Part shown: positions 1 through 64,000 of the stretch, piece by piece
Numbering within the stretch: the stretch's first letter is position 1
How the letters are laid out: the number at the start of each line of letters is the position of its first letter
From: Candidatus Altimarinota bacterium
GTDB lineage: Bacteria; Patescibacteriota; Gracilibacteria; BD1-5; UBA6164
Direction: 5' to 3'
Assembly (NCBI GenBank): GCA_028713225.1
Contig: JAQTOS010000004.1
Span: forward strand, 1 to 64,000
DNA: 64,000 bases
The notes under the pieces: generated by a model
The model's database searches: none
Seen by the model: only the letters and a program-made list of their open reading frames with translations
What the model was told of the DNA's origin: nothing
Position numbers and translations under genes: made by a program

Positions 1-39
1 TTCCACTAATGTGAAGGCTTTTATTTCTTGTTTTTTCAT
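1..39 (-). CDS. Type IV prepilin-like protein, N-terminal fragment (runs off the window)
   Basis: Only the first 13 codons are in the window. They read MKKQEIKAFTLVE, the start of a type IV prepilin: a short basic leader, then the FTLVE of the class III signal cut by prepilin peptidase. The same start occurs in the complete pilin genes beginning at 42703 and 53244, so this is a third member of one family. No Shine-Dalgarno sequence is visible. The rest lies beyond position 1. Confidence 0.75.
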   Translation of the reverse strand, partial: MKKQEIKAFTLVE

Positions 40-101
40 AACAGAAAAAATTAGTTATTAAAATATATGTGATTTTAATATATTTTGAAAAATATCCAAA
101 T

Positions 102-138
102 AAAAAAAATACTTACAAATTTTGTAAGTATTTTTTTT
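102..138 (-). terminator. Intrinsic terminator behind serS
   Basis: A perfect inverted repeat (AATACTTACAAA with TTTGTAAGTATT) is flanked by A8 and T8 tracts, so it can work in both directions. It lies 8 bases beyond the serS stop codon and separates serS from the next pilin gene. Confidence 0.8.
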
Positions 139-145
139 GTTTTTA

Positions 146-1405
146 TTATATAAATTCTTTTCCTCACATAAATGGTTTTAAAACTTCTGGAATTTTCACA
201 TTTCCTTCCGCTGTTTGATAATTTTCTATAATAGCAATCAAACATCTTCCAAGAGCAGTAACAGTTCCATTTAGAGTATGAACATATTGTCTATCTCCAT
301 TTTCGTCCTTGTATTTTATATCAAGTCTTCTTGATTGATATTCACCTACATTTGAACAACTTGTAACTTCTCTATATTTACCTTGTCCTGGCATAAAAGC
401 TTCTATATCATATTTTTTCATTGCTGGATTCCCTAAATCTCCTGAACAAACATTCATTTTATTATATGGAATTCAAAATGCTTGCCAAACTTCTTCTTCA
501 ACTGAAACCATGAAATTATGCATTTTTTGGCTTTCTTCTGGTTTACAGAAAACTACCATTTCAACTTTATCAAATTGATGTCATCTCAAAATTCATCTTG
601 TATCTTTACCAGCTGAACCAGCCTCTTTTCTGAAACATGGAGAATAAGCAACATACATTTTTGGAGTATCTAAGTCTAGAGTTTCTCAAGCATGATAACT
701 TGTTACTGGAACTTCAGAAGTCCCAACTAAATGTAAATCATCATCATCTGGATTTACTCTGTATAATCCGTCAGTTTGGTCAGTCAAAAATCCTGTACCA
801 AACATTGCTTTTTCTTTTACCATAACTGGTGGTAAAATTGGATTAAATCCTTTTGCTACTAATCTTGAAAGTACAAAATTCACAACTGCAAATTGTAGTA
901 AAACTAAATCTCATTTCAAATACCAAAATCTAGCTCCAGATACTTCTGAACCTTTTTCTGTATCAATCCATCCTTTTGCTTCACCAATTTCCCAATGTTC
1001 TTTTGGAGTGAAATCAAATTTTGTAGGCTCTAAAAATGAGTTTTCAATTATATTATCTTCATCAGTATTTCAGATTGCTGTTGTTTCATCAAGCAAATTT
1101 GGAAATTGATAATACATAGATTTCCAAATTTCTTCTACTTCTCTTTGTCTTTCTTCCAAAGCTGTAAGATTATCTCAAAGTTCTTTCATTTCAGCAATTT
1201 TTGCTGGTCTTTCATCCTGAGATAGAGTTGGAATTTCTTTTGAAACTTTATTTTTTACAGCTCTTAATTCATCAACTTTTATGATTAAATCAAGTTTTTC
1301 TCTGTCGATTTCTAAGAATTTATCTAAATCTAAATTTAAATTTCTTTTTTGAATGTTATCCTTAACTAACTCTGGATTATTTCTAATAATTTTTATATCT
1401 AACAT
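146..1405 (-). CDS. serS: Seryl-tRNA synthetase
   Basis: Charges tRNA-Ser with serine in the cytoplasm. The 419 codons match the usual length of about 425. The N-terminus ([18 protein letters not shown]) starts the helical tRNA-binding arm, followed by the class II core. Visible motifs are [13 protein letters not shown], the motif 2 stretch [14 protein letters not shown] and, near the end, [12 protein letters not shown] and [12 protein letters not shown]. The protein ends KPFMGGKEFI, where one Gly of the conserved GG is a TGA codon (164-166), so the gene must be read with UGA as glycine. The ATG at 1405 is the family start; no Shine-Dalgarno sequence precedes it. ruvB lies 57 bases upstream in the same direction. 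Confidence 0.97.
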
Positions 1406-1462
1406 TTGCTCGTTTTTATTAATTAATTTTGCTTATTATAGAGATTTATCTATTTTTTCAAG

Positions 1463-2470
1463 TTAAAATAAGTGTTTTATTGCTATATCAGTTAATTTTC
1501 TTCATTTTGGAGTTCTCTCTAAGAATCAAATTTGCAGTAAATATGGTTCAACAACATTTTCGATTGTATCTTCATCTTCTCATACTGATGATGCTAGTGT
1601 ATTTAAACCAACTGGTCATCCGGAAAATTTTGAATAGATAGTTTCTATAACTTTTTTATCTAGTGCATCAAGTCAAAGCGAGTCGATATGTAGTCATCTA
1701 AATATTTCATCGAATTCTTTTGAATCGTTTATATCATGTCAAATAGTCACGTAATCTCTAACAATTTTTAGAAGTCTATTTGCTATTCTTGGAGTTCCTC
1801 TAGATCTAGAAGCAATTTTTTTGAATGTTTCATCTGTAAGGTCTATTCCCAAAAGTGAAGAATTTCTTTTTATTATTGATAGAATATCTTCTCGTGAATA
1901 AAAATCTAATTTCAAAACATTTCCAAATCTATCTCTAAGTGGAGCTGAAAGTGAGCTAAATTTCGTAGTTGCTCAGATAAGAGTAAATGGTGGAATTGCT
2001 ATTCTAACGCTTGATGCTCAAGTTCATTTCCCTACCATAATATCGATAGTAAAATCTTCCATCGCGGTATACAAAACCTCTTCTATTTGCGGTTTTAATC
2101 TATGAATTTCATCTATAAAAAGTATATCATTATCTTGCAAATTTGATAAAATACTCACCAAATCCGATTGTTTTTCTATAGCAGGACCAGAAGAAATTTT
2201 CAAATTTACACCCATTTCACTAGCTACTATATTTGAAAGAGTTGTTTTACCAAGGCCAGGAGGACCATAAAAAACTATATGTTCAAGAGATTCTCATCTA
2301 ATACGAGCCGCTGAAATTGAAACTTGAAGATGTTTCTTAATAGCTTCCTGACCAACATAATCACCCAAAATTCTAGGTCTAAGAGTATTTTCAGACACAA
2401 TATCTTCAACTTTTTCAGTCGCCTGAATTATTCTATCTCATTTATCTTTTTTTACTGATTTTATTGCCAT
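1463..2470 (-). CDS. ruvB: Holliday junction branch migration ATPase RuvB
   Basis: Motor subunit of RuvAB, which drives branch migration of Holliday junctions. 335 residues, normal for the family. Near the start are [19 protein letters not shown] and the Walker A motif GPPGLGKTT (about residues 60-68), then the Walker B region [11 protein letters not shown]. The C-terminal winged helix has [22 protein letters not shown] and GFLERTPKGRKLTD. Several of these glycines are TGA. There is no ruvA or ruvC in the window. No Shine-Dalgarno sequence. It is co-directional with serS and the SbcC-like gene. Confidence 0.97.
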
Positions 2471-2550
2471 TTATTTGAAATTATATTTTATCTAAAATTG
2501 ATTATATGAAAAAGAGAAAAAAATAAAAGCTAAAATTTTAACTTTTATTT

Positions 2551-4953
2551 TTAATACTCAACTATTTCACTTTCATCTTTTGAAATTGCTTTTACTTCTA
2601 TAAGTTTCGTAGAAAAATCTTTTACTGATTCTAGGTGACTTATAAGCAGAATTTGAGAAAATTTATGTTCTAATTTTTTTAGTCAGATTAAAATATTGTT
2701 TTGTCTTGTAGAATCTTGGCTTCATAAAACCTCATCAAGCACTAGGAAATTTATATGATTTTTGGTATTAGTAAGACCTATATTTTGCCCAAGAGCAAGT
2801 CTCAAACACAAATTTGCAAGGTCTTGTTCTCATCCTGAATACAAGTCTAGTATACGAGAATCAATTTTGATGTTATATTCTGAGTCTATTTCTATTCTAG
2901 AATATTTAAAATCCGTCATAGTAGAAAAATACTCTGAAGCAATATCTTCAAGTCTTGGCTTCAAATAAGAAAATAAGTAAGAAGAATAATCTTTCAAAAC
3001 TTGTTTTTTTACTTCTAAATAAGCCAAATCTTCAATTAAATTTTCTACTGATTTTACCGTTTTATTATAATTTTCTATTTGATTTACAAAAACTTGGATT
3101 TTCTTATCAAATTCAAAAATAGCTTTATTAATTTCATTTAATTCTTCTTGTTTTTTATTGAAACCAAGATAAAACTCATCATAAGATTTTTTCTTTTCAA
3201 GATAAACTTCTTCTTTGAAATCAATTTTTTCTAAATTTTTTGTTTCATCCGTTGCTAGATTTATAAGATTTTTTTCTTCTATTTCTAAATTTTCTAGTTT
3301 AGATTTTATTTCTGGAATAAGTTTTATTTCTCATTCTAAATTCTTCAGTTCATTTGATTGTTTTGAAATTTTCTCTAGTTCATTTTGTAATTTTATATAA
3401 GATTCCATGTCGAAAATCACATCTTTAAGTGGAGCGAATTCTCCTTGCAATTTCGCCAAATTTTCTTCAAGTTTATCTTGTTCTGATTGTAATTTAGTGA
3501 ATTTTTCTTTGCTTTGTTTAAACTCAAATATTTCTTTTTCAAGTTTTACAATTTCATCTTTTTGTGAACTTAATATGTTTTCTGTTTTTTGTTTTTCTTC
3601 ACTTATGCTCTTCCATTTATTTCTTTTTTCTTCAAGCAATTTCTCAAAAGAATTAAGTAAAAAACTATATTGAGATTCAAGTTTTCTCTTACAAGTAGGA
3701 CAATCAGCATTTTCTCAAAGAGACGCTATATTTTCTTTTTCTTTCTTTATTTCTTCAGCTTCAGTTTTCAATCTAGTTAAATCACTAGAAAATTGTCACA
3801 AATTTTGTGATAAATCTGTAATATCTTTTTGGAAGTTTTTTAAATTAGTTTCATTATCTTTTTCCTGTTTATCAAAATCTTTTCAAGCAAATTCTAAAAT
3901 TGTTTTTTTGATATTTTCTAAATTTTCTGTTATTTGGTTTATATCTTTTTCTAAACTAGTTTTTCTAGCAAAAAGTACTTCTTGTTTTTGTGCTTCAGAA
4001 AATTCTTGCAGAAGTTTTTTTTCTGTCTCAAAAACTTGAGTATTTTTCAGAAAATATGTTTCTTTTTCTTGCAAATAAGCTAATTTTTTAGTATTTTCCT
4101 CTTTATCTATTTTTAATTTTTCTTGTTTTTGAGTAATTAATGAAAGATTGTTTATAGTTTTTATAGTCAAATCTTTTTGGTTTTGAAGAGCTTGAAAATC
4201 CGATTTAATTTTTTCAAAATCAGCTGACATATTTTTGATGATTTTTTCAGTTTCCTTTTGTTTTTTTTCTTCTTCTTTCTTAGCAGTTTCTAATTCTTTT
4301 TTAGAGTTTTCAACTTCTTCAAGAGAAAAATTAGCTGCATCTCATTTTTTGATTTTTAATTCTCGTTTTTTATCTCTGGCTTCATCAGATACCGAAGTCA
4401 CGAGTTCTTCAATCATATCAATTCATAAAATTGAATTAATTATTTTTTTTCTATCTCGCGCATTTCCTGATAAAACAAGTAAATCTTTCTGCTTAGCAAA
4501 AACACTTCTCAAAAATATTTCTCTATCAACTCAAAGTAAATTTTTCTCTACATAAGCTGTAACTTCACCAGGTCAAACTAGTTCTAAATTCGGTCAAAAT
4601 AAACTATCCTCTTTTTCTGGGATAAAGTCATTTTCATGTTTTTTTAATCATTTATTTATAACTCTAACAAGTCTGTATGATTCTCATGCAATCTCTAAAT
4701 TTAGTTCAATTTTACTTGGAAAATCACTATTTCATTCAGAATCGCGAACAAAATAACTCACCAAATCTCATTTTGCTGAAACTCTAGTAAAATCATTTCA
4801 TCTACTACCAAACAAAGCATATCAAATTGCGTCTGTTATGCTCGTTTTTCAGCTTCAATTCAGTCCGAAAATAGTATTAAAACTTCCAGTTAATTCCAGA
4901 GTTTCTTGCCTAAATTTACGGAAATTTAAAAATTTTATAGATGTTAGTTTCAT
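2551..4953 (-). CDS. sbcC: SbcC/Rad50-like zinc-hook SMC ATPase
   Basis: An ATPase of the SbcC/Rad50 type, which with a Mre11/SbcD nuclease processes DNA ends and hairpins. The 800 residues show Walker A GLNGSGKT near residue 30 (two glycines are TGA), a long coiled coil rich in Lys and Glu, and the zinc hook CPTC near residue 418 in the middle of the coil. A second coil follows, then the ABC signature YSGGEQDLA near residue 706 and Walker B INFLVLDEVLGSQD. It is on the short side for SbcC. No sbcD partner is in the window. The stop of hflX lies only 7 bases upstream of its ATG, so the two are probably cotranscribed. Confidence 0.85.
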
Positions 4954-4960
4954 AATTATT

Positions 4961-6220
4961 TTAAATATGTTTTCCTATAATTTGTTTCAAATCTTCTATC
5001 CCAATTTTATCATAAGTAGAGATAAAAATTGGATTTAAATCCTTGAATTTCTCAGTCAATTCTACTTTTTTTGCTTCATCTATCAAATCTATTTTATTAA
5101 AAACATAAAGTCTTTTTTGATTTGCATTAATTTTAGCTAAAATATCTTCAACAACTTTTATTTTGTCTGCTATTTTGGGGTCAGAAGCATCAATCACATG
5201 AAGCAGTAAATCAGCTTCAATACTGTCTTCAAGTGTAGAAGAAAAAGCATCTATCAAATTTGGTGGTAAATCTCTGATAAATCAAATTGTATCATTCACC
5301 AAAACCTCCTTTGGTTTTTGGTAAGAATAATCAATTCCTTCTAAAAAATCCCCGTTTTCTATAGCAGCCCTCACCCCCGACCCCTCTCCCAATGGGCGAG
5401 GGGAGATATCTTGTTCTATTTGTTCTGTTCCCTCTCTCCTTGGGAGAGGGTTAGGGTGAGGGCTATTCTCAAAATTACTAGGGTAAGGTGGATTGGGAGC
5501 TATTATCATCTTCCCTACATCAGTTCCAAGAGTTGCAAAAAGTTTATCTTCAGAAAGTACTCATTTTTTTGTAAGTAAGTTCATAAGACTAGACTTCCCT
5601 GCATTTGTATAACCAACTATTCAGACAGTTTGCAGATTTTTTCTGACTCTTGATTTTCTGTGTTCAGCTCTGACGTGAGCATATTTATCTAAGTCTTTTC
5701 TAATATTTAATTCAGCCTCTCTTAAATGTCTTTTCATTATTTCAGTATTTGTTTCTCATTTTCATCTTGATAATCATTGTCTTGATAATATCATTCACAT
5801 ACCAAAAATTCTAGGTCACATATGTTTTATAGATGCGAGTTCTATTTGTAATTTTGCTTCTGGAGAATTTGCATGCCTTTCAAATATTTTCAAAATCAAA
5901 TCTATTCTATCCCAAGCTGTGATTTTGTGTTCTCTTAATTTTTCATTTAGATTATAAATTTGAAGAGGTTTCAAAATATTTCACATAATAAGCACTGAAG
6001 CTCATTCACTTTTCATTTCTTCTATAATTTCATCTATTTTTCCGCTTCAAATATAAGTATTATAATCAGGAATTCATCTTTTTTGTACTTTTTTAAGTAT
6101 CACTATTCATCCATAGGTATTCACCAAATTTTCTAGTTCTAGAAGTCTATCTTCCAAATCTTCTCATCTGCAACAAGTTGGAGCAACATCAGCAATAAAT
6201 ACTTTTAATTTTTCTATCAT
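4961..6220 (-). CDS. hflX: HflX-family ribosome-associated GTPase with in-frame repeat insertion
   Basis: HflX GTPases bind the 50S subunit and split stalled ribosomes. The 419 residues contain the N-terminal HflX domain (TYIGSGKIDEI; FERHANSPEAKLQIELA; the GPRIFGMG region), G1 GYTNAGKSS near residue 204, G3 DTIGFIRDLPP near 310 and G4 NKIDLID near 376. Between G2 (FATLGTDVGKM) and G3 lie about 50 extra residues, including PHPNPLPRREG and SPRPLGEGSGVRAA, encoded by a palindromic repeat at 5367-5463. The frame is intact on both sides, so the insertion is tolerated or spliced into a loop. The start ATG follows TTAATAAACAAAAAAAT without a Shine-Dalgarno sequence. It probably forms an operon with the downstream SbcC-like gene. 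Confidence 0.93.
5367..5463. repeat. REP/RPE-like palindromic element inside hflX
   Basis: A GC-rich element in AT-rich surroundings. It begins GCCCTCACCC and ends with the reverse complement GGGTGAGGGC. Each half holds its own smaller palindrome (CCCTCTCCCAATGGGCGAGGGG and CCCTCTCCTTGGGAGAGGG). The 97 bp carry no stop in the hflX frame. Related GC-rich palindromes occur after the stop codons at 8307, 59618 and 61278. Confidence 0.8.
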
Positions 6221-6274
6221 ATTTTTTTGTTTATTAATTTTTTATCATTTTAATCACTTTTAAAAATAAGCAAG

Positions 6275-6301
6275 AAAAAAGCTCCGCATTATGCGAAGCT
6301 C
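6275..6301 (-). terminator. Intrinsic terminator overlapping the stop codon of the RNB gene
   Basis: On the minus strand AGCTTCGCA, loop TAA, TGCGGAGCT is followed by six T. The loop is itself the TAA stop codon of the upstream gene, so translation ends inside the terminator hairpin. Confidence 0.8.
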
Positions 6302-7860
6302 TTGAGTCTTTTTTCCTTTTTATAGTAGTAGTTATCTCTCCATTCTCTAAATTTAGAAAATAGATTTATTAACATTTCTTCTTTGGCACTTTTCTGAGAT
6401 TTTCTCAATATACCAAAGGAAGCAGCAATATCACCTTTATAATTAATTGCTATATAGTGCATATATTCAGTGTAGTCCCTTCTCTTACTATAAACAACTG
6501 AAAAATCTCCAGTATTCTCTAGGTAAGAAAAAAAAGCCTTCTGTTTAGACGTCATATGAATTCTATAAAATGCCTTATTTGCAACAAGTTCATCATTGCA
6601 AAAAAACAATCTATATAATAATTCGCCTTTTATTAAATCCGCATCAAGTCTGTTTAGCATTTCTCCTCTTAATTGACTTGATATAAGCAAATTACGTTCT
6701 AAAACATAATCCAAAATTTCTTCAAAAAGATGAATAGAAATTCTAGAAAAATCTTCAACACTTTCACCAATAGCCACTTTATTTAAAATTCTCTCATGCC
6801 GTTTCTCTTCATCTTCAAGCTCCTTATTGAGTTGTAAATTTCGCAAATTATAAATCTGTTCATTTATATACAACGCAATATGTTTAACAGCAAAAAAGTT
6901 ATAAGCTTGCCATTTTTCAGGATTTAAAAATGCTTTAATCTGACGATGAACAACTATATCAGAGTACCTACGGATAGGACTACTAAAGTGACAATAGAAA
7001 TCAAGTCCCAAAGCAAAATGATAAATCATTCTAGGGTGATAAAATGCTCTTTGCATATTCCCCTTAAAATCCTTGTCTTTATACTCTGGCATATGATTCC
7101 GGAAAGTTGCTACAATACCACGTTCAACCATCCAACGAGCAACTGCCATATTGAAAAGAATCATAAATTCTTCAATAAGAAAACTAGGATTTTCAGTAGT
7201 ATTTGAATTTGGAAGTTCATCAAAATCAACAAGTCCTATAGCAATTTTACGGTCATCATCTGAAAATTTCATATGCTTTCTTTTTGGAGCCAAGTTTTTT
7301 GCTATTTCCAAAAAGTAAGACAAATCAGGTGACATAGGATCATTTTTATCTCTCAAAATTTGAGCAAATTTCTGATAATCAAGTCAGTGTTTATTAAAAA
7401 ACACTGACTCAAAAACATCTATAGAAACAATGTCATAATTTGCATCCAATACTACTTCAACCGTCATTGCTAATCTTTTACACTGATGATTCAAAGAAGC
7501 AATATCTGTTGAAAGTTGTTCTGGAAACATATGCAAAACATGAGTTTCATAATAAACAGATGTAGCCCGACTAAGAGCCTCCCAATCAAGATATGCACCA
7601 GTTTGTATAAGTTCTGCTATATCAGCAATAGACCCTTGTAAAACATGATTATCACCATCACGATATGCCCAAATGCCATCATCCAAATCACGCGAGTAAT
7701 ACTGATCAATAGTGATCCCAGTTATTTCTCTTCTTGAAGCGAACTCTTTAGGAATTGCTTCTTTTAAGCCTTTTACCCTTTTACTTATTCCTTTTAGTTC
7801 TTTTAGAGCCAAAGGAGAATAAGTATTATGAATAGAGTCTGTTATTTTTGGCAACTTCAT
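6289..7860 (-). CDS. RNase II/R-family exoribonuclease (RNB domain)
   Basis: A 3'-5' exoribonuclease of the RNB family. The 523 residues carry the metal-binding aspartates in TIDQYYSRDLDDGIW (about residues 50-65), GSIADIAELI, PEQLSTDIASLNHQCKRLAM and the RYSDIVVHRQI motif. No cold-shock or S1 domain is evident, which is shorter than RNase R. The last 80 residues (YKGDIAASFGILRKSQKSAK) recall a double-stranded-RNA-binding domain; that is inference. A single TGA (7384-7386) codes Gly in HGLDYQKF, where the family has its LTY segment, so the two standard-code halves are one gene. About 17 of 18 glycines are GGN, unlike most neighbours. A Shine-Dalgarno AAGGAGAAG precedes the ATG. Confidence 0.88.
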
Positions 7861-7862
7861 TT

Positions 7863-7917
7863 CTTCTCCTTTTGTTTTTATTTGTTTTATTTATAAATAT
7901 TTTTTTAAGTTTAGCAA
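7863..7917 (-). promoter_or_regulatory. Promoter and Shine-Dalgarno site of the RNB gene
   Basis: Reading the minus strand: -35 TTGCTA (7912-7917), 16 bp spacer, -10 TATAAA (7890-7895), then AAGGAGAAG (7863-7871) just before the ATG. The ribosome site is unusual here, since most genes in the window have none. Confidence 0.7.
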
Positions 7918-7989
7918 GTTATTTTTAGAATAAAATCAGAGTAAATGTGCTACAATAAAGAAAATCATTTAGAATATATAAATTTTGAG

Positions 7990-8307
7990 ATGGACGAAAT
8001 AAAACAAAAATTACTAGAATTGCTTGAAGCCAAACAAAACAAGCTGACTGATAAGATAATACAAAACATAGATCTCTTCGATGAAAAAGAGGTCTATGAA
8101 ATGTATCTAATCCTTCATCAGACCGATGTAGAAAAGCTCAAGGAGGCCTGGCATTACAAAAACAATATGCTGCTAAAAACTATAGACAAGATAAATATGA
8201 TATGATTTGAGATAAATAAAATCGAAAAAGAAATTATAGTACTAGAAGAAAGTCGTGAAAATAGCGAACTATTACGAGTTGAACACAATTTAAATTTAGC
8301 ATTTTAA
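7990..8307 (+). CDS. Small acidic protein of unknown function
   Basis: 105 residues, mostly helical and rich in Glu, Lys and Leu (MDEIKQKLLELLEAKQNKL at the start, then DEKEVYEMYLILHQTDVEKL). It has no recognised domain, signal peptide or membrane segment. One TGA codes Gly in NMIGFEINK. I prefer the ATG at 7990. An in-frame ATG at 7945 exists, but a -10-like TACAAT (7951-7956) lies inside that extension. The gene is divergent from the RNB gene and is followed at once by a GC-rich palindromic repeat. Confidence 0.65.
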
Positions 8308-8343
8308 CCCATCGCCCTTATGGGCACTTCCCTTGGAAAGGGA
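8308..8343. repeat. GC-rich palindromic repeat after a stop codon
   Basis: Two small hairpins in a row, GCCC-TTAT-GGGC and CTTCCCTT-GG-AAAGGGAAG, begin one base after a TAA. Their composition is unlike the surroundings. It belongs with the repeats at 5367, 59622 and 61280 and may act as a weak terminator or mRNA stabiliser. Confidence 0.6.
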
Positions 8344-8386
8344 AGAAATTTATAAAGAATCTAATAATATTAAAACAAAAACAAAT

Positions 8387-11300
8387 ATGGCAGATAAATT
8401 ACAGGAAAATTGAAACTGAAATAAAAATCAAAATAAAACTATTGAACAAGTTTTTAAAGAAGCTCATGATTATCTAGAAAAACTAGAATTATCTATGTGA
8501 AAATTACTTAAAAAATTCCATCTAAACAGTGGAAGTTTTGATGGTGAAATAGATAAATGAACAACTCAAAATCATATAGAAGAAGTTTATCAAAAAAAGA
8601 TTCTAAGTCTGAAAGAAGACTTAATAAATCATAAAAAAACTTTGAATAAACAAGCTATTGTTAGTTCTCTTATTTCTATGACTATGGAAGCGAGATGAGT
8701 AGCAAGTTCTGAGCTTAGTAAAGAAGCTCGTGAAAATTTAAAATGAGCTGATTTAGCAGCATTTGAAAAAGAAAAAAATGAACTCTTAAAAAATAATAAT
8801 ACGAGTGAATTTGCTGAATTAAGAAAAGATTTAGTTGATGCTAGTAAGAAATTGGGGAATATGTGAGAAGTTGTAGTTTCACATACAGAAATTTCAGCAA
8901 GAGACTGACTTAAACAAAAATCTATTTCACTACTTGAAAAAAGATTAAAAAAAGAAATTTGACAAAGAGAATTTGAAGCAGGAATGAAGCAAATAATGAA
9001 AGAATCATGAAGATTAAGTATTGAACATGAAGTAATTAAAACCTTTGCTAACAAAATAAAAGAAATTGATTATTCTCAAGCTAAAAAAGCATGAGAACGG
9101 TCTATGACTAGTTGAATATTACCTATAGGATTAATAATGACTCCATGATTAAGAAATCTTGTACCTGCATTACCTCTTGTTATTTGAGCTTGAATTTGGT
9201 ATAGATTAACTCAATGAACAGCTAAGGATAAGGCTATGGCTGTATGAGAAACTATAGCATATATTGCCCCTATTAGTTGAACTTATTATTCTTGAAAAGA
9301 TACATATATAGCCTGGGAAAAATATAAAAATTGAAAATGAGAAATGTGAGATGTTGTTGCAAATTGAGCTGGTACTGTTATAAGTGCTGGTTTTGATATA
9401 GCTACCATTTTTTTAGCACTAACTTGAGTATGAGCACCTGCTGCAATTTGAAGTAATGCACTTAAAATATCAGCCAAAGAAGCAGTTATTTTATGAATCA
9501 AAAAAATATCTTCAATAGTAACTAAAGAAGCAGTAGAAAAATGAACTACTGATGGTTTTTTAGTAACTTTAAAAGAATTTGGGAAATGAAAAATAAAATT
9601 CTTAGCAACTGCTCACAATGAATTATGAACTTTTTGAATAGTAAAAAAATGAACTCAACAAGTATTTAAAGAGACTTGAGAATGAATATGGAGCATAGTT
9701 ACATTTAAACCATTGAGAGAAATGGATAATATCGCTTCAAAAGTTTTAAATAGTCCATTTAAAGCTGCTGATAAATTAATAGCAAAACCAAAATTAGCAG
9801 TTTTTGAAAAACTAGAATCAAAATGATTTATTAAATCTGGTGCAACTGAAAGATTAAAACAAAATCAATCTGCTGCGGCTTTGAGAGAAATAAATCGAGA
9901 ATCTAGAAGTGATTTAGAAAATCAAACTATGGAAGCCGAAAGTAAAATACATCCATATATGGAAAATTTATCTAGTAAAAATCTAGATTCTATAATAAAA
10001 GATACAAAAGATATTATTAAAAACAAAAGTGCTGAAGATTTAAAAGACATAATGGAAGCGGTAAAAGCTCAAGATGAACATATGTGAAATAGTATGAATG
10101 TAATGTTAAAATTATTAAACAGTGTTGAAAAATATGATAAAATAAGAAATTCTAGTAAATGAGCTAATGATATAGATGCTATGAAAAATATAACATCTAT
10201 TGAAGAAATAATAAAATCTTATGAATGAAAAATATCAAAATGACTTTATGAATATCTAGAAAGAACTATTGGAAGAATGAAAGCTTGAGAAGATTTTTCT
10301 CCAAATTCTGCAAACTATATGTTAGTTAAAAATAAATTATCTTGAGTAACTATTAATTGAACTTTTACTAATTCTAAGCAAATACAAGAATATCAAGAAT
10401 TAATTAGAAATTGAGAAAAGGAATCTATAAATGGTTATGCTTGAAACTATTTCAAACTACTTGAAGAAATGACTAATATTGATTTCAGAAAATTAAAATG
10501 AGAAAAAGCTGATATTTTTATAGAAAATTATTTAGAAATGCTTAAAAACTCAGAACATAGTGGGAATTGAGTTGTTAGAGTTGAAACAATGGAAACTATA
10601 AAAAAATGAGAAAATGTTTTTTTATGAACTGAAACAGGTTATGAAAAAACAATAGAAAAACTATTATCAAATTCTAAAACTCAAGACATTAGAGATATAA
10701 TAGTAAAACATATAGATTTATCTCTTATTACTAGACAAGATTTAAAGGAAAAAATAATAACTGAATGATTAGAAAATCTAAAAAAGATGGAACTAAAAGA
10801 TAGAATTACTCAATTAAAACATCTTTCTTTTTATGATGATTATAAAAGTATTTTAGTTGAGAAAATAAATCCAACTTGAGAAGCAGCTACAAAATATTAT
10901 TGAATAATAAAAGATTCCGTAAAAGAAACTAATTCAAATAGGGATTTATTAGTTCTTCTAGATTTTTCTAGAGATAACAAATCTTTTTGATTAATTTCTC
11001 AAAAAAGATGAATAAGTGATAAGAATTATATAGAAAATAGAATATTAGAAAATATCTCAAAAAATACTCAAATAAATGACAAAATTTGAACAAAAGAATT
11101 AAGTACTGATTGAAAAATGCCTATTACTAGAGAAGAGCTTGATAATCTTTTTAGAGATGTATCAAAACTTTGAGATGATAAATTTAGGCAAATAGTTGAA
11201 ACAATTGCAAATAAAATAGACACAACATCTTGAAAGGATATAAATACAAAAATAGTTGAATCTATTATACCACGTATAGAATCTCATGATGTAGCCGCTA

Positions 11301-13984
11301 AATTTTGTAAAGAATTTCCTGAATTTTCAAATTCTATAACAGATTACATAGTAAAAGATATACATAATAAAAATAGATATTCAATAGAATATAGAATAAA
11401 ATTTTTAAAAGAGTTAGAAAAAAATGAAATAGATACAAAAGAATTTAAAAAAGAATTAGCTTTAATTCTTGCAAATCCAGAAAAAACAAGTGATTTTGCT
11501 TTTGTTAATAAATTAGATGAAATTGAATATTTTTTCTGAAATAATCCAAAATTAAAAGAAAGAGTAGAAGTTTTAAAAAAACATGATAATTATAAAGATA
11601 TATCTGAAAAAGTAGATGAAAAATTAGCTATGATTTTAGATACAGATAGATCATTTTCGGATAGATTTATAAAAGATTTAAAAAATTCTTGAGAAGTAAC
11701 TCACTATACTTTATCAAAAATAAATACTAGTCTAAGAGATGGAGCTATAAAGAAATCAACTTGAGAAGTAATCAAACAATTGGACGAATTTGATATTATT
11801 AGATTGGAAAAATTAAAAAAACAAGTTGAATCTGCATTATCAAATTATGAATTCAATCTTTTTGATGCTTCAGAATTTTCAAAAATAAAAGAAACTGAAC
11901 AAGTTGATTACCTATTTGGAGTAATTGACCAAATGTCATGATGGCAATTAAGTCATTGAACTGATTCAGCAAAAGAATTAAATAGAACAATTGTAAAACA
12001 ATTAAATGTACTTAAAAATAATTTTAATATAAGTCCTGAATTAATTGATAAATTTCTATATAAAATTCTTGAAAATAAAAATTTAAAATGATTTAATATA
12101 GAAAGCAAAGTAAATCTATTAAAACTTTTAGAAAGAACTAATGTAATAAAACCAAGTGTAGAACATAAATTAGAATATGTAATTGCAATTGATGCAAAAT
12201 CAAGTGAATTAAGAGCTGATATTTCACATATTAAATCATATGCAAAAAACTTTGAAGAATGATTAAGTACTTCAAATCTAAAAATTAAAGAAATGAAGGA
12301 AAATAAAGATGAAAAATGAATTGAAGACTATATTAGAAAAACAATTAATGAAAGAGTTCCTGTCGAAGAAACTTACTTAGAGTGAAAAAATCTAAGAGCA
12401 TGAATAGATTATGTAACAATAGATTGAAAAATATATATTACTGAAGTATTCCCTTCTAGATATTTCGTAAGTAAAATGCTTGAAACTACTGATTTAAGAC
12501 AAAAAGAATCTTATATGGAACTTATCCATAATAAAAAAGAATTTTGAGATAGAAGTATAAAAGACTATTTTAAAGATGAATCTACTGATATATATTCAAA
12601 AATATTACTTTCTTATCATGATGAATTGAAATATGACCCAGAAGTAATATCATTTTTACAAACTGCTGTTAAAACTAATCCAAAAGAAGTAGCTTATGCT
12701 ATGGAAAAAAGAAGAGATTTTGATATAATCTCAGGAAAAAGCTGAAATATAAATGAAGCATTACTTGATAAAATGCTTACTCATGAATATGTAGAAGATA
12801 AATTAGCTAAAAAAATAACTAAAGAAGAATTTGAAAAATACAAAGATTGAATTAAAACAATGCTTCTTTTTATTGACAATAAAGAATTCCAGTCTATAGT
12901 TACCAATGTAAGGGCAATTGATGATTTTGATGATAATAAAATACAAGAAATTGTAAAAGAATTGAAATCTGCTTGAATTGCAATAGATAAAACTCTTCTA
13001 ACAAGCAAAGAATTTTTAATACTTGCATTATGAGTAAGATCAGCTGATGGAAACAAAAAACCTGGTGTAATTGAGAATACAATAAAACAAAGAAAATGAG
13101 TAGAAAGTATTCTTAATGATAAAAATCTAAATACTGCTATTACAAGTATTAGAGCAAATAGAGATGAAGAAAAACATAATAGAGAAAGATGAGATGCAGA
13201 CAAAATGCTTGAAAATTCATTATTATGAAAATGAGATACTATCTGACATTTATGAACACAATCAAGATGATGAAAAGATATTTTTGAGGAAAAAGAAACA
13301 AAACTTAATTCACTAGAAACTCCAATTGCAATAAATTCAGATTTAAAAGAAAAATTTGATTTACTATGAATAAGTGAGAAAATATTCACTCCTAAAAAAA
13401 TGATATCTACTTTAGTAATTTTATGAATTATGAAACCAACAGAAGCACGAGCTGCAGAACAAGAAATCTGAGATAAATGGCAATCAAGTCCTGAATATAA
13501 AGAATATCAAAGACTTGGTTGAGAAAAATCAGAAGCTGCAAAAAAACTGAAAGAGGATACTATCAGAGCTATTACAACTGAAGTTTTAAAACCCTATATA
13601 GCAAGTTTTGATACAAAATATCAAGCTATGATGGAGAAGAAAATAGCAGAAATACCTCTTGGTCTTCAAACTCTTTTGGCAAATATTGATACTAAAATTA
13701 TGGCGAAATTAAACAAAAATCATACTCCTACCGAGATGAATATGTTAAATACTTTTATTTATCAATATATTAAATCAATAAAAGATGATTGATGAGCTTG
13801 TGTTTCAAACTTAGATAAAATCACATCTAAATTCCCTGAACTTGCAGGAACTGATGTAGATAAATTTTTAAGAGAAATATGAACTAGTGCTGATAATGCT
13901 GCTAAAGCAAATGATAATGCTGCTAAAGCAAATGATAATGCTGCTAAGCGGAAAGAAATAAGCGATAAACTTAAAAATATTTAA
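8387..13984 (+). CDS. Giant protein of unknown function (1865 aa) with central hydrophobic region
   Basis: I do not recognise this protein. It starts MADKLQENGNGNKNQNKT after the A-rich leader typical here and stays open in one frame for 1866 codons under code 25; most glycines are TGA. Residues 1-240 are charged and helical. Residues about 241-390 hold several Gly/Ala/Ile-rich hydrophobic stretches (GILPIGLIMTPGLRNLVPAL, IATIFLALTGVGAPAAIG) that could be membrane or packing helices. Then come about 1300 Lys/Glu/Asn-rich, mainly helical residues and a short hydrophobic stretch near 1675 (MISTLVILGIMKPTEARA), which resembles a late signal-like segment. Near the C-terminus are three copies of DNAAKAN. 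No catalytic motif was seen. The neighbour at 14095 is similarly charged and may be functionally linked. Confidence 0.75.
13892..13948 (+). repeat. In-frame 21-bp tandem repeat, nearly three units
   Basis: The unit GATAATGCTGCTAAAGCAAAT encodes DNAAKAN. Two full copies and one shortened copy lie at the end of the giant gene. The copies are identical in DNA, which points to recent expansion. Confidence 0.85.
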
Positions 13985-14000
13985 TATTATTAATACAAAA

Positions 14001-14029
14001 AATACACTTATAGTCAAGTGTATTTTTTG
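14001..14029 (+). terminator. Intrinsic terminator after the giant gene
   Basis: AATACACTT and AAGTGTATT form a stem around a short loop, followed by six T. It lies 16 bases beyond the TAA. Confidence 0.8.
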
Positions 14030-14094
14030 TTGTTTTTTGTTTTTATATGATAAAATTAAGTAAATATAATTTATTTATAAAAACAAAAATAAAT

Positions 14095-15855
14095 ATGGCT
14101 ACAATAAAACAAAATGAAAGTCCAAATTTGGAAACTACTAAAGTATCAATTGAAACTAAAAATAATCAAAATGATAGTTTAAAACTAGCAAAAGAAGATG
14201 TTTTAAAAGCATATAAATGATATGATTTATTTAAACAAAGTCTTTTATCAGACCCAAATTATAAAAAAGATGCAATTTTACAAATACTTGAAAAAGTAGA
14301 TGAAATGGATTTACAAATGTATCTAGATTCAAATGTAGATGATTGAAATCTAGTAAATCTAAAAATAAATGATTTTATAGTTAATTTTAAATGATTAACA
14401 GTAGAAAAAAAAGAAGAGAAGAAAATAGATTTAATGATAAATTCAAATGATAGTAAAAAGGATTTTATTAAAAATAAAACTATTGCTGTAAAAAATGAAA
14501 CTATTGCTGTAAAAAATGAAACTATTCAAAAAGAAAATTGATTAAAAACATTAAACGAAAAACTTCCAAAATTAAAAGAATTATTCAAATGAGATATAGA
14601 AATTGAAAATATCCTTAATCAAATTGACGCAAATAAAGAAAATCCAAATGAAGTTTTAAAATTAGTAAATCAACTTTTATCAACAAAAGAAAAAGCAACA
14701 AAATTCTTTGATAAAATTGCTGCCACTTGAGATAAGGAATTATATGAATCTACTTATAAATCTTTTGAAAATTTATGAGTTAGTATCCCCGCATATATTC
14801 CGAAAGCAATATATGAAATTAAAAAAGAAAAAATCTGAAAAGATCCTAGATTCCCTGATGCTCCGGATTGAAAAGTAGAAAAAAGATGAGATTTACTGAG
14901 CTTCTGAGATAAACTTATAGATGAAAGAACTTGAAAGGCTTATATTATTTCAAATAATTGATATAAATTAGAAACAAGCCTAAATGTTCCAAATCTGACA
15001 GAAATGAAAGTGGAACATCAAGAAAAAAGATTGGAATTGCTTGAAACAATAAATACAGATAAAAAAATCTTAGAATTACTTGGAAACAAGAAAAAAATCA
15101 AAAAAGATATTGAAGACCTGGAAAAACAAAAGAAAGGAGGTTTGTGAGAAGATACTGGTGTAAATATTGCAATAAACTTGTTACAAAAAGAATTAGAACA
15201 AATACAAGCAAAGCTTGCTGTAGCTGTTCCAAATTACAGAGAAAATCAAGATGATTTACTTGCTTCATTCTTGGAAACTTCTATAAAAGAAAATGAAGAA
15301 AATCTGGCAAAATTAGAAGAAAAATATAGAAAAGATTTGAGCGAACTTTATACAAAATCTGCTGATAAAGTAAAAGAAAATGATGAAGCTACAAGAGAAA
15401 CTACTAGATTCCTAGATTTGATTTGATTTTCTATGCTTCCTCAGGAAATTACTGATAGAATAATAAAAAATGTAATCAATACTAGCGAAAGAAGTAAACC
15501 TGAAATCGCAGAATTATGATTTGTAAATAATCTACACCCTGGAAAATCAGATTTACTATGACTAAATTGATTAATGTGAGATGATATAATTAAACAGAAA
15601 AAAGCATTTCTAAAAATGTTTAACAAGATGATGACTTGAGAAATGGAAAAACCTATTCCCACAAGTGATACTGATTTATTAAATTCTGAAAAAAATATTT
15701 CAAATAAATATAAACAAGAAATAAATGCTATTTTATTCAAAGAACCATTTGAATGATCTTGGAAACAATGAATTATGGAATCTAATTTATATAAAACTAA
15801 TAAAAACCAATCTACTAACACTAACCCACAAGAAACTACAAACAAAGAAAAATAA
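14095..15855 (+). CDS. Coiled-coil protein of unknown function (586 aa)
   Basis: The ATG follows AAAACAAAAATAAAT, the local leader type without Shine-Dalgarno sequence. The protein is hydrophilic throughout, with no signal peptide or membrane segment. Residues about 120-145 contain the repeat TIAVKNE twice. Residues about 300-440 are a strong coiled coil (NKKKIKKDIEDLEKQKKGG; QKELEQIQAKL; SIKENEENLAKLEEKYRKDL). The middle has a segment KVEKRGDLLSFGDKLIDE-RTGKAYIISNNGYKLE that may be a small beta unit. Many glycines are TGA. It follows the giant gene after a terminator and ends at a terminator shared with ppaC. No function can be assigned. Confidence 0.75.
14479..14526 (+). repeat. In-frame 21-bp tandem repeat
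   Basis: ACTATTGCTGTAAAAAATGAA occurs twice with the beginning of a third copy, encoding TIAVKNE. The unit length equals that of the repeat in the neighbouring giant gene, but the sequence differs. Confidence 0.8.
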
Positions 15856-15870
15856 AAATTTTTAAAACAA

Positions 15871-15898
15871 AAAACTCTCGCGAATGCGAGAGTTTTTT
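15871..15898. terminator. Bidirectional terminator between convergent genes
   Basis: ACTCTCGC, loop GAAT, GCGAGAGT, flanked by A and T runs. It serves the plus-strand coiled-coil gene (stop 15855) and the minus-strand pyrophosphatase (stop 15900-15902). Confidence 0.85.
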
Positions 15899-15899
15899 G

Positions 15900-16832
15900 C
15901 TATTTCTTAGTGAAAAATTCTGTTAAATCTGGAATTATTTGTTTCTTTCTTGAAAGTCTCATTTTTAAATCAGCTAGATTATCAGTAACTTCTGTATCAA
16001 AAACACTTTTTACAACTTCTGAATCATCTCCATCAAGTACCATAGAAATATTTTTCATTCAAATTATATCAACTACAGATAAAAAAATGAAATTCAAACT
16101 AGATTTTTCTTTGATTCTTTTCATCGCTTCAAGTAATTCATTTTTTCTTCCTAAAGCATATCATGGATTTGTAGTTTCTAGTGTTCCTACTCAGATTTTA
16201 TGGCCGTTTATTTCAAATTCTTTGTAATCATATTTCACTATATCTTCTGGATCCATATCTCATAAATCTGATTTCGCATCAAACATAGGCATAGCGAATT
16301 TTTCAAAATCTGTAATTTGAGTTATACTTTTTAATTCTTCAGCAATTATAACATCTTCTTTTGTAGTAGTTGCAGATTTGAATAATAAACTATCAGATAA
16401 AATTCAAGCTAACATCATAGTTCCTATTTCTTTTGAAATTTCAAATCCAGATTCTTTGTACATTTTGTATAATATAGAAGAAGTTGAACATATTGCTTCC
16501 ATTCTTATATTTAATGGTGCAGATGTAGAAAAATCAACTTTGTGATGATCTACAACCCATTCTAAATCTAAATCTCATATATTATCCAGTGTTTGAGATT
16601 TTTCATTGTGGTCTACTAATGCCACTCTAGTTCCTTCTGGAAAACTTGTTGCGATTTCAGGTTTTGCTATATTCAAAGTTTCTAAAAGATACTCAGTTTC
16701 TTTGTTTAATTCTCCTTGTATATACGGCTTAGCTTCGTATCATTTTTTGTTTAAATAATCAGCAAAAACTATAGCCGATAATGTACAATCAGTATCCGGA
16801 ATTTTGTGTCAAACTACATTTATTTGTTTCAT
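15900..16832 (-). CDS. ppaC: Manganese-dependent inorganic pyrophosphatase (family II, DHH)
   Basis: Hydrolyses pyrophosphate to phosphate in the cytoplasm. The 310 residues are the usual length of the single-domain family II enzyme. Metal ligands lie in GHKIPDTDC at the start, DHNE near residue 75 and VVDHHK near residue 97. The C-terminal domain has the substrate motif SRKKQIIP and ends FFTKK. The GH glycine of the first motif is a TGA codon. No CBS regulatory domains are present. The ATG at 16832 gives the standard N-terminus MKQINVVGHK. No Shine-Dalgarno sequence. Confidence 0.96.
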
Positions 16833-16947
16833 CTTGTTTTTTTTATAAATAATTTAAAATTTTAATGCTAATAGATATATTTAGAATATCAATTTTGTCA
16901 AAAAAAATATTCATAGAAATCCCCTATTTTATATTATTTAATATATT

Positions 16948-16982
16948 TTAAAAACCTTTAAACCGCGACAAGTCGCGGTTTA
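16948..16982 (-). terminator. Terminator after the UGA-free membrane-protein gene
   Basis: AAACCGCGAC and GTCGCGGTTT form a perfect stem. On the minus strand the T tract that follows is interrupted (TTTAAAGGTTTTT). It begins a few bases beyond the TAA of the gene at 16987. Confidence 0.65.
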
Positions 16983-16986
16983 ATTT

Positions 16987-17736
16987 TTATTTAGCAACAC
17001 AGATATAAGTCATATCGTTAACATAGACCACATCCGATGATTCTAAAAGTTTATTTATTGCTTTTCGCAATTCCTTACGATTTTTCAATACATTATCTAT
17101 AAAATAGTATTTCCCAACAATAAGAAGAAGAATAGCAGAATCTTTGTTAGTGAAATTACCTTGATTATATTGCATAATAAGACTTTCGACTTTAAGCATA
17201 TACATTACCGAAAGAGCCATAGCATCTTCCTTATTAGTATCTTTCAAAAAATCAAAATCCTCAAAATATGCAACTCTAAAACCAACTTTATATGAATAAT
17301 CAATGAAAAAATTACCAACCATGAATGAAACAGAGTCATATCGTGAATCAAATTTTGCGGCAAATGCATCCTTGAGATAATCTAAATCATCATAAAGAGC
17401 TTTAACAACAAAATCTTTTTTATCATCATCAATACTATCCTTTATCAATAGGAAAGCAATTACTGCTACGAATACAGTCAAATGCCAAAAGTATTGCTTA
17501 TATTCTGGATTTTTAAGAATCATAAAGAGCAAAATAGATGAAACTACAAGCCCAATAATACCAGCTCCAAACATAGAACCAAACACTCCATTTTTATGTT
17601 CTTCTTTATCATCTAAAGACACTCTTGCTGCAAGATTTTGCAACGAAAATTTATCTTCAGAAGTTTTAACTTCACCTGAAACAACAGCTCCAAGTCCGGC
17701 AATTTTTAACATATCTCTTCTAGAAATCTCGCTCAT
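16987..17736 (-). CDS. Membrane protein of unknown function with Tat-like N-terminus; UGA-free
   Basis: 249 residues, unrecognised. The N-terminus SRRDMLKIAGLGAVVSG resembles a twin-arginine signal or N-terminal anchor, but a charged stretch follows. Two hydrophobic helices lie at about residues 50-75 (FGAGIIGLVVSSILLFMIL) and 82-98. The rest is soluble, rich in Asp, Tyr and Phe. All glycines, about 12 by my count, are GGN, although the genes around it use TGA freely. A GTG three codons upstream is also open, but AGAGGTGA is placed correctly for the ATG at 17736, which I chose. It is a single gene with its own promoter and terminator. Confidence 0.7.
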   Translation of the reverse strand: MSEISRRDMLKIAGLGAVVSGEVKTSEDKFSLQNLAARVSLDDKEEHKNGVFGSMFGAGIIGLVVSSILLFMILKNPEYKQYFWHLTVFVAVIAFLLIKDSIDDDKKDFVVKALYDDLDYLKDAFAAKFDSRYDSVSFMVGNFFIDYSYKVGFRVAYFEDFDFLKDTNKEDAMALSVMYMLKVESLIMQYNQGNFTNKDSAILLLIVGKYYFIDNVLKNRKELRKAINKLLESSDVVYVNDMTYICVAK

Positions 17737-17741
17737 CACAA

Positions 17742-17827
17742 TCACCTCTTTTTTTTTTGTTTTTTTGATTTTTATCCCTTTAGAAGGAACTTAAAAATGA
17801 TAATAATTAAAATGTCGATTAAGTCAA
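17742..17827 (-). promoter_or_regulatory. Promoter and Shine-Dalgarno site of the UGA-free membrane-protein gene
   Basis: Minus strand: -35 TTGACT (17822-17827), 16 bp, -10 TATTAT (17800-17805), and AGAGGTGA (17742-17749) in front of the ATG. Confidence 0.65.
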
Positions 17828-17874
17828 TCTAAATAGGATTTTTTAATGTTTTTTTACTTTTAAAAACTATTGTC

Positions 17875-17880
17875 TATAAT
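17875..17880 (+). promoter_or_regulatory. -10 box upstream of pepD
   Basis: TATAAT lies 35 bases before the pepD ATG; TTTACT sits 16 bases further upstream as a possible -35. The leader is A-rich and has no Shine-Dalgarno sequence, the common pattern here. Confidence 0.55.
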
Positions 17881-17915
17881 ATCATCAAATTTTATCTAAA
17901 TAAAAAACAAAAATT

Positions 17916-19307
17916 ATGATCCAAACATTAAAATATTTCCAAGAAATAACTGCGTATCCTAGACCAAGCAAACAAGAAGAAAAAATCAGAGAATTTCTTA
18001 TAGATTTTTTTTCAAATAAATGATTTGAATACAAAGTCGATAAAACTGGAAACTTAATAGTTTATGTTCCTGCAAAAAATTCTGATTCAAAAGAAACTGT
18101 AATTTTACAATCTCATATGGATATGGTTTGCGTAAAAACGGCCGATTCAAATCATGATTTTATGACTGATGCAATTCAAACTTATGAAAAAGATTGATAT
18201 ATGTATGCCCTAAATACTACACTTTGAGCTGATAATGGTATTTGAGTAGCCTATGCTATGGCTACTATAGACTTCCCTAGCCATCCTAAATTAGAACTTC
18301 TTTTTACTATTGATGAAGAAGCTTGAATGAGTGGTGTTTTATGACTCGATTTTTCTCTACTTTCTGGAACAAAAATCATAAATATTGATAGCGAAGATGA
18401 AGATGAAATTTGTATAAGTTCTGCCGGATGAATGAGTTTTATGTGTAACAAAGAACTAAATTTTATAAACTGAAAATATCCTCAATATACTCTTGATTTA
18501 TTTGGAATGAAATGATGACATTCTGGTGTTGAAATACATAAAAATAGATGAAATGTAACATTAGTAATGCTAAATTTTTTGGCTAAATATGATAAAGATT
18601 TAGAAATTTGCGATATAAAAGCATGAGTAGCATCAAATGTTATTCCAAGTAAATTAAATTGCATTCTTTGAATTTCAGATTTAGAAGATTTCAAAAAAGA
18701 ATTTTTGCTTCACCTAGAAAATACAAAAAGCACTTTTGATTGTCCAGAAATAGATTTCAAATTGACTGAAAATGATGAAAAAAGAAAAGCAATAGAAAAT
18801 GGAATAGAAATATTAAAAAATTTAAGCCAAATCAAAGATTGAGTTTATTCTATGAGCGAGCAAATAGAAAATTTAGTACAAACTTCTATGAATTTTTGAA
18901 TAATTAAAGTAAATGATAATAATTTAGAAATTACATATATGGCTAGATCTAGCGATAATCAAGATTTAGAAAAAAATTTTACAAATACTAGTGAGTTTCT
19001 GAAATCAAAATGATTTGAAATAAGTGCTAGTAGATGAACTCCAGGATGGCAAGATAATCCAAATTCTCTACTTGTACAAATAGCAAAAGAAGAATGAGAA
19101 AAAATATTATGAAAAACTCCACATATCAGAGCAATTCATGCATGACTTGAATGTTGAGCATTAGTTAGTTGACTAAATAATCCTCAAGTAAACGCGATTT
19201 CCATAGGTCCAAATATTCAATTTGTGCATTCTACAGAAGAAAGAGTGGAATTAGAATCAGTAAAAAAAGTAGAGAAAATTTTAGAGTGAATTTTAGCTAG
19301 AATATAA
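17916..19307 (+). CDS. pepD: Aminoacyl-histidine dipeptidase (M20 family, PepD type)
   Basis: A zinc dipeptidase of the M20C group, related to Xaa-His dipeptidase; it would release amino acids from imported peptides in the cytoplasm. 463 residues, close to the family length. Visible are LQSHMDMV (first metal ligand, about residue 70), TLGADNGIGVAYAM (bridging Asp, about 107), TIDEEAGMSGVLGLD (catalytic and metal Glu, about 137) and GGHSGVEIHKNRGN. The C-terminal lobe has AIHAGLECGALVSGLNN with the last metal ligand. Many of these glycines are TGA. Peptide use fits the family 5 binding protein at 49538, although the two are far apart. Confidence 0.93.
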
Positions 19308-19310
19308 GAA

Positions 19311-19331
19311 AAATCCCGCATATGCGGGATT
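19311..19331 (-). terminator. Terminator overlapping the stop codon of the UGA-free gene at 19330
   Basis: ATCCCGCA and TGCGGGAT form a stem with a two-base loop. On the minus strand it is followed by TTTTT. The TAA of the gene (19330-19332) overlaps the base of the stem. It also lies 3 bases behind pepD, where the opposite flank is only weakly T-rich. Confidence 0.75.
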
Positions 19332-19980
19332 AAATAAGACAGAGTTCTCTTCGATCTGTATTCTCATCAATAACAGTATCGTGAACATAGCCAACTGCTT
19401 CTTTTGTTGATAAATCAACAGCTACAATGAACTTAGACTCAGAAGGATAATAATCCTGAAACTCAAGAAAAATCCTTTCAAATCGATTAAAATCGATTTC
19501 TATTCCCGTATCAGGTTGAGAAACTTGTTGTTTTACATTAAGAACATCAAATACAAATGAAATCGGAAAATGTATAAGCTCATATGATTTAACACTTCCA
19601 TCTTTCAATTCAAAACTCTCGAGTTCCGACATAATAAAAGAAGTCTCAGGCAATGAACCAATACGTTCATTAACATCCTTAAAATCTTTGCTATCTGGAT
19701 TTATAACCTCAGATTTTGTAACATTTATAAAAAATGGGATTGCATCCAAATCTGAGAATCCATTTCGGCAAAGATAATGTAGGTAGTTTTGCATATCCAT
19801 TGGAGTAATATTCATACTAAAGTCTTCATTATCTGTGATTGGATAAGGACTATTTGTTTGAATAAACTCCTCAAGATTATCCATAGGGATAACAATAGTC
19901 AGAGCTTTACATAAAACACCATCTACAATTACCTCATATTCAGTTGTTAAAAATCCAACATTTTCAATTGCATCTTCCAT
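19330..19980 (-). CDS. Unknown protein, UGA-free, with strong Shine-Dalgarno site
   Basis: 216 residues, acidic, no signal peptide or membrane helix, no recognised domain. Regular beta-like stretches occur (FLTTEYEVIVDGVLCKALTI; SKFIVAVDLSTKEAVGYVHD). It might be a small alpha/beta regulatory or immunity-like protein, but nothing supports a specific role. All seven glycines are GGN. AAGGAGGAAGTT precedes the ATG, a near-perfect Shine-Dalgarno sequence. It has its own promoter and terminator and is convergent with pepD and divergent from pheA. Confidence 0.7.
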   Translation of the reverse strand: MEDAIENVGFLTTEYEVIVDGVLCKALTIVIPMDNLEEFIQTNSPYPITDNEDFSMNITPMDMQNYLHYLCRNGFSDLDAIPFFINVTKSEVINPDSKDFKDVNERIGSLPETSFIMSELESFELKDGSVKSYELIHFPISFVFDVLNVKQQVSQPDTGIEIDFNRFERIFLEFQDYYPSESKFIVAVDLSTKEAVGYVHDTVIDENTDRRELCLI

Positions 19981-19982
19981 AA

Positions 19983-20037
19983 CTTCCTCCTTTTTTAGAA
20001 AGTAAATTATTTATAAAGCTTTTATTGGATAAGTCAA
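19983..20037 (-). promoter_or_regulatory. Promoter and Shine-Dalgarno site of the gene at 19330
   Basis: Minus strand: -35 TTGACT (20032-20037), 16 bp, -10 TATAAA (20010-20015), AAGGAGGAAG (19982-19991). Confidence 0.7.
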
Positions 20038-20110
20038 AAGTAAATTAGAATTTTACAAAAAATGCTTTTTGCATAATATCTCTAAAAATTTAAATTAAAA
20101 TAAAAAAACT

Positions 20111-20923
20111 ATGAAAATTTACTACCAATGAGAAGCTGGAGCTTATAGCAATTTAGCTTCAATAATAGCAAAAGAAAACTTAAATATAGAAACAGCTGAT
20201 ATAATATGATTATCTGATTTCCCTGAAGTTTGGGCTAATATATGAGATAATGCTATTTGAGTTTTACCAATAGAAAATTCTACAGCCTGAAGCATTCATG
20301 AAAATCTTTATAATTTTTTGAGATATGATTTCAAAATAATTTGAGAAATAGACTTGGAAATCAAACATTGTTTATTATCAAATGAAACAGATATTTCAAA
20401 AATAAAAGAAGCCTATTCTCATCCTCAAGCTCTTAGCCAATGTCATAATTATCTAAACCATCATAAAATAAAACCTATAATTTTTTATGATACAGCATGA
20501 GCTGCCAAAGAAATAAAAGAAAAAAATATGTACTGAGTTCGAGCTATTGCCTCAAGTTTAGCTGGAGAAATATATTGATTAAATAAAATTTCAGAAGATA
20601 TTCAAGACCAAAATTGAAATACAACTAGATTTTTCGTAGTAGTTCCAAAAGATTCAAAATTAGAATTTGGGATAAAACAGAATAAAACGAGTATAATTTT
20701 TGAAACAAAAAATATTCCAGCAAGTTTATATAAATGTCTTTGAGCTTTTGCTACAAACAATATAAATCTGACAAAAATAGAAAGTATGCCAAGTTTCAAA
20801 GATCCATTTTCATATATTTTCTGGCTTGATTTTGAATGAAATATGCAAGAAAGCAATATAATTAATTCACTTAATGAGCTAAAATTTTTCACAAAAGAAA
20901 TCAAAGTTTTATGAGAATATTAA
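20111..20923 (+). CDS. pheA: Prephenate dehydratase (monofunctional)
   Basis: Converts prephenate to phenylpyruvate in phenylalanine synthesis. 270 residues. The start YYQGEAGAYSNLAS is the family signature. IGVLPIENSTAGSIHENLY and the HPQALSQC segment belong to the catalytic domain, with the TRFFVV motif near residue 178. The C-terminal ACT domain (NIPASLYKCLGAFATNNINL, then TKIESMPS) binds phenylalanine, so feedback control is likely. Glycines are largely TGA. No other shikimate or aromatic gene is in the window, which makes a lone pheA notable in a probably reduced genome. Confidence 0.94.
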
Positions 20924-20964
20924 AAAAAATAGAGAACGGTTTAAAACCGTTCTCTATTTTTTTT
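20922..20964. terminator. Bidirectional terminator between convergent genes
   Basis: A long perfect stem (AATAGAGAACGGTTT with AAACCGTTCTCTATT) flanked by A and T runs. It separates pheA from the LysM protein gene. Confidence 0.9.
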
Positions 20965-20976
20965 AATATAGTTATT

Positions 20977-23900
20977 TTACACATCTACTCATTTAAGAAG
21001 ATAAGTAAATACTGATTTTTGGAAAGCTGAAGCTCTAAATTCATTAGACTCTGGAATAATAGAAGTACTTAATTGTTTTTCTTCTAGAAATTTTTTTATA
21101 TTCTGATTTTTCATAAAAGAATATAAAGTATTCATAAATTCTTGTATTCATTTAGTTTTTCCCAAATCTATATAAAGTTTATTAATAATAATCTTTATAG
21201 CTTCTTGTTCTGGACTTAATTTTAAATTATTTAGTTGATTTATATAAGTTTTTAAATGATTAATAAATATTTCTCAATTATAATCTATTTGTCATTTTAC
21301 CCCTCATTCTACACTTTTAGAGTAAACGTCCTGAGTTTGAATATTCAAATTCATTCCTTCATTCATAATTCTAAGTAAATAATTTTCTACAAAAGAATAA
21401 AAAGCATGTCTTTCTCACTGATTATTTATATGAATAACCATTTTTTCATATTTTTTCATTTCCTCAGAACTAATATTTGAATCTATTTTTTCACCTGAAG
21501 AATTCATCATTCAAGCTAATTTTTCAAAATGATTATTTAATTTAGATTCCATAAAAACTGATGATATAACCTTTCATACATAATTAGAATTATCTCAATT
21601 AGTAATTCTAATTATTTTTCTCAAAGTCCAATACATATTTTCAAAATCATCTTTACTCGGATTTTTTTTATTTACTAAAATCTTCAAATCATCAACTATT
21701 TTTAAATCTTCTTGAATTTGTTCTTGTTCACTTTCAGAAAAAGATGAAATTTTATTCTTTATATTTTTATTCTCAAGCATATCTAGAGCTTTATTCATAG
21801 TATCTTTATTTAACCATTCTTTCCATCAGCTTTGTAAAAACATAAATCTAACTTGAAAATCTCAAACAGATTGTCATTTATATTCTGTTTGCATAATAAT
21901 ATCACTATTATTAAAAGCCTGTATAATACGTTTAGTAGTAATTTTCTTATTTTTCATCATATAGGTATTATCTAATGGCTCTCATAAAGTTCTTCATATT
22001 ATGTCTGTAAAATAAGTTCACTTTTGTCCTCAATAAATTTCTCTATACATTATATTTTTTAACAAATTTCTATTTTGTTCAACACCTGTTACTTGATTAA
22101 TTACAAACTCATCAATATTTTTGATTTTTGGAGCAAGCATAAAAGATTCTCCAGACATATTTTGTAAAATTTTCTCTAACTTCGCAAAACTTATAACAAG
22201 TTTTTTTCATGAAACTATATGTCAATTTTTGTCATAAAATCAATTAAGTAATTCTTTTGTTAAATTCTTTTGTTGTAAATAATTTAGAGCAAAAATCTCT
22301 TCAATATGTGGATATTTTTTTGTATCTACTCCTTTTATAGAAGAAATTAGTCTATTAAAAACATGATATTCTGTATCTCATGGGAAAACATTCACACTTG
22401 CAAATTGCTTAATATCTTTTAATTTTTCTCAAGTTTCTCAAAGTATTTTTTTCTTATCAATTATATAAGCAGAAAAAACTTTTTCAATATTCGCTAAATC
22501 ATAATATGGAATAGTTCTATTTATTTTAAAAGCTCCTGGATTTAGATTTTGTTCATCTTGCATAAAACCAGCTATTTTCAAAGCTTTTATTTGAAGTCCA
22601 TAAATATAATTCAGTTTTTGTGTAAATTTTGGATCTTTTGGATCTAATTTTTCAAATATAACAATTTTTTCTTTTAATGCTTTTTCAACAGTTTCTCATC
22701 TTCTTACATCATAAACTCATTTTAATTCAAATTTATCTGAAGGCTTTCCAAATTCAGTTTTTCTTAAGCTAGAATCTTTCCCTGGCTCAAGTAATTCTGT
22801 TGGTAGATATGTTCACGGAGTTATAAATTCGAAGAAAAATCTAGTACGAGCATTCATTTTTTCTTTTCTATCATCATCACCACTATTCATTTGATGTTCT
22901 CAATCTATCATTAATGGTCCACTTATTTCTATTTTTGTATCTGGTTTAACAAAAATAGTACTTAATCATTTTTGATAATTTCTTGATTCCCTATCAAGTA
23001 GGATTTTTTGCCCATTAACTTTTATATGAATCATAGAATTATATTTCAAAATTCATTCTATGACTTTGGCTCTAGATTCTGGAGTAAAAGCACTTGGCCC
23101 ATAATCCAATCTAGATTCTATAAAATTAGCAATATAATCAACTAATGTAAGTTTTCTTTCTATTTTTAATTTTTCTTTTAAATCTTTTATTGAAGCTTCA
23201 TTATTTTTAATTTTTTCTAAAGCTTCATTATATTTATTTATATTTGCTATAATTGCTGCATTTGATTTAACTTTCCCTGAAACATCTTGCACTTGAGTGT
23301 TTTTAGAAAGATTTTGATTTATAGCTAGTACTGAATTATAAGTACTATTATAAATTTTTTTCAAAGCCAAAATCCGTTCTAAATCAGCATCTGTAATTTT
23401 TCTTTTAAGAGCTTTTTCTACTTGTGATTTTATTCAATCTTGACTTAAATTCGATAAAATAATTATTTTAAGTTCATCTATTTTTGCTTGATTTCAACCA
23501 GTAGCAACAGATAATCATTTACTTAAATATCTATCAGCTTTTTTTATATCTTCATTTTCATTTAAATCTGTAGATTTTAGCAATAGTGCTTTAGTTTTTA
23601 AGGCACTTGCTTTGGCTGATTCTAATTCACTACTTAAATCTTTGATTTCTTTGTTAATTTTTTCCTTATCTCAACCAAAATTACTTATTTTCCCAGGAAC
23701 AGAATAATCTTTGATTTCATAAGCTTGAAATTTCATATCAGCGTTTCAAGCAAACATAGATTGATGAGTATTATAATGTTTATCACCTTCAGGTCTTTTC
23801 CTATTATAATCAGCAACTACTCATTTAAATTTAGAAAATTTAAAATAATATGGAACCAAACTTCAAGGAACTCAATTTTTTTCTATATAATTATTTAATT

Positions 23901-24621
23901 GTATAACTCTATTATCATAGCCCTTTTGCTCAGCAATTGGATCTACTTGTCATATTTTATCTTTATCAAAAAGGCTCATCAAATCTTTGAATCTTTGATC
24001 ATATCAAATTGCTTTTAATTCTGTTGGTAAAATCCAAGCATCTAAATTTTGTTTTTTCAAAAATGCTTTTTCATCTGTTTTTGCATTCGCTATATTTATA
24101 CTTTGAGCCATCAAAGTTCTTATAAGATTAGCACAACTTACATTAGTTTCTCTGCTAGAATCAACTATTCTAGGAAGTCTTGGATCTATTTCAGCTTCTT
24201 GAGATTTTACAAAACCATTAAGAATTTTTGGTAAACCTATTGATTGTACTCTAGATGGATATAAATTTGAGTTTAATTTCAAAGTTTCTAAATCATTTTT
24301 AGTCAATTCTTGATTGATATTTAGAATTTCTTTGATTTCTTTTAATTTGCTGATATTTGTATTAAATAATTCTATATCTTTAGGAATAGATATAGTATCT
24401 CATTTTCTTATGATAATATTTTTTCATCTTACTTTGAATTCTTTTTGAAGAAGTGAATTTAGCATAACTAAATCATCGGCATTAATAGAATTATTTTTAG
24501 CAATAGCATAAATACTATCCCCATCAGTGATAGTATAATCCTTAGCATTTGATTTTATATCATCATAAACTTTATCTAAAAATTTATTATTTTGTTCACT
24601 TCCTTGTGTTTCAAGTCACAT
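20977..24621 (-). CDS. Giant LysM-domain protein (1214 aa)
   Basis: An N-terminal LysM module (about residues 27-75: YTITDGDSIYAIAKNNSINA, DDLVMLNSLL) predicts binding to peptidoglycan or another GlcNAc polymer. The rest is unrecognised. A region at about residues 110-300 contains ETNVSCANLIRTLMAQ and later HYNTHQSMFAG; a Cys and His in this setting could belong to an NlpC/P60- or amidase-like fold, but that is speculation. Helical, Lys/Glu-rich segments follow (about 320-450), then SGPLMIDGEHQMNSGDDDRKE and FFFEFITPGTYLP. There is no signal peptide at the start (MGLETQGSEQNNKF). Many glycines are TGA. Single gene, no Shine-Dalgarno sequence. Confidence 0.75.
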
Positions 24622-24700
24622 ATTTAAAATATATTAGTACTAATTTCCCTAATTTTATCATAAATTACAGAAAAAATCAAAAATATGGCTCTTTTTAAGC

Positions 24701-24743
24701 AAAAAAAGTAGTGAACGCGGGGGTGAGCGTTCACTACTTTTTT
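24701..24743. terminator. Bidirectional hairpin terminator
   Basis: AAAAAAGTAGTGAACGC and GCGTTCACTACTTTTTT pair perfectly around an eight-base G-rich loop. It lies behind the SdpI-like gene (stop at 24769) and upstream of the LysM gene. Confidence 0.85.
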
Positions 24744-24768
24744 CTTTTATTTTTTTATGTATCCTTTT

Positions 24769-25407
24769 CTAATTTTTATTTATTTTTTTATATTCAAGAT
24801 ATGAATACACAAGTAGAAATATAACAGAAGCCAAAATTGGAACTACAATAACATAGAATATATTAATTCAAGTAAATATTGCTAGTAGAAATATAAGCGC
24901 GATTATTTTAAATATTTTTCATCATAATTTATTTGTTTTTTCCCAAACAATATCATTACTAAGAGTCCAAGGAGTTCTAATCCCTATAAACCAGTTCCTT
25001 TTTGAATTGATTAATAATTCTCATACAAAATAAAATAGCACAGATATAGAAGGAATTATCATCAAATTCATATCAAATTTATATCAAAGATTCCAAGAAA
25101 GTACAATTAATGATATATATAAAAAGAATCACAAAAACACTGTTATAAAAGTATCATAATAAGTTCCAAATGTTTTTATATTTTCTTTCATTGGATCTAT
25201 TTTAGGTAAGTATGTTAAGAGTAAATAAATAGTCATAGATATTATTGGCATAATAAAAATTCACCAAAATTTCGGCATATATCAATTAACTTTTCAATTC
25301 ATATCCCAATGAGAAGCCATATGTTCAGGTAATTTACTATATAAAAATATAGGAATTATAAAAGATAGTACAATAATACCAATTTGAATTAGTTTAATTT
25401 TTTTCAT
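24769..25407 (-). CDS. SdpI/YhfL-family membrane protein
   Basis: SdpI proteins give Bacillus immunity to the SDP toxin; many relatives have no known partner. 212 residues with about six membrane helices. The N-terminal half has the DUF1648-type segment PEHMASHWDMNGKVNGYMPK. The C-terminal half has the SdpI signature RNWFIGIRTPWTLSNDIVWE followed by TNKLGGK. Glycines in these motifs are TGA. No SdpC-like toxin gene is nearby. It is a single gene with a terminator. Immunity to a membrane-active toxin is inference from the family. Confidence 0.85.
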
Positions 25408-25468
25408 AATTATTTATTTAGAAAAATATATTATTAGGACAATATTTTGTTAATAATTTATATTATTA

Positions 25469-25839
25469 TTATTCTTCATAATAATAACTATAATCAATTC
25501 ATTTCATAAACATGTCTCTATCATTTATTTTGTCAGTCAAAGCACCTTGTATCAAATGTTTAATTTTATTACTTCCAAAATATCATCCTGAGAAAAACAA
25601 TCTGTTGCATATTTTTTTCAATCTGAAGATTCTAATTTCAGTTGGCTACATTTTGTAGTCAACTGATTTCCTTCTTTTTTAAGTCTTGTCTTCATAACAC
25701 TCCAATACTTTCTTGGAGCTATACTATCTGTTAAAATAGATATAATATCAATAATAGAATACCACCATTTAGAATTGTCATCATCCCAAATAGCTCTAAC
25801 TTCCCTATCATCAAAAAATCTAATTGAAACTTTATTCAT
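25469..25839 (-). pseudogene. Broken BRO-N/antirepressor-like gene
   Basis: The first frame (ATG at 25839, TAA at 25525) gives MNKVSIRFFDDREVRAIWDD, then WWYSIIDIISILTDSIAPRK and VMKTRLKKEGNQLTTKCSQL, which is the BRO-N domain of phage antirepressors and related damage-inducible proteins. It derails after about 85 residues. A second frame, ending at 25469, reads NRLFFSG, then SNKIKHLIQGALTDKINDRD and GIDYSYYYEE, which looks coding but is out of register and I do not recognise it. So this is either a frameshifted gene or two joined fragments. It lies just outside the left direct repeat of the defence island. BRO-N genes are typical of phage and mobile DNA. Confidence 0.6.
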
Positions 25840-25865
25840 ATTTAAAATATTATTAAAATTTTAAT

Positions 25866-26006
25866 ATTAAATTACTCTAAATATATCTACTTTAAACCAA
25901 AACTCAAACTTTTATAAAATTTAAGATAGATTTAAGGTCTAAAATTTAAAACAGCAAAAAGAAGCACTTTCGTGCTTCTTTTTCGCTTAGATTTCATTTG
26001 GTGGAG
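25866..26006. repeat. Left direct repeat of the ssrA-linked island (attachment-site-like)
   Basis: Matches 32274-32428 in the same orientation. The inner 60 or so bases, holding the terminator hairpin (AAAAAGAAGCAC/GTGCTTCTTTTT), TTAGATTTCATT and the last eight bases of tmRNA in reverse (TGGTGGAG), differ by one base. The outer part (ATTAAATTACTCTAAATATA onward) is similar with small gaps. The similarity ends where the tmRNA body begins in the right copy, as expected for an att site at the 3' end of ssrA. Confidence 0.85.
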
Positions 26007-26091
26007 TTCATAAAAATGAATTTGAATGATTTTTAGAAAATAAATATATATAAATAGAAAATAAATGGTTTCTTATTTATATAATGTAAAA

Positions 26092-27120
26092 TTATTTTTT
26101 ATTTGTTATATAATCCCAAGGATTAACAGTTTTATAATCAAAATATCATAAATGTTTATGTTTCTTAATTGGATTATTATCATTAAACTCAATTATTCTT
26201 CGTCTAATATGTTCCACATTTTCTATTTTAGATACTCAAATATAAATATTTGAAACTGTGCTTCACATTATAGCATCTAAAATATGATCGTCATTCGATT
26301 TTAAGTTTGTTCATAAAATAACTAAATTTCAATTAACTTTTTTTAAAGATCTATAACAATGGTTTAAATAAGCATTATGTAATATTTTTGTCATTTTTTG
26401 TTTACTGTCTCATTCTGAAACAAATATTGGATAAATTCATTTATCTAAATTTTCCGCTATTTGAGTCATTAAACAAATATCTGTTTTACTATAAGTTTTT
26501 TTAATAATTTCATTTCCAGCATCAAATATATGTAATCATCAATGTAAATAGTTAACTTTTGAAGGAAATGAAGAATTGTTTTTATATATAACATAGTCTT
26601 CATCTAAGCTAAAATCATCTTCTCAAAATCAATCTGGAAATTTATTTGTTATTTCTTTAGTTTGTAATATTGACCAATATAAAAGTAAATCATAATTTAA
26701 TGTGTAAATTGTTTCAAAATTATCTAAAAATTTTGCACATGATATTTTTTGTTCTGAACTTATTTCAGTTGTTTTAGATGGGTGATTATTAGTAATGATT
26801 CTTACTAAATATTTTTTTAAATTTTCTAAATCATTTTTTAGTAATTCTTGTAATTCTTTATCTCATTCATAAACTTGAATTATCTTTTTTGTTTCTTCTA
26901 ACGCTCTCATAACACTTTCAAAATCTGATGTTTGTAATGATTCAAAAACTTTGTAAACTTTACTATCTTTCTCGATAATTTTATTTTCGACTGCTGAGTC
27001 TAAAAGACTGGTAAAAGAAAATCTTTTACTATCATAAGCTATACTAAACCCATTTCATAAAAGAATTTTAGGTTTATTTATTTTTCCTATTACATCCTGA
27101 AATGAAGGTAATTCTCACAT
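26092..27120 (-). CDS. SIR2-like / DUF4917-type protein, candidate antiphage NADase
   Basis: 342 residues. It shows the pattern of SIR2-like defence proteins: ILLGNGFSIAYD near residue 20 (nucleotide-binding loop), TIYTLNYDLLLYW near 140 and NYLHGGLHIFD near 195. From memory it resembles the family DUF4917 (GNGFS, NYD and LHG in this order). Related SIR2 domains in bacterial defence cleave NAD+ to stop phage growth; that activity here is inference. The C-terminal half (VNGNLVILGTNLKSNDDHIL, AIMGSTVSNIYIG) continues the Rossmann-like fold. TGA glycines are frequent. It is the last gene of a six-gene block, 28 bases behind the HEPN-type gene. Confidence 0.72.
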
Positions 27121-27148
27121 ATTTTTAAATTATTTATTAAATATAAAT

Positions 27149-28213
27149 TTATTCACTCCAATATTCATGAAATTCTTTATCCCAATAAGGAATGCTATTT
27201 TTTTCTATTTCTCATTCAAAAATAGAATCACTTCAATATAATTCTACTAATTTATACTTTTTTCAATTAATAAAATTATCTGTAGTACTTCATATATATT
27301 TATATTTTTTTCAAGGTATTAATCCTAAATCATTTCCAGAATTATTTAGATGAGTTGATCTAAAATCTTCAATTTTTCTTAAAATTTCTTCTTTTGATTT
27401 TTCATAATTATGCTTTAAATTTTGCGTAAAACTATGATTGTGCATTATTGCATTTCTAAAGTTTTCTAGTTTTTCTAAATCTTGTTTTATAGATTCAATA
27501 AAATCAATATATGGTTCGTCTTTTATTCATCTTTCAAAAATTCTTCTTTTCCAATCATCAAAACTATCGCTATCTTTCATTAATTCAGTTTTTTCTTCTT
27601 CTTTTAATTTTTTCAAATTTAGTAATTTTTTATAATCATTAAAAGAAATATAAAAAAATTCATTTTCAAAATTATCTTTTAGGTCTTCAAATTTTAAATT
27701 GTATTTTTTTGTTACATCATCAACTTCTAAATCTTTTAAGAAATCTCATATATAATAATAAGTTGTAAAAAATATATAACTTACTACTTCTCTTAAATTT
27801 ATCTCTATTTTATAAATATCTTCAAAAAATTGTTTTCTAATCTCTAAAAATCTATTATCTTCAAATTTATATATAAAATCAACCTTATCTTTCAGTAAGC
27901 TCAAAAATTTTTCTTGAAATTCATCAATTTCATCTTCATTAATATCAATAAAATTGACTTTCACTATATCATAATAATGAAGTCATACTTCCCTAGATGA
28001 ATCATATTCAAAAAATTCTTCATATCTTCAATTTCTTTCATAATCTATCCATTCTTTAGAAAATTCTTCGATATATTCATTTTTAATTTCATCGTAAAAA
28101 ACTTCTTTTTCTTTTCAAAGAAGTTCTAATGTTTCATTATAAGCATCAGAAAGTTCATCTTTCCCTTCATAATCTTCATTTGAAAGGTAATGTAGTTTTA
28201 TATAGTAAGACAT
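27149..28213 (-). CDS. HEPN-type protein with RNAIMH motif, candidate RNase effector
   Basis: 354 residues, acidic and strongly helical. LENFRNAIMHNHSF carries the R-x4-H catalytic motif of HEPN ribonucleases (R253, H258), with the usual Asn after Arg. The preceding helices (IEINLREVVSYIFFTTYYY, SIKQDLEKLENF) fit the HEPN bundle. The N-terminal 100 residues (MSYYIKLHYLSNEDYEGK) and the C-terminal tail (KKYKYIGSTTDNFINGKKYK) match no domain I know. HEPN proteins in defence systems cut RNA after infection; that is family knowledge, not shown here. It lies 5 bases after the small membrane-protein gene and 28 before the SIR2-like gene, so all are probably cotranscribed. Confidence 0.65.
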
Positions 28214-28218
28214 AATTA

Positions 28219-28638
28219 TTATTTATTTATATAATTTTCACATATTTGATAATCTTTAGCATATTTACAAAAACAGTCATAATATAATCAATGTTCTTTT
28301 AATAAACATCATAATAAGAATTTTCATTCATCTCATTCATTTAAAAATGTGTTTGCAAAATTATATATTGTGGAAGGTCATAATAAATTATTGCATGATA
28401 AAAAATCATTATTACTTTTGCTTACTTCATAACATTTTTTAAAAAAATCAGACTCATAATGTACTTCTAATGATTCATAATTAAGTTTAGTTATTTTAAA
28501 ATTGTTTTTATTGTCTTCATAAAACTTTACAGGATTATCAGTATTAATTAATTCTGCATTATTTCATCATAAATATTTTATTTCTGAAAATAAAAATATA
28601 ACTGAAATAAAAATGCTAAAATATATAAGATATTTCAT
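28219..28638 (-). CDS. Small Cys-rich secreted or membrane-anchored protein of the island
   Basis: 139 residues. The first 20 (MKYLIYFSIFISVIFLFSE) form a signal peptide or membrane anchor without a lipobox. The remainder is soluble and contains seven cysteines (KKCYEV, LSCNNLL, GCLLKEH, YYDCFCKYAK, QICENY), which suggests disulfides outside the membrane. Not recognised. It stops 5 bases before the HEPN-type gene. A sensing or anchoring role in the defence block is possible but unsupported. Confidence 0.6.
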
Positions 28639-28666
28639 AAAAAATAAACTTTAAAAAATAAATAAA

Positions 28667-29101
28667 CTAATCTAAATCAAATCAAATTCTTCTTGCCTCT
28701 TTGTGTTCTTTTTGTTTTTTCAACGAAATCAAAGAAATGTTAATTTGGCTTATATGTTGTAAAATCTGCACTGGTCAATTTTCGGTTTTTCAATAAAAGA
28801 TTATCATATCAGGATTAGAACTTTTAACTTTTGTAATATAAAAAGTATTATAATTTGATGATATTAAAGCTCATCAAATTTCATGATTTTCATCTAAATT
28901 TTCTTCAAAAATTTTTATCTGTTCCATAATTCTATCAAACAAATATGATGAAGGATTATTTTTTCTATATTGAGATTCAAAAATTCATGACATATCAATA
29001 TTTATCATATTTTCATTAAAATTTGGTAAATTCATTTTTGGTATATCAATTTTTGGTATATTAATTTTTGGTAAATTGATATTTAAATCTTTAAAATTCA
29101 T
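28667..29101 (-). CDS. Small protein of the island, possibly DUF6173-like
   Basis: 144 residues. The N-terminus is a short repeat of a four-residue unit (LPKINIPKIDIPKMNLP), which may be extended or a binding strip. The second half, GALISSNYNTFYITKVKSSN and IIFYGKTENGPVQILQHISQ with an end in ARRIGFDLD, resembles the family I remember as DUF6173; this is not certain. No signal peptide or membrane helix. It follows hsdS by 14 bases in the same operon. Confidence 0.6.
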
Positions 29102-29115
29102 ATTTTCAAAAATTA

Positions 29116-30450
29116 CTAAACTAAAATCATCTCTTCAACTTCCCTTTTCGCACTCTCATAAACTTCAAAAGCTTCTTTTTCCAAAACCTTAGCTTTTTCA
29201 ATTCTACTTTTAACTTCCAAAGCAATTTTTTCTTGAATTTCTAAAGGTGGTAAAGGTAAAAATATTGAAAGTAAATTTTCATTATTTATATATTTTATAG
29301 TTGCAACTGATGAAACTCTGTCAAAAAATCAAACTAAAATTTTATTATTCAAAAATATTGAAACATAATCAGCTAAAATGTTTTCTTTTAATCTTAAAGC
29401 TGAAACATTTTGATTTATCGCTATTTTTCAAACATTGTTTATCGTTGAAACTCAAATAGTTCAAGCAATACAAACTATAACATCATTTAATTCTGAATAA
29501 GTTAATTTACTACTAAATTCTTCTTTTACATATTTTACATCATCTAAATTTATATTATTTTTTTCTAAATTTGTATTTCTAAAAAATATTATTCAGTTTT
29601 CTCAGTAAGGTTCACTTGTTGAAAGTGGTGTAGTTCAAGTAATAATCTTTTCTTTTATTTCATTCAATTTTTTTACTTCATAATTCCCATTTCTAAGCAT
29701 TTTTTCCAACTCCAAAAACTTCGGATTATTATAAAAACTATCAATTCTTTTTGTATCTCCTAATTCACTCAAGCTTAAACCAAAAACTTTTTTTTCTTCA
29801 ACTTCTTTATATTCAATTCAAAGCTCACTTAAAACAAAATCATCAATACTTTCAAACAAAGTTTTTGCTTCTTTTTCTTTTCTCTTTTTCTCATTCAAAG
29901 CAAAATCCATTTTTTCAACAATTTGATTTTGAATCTCTAAAGATAATAGTGGTATTTTTAGCTCAGAAATTTTTTGATTATTAATATAAGGCTGAGCATT
30001 TACAGTAGAATTTCATAGTAATTGTTTTTGTCATAAATCAGAATATAAAAATATAGTAACAAATTTATCAATAAATCTTTTATCTTTTATTCTAATTCTT
30101 GCTACATTTTGATTTATATTCGCTTCTTCTTCTAAATTATAATATCAAACTTTTCATATTGTTGCTCATACACTTGCAATTAAAATATCTCATTTTATGA
30201 TTTTTGATCTATTTAATTTTTCATGGAAATCTTGAGAAATAAATTGAGATTTTTGTATTTCAAATAAATCAAAATCTGCTGATTTTAAATATAATATTCA
30301 TTCTTTTTCAAAATTTCATCAACTTGGTGTACTTCAACTTTGTATTTTTTCAGAAATTTCTCATAAAAGAACAAAAGAATTGAAATTTATATTTCATATT
30401 CCACCTTGAAAATATTCTACATCAAATCTTTCCAACTGCCCCTGACTCAC
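29116..30450 (-). CDS. hsdS: Specificity subunit of a Type I/IIB-like restriction-modification system
   Basis: 444 residues with two target-recognition domains. TRD1 starts LGEISEKIQSGSTPSGGNFE; TRD2 starts KLNEIKEKIITGTTPLSTSE. Each is followed by the helical conserved region (LLSLEIQNQIVEKMDFALNE; LPPLEIQEKIALEVKSRIEK). The two halves recognise the two parts of a split DNA target. The most plausible start is GTG at 30450 (VSQGQLERFDVEYF); there is no ATG before the first domain. The start lies in the loop of a hairpin that begins 2 bases past the stop of the methylase gene. Many glycines are TGA. Confidence 0.9.
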
Positions 30451-30480
30451 TATGAAAATAGTATTTTTAAAGTCAGGGGC
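30438..30480 (-). promoter_or_regulatory. Hairpin covering the hsdM-hsdS junction
   Basis: GCCCCTGACT and AGTCAGGGGC form a 10-bp perfect GC-rich stem, with an inner ACTAT/ATAGT stem. The GTG start of hsdS (30448-30450) lies between the stems. There is no T run, so this is not a usual terminator. It may couple or limit hsdS translation. Confidence 0.55.
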
Positions 30481-30482
30481 TA

Positions 30483-32255
30483 CTAAAAATTTGCTGGATT
30501 CTTTAAAAATTCTCTGAATTGTTCTGCAATTTTTGGAAGTTCATTATCACATTTTCTTCCTGTTGCATCAATACCGATTTTATCAACCGTTGCCATGAAA
30601 ATCTTGTAATCTTTTTCTTTTTTTGCTCACCATTTTTCCATGACTAAAACACTTGATTTTACTCAAGCTCAGTAATATCTAAAAGCATCTTGTGGTAAAC
30701 TGATAACTCAAAGAAGTTTGAAATGTTCCAAAATCCATTCTCTTACATATTGAAGTGATGAGTTTGTCAAAATTCAATCTGGTAAAACAACTGATATTTT
30801 TCCGTTTGGTTTCAAAAATTGATGAAATCTTTCTATAAAAAGTATTTCTGTTTTTTGTGCTGGTCTTTCTTTATTTCCACTTTTTCCTAGTTCAAAACTT
30901 CCTAAATAATCACTTTCAGTTTTTTTAACAACTGCACCAAAAGGAGGATTTGTAAAAATATAATCAAATCAATTTTCTTTGAATCAAAGATTTAATTTTG
31001 TCATATTTTCAATTGGTTCAAGTCAATCGTGGCTTATAACATTTGTATGACCATCATCGTGCAAAATCATATTCATCTTAGCTACTCTAGCTATGGATTC
31101 ATTTATTTCTATTCAATATAAATAGTTTTCAGCAAAACTATGCCAATAATTAAAATGTTCAACTGTTCAATTTTCATAATATTCACTTGCTTTTTCTCTC
31201 ATTACATCAAGTGCTTTTAATAAAAATCAACCCGAACCGCAAGAAGTATCTAAAACTTTACTTGTATTATCCATTTCAGGAGCAAATAAATCTATACAAA
31301 ATCTTGTAACTGTATTTGGTGTAAAATATTGCCCAAATTCTCATTTAAAAAAGTTTCAAAGAAATTTTTGAAAAGCTTCTCATTTAATATCTAAATCAGT
31401 TTTATTGAAATTTAATCTTTGTAAATGTTCTACAACTGCCGCTAATTCTTTGTCATTAAGTTTAATTTCTTCTTGAAAAACTTGTTTATCTTTTTGTCTT
31501 TCTATTTCATAAATTTCATCAATTCTTGCTTTTAATTTATGTGTAGATTCATTTCTTTTTCTTTGAAATTGATAAGGTTCTCATATTTTTCTTCACTTTT
31601 TTTCATCAGCAACTTTTATAAAAATGATTTTTGCAACTTCTCAAAATGCTTCTGCTGGATTTCTTTTTCCACCTCTCCAAATACTTTGATGAGCTTTTGA
31701 AAGTGCTGTTTCAAGTGTTTCCATAGTTACAGGTTCTAAATCAACAACTCCTCATTTTGTAAAAGTCCATTCTTCAGGTTTTCCATATTTTACTGGAATA
31801 CTATAAAAAGCATCATCTAAAGAATCATCTTTTCCTTCTTCAAAAAATCTAACAGTTTCCCCTGCTATTGTTCCATAATATTTTGCCTTCAAAATTCTAC
31901 CATTTCAAATACCTTGTTTTACAGCTTGTTCAAATTCATTATCAGTAATATTTGCTTTTTTAAACTCTATTACAAAATATTTATTTTCAACTCAAGCATT
32001 ATAAATAACCAAGTCAGCAAACTGATTTGGTACTCTTTTTGGCATTTCAACTTCTAAATCTATATCTTGTGGTTCATATTGATATTTAGTTACTAAATCT
32101 ATATACCACTCAGATCTTACTTGTTCCTCTGGATCAGAAAATTTAATTTTTTTATCTCAAGATTTTAAATTTTTATAAGTAATTCTATCTTTTTCTATAT
32201 CAATTTCTATAAATCATTTTTCTATTCAAAGAAGTTGTAATTTTGTAAGTTCCAT
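30483..32255 (-). CDS. hsdM: Endonuclease-methylase fusion (HsdR_N-like nuclease + N6-adenine methylase)
   Basis: 590 residues in two parts. Residues about 40-110 resemble the N-terminal nuclease domain of HsdR, with the PD-(D/E)xK pattern D81 (FADLVIYN) and E97-F-K99 (YFVIEFKKA). After a linker and the HsdM-type helical domain comes the gamma-class methylase: motif I DTSCGSGGFLLK near residue 335 and the catalytic NPPF in YIFTNPPFGAV near 432. There is no helicase/translocase part. With the separate hsdS this is the arrangement of BcgI-like Type IIB or other RM-fusion enzymes that cut without ATP. First gene of the island block, adjacent to ssrA; no Shine-Dalgarno sequence. Confidence 0.88.
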
Positions 32256-32273
32256 ATTTTTTTATTTACATTA

Positions 32274-32428
32274 ATTAAATTACTCTAAATATATCTACTT
32301 TAAAGCAAAACCAAAAACTTTTTTTAAAAAGACACCTAAAATTTAAGATGAATTTAAGGTCTAGAATTTAAAACAGCAAAAAGAAGCACTTTCGTGCTTC
32401 TTTTTGGCTTAGATTTCATTTGGTGGAG
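32274..32428. repeat. Right direct repeat, overlapping the 3' end of ssrA
   Basis: Partner of 25866-26006. It contains the tmRNA terminator (hairpin 32378-32405) and the final eight bases of the tmRNA. Beyond position 32428 the tmRNA continues here, while the left copy diverges. Confidence 0.85.
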
Positions 32429-32885
32429 CTAGACGGATTCGAACCGACGTCTTAGAAGCTTAACCTTACAATTCTACTATAGATAGTTCATTTTAAATAC
32501 TTGCATCAAAAATAAAATAAACAAAAAATGATGAAAGTGAAAATTCTCTTGGTACTCATAAAGACAAGAATTTTAAAAACCGTGTTTATAAGACTATGCT
32601 AAATATTTCTTAAACCCGCATAGTGGAATCTAGGAAATTTTGCGGCAGGCCAATCGGCACTCATCCCCTTGGGGAGACCACGTTTTTACTTTGCTTTTTG
32701 TTGCTTAAAATTAAGCAGCTAGAGCGAAAGAAGGAGTTGAAACTTTTTTAACAAAAGCAGTCAAACCAGCATACATTCTATTGTTTGCATTTATTTTTGT
32801 GTCAGATTGATTAGGAAGTCCCAACACATCTCCCCTATAGCATGCAAAGCTAAGGAATCTTCTAATAGAAACCAAGATTAGCCCC
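32421..32885 (-). ncRNA. ssrA: tmRNA (ssrA)
   Basis: tmRNA frees ribosomes stalled on mRNA without a stop codon and tags the peptide for proteolysis. The 3' end reads GGTTCGAATCC, TAGCTCC and ACCA; the 5' end GGGGCTA pairs with TAGCTCC as acceptor stem. The CCA is encoded. Inside lies a tag frame ending ALAA (32711-32788). Length is 465 nt. A promoter sits upstream: TTGATA (32920-32925), 16 bp, TATAAT (32898-32903). The terminator hairpin (32378-32405) lies in the direct repeat. The 3' end of this gene is a known favourite of integrating elements. Confidence 0.95.
32711..32788 (-). CDS. tmRNA proteolysis tag
   Basis: The frame from the likely resume codon GCA reads ANNRMYAGLTAFV then KKVSTPSFALAA and TAA: 25 residues ending in the ALAA degradation signal. 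This is longer than the 10-residue tag of E. coli. The single Gly is GGT and not TGA. Confidence 0.88.
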   Translation of the reverse strand, partial: ANNRMYAGLTAFVKKVSTPSFALAA

Positions 32886-32897
32886 AAATGTAGGAGT

Positions 32898-32925
32898 ATT
32901 ATATGAAAATTGCGCAAAATATCAA
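32898..32925 (-). promoter_or_regulatory. ssrA promoter
   Basis: TTGATA, 16 bp, TATAAT on the minus strand. The -10 box ends 12 bases before the mature tmRNA 5' end at 32885, so transcription would start about 6 bases in front of it. Confidence 0.75.
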
Positions 32926-32949
32926 AGGAAAATATTTTTTGATTTATGT

Positions 32950-32977
32950 TTGACTTTATCTCATAAATATTTATAGT
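32950..32977 (+). promoter_or_regulatory. Promoter of the unknown gene at 33008
   Basis: TTGACT (32950-32955), 16 bp, TATAGT (32972-32977). Transcription would start near 32984, leaving about 24 leader bases before the ATG at 33008. Confidence 0.55.
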
Positions 32978-33007
32978 GAATTCTTTTATAAATTTATGAA
33001 AAAGAAT

Positions 33008-33448
33008 ATGGCAGAATTAAAAAAATATGAAGGGTGAATAGATTATAAAGCTGAACCTTATACAAATTGAGTGCTAGAAAACTCTCTTCAAGCGATTTTG
33101 GAAAAACAAACTAAAATAGAAAAAAAAATAGAGATGATATTACATTATTGAAGAATAATAATAAAGTCTTCTGATCCAGACATAGTAAAAAAATACTTTA
33201 AATCAAAGAAAATTATTTATGATGAAGATAGAAATACTCCACCTGATGAAATAAAGTACATTATCAAAGAAAAATTAGAAACACTTAGTAATAAAAAAAT
33301 AAAAAGAATGCTTAGACATTTTAAAATAAAATCTTGGAAAATATTAGATTTATGAGAGTTAAATGCTAAACCCCTGAAAAGAATAAGTAAAACAATACTT
33401 GAGGAAGAACAAAATAAACAAATTCATAAAAAAGAAATAATAGACTAA
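33008..33448 (+). CDS. Small basic protein of unknown function
   Basis: 146 residues, Lys- and Ile-rich, helical. It contains KKYEGGIDYKAEPYTNGVLE at the N-terminus, then an amphipathic region (ILEKQTKIEKKIEMILHYGR) and KEKLETLSNKKIKRMLRHFK. No recognised family, membrane helix or signal. An ATG at 32996 is in frame, but the promoter position favours 33008. Gly codons include TGA. It stands alone between ssrA and rpoC and ends in a terminator shared with rpoC. Confidence 0.6.
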
Positions 33449-33478
33449 AAAATCCCCTGCTTTCGCAAGGGATTTTTT
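33447..33478. terminator. Bidirectional terminator between the gene at 33008 and rpoC
   Basis: AAAATCCC-TGC, loop TTTC, GCA-GGGATTTTTT with an A run before and a T run behind. It begins at the TAA of the plus-strand gene and lies 14 bases behind the rpoC stop. Confidence 0.8.
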
Positions 33479-33491
33479 ATTTATTTTTGGA

Positions 33492-37526
<4,035 letters not shown>

Positions 37527-37576
37527 AGAAAAAATAATTAATAATTAATAGTTTTTATAAAGTTACAAGTTTGGAA

Positions 37577-41065
<3,489 letters not shown>

Positions 41066-41217
41066 AATTCTTCAAGCAAATTAGTAAATAAAAGTAAACA
41101 GATTTTTGTAAAAAATCCCTTTAAATATCACGAAAATACGTGAAATTTAAACACTAAAAAACACACCACGGCTCATCTATCAAAACTCAATCTAGCCGTA
41201 GTGCAAAATTTATACGA
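41066..41217 (-). promoter_or_regulatory. Structured rpoB leader with possible attenuator
   Basis: About 150 nt of untranslated leader. On the minus strand CACTACGGCT and AGCCGTGGTG pair across a loop, followed by TGTTTTTTAG, which looks like a weak intrinsic terminator. Next comes a smaller hairpin (TTTCACG-TATTTT-CGTGA). A terminator-like structure between promoter and rpoB suggests attenuation or autoregulation of polymerase synthesis. Confidence 0.6.
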
Positions 41218-41222
41218 GGGTG

Positions 41223-41250
41223 ATTATATACAGAAAGCCAAAAATAGCAA
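41223..41250 (-). promoter_or_regulatory. rpoBC promoter
   Basis: -35 TTGCTA (41245-41250), 16 bp spacer, -10 TATAAT (41223-41228) on the minus strand. Transcription would start near 41216. Confidence 0.75.
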
Positions 41251-41257
41251 AAGAAAA

Positions 41258-41299
41258 ATAAAAAATAAAAGTCGATTTCTCAACTTTTATTTTTTATTT
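41258..41299 (-). terminator. Terminator after the pilin-FISUMP gene
   Basis: AAAATAAAAGT and ACTTTTATTTT form a stem around an interior loop, with T-rich flanks. It overlaps the region just upstream of the rpoB -35 box. Confidence 0.65.
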
Positions 41300-41308
41300 T
41301 TCTAAATT

Positions 41309-42703
41309 TTAGTTTTTTATACAACGTACAGGTAATCAATATGCACGTACAACATAATTAGTAGGCCGGAAATTATTTACATTAAATGCCATTACATATG
41401 CATTTATTCAAGTAGGACTGCTTGAATAATAAAAAGCATTGTTTTTTTGAGTATTATAAGTTCCTGCATTCCGCAGACGATATCACGCATATGGAAATCT
41501 TAATGTACTTATTAAATTAGAATTAAGATTCATAGCATTAGAACATGTCGTTCAGGCTATTACATTACACATTTTTTGCCAATCCATAGCACTTGGAACA
41601 TGCCGATTAGTAGGACAAGGTCATTGTCTTCAAACTCGTGTTGTTCATGCTCAATCTGCAGTAGAAGTATCTAAAGTAGATCATCACCATTTTGTATCAT
41701 TTTGAGCTTCCCATCAGCTATTATAAGGAGCTCGTGCATTTCAATTAATCCAAGAAGTATCATTTTTTCACCATTGATAATAATCTCACATCCAAGTAAG
41801 TGAAGAATTACAATTACTAACACTTCATCAACAATTAGTTGGTTGGGTAACTCAATCCCGGACTGTTGTAGCACCTAAATTCATACAAGACCAAGTTTGT
41901 CAATTAGATAAAGTAATTTCTGTAAGGCCTCAAGTACAAGAAGTAGCTACAACACAAGATGTTCAATTAAATCATTGTCAAGCTCAACATACTGGAACCG
42001 TTGGAGTATTTGTATTAGTTGAAGTTGCTGTATTAGTAAAATTTGATATTGTATCAATTTGAGAAGATAAATTTGTTCAAGTTCATTGTATTATTCAAGA
42101 ATTAGTACTTGTGGGATTTGAAAAAACAACTTTATATGTTTGATTATCACTTGCTAAGTTTATTCATGTAAGAGTTTCTTGTACTGGAGCACTAGTAATA
42201 TTATCTAAAAAAACTCATATTAAATTTCATATTATAAATGTAGATCTGTCATTATAATTATTGGCATAAGCATTATTAAGCAGATTATTATAAGCATTAA
42301 GTTTTATATCTTTAGTATTTTCTAATATTGCTAATAATTGAAACCTTGTCATATCTCAATTAACTGTATAAGTATAAGGCAACTTATCTTTAGGATCTAT
42401 AATTTCATTAGACCTTATTTTAGAAAAAACATTTTTTCAAACATATCATTGACTAGATATTATTAAAGCTCAGCTTGAAATACTTGTAACTTGTTCATCA
42501 GGATATGGTAATATAGACTTCTTAGTTTGATATATTTGAAGTCACTTATATATTTCTCTTAAACTTGTAATTCTACTTGAATCTCTAGCATCAGCTGTAT
42601 ATGATTGATATGATAGAAATCATATTGTGGCAAGTATTGATAAAATAGTTATTACTATGATTAGTTCAACTAATGTAAAAGCTTTTATTTCTTGTTTTTT
42701 CAT
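41309..42703 (-). CDS. Type IV pilin-like protein with C-terminal FISUMP domain
   Basis: 464 residues. The N-terminus MKKQEIKAFTLVELIIVITI is a class III prepilin signal; the first helix continues to YQSYTADARDSS. A pilin-like variable region follows, then a Thr/Asn-rich linker and a Cys-containing C-terminal domain. Motifs there, CSNAMNLNS, LRFPYAGYRLRNAG and AYGLPVRCIKN, match the FISUMP (Fib_succ_major) domain seen at the end of large surface proteins. The pilin stem would place a sugar- or surface-binding tip outside the cell. Glycines are nearly all TGA. It shares its first 40 residues with the protein at 53244. Confidence 0.88.
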
Positions 42704-42848
42704 AAGAGTAATTTATTTAATATAAATTTAATATCGATATACTAATATACTTAAAAAAAAATGTCAAAATTATTTTAAATACTGAAAATATTTGCCTAAA
42801 AACTAAAAATATAATAAAATTAAAGAAAATATTTTAAACAAGAAAATT

Positions 42849-43409
42849 ATGTTAGAAGATAAAAAGTCTCCTGAATATCGGGCACAAATGCTTGCTGATG
42901 AATGATTATGAGATATAGATAAAGAAATTTGATTAAGTGTAAATAATAATAAAACAACTAGCAATTCTATACTAGAGTTAGAAAACCAAGAAGAAAATAT
43001 TGAAGATATTGAAGATAATATTGATATAATAGAAGACGATTCTATTATTAAATTTATGTTTGAATGAAAACCAATTTGAATAATAGAATATACAAAAGCA
43101 AAAAACAATGAAATTTATATAGATTTAATAGCAAATATAAATGCTACGCAAAAATATTTTGAAAAATATGATTTAATAGAAAAATATAATTTCAAAAAAC
43201 TAGATTTTCAAATAAAATGACTTGTATATTTTATGTATAAATATTTTTTTGAAAATTTAAAAGAAAGATGATTCAATACTTTTTTTTGTATAGTAGAAAA
43301 TGAAAAAATATTCAGCATATATAAAAATTTAGAAGAAAGTGGAATAATAAAAAATCAGTATACTAGAATAAATAATAATGAGATAGAAGAATTGGTTAAC
43401 GAAGTATAA
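42849..43409 (+). CDS. Unknown protein, weak resemblance to GNAT acetyltransferases
   Basis: 186 residues. The first 65 are acidic and probably unstructured (SILELENQEENIEDIEDNID). The rest, GKPIGIIEYTKAKNNEIYID then FFENLKERGFNTFFCIVENE and KIFSIYKNLEESGII, has the strand-helix order of a GNAT acetyltransferase, but the acetyl-CoA loop is not clear. I rate this as a weak guess. Glycines are mostly TGA. It lies upstream of topA in the same direction, with about 80 bases between. Confidence 0.55.
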
Positions 43410-43488
43410 AAAATCATTTTCTTTTGACATGAGTTTAAAAAAGATTACAAATTAGCGAAGATAATAATGTATTTGCTAATTTTTTTTT

Positions 43489-45783
43489 ATGGCAAAAAAC
43501 CTAGTGATAGTGGAATCACCTGCAAAATGAAAGACGATAGAAAAATTCCTTGGACCTGATTACAAAGTAGTTGCTTCAATGTGACATATAAGAGATTTAC
43601 CTGAAAAAAATTTGGGAATTGATATAGCAAATAATTTTGCTCCAAATTATGAAATAACTGAAAGCAAGAAAAAAACAGTATCTGATTTACAAAAATTAGC
43701 TAAAACTTCTGCTGAAGTCTTTATAGCTACCGATGAAGACCGCGAATGAGAAGCAATTGGTTGGCATCTTTGTGCTGCGCTAAATCTAGATGCAACAAAA
43801 ACTAAAAGAATAGTATTCCATGAAATCACAAAAAAAGCAATTGATGCTGCAATTGCTCACCCTAGAACACTTGATATAAATTTAGTTGATGCTCAACAAG
43901 CAAGAAGAATACTTGATAGACTTGTTTGATACAAAGTTTCTCCTGTGCTTTGGAAAAAAATCAGAAAATGATTATCAGCTGGTAGAGTACAATCTGTTGC
44001 TGTAAAACTAATAGTTGAAAAAGAAAGAGAAATAAATAATTTTAAAGCTACAGAAAGCTGGAAAATATCAGTAGAATTAACAAGTTGAAAATTCAAATTT
44101 AGAGCTGCTTTAGCAAAAATAGATTGAAAAACAAAAGTATTTAAATCAAGAGAAGAAGTAGAAAAATTTATTGCTGTTTTATTTAATGACCTAAATTTCA
44201 AGGAAGAAAAAAATAAAAAATGAGCTGTAATTTTGAAAAAAGAAGCAAGTCTTGATTTCAGATTAAATTCACTTGATAAAAAAGAAGTCAAAAGAAGTCC
44301 TCAACCTCCATTTACTACTTCTACTCTTCAACAAGAAGCTGCTAGAAAATTTGGATACTGAGTAAAACAAACTATGATGATAGCTCAAAAATTATATGAA
44401 TGAGTAGAATTATGAGCTGGAGCTCGTGAATGACTTATTACATATATGAGAACTGATAGTGTAAATTTAAGTGATTTAGCGAGATGAGATGCTAAAAAAG
44501 TAGTAGAAGAACTTTATGGAAAAGAATTTCACAATGAGAGAAATTTTAAAACTAAATCTGCTGGTGCTCAAGAAGCTCATGAAGCCATAAGACCCGTAAA
44601 TTTAGCAAGAAAACCAGAAAGTTTAACTTGAATTCTAGAACCTAGAGAACAAAAACTTTATGAACTTATTTGGAAAAGAACTTTGGCTTCACAAATGGCT
44701 GATGCTCTTGTAGAAATAACAACTATGGATTTTTCACCTTTTGGTCATGACAATCAAAATTGGATAACTAAATGAGAAGTTATAAAATTTGAATGATTTA
44801 TGAGAGCTTATACAGAAGGATCTGATGATGAAACTGACGATGAAGAAAATTTTAAATTACCAAATCTAGATAAGTGAGCCGTTTTAGAATCAACTGATTT
44901 TGTATCAGAACAAACTTTTTCTCGTCCACCTGCTAGATATACTGAAGCATCTTTAGTTAAAAAACTAGAAACTGAAGGTATTGGTAGACCATCAACTTAT
45001 GCTCCAACTATTTCAACAATTATTGATAGGTGATATATAGATAAATTTGATAAAAAATATTTGATTCCTACTGATATAGCTTACACTGTAAATGATTTCT
45101 TGGAAGAATATTTCAAAACCATGATGAATTATGATTTTACTAAAAAAGTAGAAGAAGATTTTGATAAAGTTGCATCATGAGATGAAAAATATGAAGCAAT
45201 GCTTCAAAATTTCTGGTGAAATACTCTAGAAAAAGAATTAGAAAAAGCCTGAGCTGAAGCTGAAAAAGTAATAGAAAAAGTATGAGAAGTTTGTCCTGAA
45301 TGTTGAAAAGATTTGCATTATAAATATTCAAAATGATGAAAATTCATAGGATGTTCTGGATATCCAGAATGTAAATATCTAAGAAATATTGATAACGGAC
45401 AATCAGAAAAACTAGATGCTTTGAGACAAAAATATGAATGAAAACCATGTCCTGACTGAATAGAAGGAACAATCGTAGTAAAAACTGGTAGATTTGGACC
45501 ATTCTTGGCATCAAGCGAATATCCAGCTGTAAAACGGATTTGAAAAATCAAAGATGAAAAAGAAGAATTACTAGAATCTATATTAAATGAAAAATGATTA
45601 CTAATAGATCTTGAAACTTGAGAAGAATTAGTTCTAAAAAATTCTAGAAGCTGACAATTCTTAGCTGCAAAAAATTATCCTGCGGTTAAAATAGCTAAAA
45701 AAATCCCAAAAGATGTTTGGGATGAGCTAAAGAAAAGAACTGAAGCAAAAGAAGATGCTGAAAACGAAAAAGAAGAGATTTAA
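43489..45783 (+). CDS. topA: DNA topoisomerase I
   Basis: Relaxes negative supercoils by single-strand passage. 764 residues. The TOPRIM domain starts [20 protein letters not shown] and has DEDREGEAIGWHL. The DNA-binding region shows [20 protein letters not shown], and the active-site tyrosine lies in ITYMRTDS near residue 321. After the catalytic core comes a zinc ribbon ([20 protein letters not shown] then CSGYPECKY) and a repeat of [22 protein letters not shown] modules, the usual C-terminal DNA-binding tail. Several motif glycines are TGA. The terminator overlaps its stop codon. Confidence 0.97.
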
Positions 45784-45798
45784 TCTCTTCTTTTTTTA
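45767..45798 (+). terminator. Terminator overlapping the topA stop codon
   Basis: AAGAAGAGATT and AATCTCTTCTT form the stem, with the TAA of topA at its centre, followed by T7. Confidence 0.85.
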
Positions 45799-45810
45799 TA
45801 TTATTAAAAT

Positions 45811-46137
45811 TTATCACAACTTAGCCAAAATCGCTTCATGCAAATATTCTCTAGAAGTTGCTACTCTATTTTGTTTCATAATTTTATATCTAGAAAAAAA
45901 AGTTTTGAACAAATTTTCTTCTAAGTGCGTTTCTTGGATATTTCCAGAATGTTCAATTTTAAAATATATGCTATTTTCACTTTTAGATCAATTATTTTGA
46001 GTAGCTATGTTTATTATTGTTATTTTAGAACCTGAATATAATTTAAGTCATTCTTTTAATGTATAATCCCTTGGGTAATGATATTCATCTCCTATTTCTA
46101 TTGAGAATATAGATATTCTATTTAAATGTTCGCTCAT
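45811..46137 (-). CDS. Small protein of unknown function
   Basis: 108 residues, soluble. It contains EYHYPRDYTLKEGLKLYSG, ITIINIATQNNGSKSENSI and a helical end REYLHEAILAKLG. No recognised domain. Glycines include TGA, including the last residue before the TAA. It is convergent with topA, whose terminator lies between them. The start ATG at 46137 is followed by SEHLNRISIFSIE; no Shine-Dalgarno sequence. Confidence 0.6.
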
Positions 46138-46211
46138 AAGAAAAAATATAAAAATATAAGTTAATATAGTATATACCTATATTCAAATAAGTATTATTGT
46201 CAATATATTTT

Positions 46212-46276
46212 TTGACATATCATTTTTTTTAGATATAAAATAAGTACAACAAAAATCAAAAACAAAGAAAGTGAGG
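46212..46276 (+). promoter_or_regulatory. Promoter and Shine-Dalgarno site of the gene at 46285
   Basis: TTGACA (46212-46217), 16 bp, TATAAA (46234-46239), and GTGAGG (46271-46276) eight bases before the ATG. Confidence 0.7.
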
Positions 46277-46284
46277 ATAAAATT

Positions 46285-46662
46285 ATGAGACATCAAGGAA
46301 TTTTGGTTTTAGGTCGAGCAGACTTGGGACTTGTAAACTTCTTCAGTTCTATGCAAATGCCTTCGATGTATAGAAAATCTCTTAAAAAAGAAGAGTGTGA
46401 AAATTTGCCTGCAATTATTCCCGAGCATCTTGACATAGTAATCTTATGTGATGATATTTTGGAAAGCAATGATATTGTAGCTTTTTGTCAAAAACATGAG
46501 TTAAACCTACTTTCCTTAACCGGAGAAAAAGTAGCATTACCTAGTCCATTAAATTTCGTTTTTGACGAAATGGATGACTACAATGAGTTGAATATTTTAT
46601 CTTCTGTAAAAAGAATGAGAGAAGACTTCAAAAACATGCGAGAGCAAGAAAAAACTGCTTAA
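46285..46662 (+). CDS. Unknown UGA-free protein
   Basis: 125 residues. It begins MRHQGILVLGRADLGLVNFF, contains HLDIVILCDDILESNDIVAF and ends in a charged helix (VKRMREDFKNMREQEKTA). The strand-helix alternation suggests a small alpha/beta fold, but no family is recognised. All four glycines are GGN. It is a single gene with its own consensus-like promoter, a Shine-Dalgarno sequence and a terminator, and it belongs to the set of UGA-poor genes. Confidence 0.68.
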   Translation: MRHQGILVLGRADLGLVNFFSSMQMPSMYRKSLKKEECENLPAIIPEHLDIVILCDDILESNDIVAFCQKHELNLLSLTGEKVALPSPLNFVFDEMDDYNELNILSSVKRMREDFKNMREQEKTA

Positions 46663-46671
46663 GTATTGTAC

Positions 46672-46702
46672 ATTAGCCCCAATATAAGGGGCTATTATTT
46701 TT
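46672..46702 (+). terminator. Terminator after the gene at 46285
   Basis: TAGCCCC, loop AATATAA, GGGGCTA, then a run of T interrupted by one A. Confidence 0.85.
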
Positions 46703-46756
46703 TTTTGCAAAAAAGAAAATTCTCTTTATTATCAATTAAATTAATATAAAACTTTT

Positions 46757-47377
46757 ATGAAAACAATTTTAATAACTGGAACAACTAGCTGAATATGAAA
46801 TTATTTGGCTTCAAATCTAAAAAATGATAATAAAATAATCTGAGTTGGAAGAAGTGAAAACAATATAGAAAATATAGACTTTATTTCTTGAGATTTAAAA
46901 GATTTAAGTTTTCTTGCAAAAATAGAAAAATCAATCAGTGAAATTGATTATTTAGTATTAAATGCTGGAATTGGCTATTTTGATAATTTCAAAAATATTA
47001 GTATAGAACAAAACAAAGAAATACTTGAAACTAATTTAATTTCCCCAATCTTGCTCACAAACCTACTTTTAAATTCTGCTAAAATAAAATCTGGAATTAT
47101 CTTTATATGAAGTATTGCAGGTAAAAAATCAGCAAAAAATTGAGCAAGTTATGCTGCTTCAAAATTCTGATTAAGAGGATTTGCTATGCAACTAAAAAAC
47201 GAAATTAAATGAATCAAAATTCACATAATTAACCCTAAAATAGTAAATACTAATTTCCATAAAAATTCAAAAATAGAAATAGTTTGAAAATACGAGGAAA
47301 CTAAAATAGATGATATTTACTCAAGTATTTTCGAAATAATAAACTGAAATGAAACTAGATTTGAGATTGATTTATAA
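46757..47377 (+). CDS. Short-chain dehydrogenase/reductase
   Basis: 206 residues. The NAD(P)-binding motif TGTTSGIGNYLA is at residues 7-18, LVLNAGIG near 73 and the catalytic Ser, Tyr and Lys in FIGSIAGKK and ASYAASKFGLRGFA near residues 118-137. The family reduces or oxidises small alcohols and ketones. The substrate cannot be read from the sequence. Glycines in the cofactor loop are TGA. It converges with the gene at 47392; both use one palindromic terminator. Confidence 0.9.
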
Positions 47378-47410
47378 AAAAGAGAAGCAAATTAATTTGC
47401 TTCTCTTTTT
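47376..47410. terminator. Bidirectional terminator between convergent genes
   Basis: AAAAAGAGAAGCAAATT and its exact reverse complement form a complete palindrome. Both stop codons (plus TAA 47375-47377, minus TAA 47392-47394) lie in or at it. Confidence 0.88.
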
Positions 47411-47856
47411 GTTATTTGTTTCATAAATTTTGCTATTAAATCATATTTTTCCTCACTTGTTGAAGAAAAATTATCCATAAATCCTTTATAATAAAAAGCT
47501 CAAATTATATCTAAAATCTCTTTATCTTTGATTGTTTTTTTCAATTCTTTTAAAGTTTTTTTTCTCAAATCACTTCAAAAAATAATATCTGAGAAATCAA
47601 AAAAAACTCTAGAATATCATTTATAAAATTCTTCATCATTATCTAAATTTATTGATTCTAATCTAGTTTTTATATCATCAAAAAGTCATTTTTTTGTAAC
47701 TACTTTTTCTTCTATAATTTGTTCATTAGATAAAAATTTAGATAAAAAATAATAAAATAAATACAAGAAAAATCAAGCAAGTACAAAAAAATATAACAAA
47801 GAATAATTTATTATATCAAGTTTTCATTTTATATCATTTATATCTGTCATTTCCAT
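47392..47856 (-). CDS. Small membrane protein next to the DUF58 gene
   Basis: 154 residues. One membrane helix near residues 18-40 (YSLLYFFVLAGFFLYLFYYF) is followed by a cytoplasmic helical domain (KTRLESINLDNDEEFYKGYS; LRKKTLKELKKTIKDKEI). The position after a DUF58 gene and the layout (one helix plus charged domain) recall the DUF4381 partners in MoxR/BatA-type clusters; this is inference. Eleven bases separate it from the DUF58 gene. Confidence 0.6.
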
Positions 47857-47867
47857 AATTTATTTTC

Positions 47868-48716
47868 TTATTTTTTAAACATCAAAAAAAGTTTTGAGAA
47901 GATATTTATCTTATTATCAAGAAGCAAATATTTTATATTTAATTTAGCTAAAAGTTTCCTGAAATTTTCTAGCTTTTCTTGCCTATAAGCTAAATATTCT
48001 CATTTTTTCTTTTTATCATTTAGATTAATAGTAATAGAGTTTCCAGAAAAATCTGAAAAACTTACAAGACCATCCATTCATTCTAAAGTATTTTCAAAAT
48101 CATCAAAAACTGAAATAAAAATCACTTCATTTTTGATACTTGAAACTTTTAAAATTTTTTCATCCAGGTCTAATTTATCAGATATAATAAAAATTAAATT
48201 ATCTTTTGATTTCAGATTATTTAAATAAGTTAAAGACGCATTTATGTTAAAATTTATTTCTTTTTTAGAAAATTCTTCTATTTTATTTAGCAGATTGAAA
48301 AGATTCGCTTTTCATTTTTTTGGATTTAGATAAGCAAACTTATCATTATTTTCCTGCAAAATAATTCATACTTTATCATTGTTTGCAATTGCAGCATAAG
48401 ATAAAGTCATAAAAACTTCTTCCAAAATTTCTAATTTTGTTTTACCCGATAAACCAAAATTCATAGTTGGTGACAAATCAAGCAAGAAAATAATTGATAA
48501 TTCCCTTTCTTCTTTATATTGTCTAATTATTGTTTTTCACTCACGAGCAGAAACTATAAAATCTATATTTTTAGTGTCATCTCATGGAACATATTCTCTA
48601 AAATCAGCGAATTCAAGTCATCTTCACTTAAAAAAAGTCTTATAGTTACCAACTAAAAAACTACTTAAATTTCTCTGAACTTTGATGTCTATTTTTTTTA
48701 TTTTTTCACTTAGCAT
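47868..48716 (-). CDS. DUF58 domain protein (vWA-like)
   Basis: 282 residues. The DUF58 signature GLEFADFREYVPGDDTKNID followed by the FIVSAREGK segment lies near residues 30-60, and the von Willebrand A-like part starts ELSIIFLLDLSPTM with the D-x-S metal site. Such proteins work beside MoxR AAA+ ATPases, perhaps in assembly of membrane complexes. No MoxR gene is in the window. Glycines in the signature include TGA. It is divergent from the holin-like gene at 48849. Confidence 0.88.
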
Positions 48717-48848
48717 ATTTTCATTTTTTAAAATTTCTTTTCACTAATATTATGTATTAAAGACATTTTTTCAAGAAATTTATATGTTTTTTCTTGATTT
48801 TTAATTAAAAGATTTATAATGAACTTATTATAACTAATATTCGCGCAT

Positions 48849-49241
48849 ATGAAAATATTTTTCTCTATACTTTTTAATGCCATTATTTTATATTTAGTAG
48901 CTTATTTTTTAGCTTGAAATACAGATACTTGAGTTGCTGCTGGAATAATAGTGGAATGATGATGGAAAACATATGTTATATGATGAGTTATACTTTGAAT
49001 AATTAATATAACAATAAAACCAATACTAAAAATCATAAGTTTACCTTTCTATTTTATAACTTTTTGATTATTTGGTTTAGTTATAAATTGAGCAGTTTTA
49101 AAAGCTCTTGATTATACAATAAATAGCATTTTGAAAATAGATTGAGTACATTATATCATTTTATGATGGACGAATTTTATAATTGCAGTTGCAATTTTTA
49201 CATTTTTGAATATGTTCTATTCGCTAATTTTTAAAAAATAA
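48849..49241 (+). CDS. Phage holin family IV / YvlD-like membrane protein
   Basis: 130 residues with four membrane helices. The segments IVEGGWKTYVIGGVILGIIN followed by ITIKPILKIISLPFYFITFG match the YvlD / superfamily IV holin family. The family is common in bacteria outside phages, and its role is not established. Glycines are mostly TGA. It lies 10 bases before secG and is probably cotranscribed with it. Confidence 0.8.
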
Positions 49242-49251
49242 TATAAATATT

Positions 49252-49470
49252 ATGTTGGAAATACTTAAAATATCTGAAATTATAATATGTGTTTTACTTG
49301 TACTTGTTATTTTAATACAAAATAAAAACGTTTCTCTAAATTTATCTAGCATGTCTTGATGAATGACTCCAATCCAAAAAAGATGAGCTGAAAAAGTACT
49401 TCAAAATACAACTATAGTACTTTGAACATTATTTGTAGTAAATTCTATTTTACTTGCTTTTGTAAAATAA
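49252..49470 (+). CDS. secG: Preprotein translocase subunit SecG
   Basis: 72 residues, two membrane helices. The family pattern is clear: LLVLVILIQNKN, then the loop LSSMSGGMTPIQKRGAEKVL and a second helix GTLFVVNSILLAFVK. SecG assists SecYE in protein export. Four glycines of the loop region are TGA. The ATG follows ATAAATATT without a Shine-Dalgarno sequence. Confidence 0.92.
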
Positions 49471-49537
49471 TAATAAGATGAAGTATTTTTTAAATGCTTC
49501 ATCTTGTTTTTCCAATACTAATCATAAAACACCAAAC

Positions 49538-51700
49538 ATGGATAAAGAAAAAATATTTAAATTAAAGAAATACTTATTCTTATTAAGTGTGATTTTTTTT
49601 GTTTTTATAGGTACTCATTTAGCTTATCTATATCTTTATAATGATGCAAAAAAAATAGAAGTAGAATGATGAACTCTATCTGAAGCTATAGTATGAGCTT
49701 TCCCTAGTTTAAATCCACTACTTCAATATAATGATTATAATAAGTATATAATCAATACTTTGTATCGTTCTCTATTAACTTATGACATAAAAGATTGAAC
49801 TATAGTTTGAGATTTAGCAAAATGTGATATAAGCAACCTATCTTATATAGAATGTAGTATCAAAGATGATTCTAAATGGTCTAATTGAGAAGATGTAACT
49901 ACAAATGATATTATATCTACTTATAACATCCTTAAAAATACAGATATAAATCCATCTATTGCTGCAATTCTTAAAAATACAAAAATTGAAGAAAAAAATG
50001 GAAATATAGTTTTTAAAAGTAGTACAAAAGATGTAAAATTCTTAAATATACTTTTTCAACCTATTGTTTCAGCAAAAATTCTTGATAGTATTTGAAATAC
50101 AGAACTTTTTGGTAATTTTTCAACTGAAAATTGATTATATAGCTGAGAATATGCTGTTGATATAAAGGCTCAAGACGAAACCCTATGAATTGAAAAATTA
50201 AATCTTATTAAAAATCCTTATTATAAATGAGAACACTCTTATGTTTCTAAAATTTCTCTAAAATTTTTCAAGGATAATTTAGAATTAATCAAGAATAAAG
50301 ATAAAATAAGTTCTTTTAATGATACTGATAATGTCATATGAGATACTGTACCTAGACTAGAATCTTATAAATATATTATTCCTCAATACACTAGTATTTT
50401 TATAAACAAAGATAGAATAACTAGTTTAGATCTTAGAAATTTTTTACTAGATAAAATAGATAGAGAAAATATTGTAAAATCTCTTTGAAATGATAAATAT
50501 ACTAATGTATTAAATCCATTTTTAACAGACTATAATATAGACTTGAAACCAAAAGACCAAAATTTGGTAAAAATATTAGAAGATTTAGGCTATTATAAAA
50601 AATGAGCATTACTTGAAAAAGTAATGAATAACTCAAACGAAAAATTAAAACAAGATGCTATAAATACTATATCTAGTAAAACAAAATATATATCAAGTAC
50701 GGATAAAAAAATAAATAAATATACTTTTACTTCTGGTTCAAATATATTACTTAAATGAAATTTATTTTGAGAAAATCCTGATGCAGTTTACATAAATGAT
50801 TTTAAATTAAATTCATATAAAAAAGATGACAAAAATTTCTATTTTAGATTAAGTACTGCTCTAGATTACAAAACTCTAAAAGATTGAAAAAATATTTATA
50901 GTGTATATTTTGAAAAAGATTGAAAGAAAAATTTAAAAGAAACTTTTACAGTTTTTTATTATAAAGATTCTGCAAAAATAACAGCTGCAAAAGATGATTT
51001 AATAAAAACTATGATAGCTTTAAATAAAACAAAAACTACAAATAAAGCAAGTGATGAAAAAACTAAAAAAATAAATACACTTGATGATAAGTATTTTTAT
51101 AACAGAGATTTGAAAAGATTTGAAATAAATCTTGATTACGTGTGATTACAAAAAGAAAATCTAGAAATTTCAAACAAAATAAAATCAAATATTGAATGAT
51201 ATTGAATAATTGTTAACACAAAAGAAATAGCTTCTATAAAAGATTTAAATGACAATATAACTAAGGGGATTAAAAATTATGATATGATTTTAGTTTGAGT
51301 AAATTTATGAAGTTTTGATTTCAATATTTTTGATTATTTTCATTCTAGCCAAGCAAAAGCTTGATATAATCTATCTTCTGTAAAAAGAATTGATTTAGAT
51401 ATAGCATTAGAATCGCTTAGTTCTTCTATACAAAATGAAGAAAAAATGAATTCTCTAAAAAAACAAGTTCTTTCTATTTTGAAACAAGAACAAGTAGTAA
51501 AAACTATAGAAAGTCCTTATCTGCATTATTTAGTAGATAAAAATATAAAATGAGTATCATCTACTGATAAATTACCTGACACTTCATACAGATATTTATG
51601 GCTTCAAAACGCTTACATAATAGAAAATAAACAAATAAATTGGGCTGGTAAATGATTTTGGTCTTTCATGTCGTATGTAGTAGAAGCTATAAAAAAATAA
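49538..51700 (+). CDS. Family 5 extracellular solute-binding protein, membrane-anchored
   Basis: 720 residues. A short basic N-terminus and one membrane helix (about residues 9-29, YLFLLSVIFFVFIGTHLAYL) anchor it outside. Then comes the SBP_bac_5 fold of peptide-binding proteins: GGTLSEAIVGAFPSLNPLLQ, IINTLYRSLLTYDIKDGTIV and DDSKWSNGEDVTTNDIISTY. The middle (about residues 385-540) is expanded and Lys-rich. No lipobox Cys is seen. An upstream in-frame ATG at 49478 would add 20 residues of a less typical start. No ABC permease or ATPase gene is nearby, so it may serve a distant transporter or an unusual role. Confidence 0.85.
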
Positions 51701-51720
51701 TAATTAATAATTTCAAAACA

Positions 51721-52632
51721 GTGAGTCATATAAAAGAAAATATAATACAACCTGCCTGGAATTTGATAGCAAATGATTCAAGAATAAAAAAGTTTTATTT
51801 TATTCCATGACTTCTATCTATTATATTTTTGACTTTACTTTTAGTTTACCAATTTGTTTATACTTATGTTGTAATATTTAAACAACAAGAAAAAGCACTT
51901 GAAGTAATACTTAATTTTTTTCATTCTGCTTATGTAACAGAAGTTCTAATTACTTGAGCAATATTTTTACTTTTATATATTGTAATAATTCCTGTTTTTG
52001 AAGGCTGACTTATAAGTTATATTGACAAAAAAAATCATGATTCTATGGATAATTCCTATGATTTTGTTTGAGCTTGATTATATAGATTTCTTCCAATGTT
52101 TGAATATTCAAACTCTACTTCTCAATTCAAAATAATAAGTTTACTGAATCTTTATCTTTTTTCTATAAGATTTACAGGTCTTGAATATATAGCTTTGGAT
52201 AATGTTATATTTATTATACTTCTTGTTATATGAATAATAATAAACATAATGTTTTCTTATTCTAAATATATAATAGTTTTGGAAAATAAGAAAGCAATGG
52301 AATCTATGTGAAAATCAACAAAAATTACAATTTTGAATATAACAACAACTATAAAACTTTATTTTTGGATGTTTATATTAAATCTAAGAGTTGTTATAAA
52401 CTTTTTGGTGTTCTTACTATTCCCTGTACTATTTGCATTCGCTATAACATATATTACTTCAAAAATATTTTTGGTCGTATCAATAATTGCTCTTAGTATA
52501 TTATTTTGATGATTTATACTTTTCTTGGGTTATCTTACAGCTGTACTTGATGTATTTACTACTGCTATATGGTATTATGCATATATCACTTGAAAAGAAA
52601 AAGTAAAAGATTGAGATGATGATCAAGATTAA
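51721..52632 (+). CDS. Multi-pass membrane protein of unknown function
   Basis: 303 residues with about six membrane helices (YFIPGLLSIIFLTLLLVYQF; AIFLLLYIVIIPVFEGG; VIFIILLVIGIIINIMF and three more). The start appears to be GTG (VSHIKENIIQPAWNLIANDS), since no ATG lies near the beginning of the frame. The tail is acidic (KDGDDDQD). Not recognised. It lies 20 bases behind the binding-protein gene and could be its partner, but it has no permease signature that I can see. Confidence 0.7.
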
Positions 52633-52635
52633 TTA

Positions 52636-52672
52636 ATAAAAAGGTATTTCAAATTGAAATACCTTTTTATTT
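52636..52672 (+). terminator. Terminator after the membrane-protein gene
   Basis: AAAAAGGTATTTCAA and TTGAAATACCTTTTT form a perfect stem, followed by A and T3. Confidence 0.88.
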
Positions 52673-52686
52673 GACTAAAGCAAAAT

Positions 52687-52757
52687 TTTACATATAAAAG
52701 ATTTGCTCTTATAAAATTTATAATTTGCAAAAACAAAAATTAATTTTCCCAAGGAGG
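52687..52757 (+). promoter_or_regulatory. Promoter and Shine-Dalgarno site of the gene at 52763
   Basis: TTTACA (52687-52692), 17 bp, TATAAA (52710-52715), and a full AAGGAGG (52751-52757) six bases before the ATG. This is the strongest ribosome site in the window. Confidence 0.7.
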
Positions 52758-52762
52758 AAAAA

Positions 52763-53146
52763 ATGAATCAAAAAGCTCAAATACTATCTATTAGATATGA
52801 AAAAGGACACTCCGGTTTAATTAGCGGAGTTAACAGAAAAAGTGCTATCAAACTTGAACGTAATCAAAGTGTACAAGGTGGATGTGGAACATACAGAGTA
52901 AAGACCGGATCTGAGCTTGAAGTCTTAGTTAAATTTGCTGATAATACAAAAGAGTTTGTAAATATTAAATATTTTTTAAAAACAAATTTAAATATTGGAC
53001 AAATTACAGCAAAGAGACTTGAAATTTTCAAAAACACATTAATCGGCCGGGATATCATAATCGAAGTCAACGAAGATTATATGGCTATTCCCTATGATAA
53101 TGAAATAAATAAAAAAATCATTGAAGACTTGAAAAAGTTAATTTGA
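52763..53146 (+). CDS. Unknown UGA-free protein, apparently terminated by TGA
   Basis: 127 residues, basic, with beta-like segments (YEKGHSGLISGVNRKSAIKL; LEVLVKFADNTKEFVNIKYF) and a helical end. No recognised family. All nine glycines are GGN. The only stop before the terminator is TGA at 53144-53146, with a second TGA two codons on. Under code 25 the frame would run through the terminator hairpin to a TAA at 53198, 12 or more bases beyond the expected end of the transcript. I give the standard-code end here. Either UGA is meant as stop (foreign gene), or the transcripts end without a stop. Confidence 0.65.
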   Translation: MNQKAQILSIRYEKGHSGLISGVNRKSAIKLERNQSVQGGCGTYRVKTGSELEVLVKFADNTKEFVNIKYFLKTNLNIGQITAKRLEIFKNTLIGRDIIIEVNEDYMAIPYDNEINKKIIEDLKKLI

Positions 53147-53155
53147 TTTTGATTT

Positions 53156-53186
53156 AACTCTCCGCAATTGTGGAGAGTTTTTATTT
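53156..53186 (+). terminator. Terminator after the gene at 52763
   Basis: AACTCTCC and GGAGAGTT pair around an eight-base interior, followed by TTTATTT. It lies 9 bases beyond the TGA. Confidence 0.82.
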
Positions 53187-53243
53187 GCAAAACTTTATAA
53201 ATATATTAAAATTATCATTAATTTAATATATAAATATTAATTT

Positions 53244-54662
53244 ATGACCTCACATCAAATAAAAGCCTTCACATTAGTTGAGCTAATAATAGTAATTACA
53301 ATTCTAGCAATTCTTGCTAGTATTGGATTTATGTCATATCAATCATATACAGCTGATGCTAGAGATTCATCAAGAATAACTAGTCTAAAAACAGTATATG
53401 ATGGATTAACATTATCTTATGTAAAAAAACAAACATATCCATCACCAGATGATTATATAGATATAGTATGAGTATCAAAACAATGATATATTTGAGATAC
53501 AGTTAATAAATCAATTAGATGAGAATGATTTAAAGATCCAAAAGATAATAATAGATTCCTCTATAGTCTAGATTCTACAGGAAAGAAAATAGAATTATCA
53601 GGATATTTAGAAAATAAGAATAAAATAATACTATCTAAAAATAATTCATTTTTAAGTCAGGCCTTTGCAGGAAATATAGATTATACAAATAGGTATATTT
53701 ATACTATTTGAAATAATGTCTGAATTCTTTTAAATTCAACAACAAATGCTCCAGTAAATGAAATTATTTCTACTTGAAGTATAGATTTAACAACAAATAC
53801 AGGAACTTATACAGCGGTTTTTTCAGATACCTGAAGTATATCTTGATCATGAGTAAATTTATTATCAGATATATTAGTTATGCATAATTATTGTTGAGCT
53901 ACAAATTATAATTGATACTCTATTCCTCCAATAAATAATAATACTACTCAAAATATAACTCAAAGTATAACTTGATGAACATTCCATATAGATGTTACTT
54001 GTACAAATTGAGTTTTATCTTATACGAATAATCTTACAACTTGTAATACATCTTATCATACAGAAGATTGATGAATTTCTTGTGTTCCTAATACAAAAGC
54101 GTGTAACATAACAAATTGAGTATGAAACCAAACTTGGGACATAAACACAAGTACTTGGTTAAGTTGTAATATAGTTTCTTGTAATACTTGATATTCTATA
54201 ATTTGATGAAGTTGTTTAAAAACATGCAATTCATATTCATCTTGTTATGCTATAACTGATACATCTATTTATCATTCAACAAAGTGATTACTAACAAAAG
54301 TAAGTGGAATTTGGCAAGCAAGTGATTGAACATATCTTTGAGCTCACTATGAAGCATGGTTTGGAACTGCTGAATGGGCAACCAGAACATATTATGAAGC
54401 TAGTTCTACTAATTATGTTAGTACAGCCATGACTGTTTGTAGTAATAGAGGCTTAAGATTACCGACTAATGTAGAATCAGGCTTAATAAAAGATTATATC
54501 AACTCATCAGCTAATAATTATTGGACTTCTACTATTTTAACATATTATTATGCTCCAAACCAATATAGAGCTTTATTTAATAAGGGTAGTTATAATTTTA
54601 CATGACCTGCTGGTGATGACCAACGATGGTATACTCATGATATAATTTGTATAAGTAATTAG
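53244..54662 (+). CDS. Type IV pilin-like protein with large C-terminal extracellular domain
   Basis: 472 residues. MTSHQIKAFTLVELIIVITI is a class III prepilin signal; the first helix and YQSYTADARDSS are almost identical to the protein at 41309. A variable pilin region, Cys-rich linkers (DVTCTNGVLSY; TCNTSYHTEDGG) and a final domain follow, with MTVCSNRGLRLPTNVESG and NYWTSTI, which fit a FISUMP/DUF1566-like lectin fold. The protein probably sits at pilus tips or on the surface, binding a host or prey cell; that is inference. Nearly all glycines are TGA. It converges with gyrA. Confidence 0.87.
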
Positions 54663-54664
54663 TT

Positions 54665-54700
54665 AAAAACCCTTCCAATTTCTTGGAAGGGTTTTTAAAA
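54665..54700. terminator. Bidirectional terminator between the pilin gene and gyrA
   Basis: AAAAACCCTTCCAA, loop TTTC, TTGGAAGGGTTTTT; a perfect stem with A and T flanks. It lies between the convergent stops at 54662 and 54708. Confidence 0.9.
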
Positions 54701-54707
54701 AAACATT

Positions 54708-57350
<2,643 letters not shown>

Positions 57351-57524
57351 AGTTTTTCAAAAAATTAAATTTATATAAATTTTAACCAATTATTTATACT
57401 GATTTTGCTTTAGATTACAAGAAAAAAATAAAAATTAATGTGAAAAAAATGTTAATAAAAACTAGAAATAATTGACTAGATTTATTTTATTGTTATAAGT
57501 ATATCTTATAATTAAAATAAAATT

Positions 57525-59126
57525 ATGAAATACGAGCTAGATGTTTTTAAACCCTGACTTAGAATAAAGGATTTATTTAAAAGTAAATTACTCCTAAAAT
57601 CTCTTAATAATTTCAGTTCAGATTTTAAAAAAGAATTTAATCTTGAAATTTTAGATACGATAGATTTGGATAATCCTTATAAATCTGAATGAGAACTTTT
57701 TGAAAAGCTAAATAAAATCTTTTGAGATGAAGATATTTTTATGTTTTACATAAGATTTTTGGAAAAAAACTGATATATAAAACATACAAAATCAGAAAAC
57801 ATATGAATGATTTCAGATGTTTTTGAATATTTTATAAATCTAACTAAAAAACAAGCAAATTATCCAATAGATTTAGTGGTATCAAAAGTAAATACAAAAA
57901 TTATAGATATAGTATTGGATACAAAAATCGAAAATTCTAGTTTAAAGCTAATAAGTCTAGGATACAAAACTATTCCAAATGAATGATGATATATAGATAA
58001 AATATATGAAGATGAAATATCTCAATGACATATGAAAGTTTCTTTGAAAGATTGAAAAACTTATTATTACAATAAAAATTGAGATTTTTTAAAAACAAGC
58101 GAATGAAAAAGAGTAAGTCATACAATCTACTCAAGTAAAACTAAACAATGAATTATTTCAAAAATAATAGATGAATTTAATGAAGAATATGTAGTTTGAT
58201 TCCTTGATGAAAATAAAAATTATTTTGAACATTTTGTAGAAAAAGAATTTGATTTGTGAAATAATAATAAATTTAAATATTTTGAATTAAAAAATAAAGA
58301 TTTTTATGTATTAATAGATGAAAATTTCGAAAGAATAAACCTAAAATATGTAATAAAAAATTTTCTTTGATGAGAAATATCAGAAGAAGATTGAAAAATG
58401 ATTGAGGATTATGATATATTAGAAATACTAAAATACTATGACTTTGATTGAAATAAATATATAAAAGTATCTATATCTGAACCTGAAGCTAATGTTAAAA
58501 TTACATTTAACACTACAAGATTCAAAGATAATAATAAAAAGAATTTATTTACTTTTATTATTGATTCTAATTGAAAAATATTAAAAGAGGAGGAAGATAA
58601 TTCTTTTACAATAATTTCAGACTTATACCCTCCAGTAGAAATAGCTTGAAAAAAATTACTTCCATATTCTATAAAAGAAGAATTTAAATCAAATGATTGA
58701 TTTATAGATTGAGAATCTAATATTGTCACAATTGATTGAGAGATTTTGTATAATTTTGAAGATACAAATATGGATTTCAAATGAAATAATTTCTTTAAAA
58801 TAAGACTATTTGACTGATATAATAGAAAAGAAATCACTATAAAAAGAGATGAACTTGAAAATAAATTAGAAAATTATATTTCCATATGAGAAGATTTTAT
58901 AAGCCTAAAATTAGAAAAAAAAGATAATGTAAAATTAGATTGAGAATCTATAGATAAAATAATAGTACAAAAAGACAAGTTAAATTGATTATTTTTTTCT
59001 ATGCTTTGAAAAAAATGAAATAGATCTAAACTTAATTATATGGAATTTATCCATGCTATGAAAAAAACTGAAAATGATAATATTTTAAAAATGATAAATA
59101 TTAGTTTAAGTAAATTCGATAATTAA
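57525..59126 (+). CDS. Unknown protein (533 aa)
   Basis: I do not recognise it. It is hydrophilic with no signal or membrane helix. The first 100 residues are helical (KSKLLLKSLNNFSSDFKKEF; KLNKIFGDEDIFMFYIRFLE). The remainder alternates short beta segments with Gly/Asp/Asn turns, for example GGYIDKIYEDEISQGHMKVS and DGKTYYYNKNGDFLKTSEGK; WG-repeat-like or beta-propeller folds come to mind but are unproven. The end is basic and helical (MLGKKGNRSKLNYMEFIHAM). Glycines are mostly TGA. It is divergent from gyrA, with about 170 bases between, and has its own terminator. Confidence 0.7.
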
Positions 59127-59142
59127 AACTTGAAAAATCTGA

Positions 59143-59178
59143 AATAAAAAATAAGCTTTGTTTAAAGCTTATTTTTTA
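59143..59178 (+). terminator. Terminator after the gene at 57525
   Basis: AAAAAATAAGCTTT, loop GTTT, AAAGCTTATTTTTT; perfect stem, A and T flanks. The lspA ATG follows 12 bases later. Confidence 0.87.
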
Positions 59179-59189
59179 TTTTCCAAGAA

Positions 59190-59618
59190 ATGATTTTTTA
59201 TATAACTCTTATAATCTGAATATTTTTTGATTTATACAGCAAATTTTGGGCTAAAACAAACTTACATGAACATATAAATGTCTTTTATAATTTAGTGTAT
59301 TTAAAATACGTAGAAAATACTTGAATTGCTTTTTCTATTCCCCTAACTTGATTATTTCAAAAAATAATTACAATCGCAATTATAATCAGTATTTTTTATT
59401 ATTACATAAAATATGAATCAATTAAGAAAAATAAATTGATTGATTTGAGTTTTTGATTAATATTAGCCTGAGCCTTGGCAAATGCTTATGAAAGAATATT
59501 TAATTGAGTTGTTACAGATTTTATTTGATTGCAATATTTTGCAATATTTAATCTAGCAGATAGTTTCATAAGTATTTGAGTAATAATTTATCTAATTGTA
59601 GAGATGAAAAGGAAGTAA
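59190..59618 (+). CDS. lspA: Lipoprotein signal peptidase (LspA) with altered catalytic motif
   Basis: Cleaves prolipoprotein signal peptides in the membrane. 142 residues with four helices. FFDLYSKFWAKTNL, VENTGIAFSIP, the GALANAYERIFNG motif and FAIFNLADSFISIGV follow the LspA order. In the family one catalytic Asp lies in a G-N-x-x-D-R motif; here the matching segment is A-N-A-Y-E-R, so Asp is replaced by Glu. The second catalytic Asp (NLAD) is kept. The gene may be active with Glu or be degenerate. The sequence ends in a short basic tail, followed by a GC-rich palindrome. lgt lies about 1.7 kb downstream. Confidence 0.85.
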
Positions 59619-59621
59619 AAA

Positions 59622-59676
59622 ACTCCCCCCGCTCGTTTCTCGCTTCCCCCCTCATTGAGGGGGCTAGGGGTGAGCT
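59622..59676. repeat. GC-rich palindromic repeat after lspA
   Basis: CCCCCCTCATTGAGGGGG is a hairpin within a 55-bp GC-rich block ending CTAGGGGTGAGC. The end resembles one flank of the hflX element (GGGTGAGGGC). It starts 3 bases after the lspA stop. Confidence 0.65.
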
Positions 59677-59698
59677 TATAATTTTTAAAAAACTATTT

Positions 59699-60466
59699 AT
59701 GTTAAACGAAAATGTAAGTGATGTTTTTGGACCTAGAAAAATAAGTTTTTCTGAAATCGGAATAAACTCAATGTGAGGTTTTATAAGCTGAATAATCTGA
59801 AGTATTGTTATTTTCATTTTGATATATTTATCATCAAATGTAATTGATGTAGCTGGAAGTTTTGCTAAAGCACAAGCTGGAATGAATACAAATCCTATTT
59901 TCCCTTTCATTCTTTCTCTTATTGCATTTATAGCATCAAGTGTAACAATTTTTTCTACATATTTTTTCCTGACAAAAACCGATTCAGCGAAATATAAATC
60001 ACTGACAACTTCTTATTCTCAAATTGCTTTTTTCATAATTTTAACTTATATTTTCATAACTCCAGTTTATATTTATGCTGGAATGCAAAATTATGACAAT
60101 ATAATGTATGTATTTTTAGCTCATATCCTAATACTCGCTTTTGGAACACATATAATTGCTGAAATTTTAAATAATTATAAATATGTTTTAATTTGAATTT
60201 ATGGAAGTTTTGTTTGATTTTTCCTAACTATTTTTGCAGCAATTACAATATTTTCACATTCTTCTGATTGATTTGCAAAACTTATAACTCTACTTGTTGT
60301 TTTACCAGTTATAAACACTCTTATAATGTTTTTTAAGCAAGTATTTGAGCTTAGCTATTATAAGTATCACAAATATACTTGACTTGACCAACTTGGAGAT
60401 ATTTTCAATCAAATTAAAAATGAGGAAGATGAAGAATGGAAAGAAGCTGAAGCATTAAATAATTAA
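59699..60466 (+). CDS. Multi-pass membrane protein of unknown function
   Basis: 255 residues with about six membrane helices (FISGIIGSIVIFILIYLSS; FILSLIAFIASSVTIFSTYF; IAFFIILTYIFITPVYIYAG; ILILAFGTHIIAEIL; LTIFAAITIF; LVVLPVINTLIMFF). The N-terminus has FGPRKISFSEIG and the C-terminus is acidic (NQIKNEEDEEWKEAEALNN). Not recognised; a Yip1-like fold is one possibility. It sits between lspA and the lgt cluster, in the same direction. The ATG at 59699 follows an A-rich leader. Confidence 0.7.
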
Positions 60467-60481
60467 TAACCAAAATAAAAT

Positions 60482-60745
60482 ATGATAAAAACAAAACAAA
60501 TATTGGATATATTCGCCAAAAATTATCCAAATTCATGACATCCATTAGATGAAGAAAGATTTAAAAAATTTGTTATAGCTTCTTTTTTAGAATGATATAT
60601 ATATACCGAAGATAATCTTTTATCAGAATTATTAGAATATAAATTTCCTAATGATAATAGTATATTTTCTGAAGAACAAGCAAGAGAAAGAGTAAGTGAA
60701 TATATAAATTATATAGAACTACTTAATTTATATACTAATAATTAA
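60482..60745 (+). CDS. Small acidic protein of unknown function
   Basis: 87 residues, helical (FAKNYPNSGHPLDEERFKKF; SEEQARERVSEYINYIELL). No domain recognised. It lies 15 bases after the membrane-protein gene and 5 before the AMMECR1 gene, so it is part of one operon. Two glycines are TGA. Confidence 0.6.
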
Positions 60746-60750
60746 AAAAT

Positions 60751-61278
60751 ATGATAAATTTCGTAAAAAATGTAATTACTTTTTATTTGGATAAACAAAG
60801 TATTCCAAATATAACCGATTTAGAATTAACAAGTGATTTACTTAGATGAGAATCAAAATCTTGTTTTATTACTATTTTCAAAAACGGAAATATTAGAGGA
60901 TCTGCTGGAACAATAAAAGAATTGAGTAATTCCCTTGCTAAAGAAATAATTTCCAACACTGTTGATGCGATATCAAGAGATTCAAGATTTGGAGAATTAA
61001 AAAAAGAAGAATTAGCTGATATCAAACTAAGACTTGATATTATATCTGACAGAAAAATTTACCAAGATAAAATAGAAAATATAAATCCAGTAAAAAACTG
61101 AGTAGCTGTAATAAAAAAAGATTATTCTAAATTATCAGTTTTACTACCAAATATATCTGCAACTCTAGTTTCTGGAAAAGATATAATTTCAGTTTTATCA
61201 CAAAAATTGGATGAAGAATTTAAACAAGATGATTATATAGTTTATCTTCTAGAAACGCAGCAGTTTACTGATTATTAA
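60751..61278 (+). CDS. AMMECR1-domain protein
   Basis: 175 residues. SCFITIFKNGNIRGSAGTIK is the AMMECR1 signature; the family has Cys where this protein has Ser (RGCIG to RGSAG). AISRDSRFGELKKEELADIK, the second conserved block, follows, and LDIISDRKIY continues the fold. AMMECR1 proteins are widespread; in some lineages they are linked to radical SAM and MEMO1 proteins, and their reaction is not settled. The altered residue may mean a changed function. It is followed by a GC-rich palindrome and lgt. Confidence 0.82.
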
Positions 61279-61279
61279 A

Positions 61280-61312
61280 AACCCCTCTAACTCCCCTTAT
61301 CAGGGGAGAATT
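61280..61312. repeat. GC-rich palindromic repeat between AMMECR1 gene and lgt
   Basis: CTCCCCTTATCAGGGGAG is a hairpin starting a few bases after the TAA, within CCCCTCTAA context. It is comparable to the elements at 8308 and 59622. Confidence 0.6.
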
Positions 61313-61338
61313 TCTTTTTTTATTTGTTATTTATTTTT

Positions 61339-62079
61339 ATGACTATTTTTTCGCTTCAAATATTTGGAATAACAATTGCTCCGAGCTATTACTGACTTAT
61401 GTATGCGCTTGGATTTTTGATTTGATATTATATAATAGATAGAAGAAAAATATTATCTAGAAATGAACTTGATGATTTATTTTTATACATATTTTTATGA
61501 GTAATTTTATGATGAAGAATTGGCTATATTTTGTTTTATGATTTAGTTTACTATGCTCATAATATTCTAGATATTTTCAAAATTTGGCAAGGATGAATGA
61601 GTTTTCATGGTTGAGCCATTTGAGTTATATTGGCTATGTTTTTGTTCTCTAAAAAATACAAATTCAGTTTTCTAAAATTAGCTGACAATATAGTTTCAGT
61701 TTTGCCTATTTGATTATTTTTGGGAAGAATTTGAAATTATCTAAACAAAGAATTACTTTGATTTCCATACACTTGATTTTTGAGTGTAAAAAAAGATGGA
61801 ATTTCATATTTCCCATCTCCTCTACTTGAAGCTTTTTTAGAATGAATAGTACTTTTCATGATACTATTTTTCATAAATAAATACAAAAAAATAGACTGAA
61901 TTGTAGCTTCTAGTTTCCTTATATTTTACGCAATTTTCAGAATATTTGTAGAAATGTTTTTCAGAAGTCCAGACCAACAAATCTGATATATTTTTGGTTT
62001 TTTAACTATGTGAGAAATATTATCAAGTATTATGCTTATTTCTTGAATTAGTGTTTTTATTTATTTAAAAAAGAAATAA
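61339..62079 (+). CDS. lgt: Prolipoprotein diacylglyceryl transferase
   Basis: Transfers diacylglycerol from phosphatidylglycerol to the lipobox cysteine. 246 residues, seven membrane helices. LGGRIGYILFYD, the catalytic-region segment IWQGGMSFHGGAIG (essential His), FLGRIGNYLNKE and RSPDQQIGYIFGFLTMGEIL are all as in the family. Glycines in these motifs are largely TGA. Together with lspA upstream it completes the first two steps of lipoprotein maturation. The stop overlaps the start of the rhomboid gene (TAATG). Confidence 0.95.
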
Positions 62080-62603
62080 TGAACAAATTAAGTTTTTCAA
62101 ATCTGCTTATAATTATCTCTGCTATTTTTACAGCTATTTCTTTTGTTTATCCAAATATTTTGATTTTGTGAATGAATAGTTATTTTTTAAATACTTGAAA
62201 TTATGCAGTATTTTTAGTTCAAATGCGAACTTATTCTTTTTTACATGGATGATTATTACATTTATTTTCAAATTCTATATTTTTGTATATTTTCTGAAAT
62301 CCTGTTGAGATGATAATCTGAAAGAAAAAATTTATTCTATTTTTCATAACTGCTACTATATTTAATGCTTTTGCTTTAAGCATATTTTCATCTTGAAATA
62401 CAATAGGAATAAGCTGATTTGCACTTGCTGTATTAACTTATTATACTTTGATTTTAAAATCTAGGAATAATCCTGAATATAAGTGATGAATACTTGCAAT
62501 AGTGATAAATATTTTAATATGACTGGATTCTTGAGTAAGTTTTGTATGACACCGAGCTTGAGCAATATTTTGAATAATATTTTTTTACTTTAGAAAAAAA
62601 TAA
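62079..62603 (+). CDS. Rhomboid-family intramembrane protease
   Basis: 174 residues with six membrane helices. FLHGGLLHLFSNSIFLYIFG is the conserved helix 2 segment. The catalytic Ser lies in TIGISGFALAV and the His in FVGHRAGAIFGI. Rhomboids cut membrane proteins within the bilayer; the substrate is unknown. The gene overlaps the lgt stop by one base (TAATG), so translational coupling is likely. Most glycines are TGA. Confidence 0.9.
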
Positions 62604-62622
62604 AGCCTCACAAAAGTGAGGA
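62603..62622 (-). terminator. Terminator after the gene at 62624
   Basis: Minus strand: GTCCTCAC, loop TTTT, GTGAGGC, then TTTATTTTTTT. It directly follows the TAA of the minus-strand gene and the stop of the rhomboid gene. Confidence 0.78.
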
Positions 62623-62623
62623 C

Positions 62624-63265
62624 TTAATATTGTGCATAACCTTCATGACCATCAGGGGCACCTGAAGGTAGAATATCAGCAAGTACATCATAACCAGGAA
62701 AAGCTGGAGATGTTTTTTGTGGTAGTGGGTCCGAAAAATTATCATTCAGACGGCTTTCAGGAAGAACTATAAAGTCATCTTGATTAGGATCAATTGTATC
62801 ATTCAGACCACTTTCAGGAAGAACAATAGAGTCATCCTGCTTAGGAGCAATTGTACCATTCCAACCAGAAAGGTCGAAACCGACTGATTCAAGAGTACGA
62901 ACGATAAAAGCTACATCAACATCTTCAGCGATAAGCAAATCTTCTTTCCCTTTAAATGCTCTCATGATTTGACCAGTATTTAATGGGTAATTCAAATCAT
63001 CTGAAAAATGAGATGCCCAATATTTTGCTTTATCATAAGCAGCAGCCATTTTTGGAGATAAGTTATTATAAATAAGTCCTATCATTTCTGAATTAGGTGC
63101 TGATTTTGTATCCCAAATAATAAGAGTTGCTTCATTATAAATTGTTGCTCTGTTAAGTCCATCTGGAACTAAATCAGCAATTTCATTTCCAAAGGCAGTT
63201 ATAGCCAATCCCATAACTTTTCCTTTAGCAAGTTCTCGTGAAGATTCATTCAAGTGTGATTCCAT
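62624..63265 (-). CDS. Unknown UGA-free protein with C-terminal acidic repeats
   Basis: 213 residues. The N-terminal half is helical with some hydrophobic residues (ELAKGKVMGLAITAFGNEIA; IGLIYNNLSPKMAAAYDKAK). After residue 135 there are two copies of a segment of about 19 residues (PKQDDSIVLPESGLND; PNQDDFIVLPESRLND), then a Pro-rich tail ending GHEGYAQY. No recognised family. All 15 or so glycines are GGN, although the neighbours use TGA. It has AAAGAGGT as Shine-Dalgarno sequence, a full promoter and its own terminator. Confidence 0.68.
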   Translation of the reverse strand: MESHLNESSRELAKGKVMGLAITAFGNEIADLVPDGLNRATIYNEATLIIWDTKSAPNSEMIGLIYNNLSPKMAAAYDKAKYWASHFSDDLNYPLNTGQIMRAFKGKEDLLIAEDVDVAFIVRTLESVGFDLSGWNGTIAPKQDDSIVLPESGLNDTIDPNQDDFIVLPESRLNDNFSDPLPQKTSPAFPGYDVLADILPSGAPDGHEGYAQY

Positions 63266-63273
63266 TATTTTTT

Positions 63274-63353
63274 ACCTCTTTGTTTTGGTATTTTTCTGCC
63301 CTAGTAAACTAAAAGCAGAGGATTGGATTATAACGAAATATTTATTCTGTCAA
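63274..63353 (-). promoter_or_regulatory. Promoter and Shine-Dalgarno site of the gene at 62624
   Basis: Minus strand: TTGACA (63348-63353), 15 bp, TATAAT (63327-63332), and AAGAGGT (63274-63280) before the ATG. Both promoter hexamers match the consensus. The -35 box lies directly behind the murE stop. Confidence 0.75.
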
Positions 63354-63354
63354 G

Positions 63355-64000
63355 TTAAATTACTTTATTTTCATCTATTTCGTTAAGAATCTTTCAAATT
63401 ACATCTTTATCATGCCAAATTATTGCTCAGTCATTTGTTATCATAGTATGTTCGTCTCACTTACCAGCAACAAGTACTATATCTCCTGCTTCTGCCATAA
63501 CAAGTGCTGTTCTGATAGCATTTTCTCTGTCTGTTATTATCCAAAAATCTTCTCACTCTTTTCTATCGATTCCTGGTCTAACATCATTTATTATATCTTC
63601 AGTTTTTTCTGAATAATCATCATCTTGAGTCAAGATAACAACATCTGATAATTCTGAAACTACTTTTCACATTATTGGTCTTTTTGTTTTATCCCTATCC
63701 CCTGTTGCACCAAAAACTGTAATAATTTTTTTTACTCATTTTATATTTCTAACTGTAGATAATACATTTTCTAAAGCATCAGCAGTATGAGCATAATCTA
63801 CAAATATTTTTATTCCTTCTAAATTATCCACTTCTTCAAGTCTACCAGCAACTCAGCTGATATTAGCTATAGATTTTTCTATTTGTTCTGGTCTTATTCA
63901 AACTGATAGTAATACTCAAATAGCCGCCAAAATATTATAAACATTAAAATCTCATCTTAAACGAGTTTTTATTTGCATATCAGTTCAAGCAATTCTTACT
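63355..64000 (-). CDS. murE: UDP-N-acetylmuramyl-tripeptide synthetase (MurE), C-terminal part
   Basis: A Mur ligase; the gene runs past the end of the window. The visible residues contain [14 protein letters not shown], the [17 protein letters not shown] motif and [20 protein letters not shown], typical of MurE, then [13 protein letters not shown] near the end. The C-terminus is DENKVI. Its motif glycines are partly TGA. MurE adds the third amino acid of the peptidoglycan stem, so this bacterium makes its own wall. Confidence 0.88.

Follow-up and report, generated by a model that had tools for sequence, protein, structure and literature searches.

The gene at position 52,763 of the window, i.e., of the whole 64,000-nucleotide stretch of DNA that was analysed, carries a UGA codon and an intrinsic terminator ahead of the first stop that the genetic code of this bacterium provides. 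We propose, with a probability of about 0.6, that it is a recently imported standard-code gene whose UGA stop is now read as glycine, giving rise to a nonstop mRNA and to a product that is tagged by tmRNA and degraded. Because the same layout is common to six other unrelated TGA-poor genes, including one for ClpP, the nonstop mRNA seems to be a side effect of taking in standard-code genes rather than a means of regulation. Gene acquisition is the main explanation, and it was absent from the options of a preliminary description made from the sequence alone.

The proposed course is as follows. A whole standard-code unit would have been imported with its own Shine-Dalgarno sequence, UGA stop and terminator, UGA probably being the stop in the donor organism. 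With UGA read as glycine, ribosomes would pass the old stop, and RNA polymerase would halt at the terminator before reaching TAA 53198, leaving most transcripts without a stop codon. Ribosomes that reach the 3′ end would stall there, to be rescued by tmRNA and SmpB, which would add a tag ending in ALAA and lead to degradation; the tag would probably mark the protein for destruction. A minority of read-through transcripts may yield protein with an 18-residue tail. The proposal is supported by the anatomy of the gene, by a genome that lacks RF2 and has tmRNA and SmpB, by the gene's foreign character, and by the recurrence of its layout in other TGA-poor genes.

Anatomy and foreign character of the gene

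Coordinates are collected in Table 1. The sequence elements that the preliminary description had pointed out are all there: nine GGN codons and no TGA before TGA-TTT-TGA, a terminator directly after it, and a code-25 frame that crosses the hairpin to a TAA beyond the expected transcript end. The terminator has a 10-pair stem, a loop of 4 and a T-run. Its statement that UGA is the only stop before the terminator is correct, with the qualification that an in-frame TAA exists, but only past the terminator. The hairpin alone has a predicted energy of −14.7 kcal/mol, and the transcript is expected to end at about 53184-53190, which would place TAA 53198 about 8-14 nt beyond its 3′ end. GC by codon position follows a coding-like pattern as far as the TGA (0.39/0.27/0.22), and the 18-codon tail departs from it (0.17/0.44/0.28).

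Table 1 Features of the 52763 gene and TGA-ended genes of the same genome
Feature	Location	Strand	Remarks
Candidate σ70-type promoter TTGACT-16-TATAAA	52671..52698	+	Found by eye, not reported by a stricter scan; begins within the T-run that ends the upstream gene's terminator
Strong Shine-Dalgarno AGGAGG	52752..52757	+	5 bases upstream of ATG
ORFan coding sequence	52763..53143	+	127 codons; nine GGN and zero TGA glycines; foreign codon usage
TGA-TTT-TGA	53144..53152	+	Presumed donor stop and backup stop; Gly-Phe-Gly expected here
Code-25 extension, 18 codons, GFGFNSPQLWRVFICKTL	53144..53197	+	Full translation only if the terminator is passed
Intrinsic terminator	53156..53188	+	10-bp hairpin (53156-53179) and T-rich tail
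Promoter-like TTGCAA-16-TAAAAT	53185..53212	+	Belongs to the downstream pilin-like gene
First in-frame code-25 stop TAA	53198..53200	+	Past the terminator, within the next gene's promoter region
tmRNA	32421..32885	−	Rfam RF00023, 66.6 bits; tag frame ANNRMYAGLTAFVKKVSTPSFALAA followed by TAA
TGA-ended, terminator-capped gene	Window 52763		
TGA-ended, terminator-capped gene	L059 5672-7189		
TGA-ended, terminator-capped gene (ClpP)	L071 11565-12215		
TGA-ended, terminator-capped gene	L118 6282-6980		
TGA-ended, terminator-capped gene	L119 11222-12094		TGA inside the hairpin
TGA-ended, terminator-capped gene	L123 10352-11266		TGA inside the hairpin; the longest ORF extends upstream past the likely start, and this extension contains a second TGA
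TGA-ended, terminator-capped gene	L126 14039-14767		TAA very close to the hairpin, may be part of the transcript
Eighth TGA-ended gene	L122 16487-17899		TGA overlaps the next ATG (ATGA); 9 more residues before TAG

The gene is a single one, and its TGA-rich neighbours on the two sides have 11 and 27 TGA glycines. Promoter-like sequences similar to that of the downstream gene precede two more pilin-like genes (on contigs C7 and C12), right after the terminator of the upstream gene. The sequence is shared by window 53178-53228 and the ends of these two contigs, and because two contigs end inside such genes, pilin-like repeats probably break the assembly. A mobile cassette downstream, considered upon a DNA match within the own genome, was rejected; the match is the promoter common to the pilin-like genes.

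The 52763 gene looks foreign by its absence from relatives and by its atypical codons and signals, which suggest an acquired standard-code gene. Its codon usage with glycine excluded is more foreign-like than that of 99.5% of native genes. A search of 440 genomes of the phylum (60 close and 380 others) at E ≤ 0.001 matched only G000 and no relative, and no homologue came from phages, plasmids, IMG/VR or a scan of GTDB genomes. When 84,980 genomes were scanned for patterns of this protein and of an HDOD protein, no donor emerged, and viral scans with four TGA-ended proteins gave nothing. As neither donor nor homologue was found, the case for acquisition rests on composition, Shine-Dalgarno sequences and absence from relatives. 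In a same-genus genome a contig break falls at the corresponding place, so that no empty site is demonstrable there. The HDOD protein is matched only in plasmids of Arcobacter and Aliarcobacter, at 27-28% identity, which gives a weak hint of Campylobacterota as a donor. The 52763 product reaches the cut-off of no family in Pfam or NCBIfam, has no significant PHROG and one insignificant PDB match, and its single-sequence AlphaFold model (pLDDT 36) is useless.

Shine-Dalgarno sequences were scored as AGGAG, GGAGG or AAGGA ahead of the first start codon. Native genes nearly lack them (2/588), unlike TGA-free genes, and the motif occurs in 15 of 33 TGA-poor genes even though these include a few probably native ones, e.g., for ribosomal proteins (Fisher p about 3e-19). 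Because the TGA-poor class is defined by glycine codons and not by Shine-Dalgarno sequences, this excess is an independent support. Here the native genes are 588 TGA-using genes sampled over stretches totalling 872 kb (70% of the genome; L-numbers name the stretches), called by a simple longest-ORF script with a minimum of 100 codons.

Decoding of UGA and ribosome rescue

The source genome is a 1.24-Mb draft of 19 contigs with 97% completeness. Glycine in the window is encoded by 716 TGA versus 486 GGN codons (TGA about 60%), as is characteristic of code 25. The gyrA gene contains 28 TGA in this genome and 35 in a same-genus genome, and the ORFs of the first genome sample alone contain 4758 in-frame TGA codons.

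In this 97%-complete draft RF2 is absent, as the prfB model matches only the RF1 gene, and does so below cut-off; the same gene scores above cut-off with the RF1 model, so prfA is present. The RF-1 domain model reveals nothing beyond RF1, neither prfH nor an ArfB-like gene. A residual chance is left that RF2 lies in the missing ~3% of the genome. Loss of prfB with retention of prfA, UGA being a glycine sense codon, has been described for code-25 Gracilibacteria and SR1 (PMC6851277), and the genome studied here is alike in all these respects.

A tRNA with a UCA anticodon adjoins tRNA-Phe on contig C7 (sampled in L022 and L049) and was labeled SeC by ARAGORN. It carries G1-C72, C2-G71 and U73, which are the glycine identity features of tRNA-Gly; judged by these features, it fits a glycine-type tRNA, as expected in code 25. 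Because RF2 is absent while RF1 and this tRNA are present, UGA should be a sense codon here.

The genome also contains SmpB and a tmRNA, so that a rescue system for nonstop mRNA is in place. The tmRNA was missed by ARAGORN but found by Rfam, and its tag frame is unusually long, with 25 residues ending in ALAA. The preliminary description had offered two options, UGA still acting as a stop or a nonstop mRNA with tmRNA tagging; the absence of RF2 and the presence of the UCA tRNA, tmRNA and SmpB favour the latter.

Recurrence of the layout in other genes and a relative

By a script followed by inspection of the same data, eight TGA-poor genes ending in TGA were compiled from the 872 kb. In seven of them a hairpin follows the TGA and lies wholly before the next TAA or TAG, which is the case for none of the 588 native genes; a terminator comes after the stop in 73 of the latter. 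With TGA encoding most glycines in the window and no native gene having the layout, the arrangement at 52763 goes beyond chance. The exception lies in L122:16487-18414 on contig C12, where two genes overlapping by ATGA probably form an imported operon; by eye, the second gene looks LemA-like.

One of the seven encodes a second ClpP (C8:71565-72161, i.e., L071:11565-12161), which contains 17 GGN and zero TGA before codon 200, and a terminator comes after its TGA. The native ClpP (C7:63089-63664) contains eight TGA. The second ClpP is 50% identical to the native one versus 62-68% to the ClpPs of ordinary bacteria, and distant standard-code relatives are supported for it. Its best match among solved structures is a ClpP of 196 residues, aligned to residue 193, so its TGA approximately coincides with the end of the ClpP family. 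The ClpP case thereby supports the notion that UGA would have been the donor's stop in the TGA-ended class. A TGA-free L,D-transpeptidase gene adjoins the second ClpP gene.

The layout is not confined to one assembly, because the same kind of genes occur in G019, a single-contig relative. In 200 kb of it there are five TGA-ended, TGA-poor genes: a hairpin precedes the next stop in two of them, and TAA or TAG follows within 1-6 codons in the other three. Samples of 100 kb each from two other genomes (G006 and G008) contained no TGA-ended TGA-poor genes.

Alternative readings and known systems

The predicted strength of the terminator leaves room for a different fate of the transcript. Because a ribosome no longer stops ahead of the hairpin, it could disturb termination; its entry into the hairpin could weaken termination and TAA could then be transcribed. 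The acquired gene would in that case yield a stable protein with the 18-residue tail and little tagging. The short distance from the expected transcript end to the code-25 stop suits this course, as do L126 and L122, where the next stop is near enough for transcription, and the several TGA-ended genes of G019 that meet TAA or TAG within a few codons. It nevertheless has only a minor, if appreciable, chance, as the hairpin is strong and followed by a T-run, and a promoter-like sequence for the next, pilin-like gene is located there. It is less probable still that UGA stops translation at this site to give a 127-residue protein, be it that decoding is slow, that a factor escaped detection or that some release activity persists. 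Such a stop would account for the end of coding character at the TGA, for the doubling of UGA at 53144-53152 and for the persistence of eight TGA-ended genes unconverted to TAA, but has to be reconciled with a search by the RF-1 domain model that yielded no RF2, prfH or ArfB-like gene and with the thousands of in-frame TGA codons counted above.

A nonstop mRNA could also have been programmed and selected, so that the product builds up only if trans-translation fails. The principle is established for BrfA of Bacillus subtilis, where transcription ends at an intrinsic terminator within the frame and leaves a nonstop mRNA under trans-translation control; ArfA of Escherichia coli loses its stop another way, to the same effect, and both are small rescue factors that recruit RF2 (PMC6881298). 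The 52763 gene resembles brfA in having a terminator inside its frame before the stop, when read in code 25, and tmRNA and SmpB are at hand. Unlike ArfA and BrfA, it is a 127-codon ORFan whose product matches neither family in Pfam, NCBIfam or PHROG. Regulation of this type is very improbable, because ArfA and BrfA need RF2, which this genome lacks, the layout is common to many unrelated imports including ClpP, and neither conservation nor a homologue is seen in relatives. The suggestion in the preliminary description that nonstop decay could act as built-in regulation is thus unsupported, the layout being shared with six more unrelated TGA-poor genes. It had also allowed for a sequencing error hiding an in-frame TAA. 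A one-base insertion near 53144-53154 would indeed bring TAA 53155-53157 into frame from another one; this triplet lies beside short T-runs, and the assembly behind the window is a draft in 19 contigs. Six other genes and the single-contig relative independently show the layout, however, which makes an error at this site hardly credible and led us to reject it as the general cause.

Loss of product from a foreign gene that ends in a codon without a release factor has a precedent. In recoded E. coli without RF1 that received genes ending in UAG, tmRNA is the main route of rescue and was shown to cause the loss of their products (Ma et al. 2018, PMC6207430). Acquisition of the 52763 gene with tagging of its product would be alike in that ribosomes miss the stop, but that strain is engineered and its ribosomes stall at an unassigned UAG, whereas here the situation is natural, UGA is sense and stalling would occur at the transcript end. 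Code-11-compatible phages predicted for Gracilibacteria and Absconditabacteria, for which TGA with nearby backup stops has been reported, similarly have TGA-free genes readable in both codes, with TGA sometimes as the first stop (PMC10746230). Unlike these, the genes described here are single chromosomal genes rather than phage genomes, and a terminator lies between the TGA and the backup stop. In the open-access literature searched, we found no description of imported UGA-ended genes in bacteria that read UGA as glycine, nor of UGA stops left before terminators in such imports.

Whereas engineered E. coli has served to test a changed code as a barrier to gene exchange, the eight UGA-ended and probably imported genes described here, seven of them terminator-capped, form a natural set in a bacterium with UGA as glycine. 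They make it directly testable whether such imports are silenced by trans-translation, rescued via terminator read-through, or read normally. As an unlikely extension, we conceive of a natural and permanent genetic firewall in code-25 bacteria. These would routinely take up standard-code genes; the UGA-ended ones would yield nonstop mRNAs and be kept silent by tmRNA until UAA or UAG arises by mutation before the terminator, and trans-translation would then decide which foreign genes gain function. In a stronger form, genes may be kept code-neutral, with host-style ribosome sites, and be expressible in a standard-code partner cell. The set is also a warning that code-25 gene calling appends false tails to imported proteins.

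The combination of a TGA-free frame, a strong Shine-Dalgarno sequence and a UGA before a terminator could serve as a simple marker of recent acquisition. Four more genes in the window (16987-17745, 19330-19980, 46285-46662 and 62624-63265) are TGA-free and probably imports, ending in TAA, and that at 19330-19980 has a strong Shine-Dalgarno sequence and a terminator. The gene at window 6289-7860 on the − strand, in which 17 glycines are GGN and one is TGA and several arginines are CGN, is possibly an older import.
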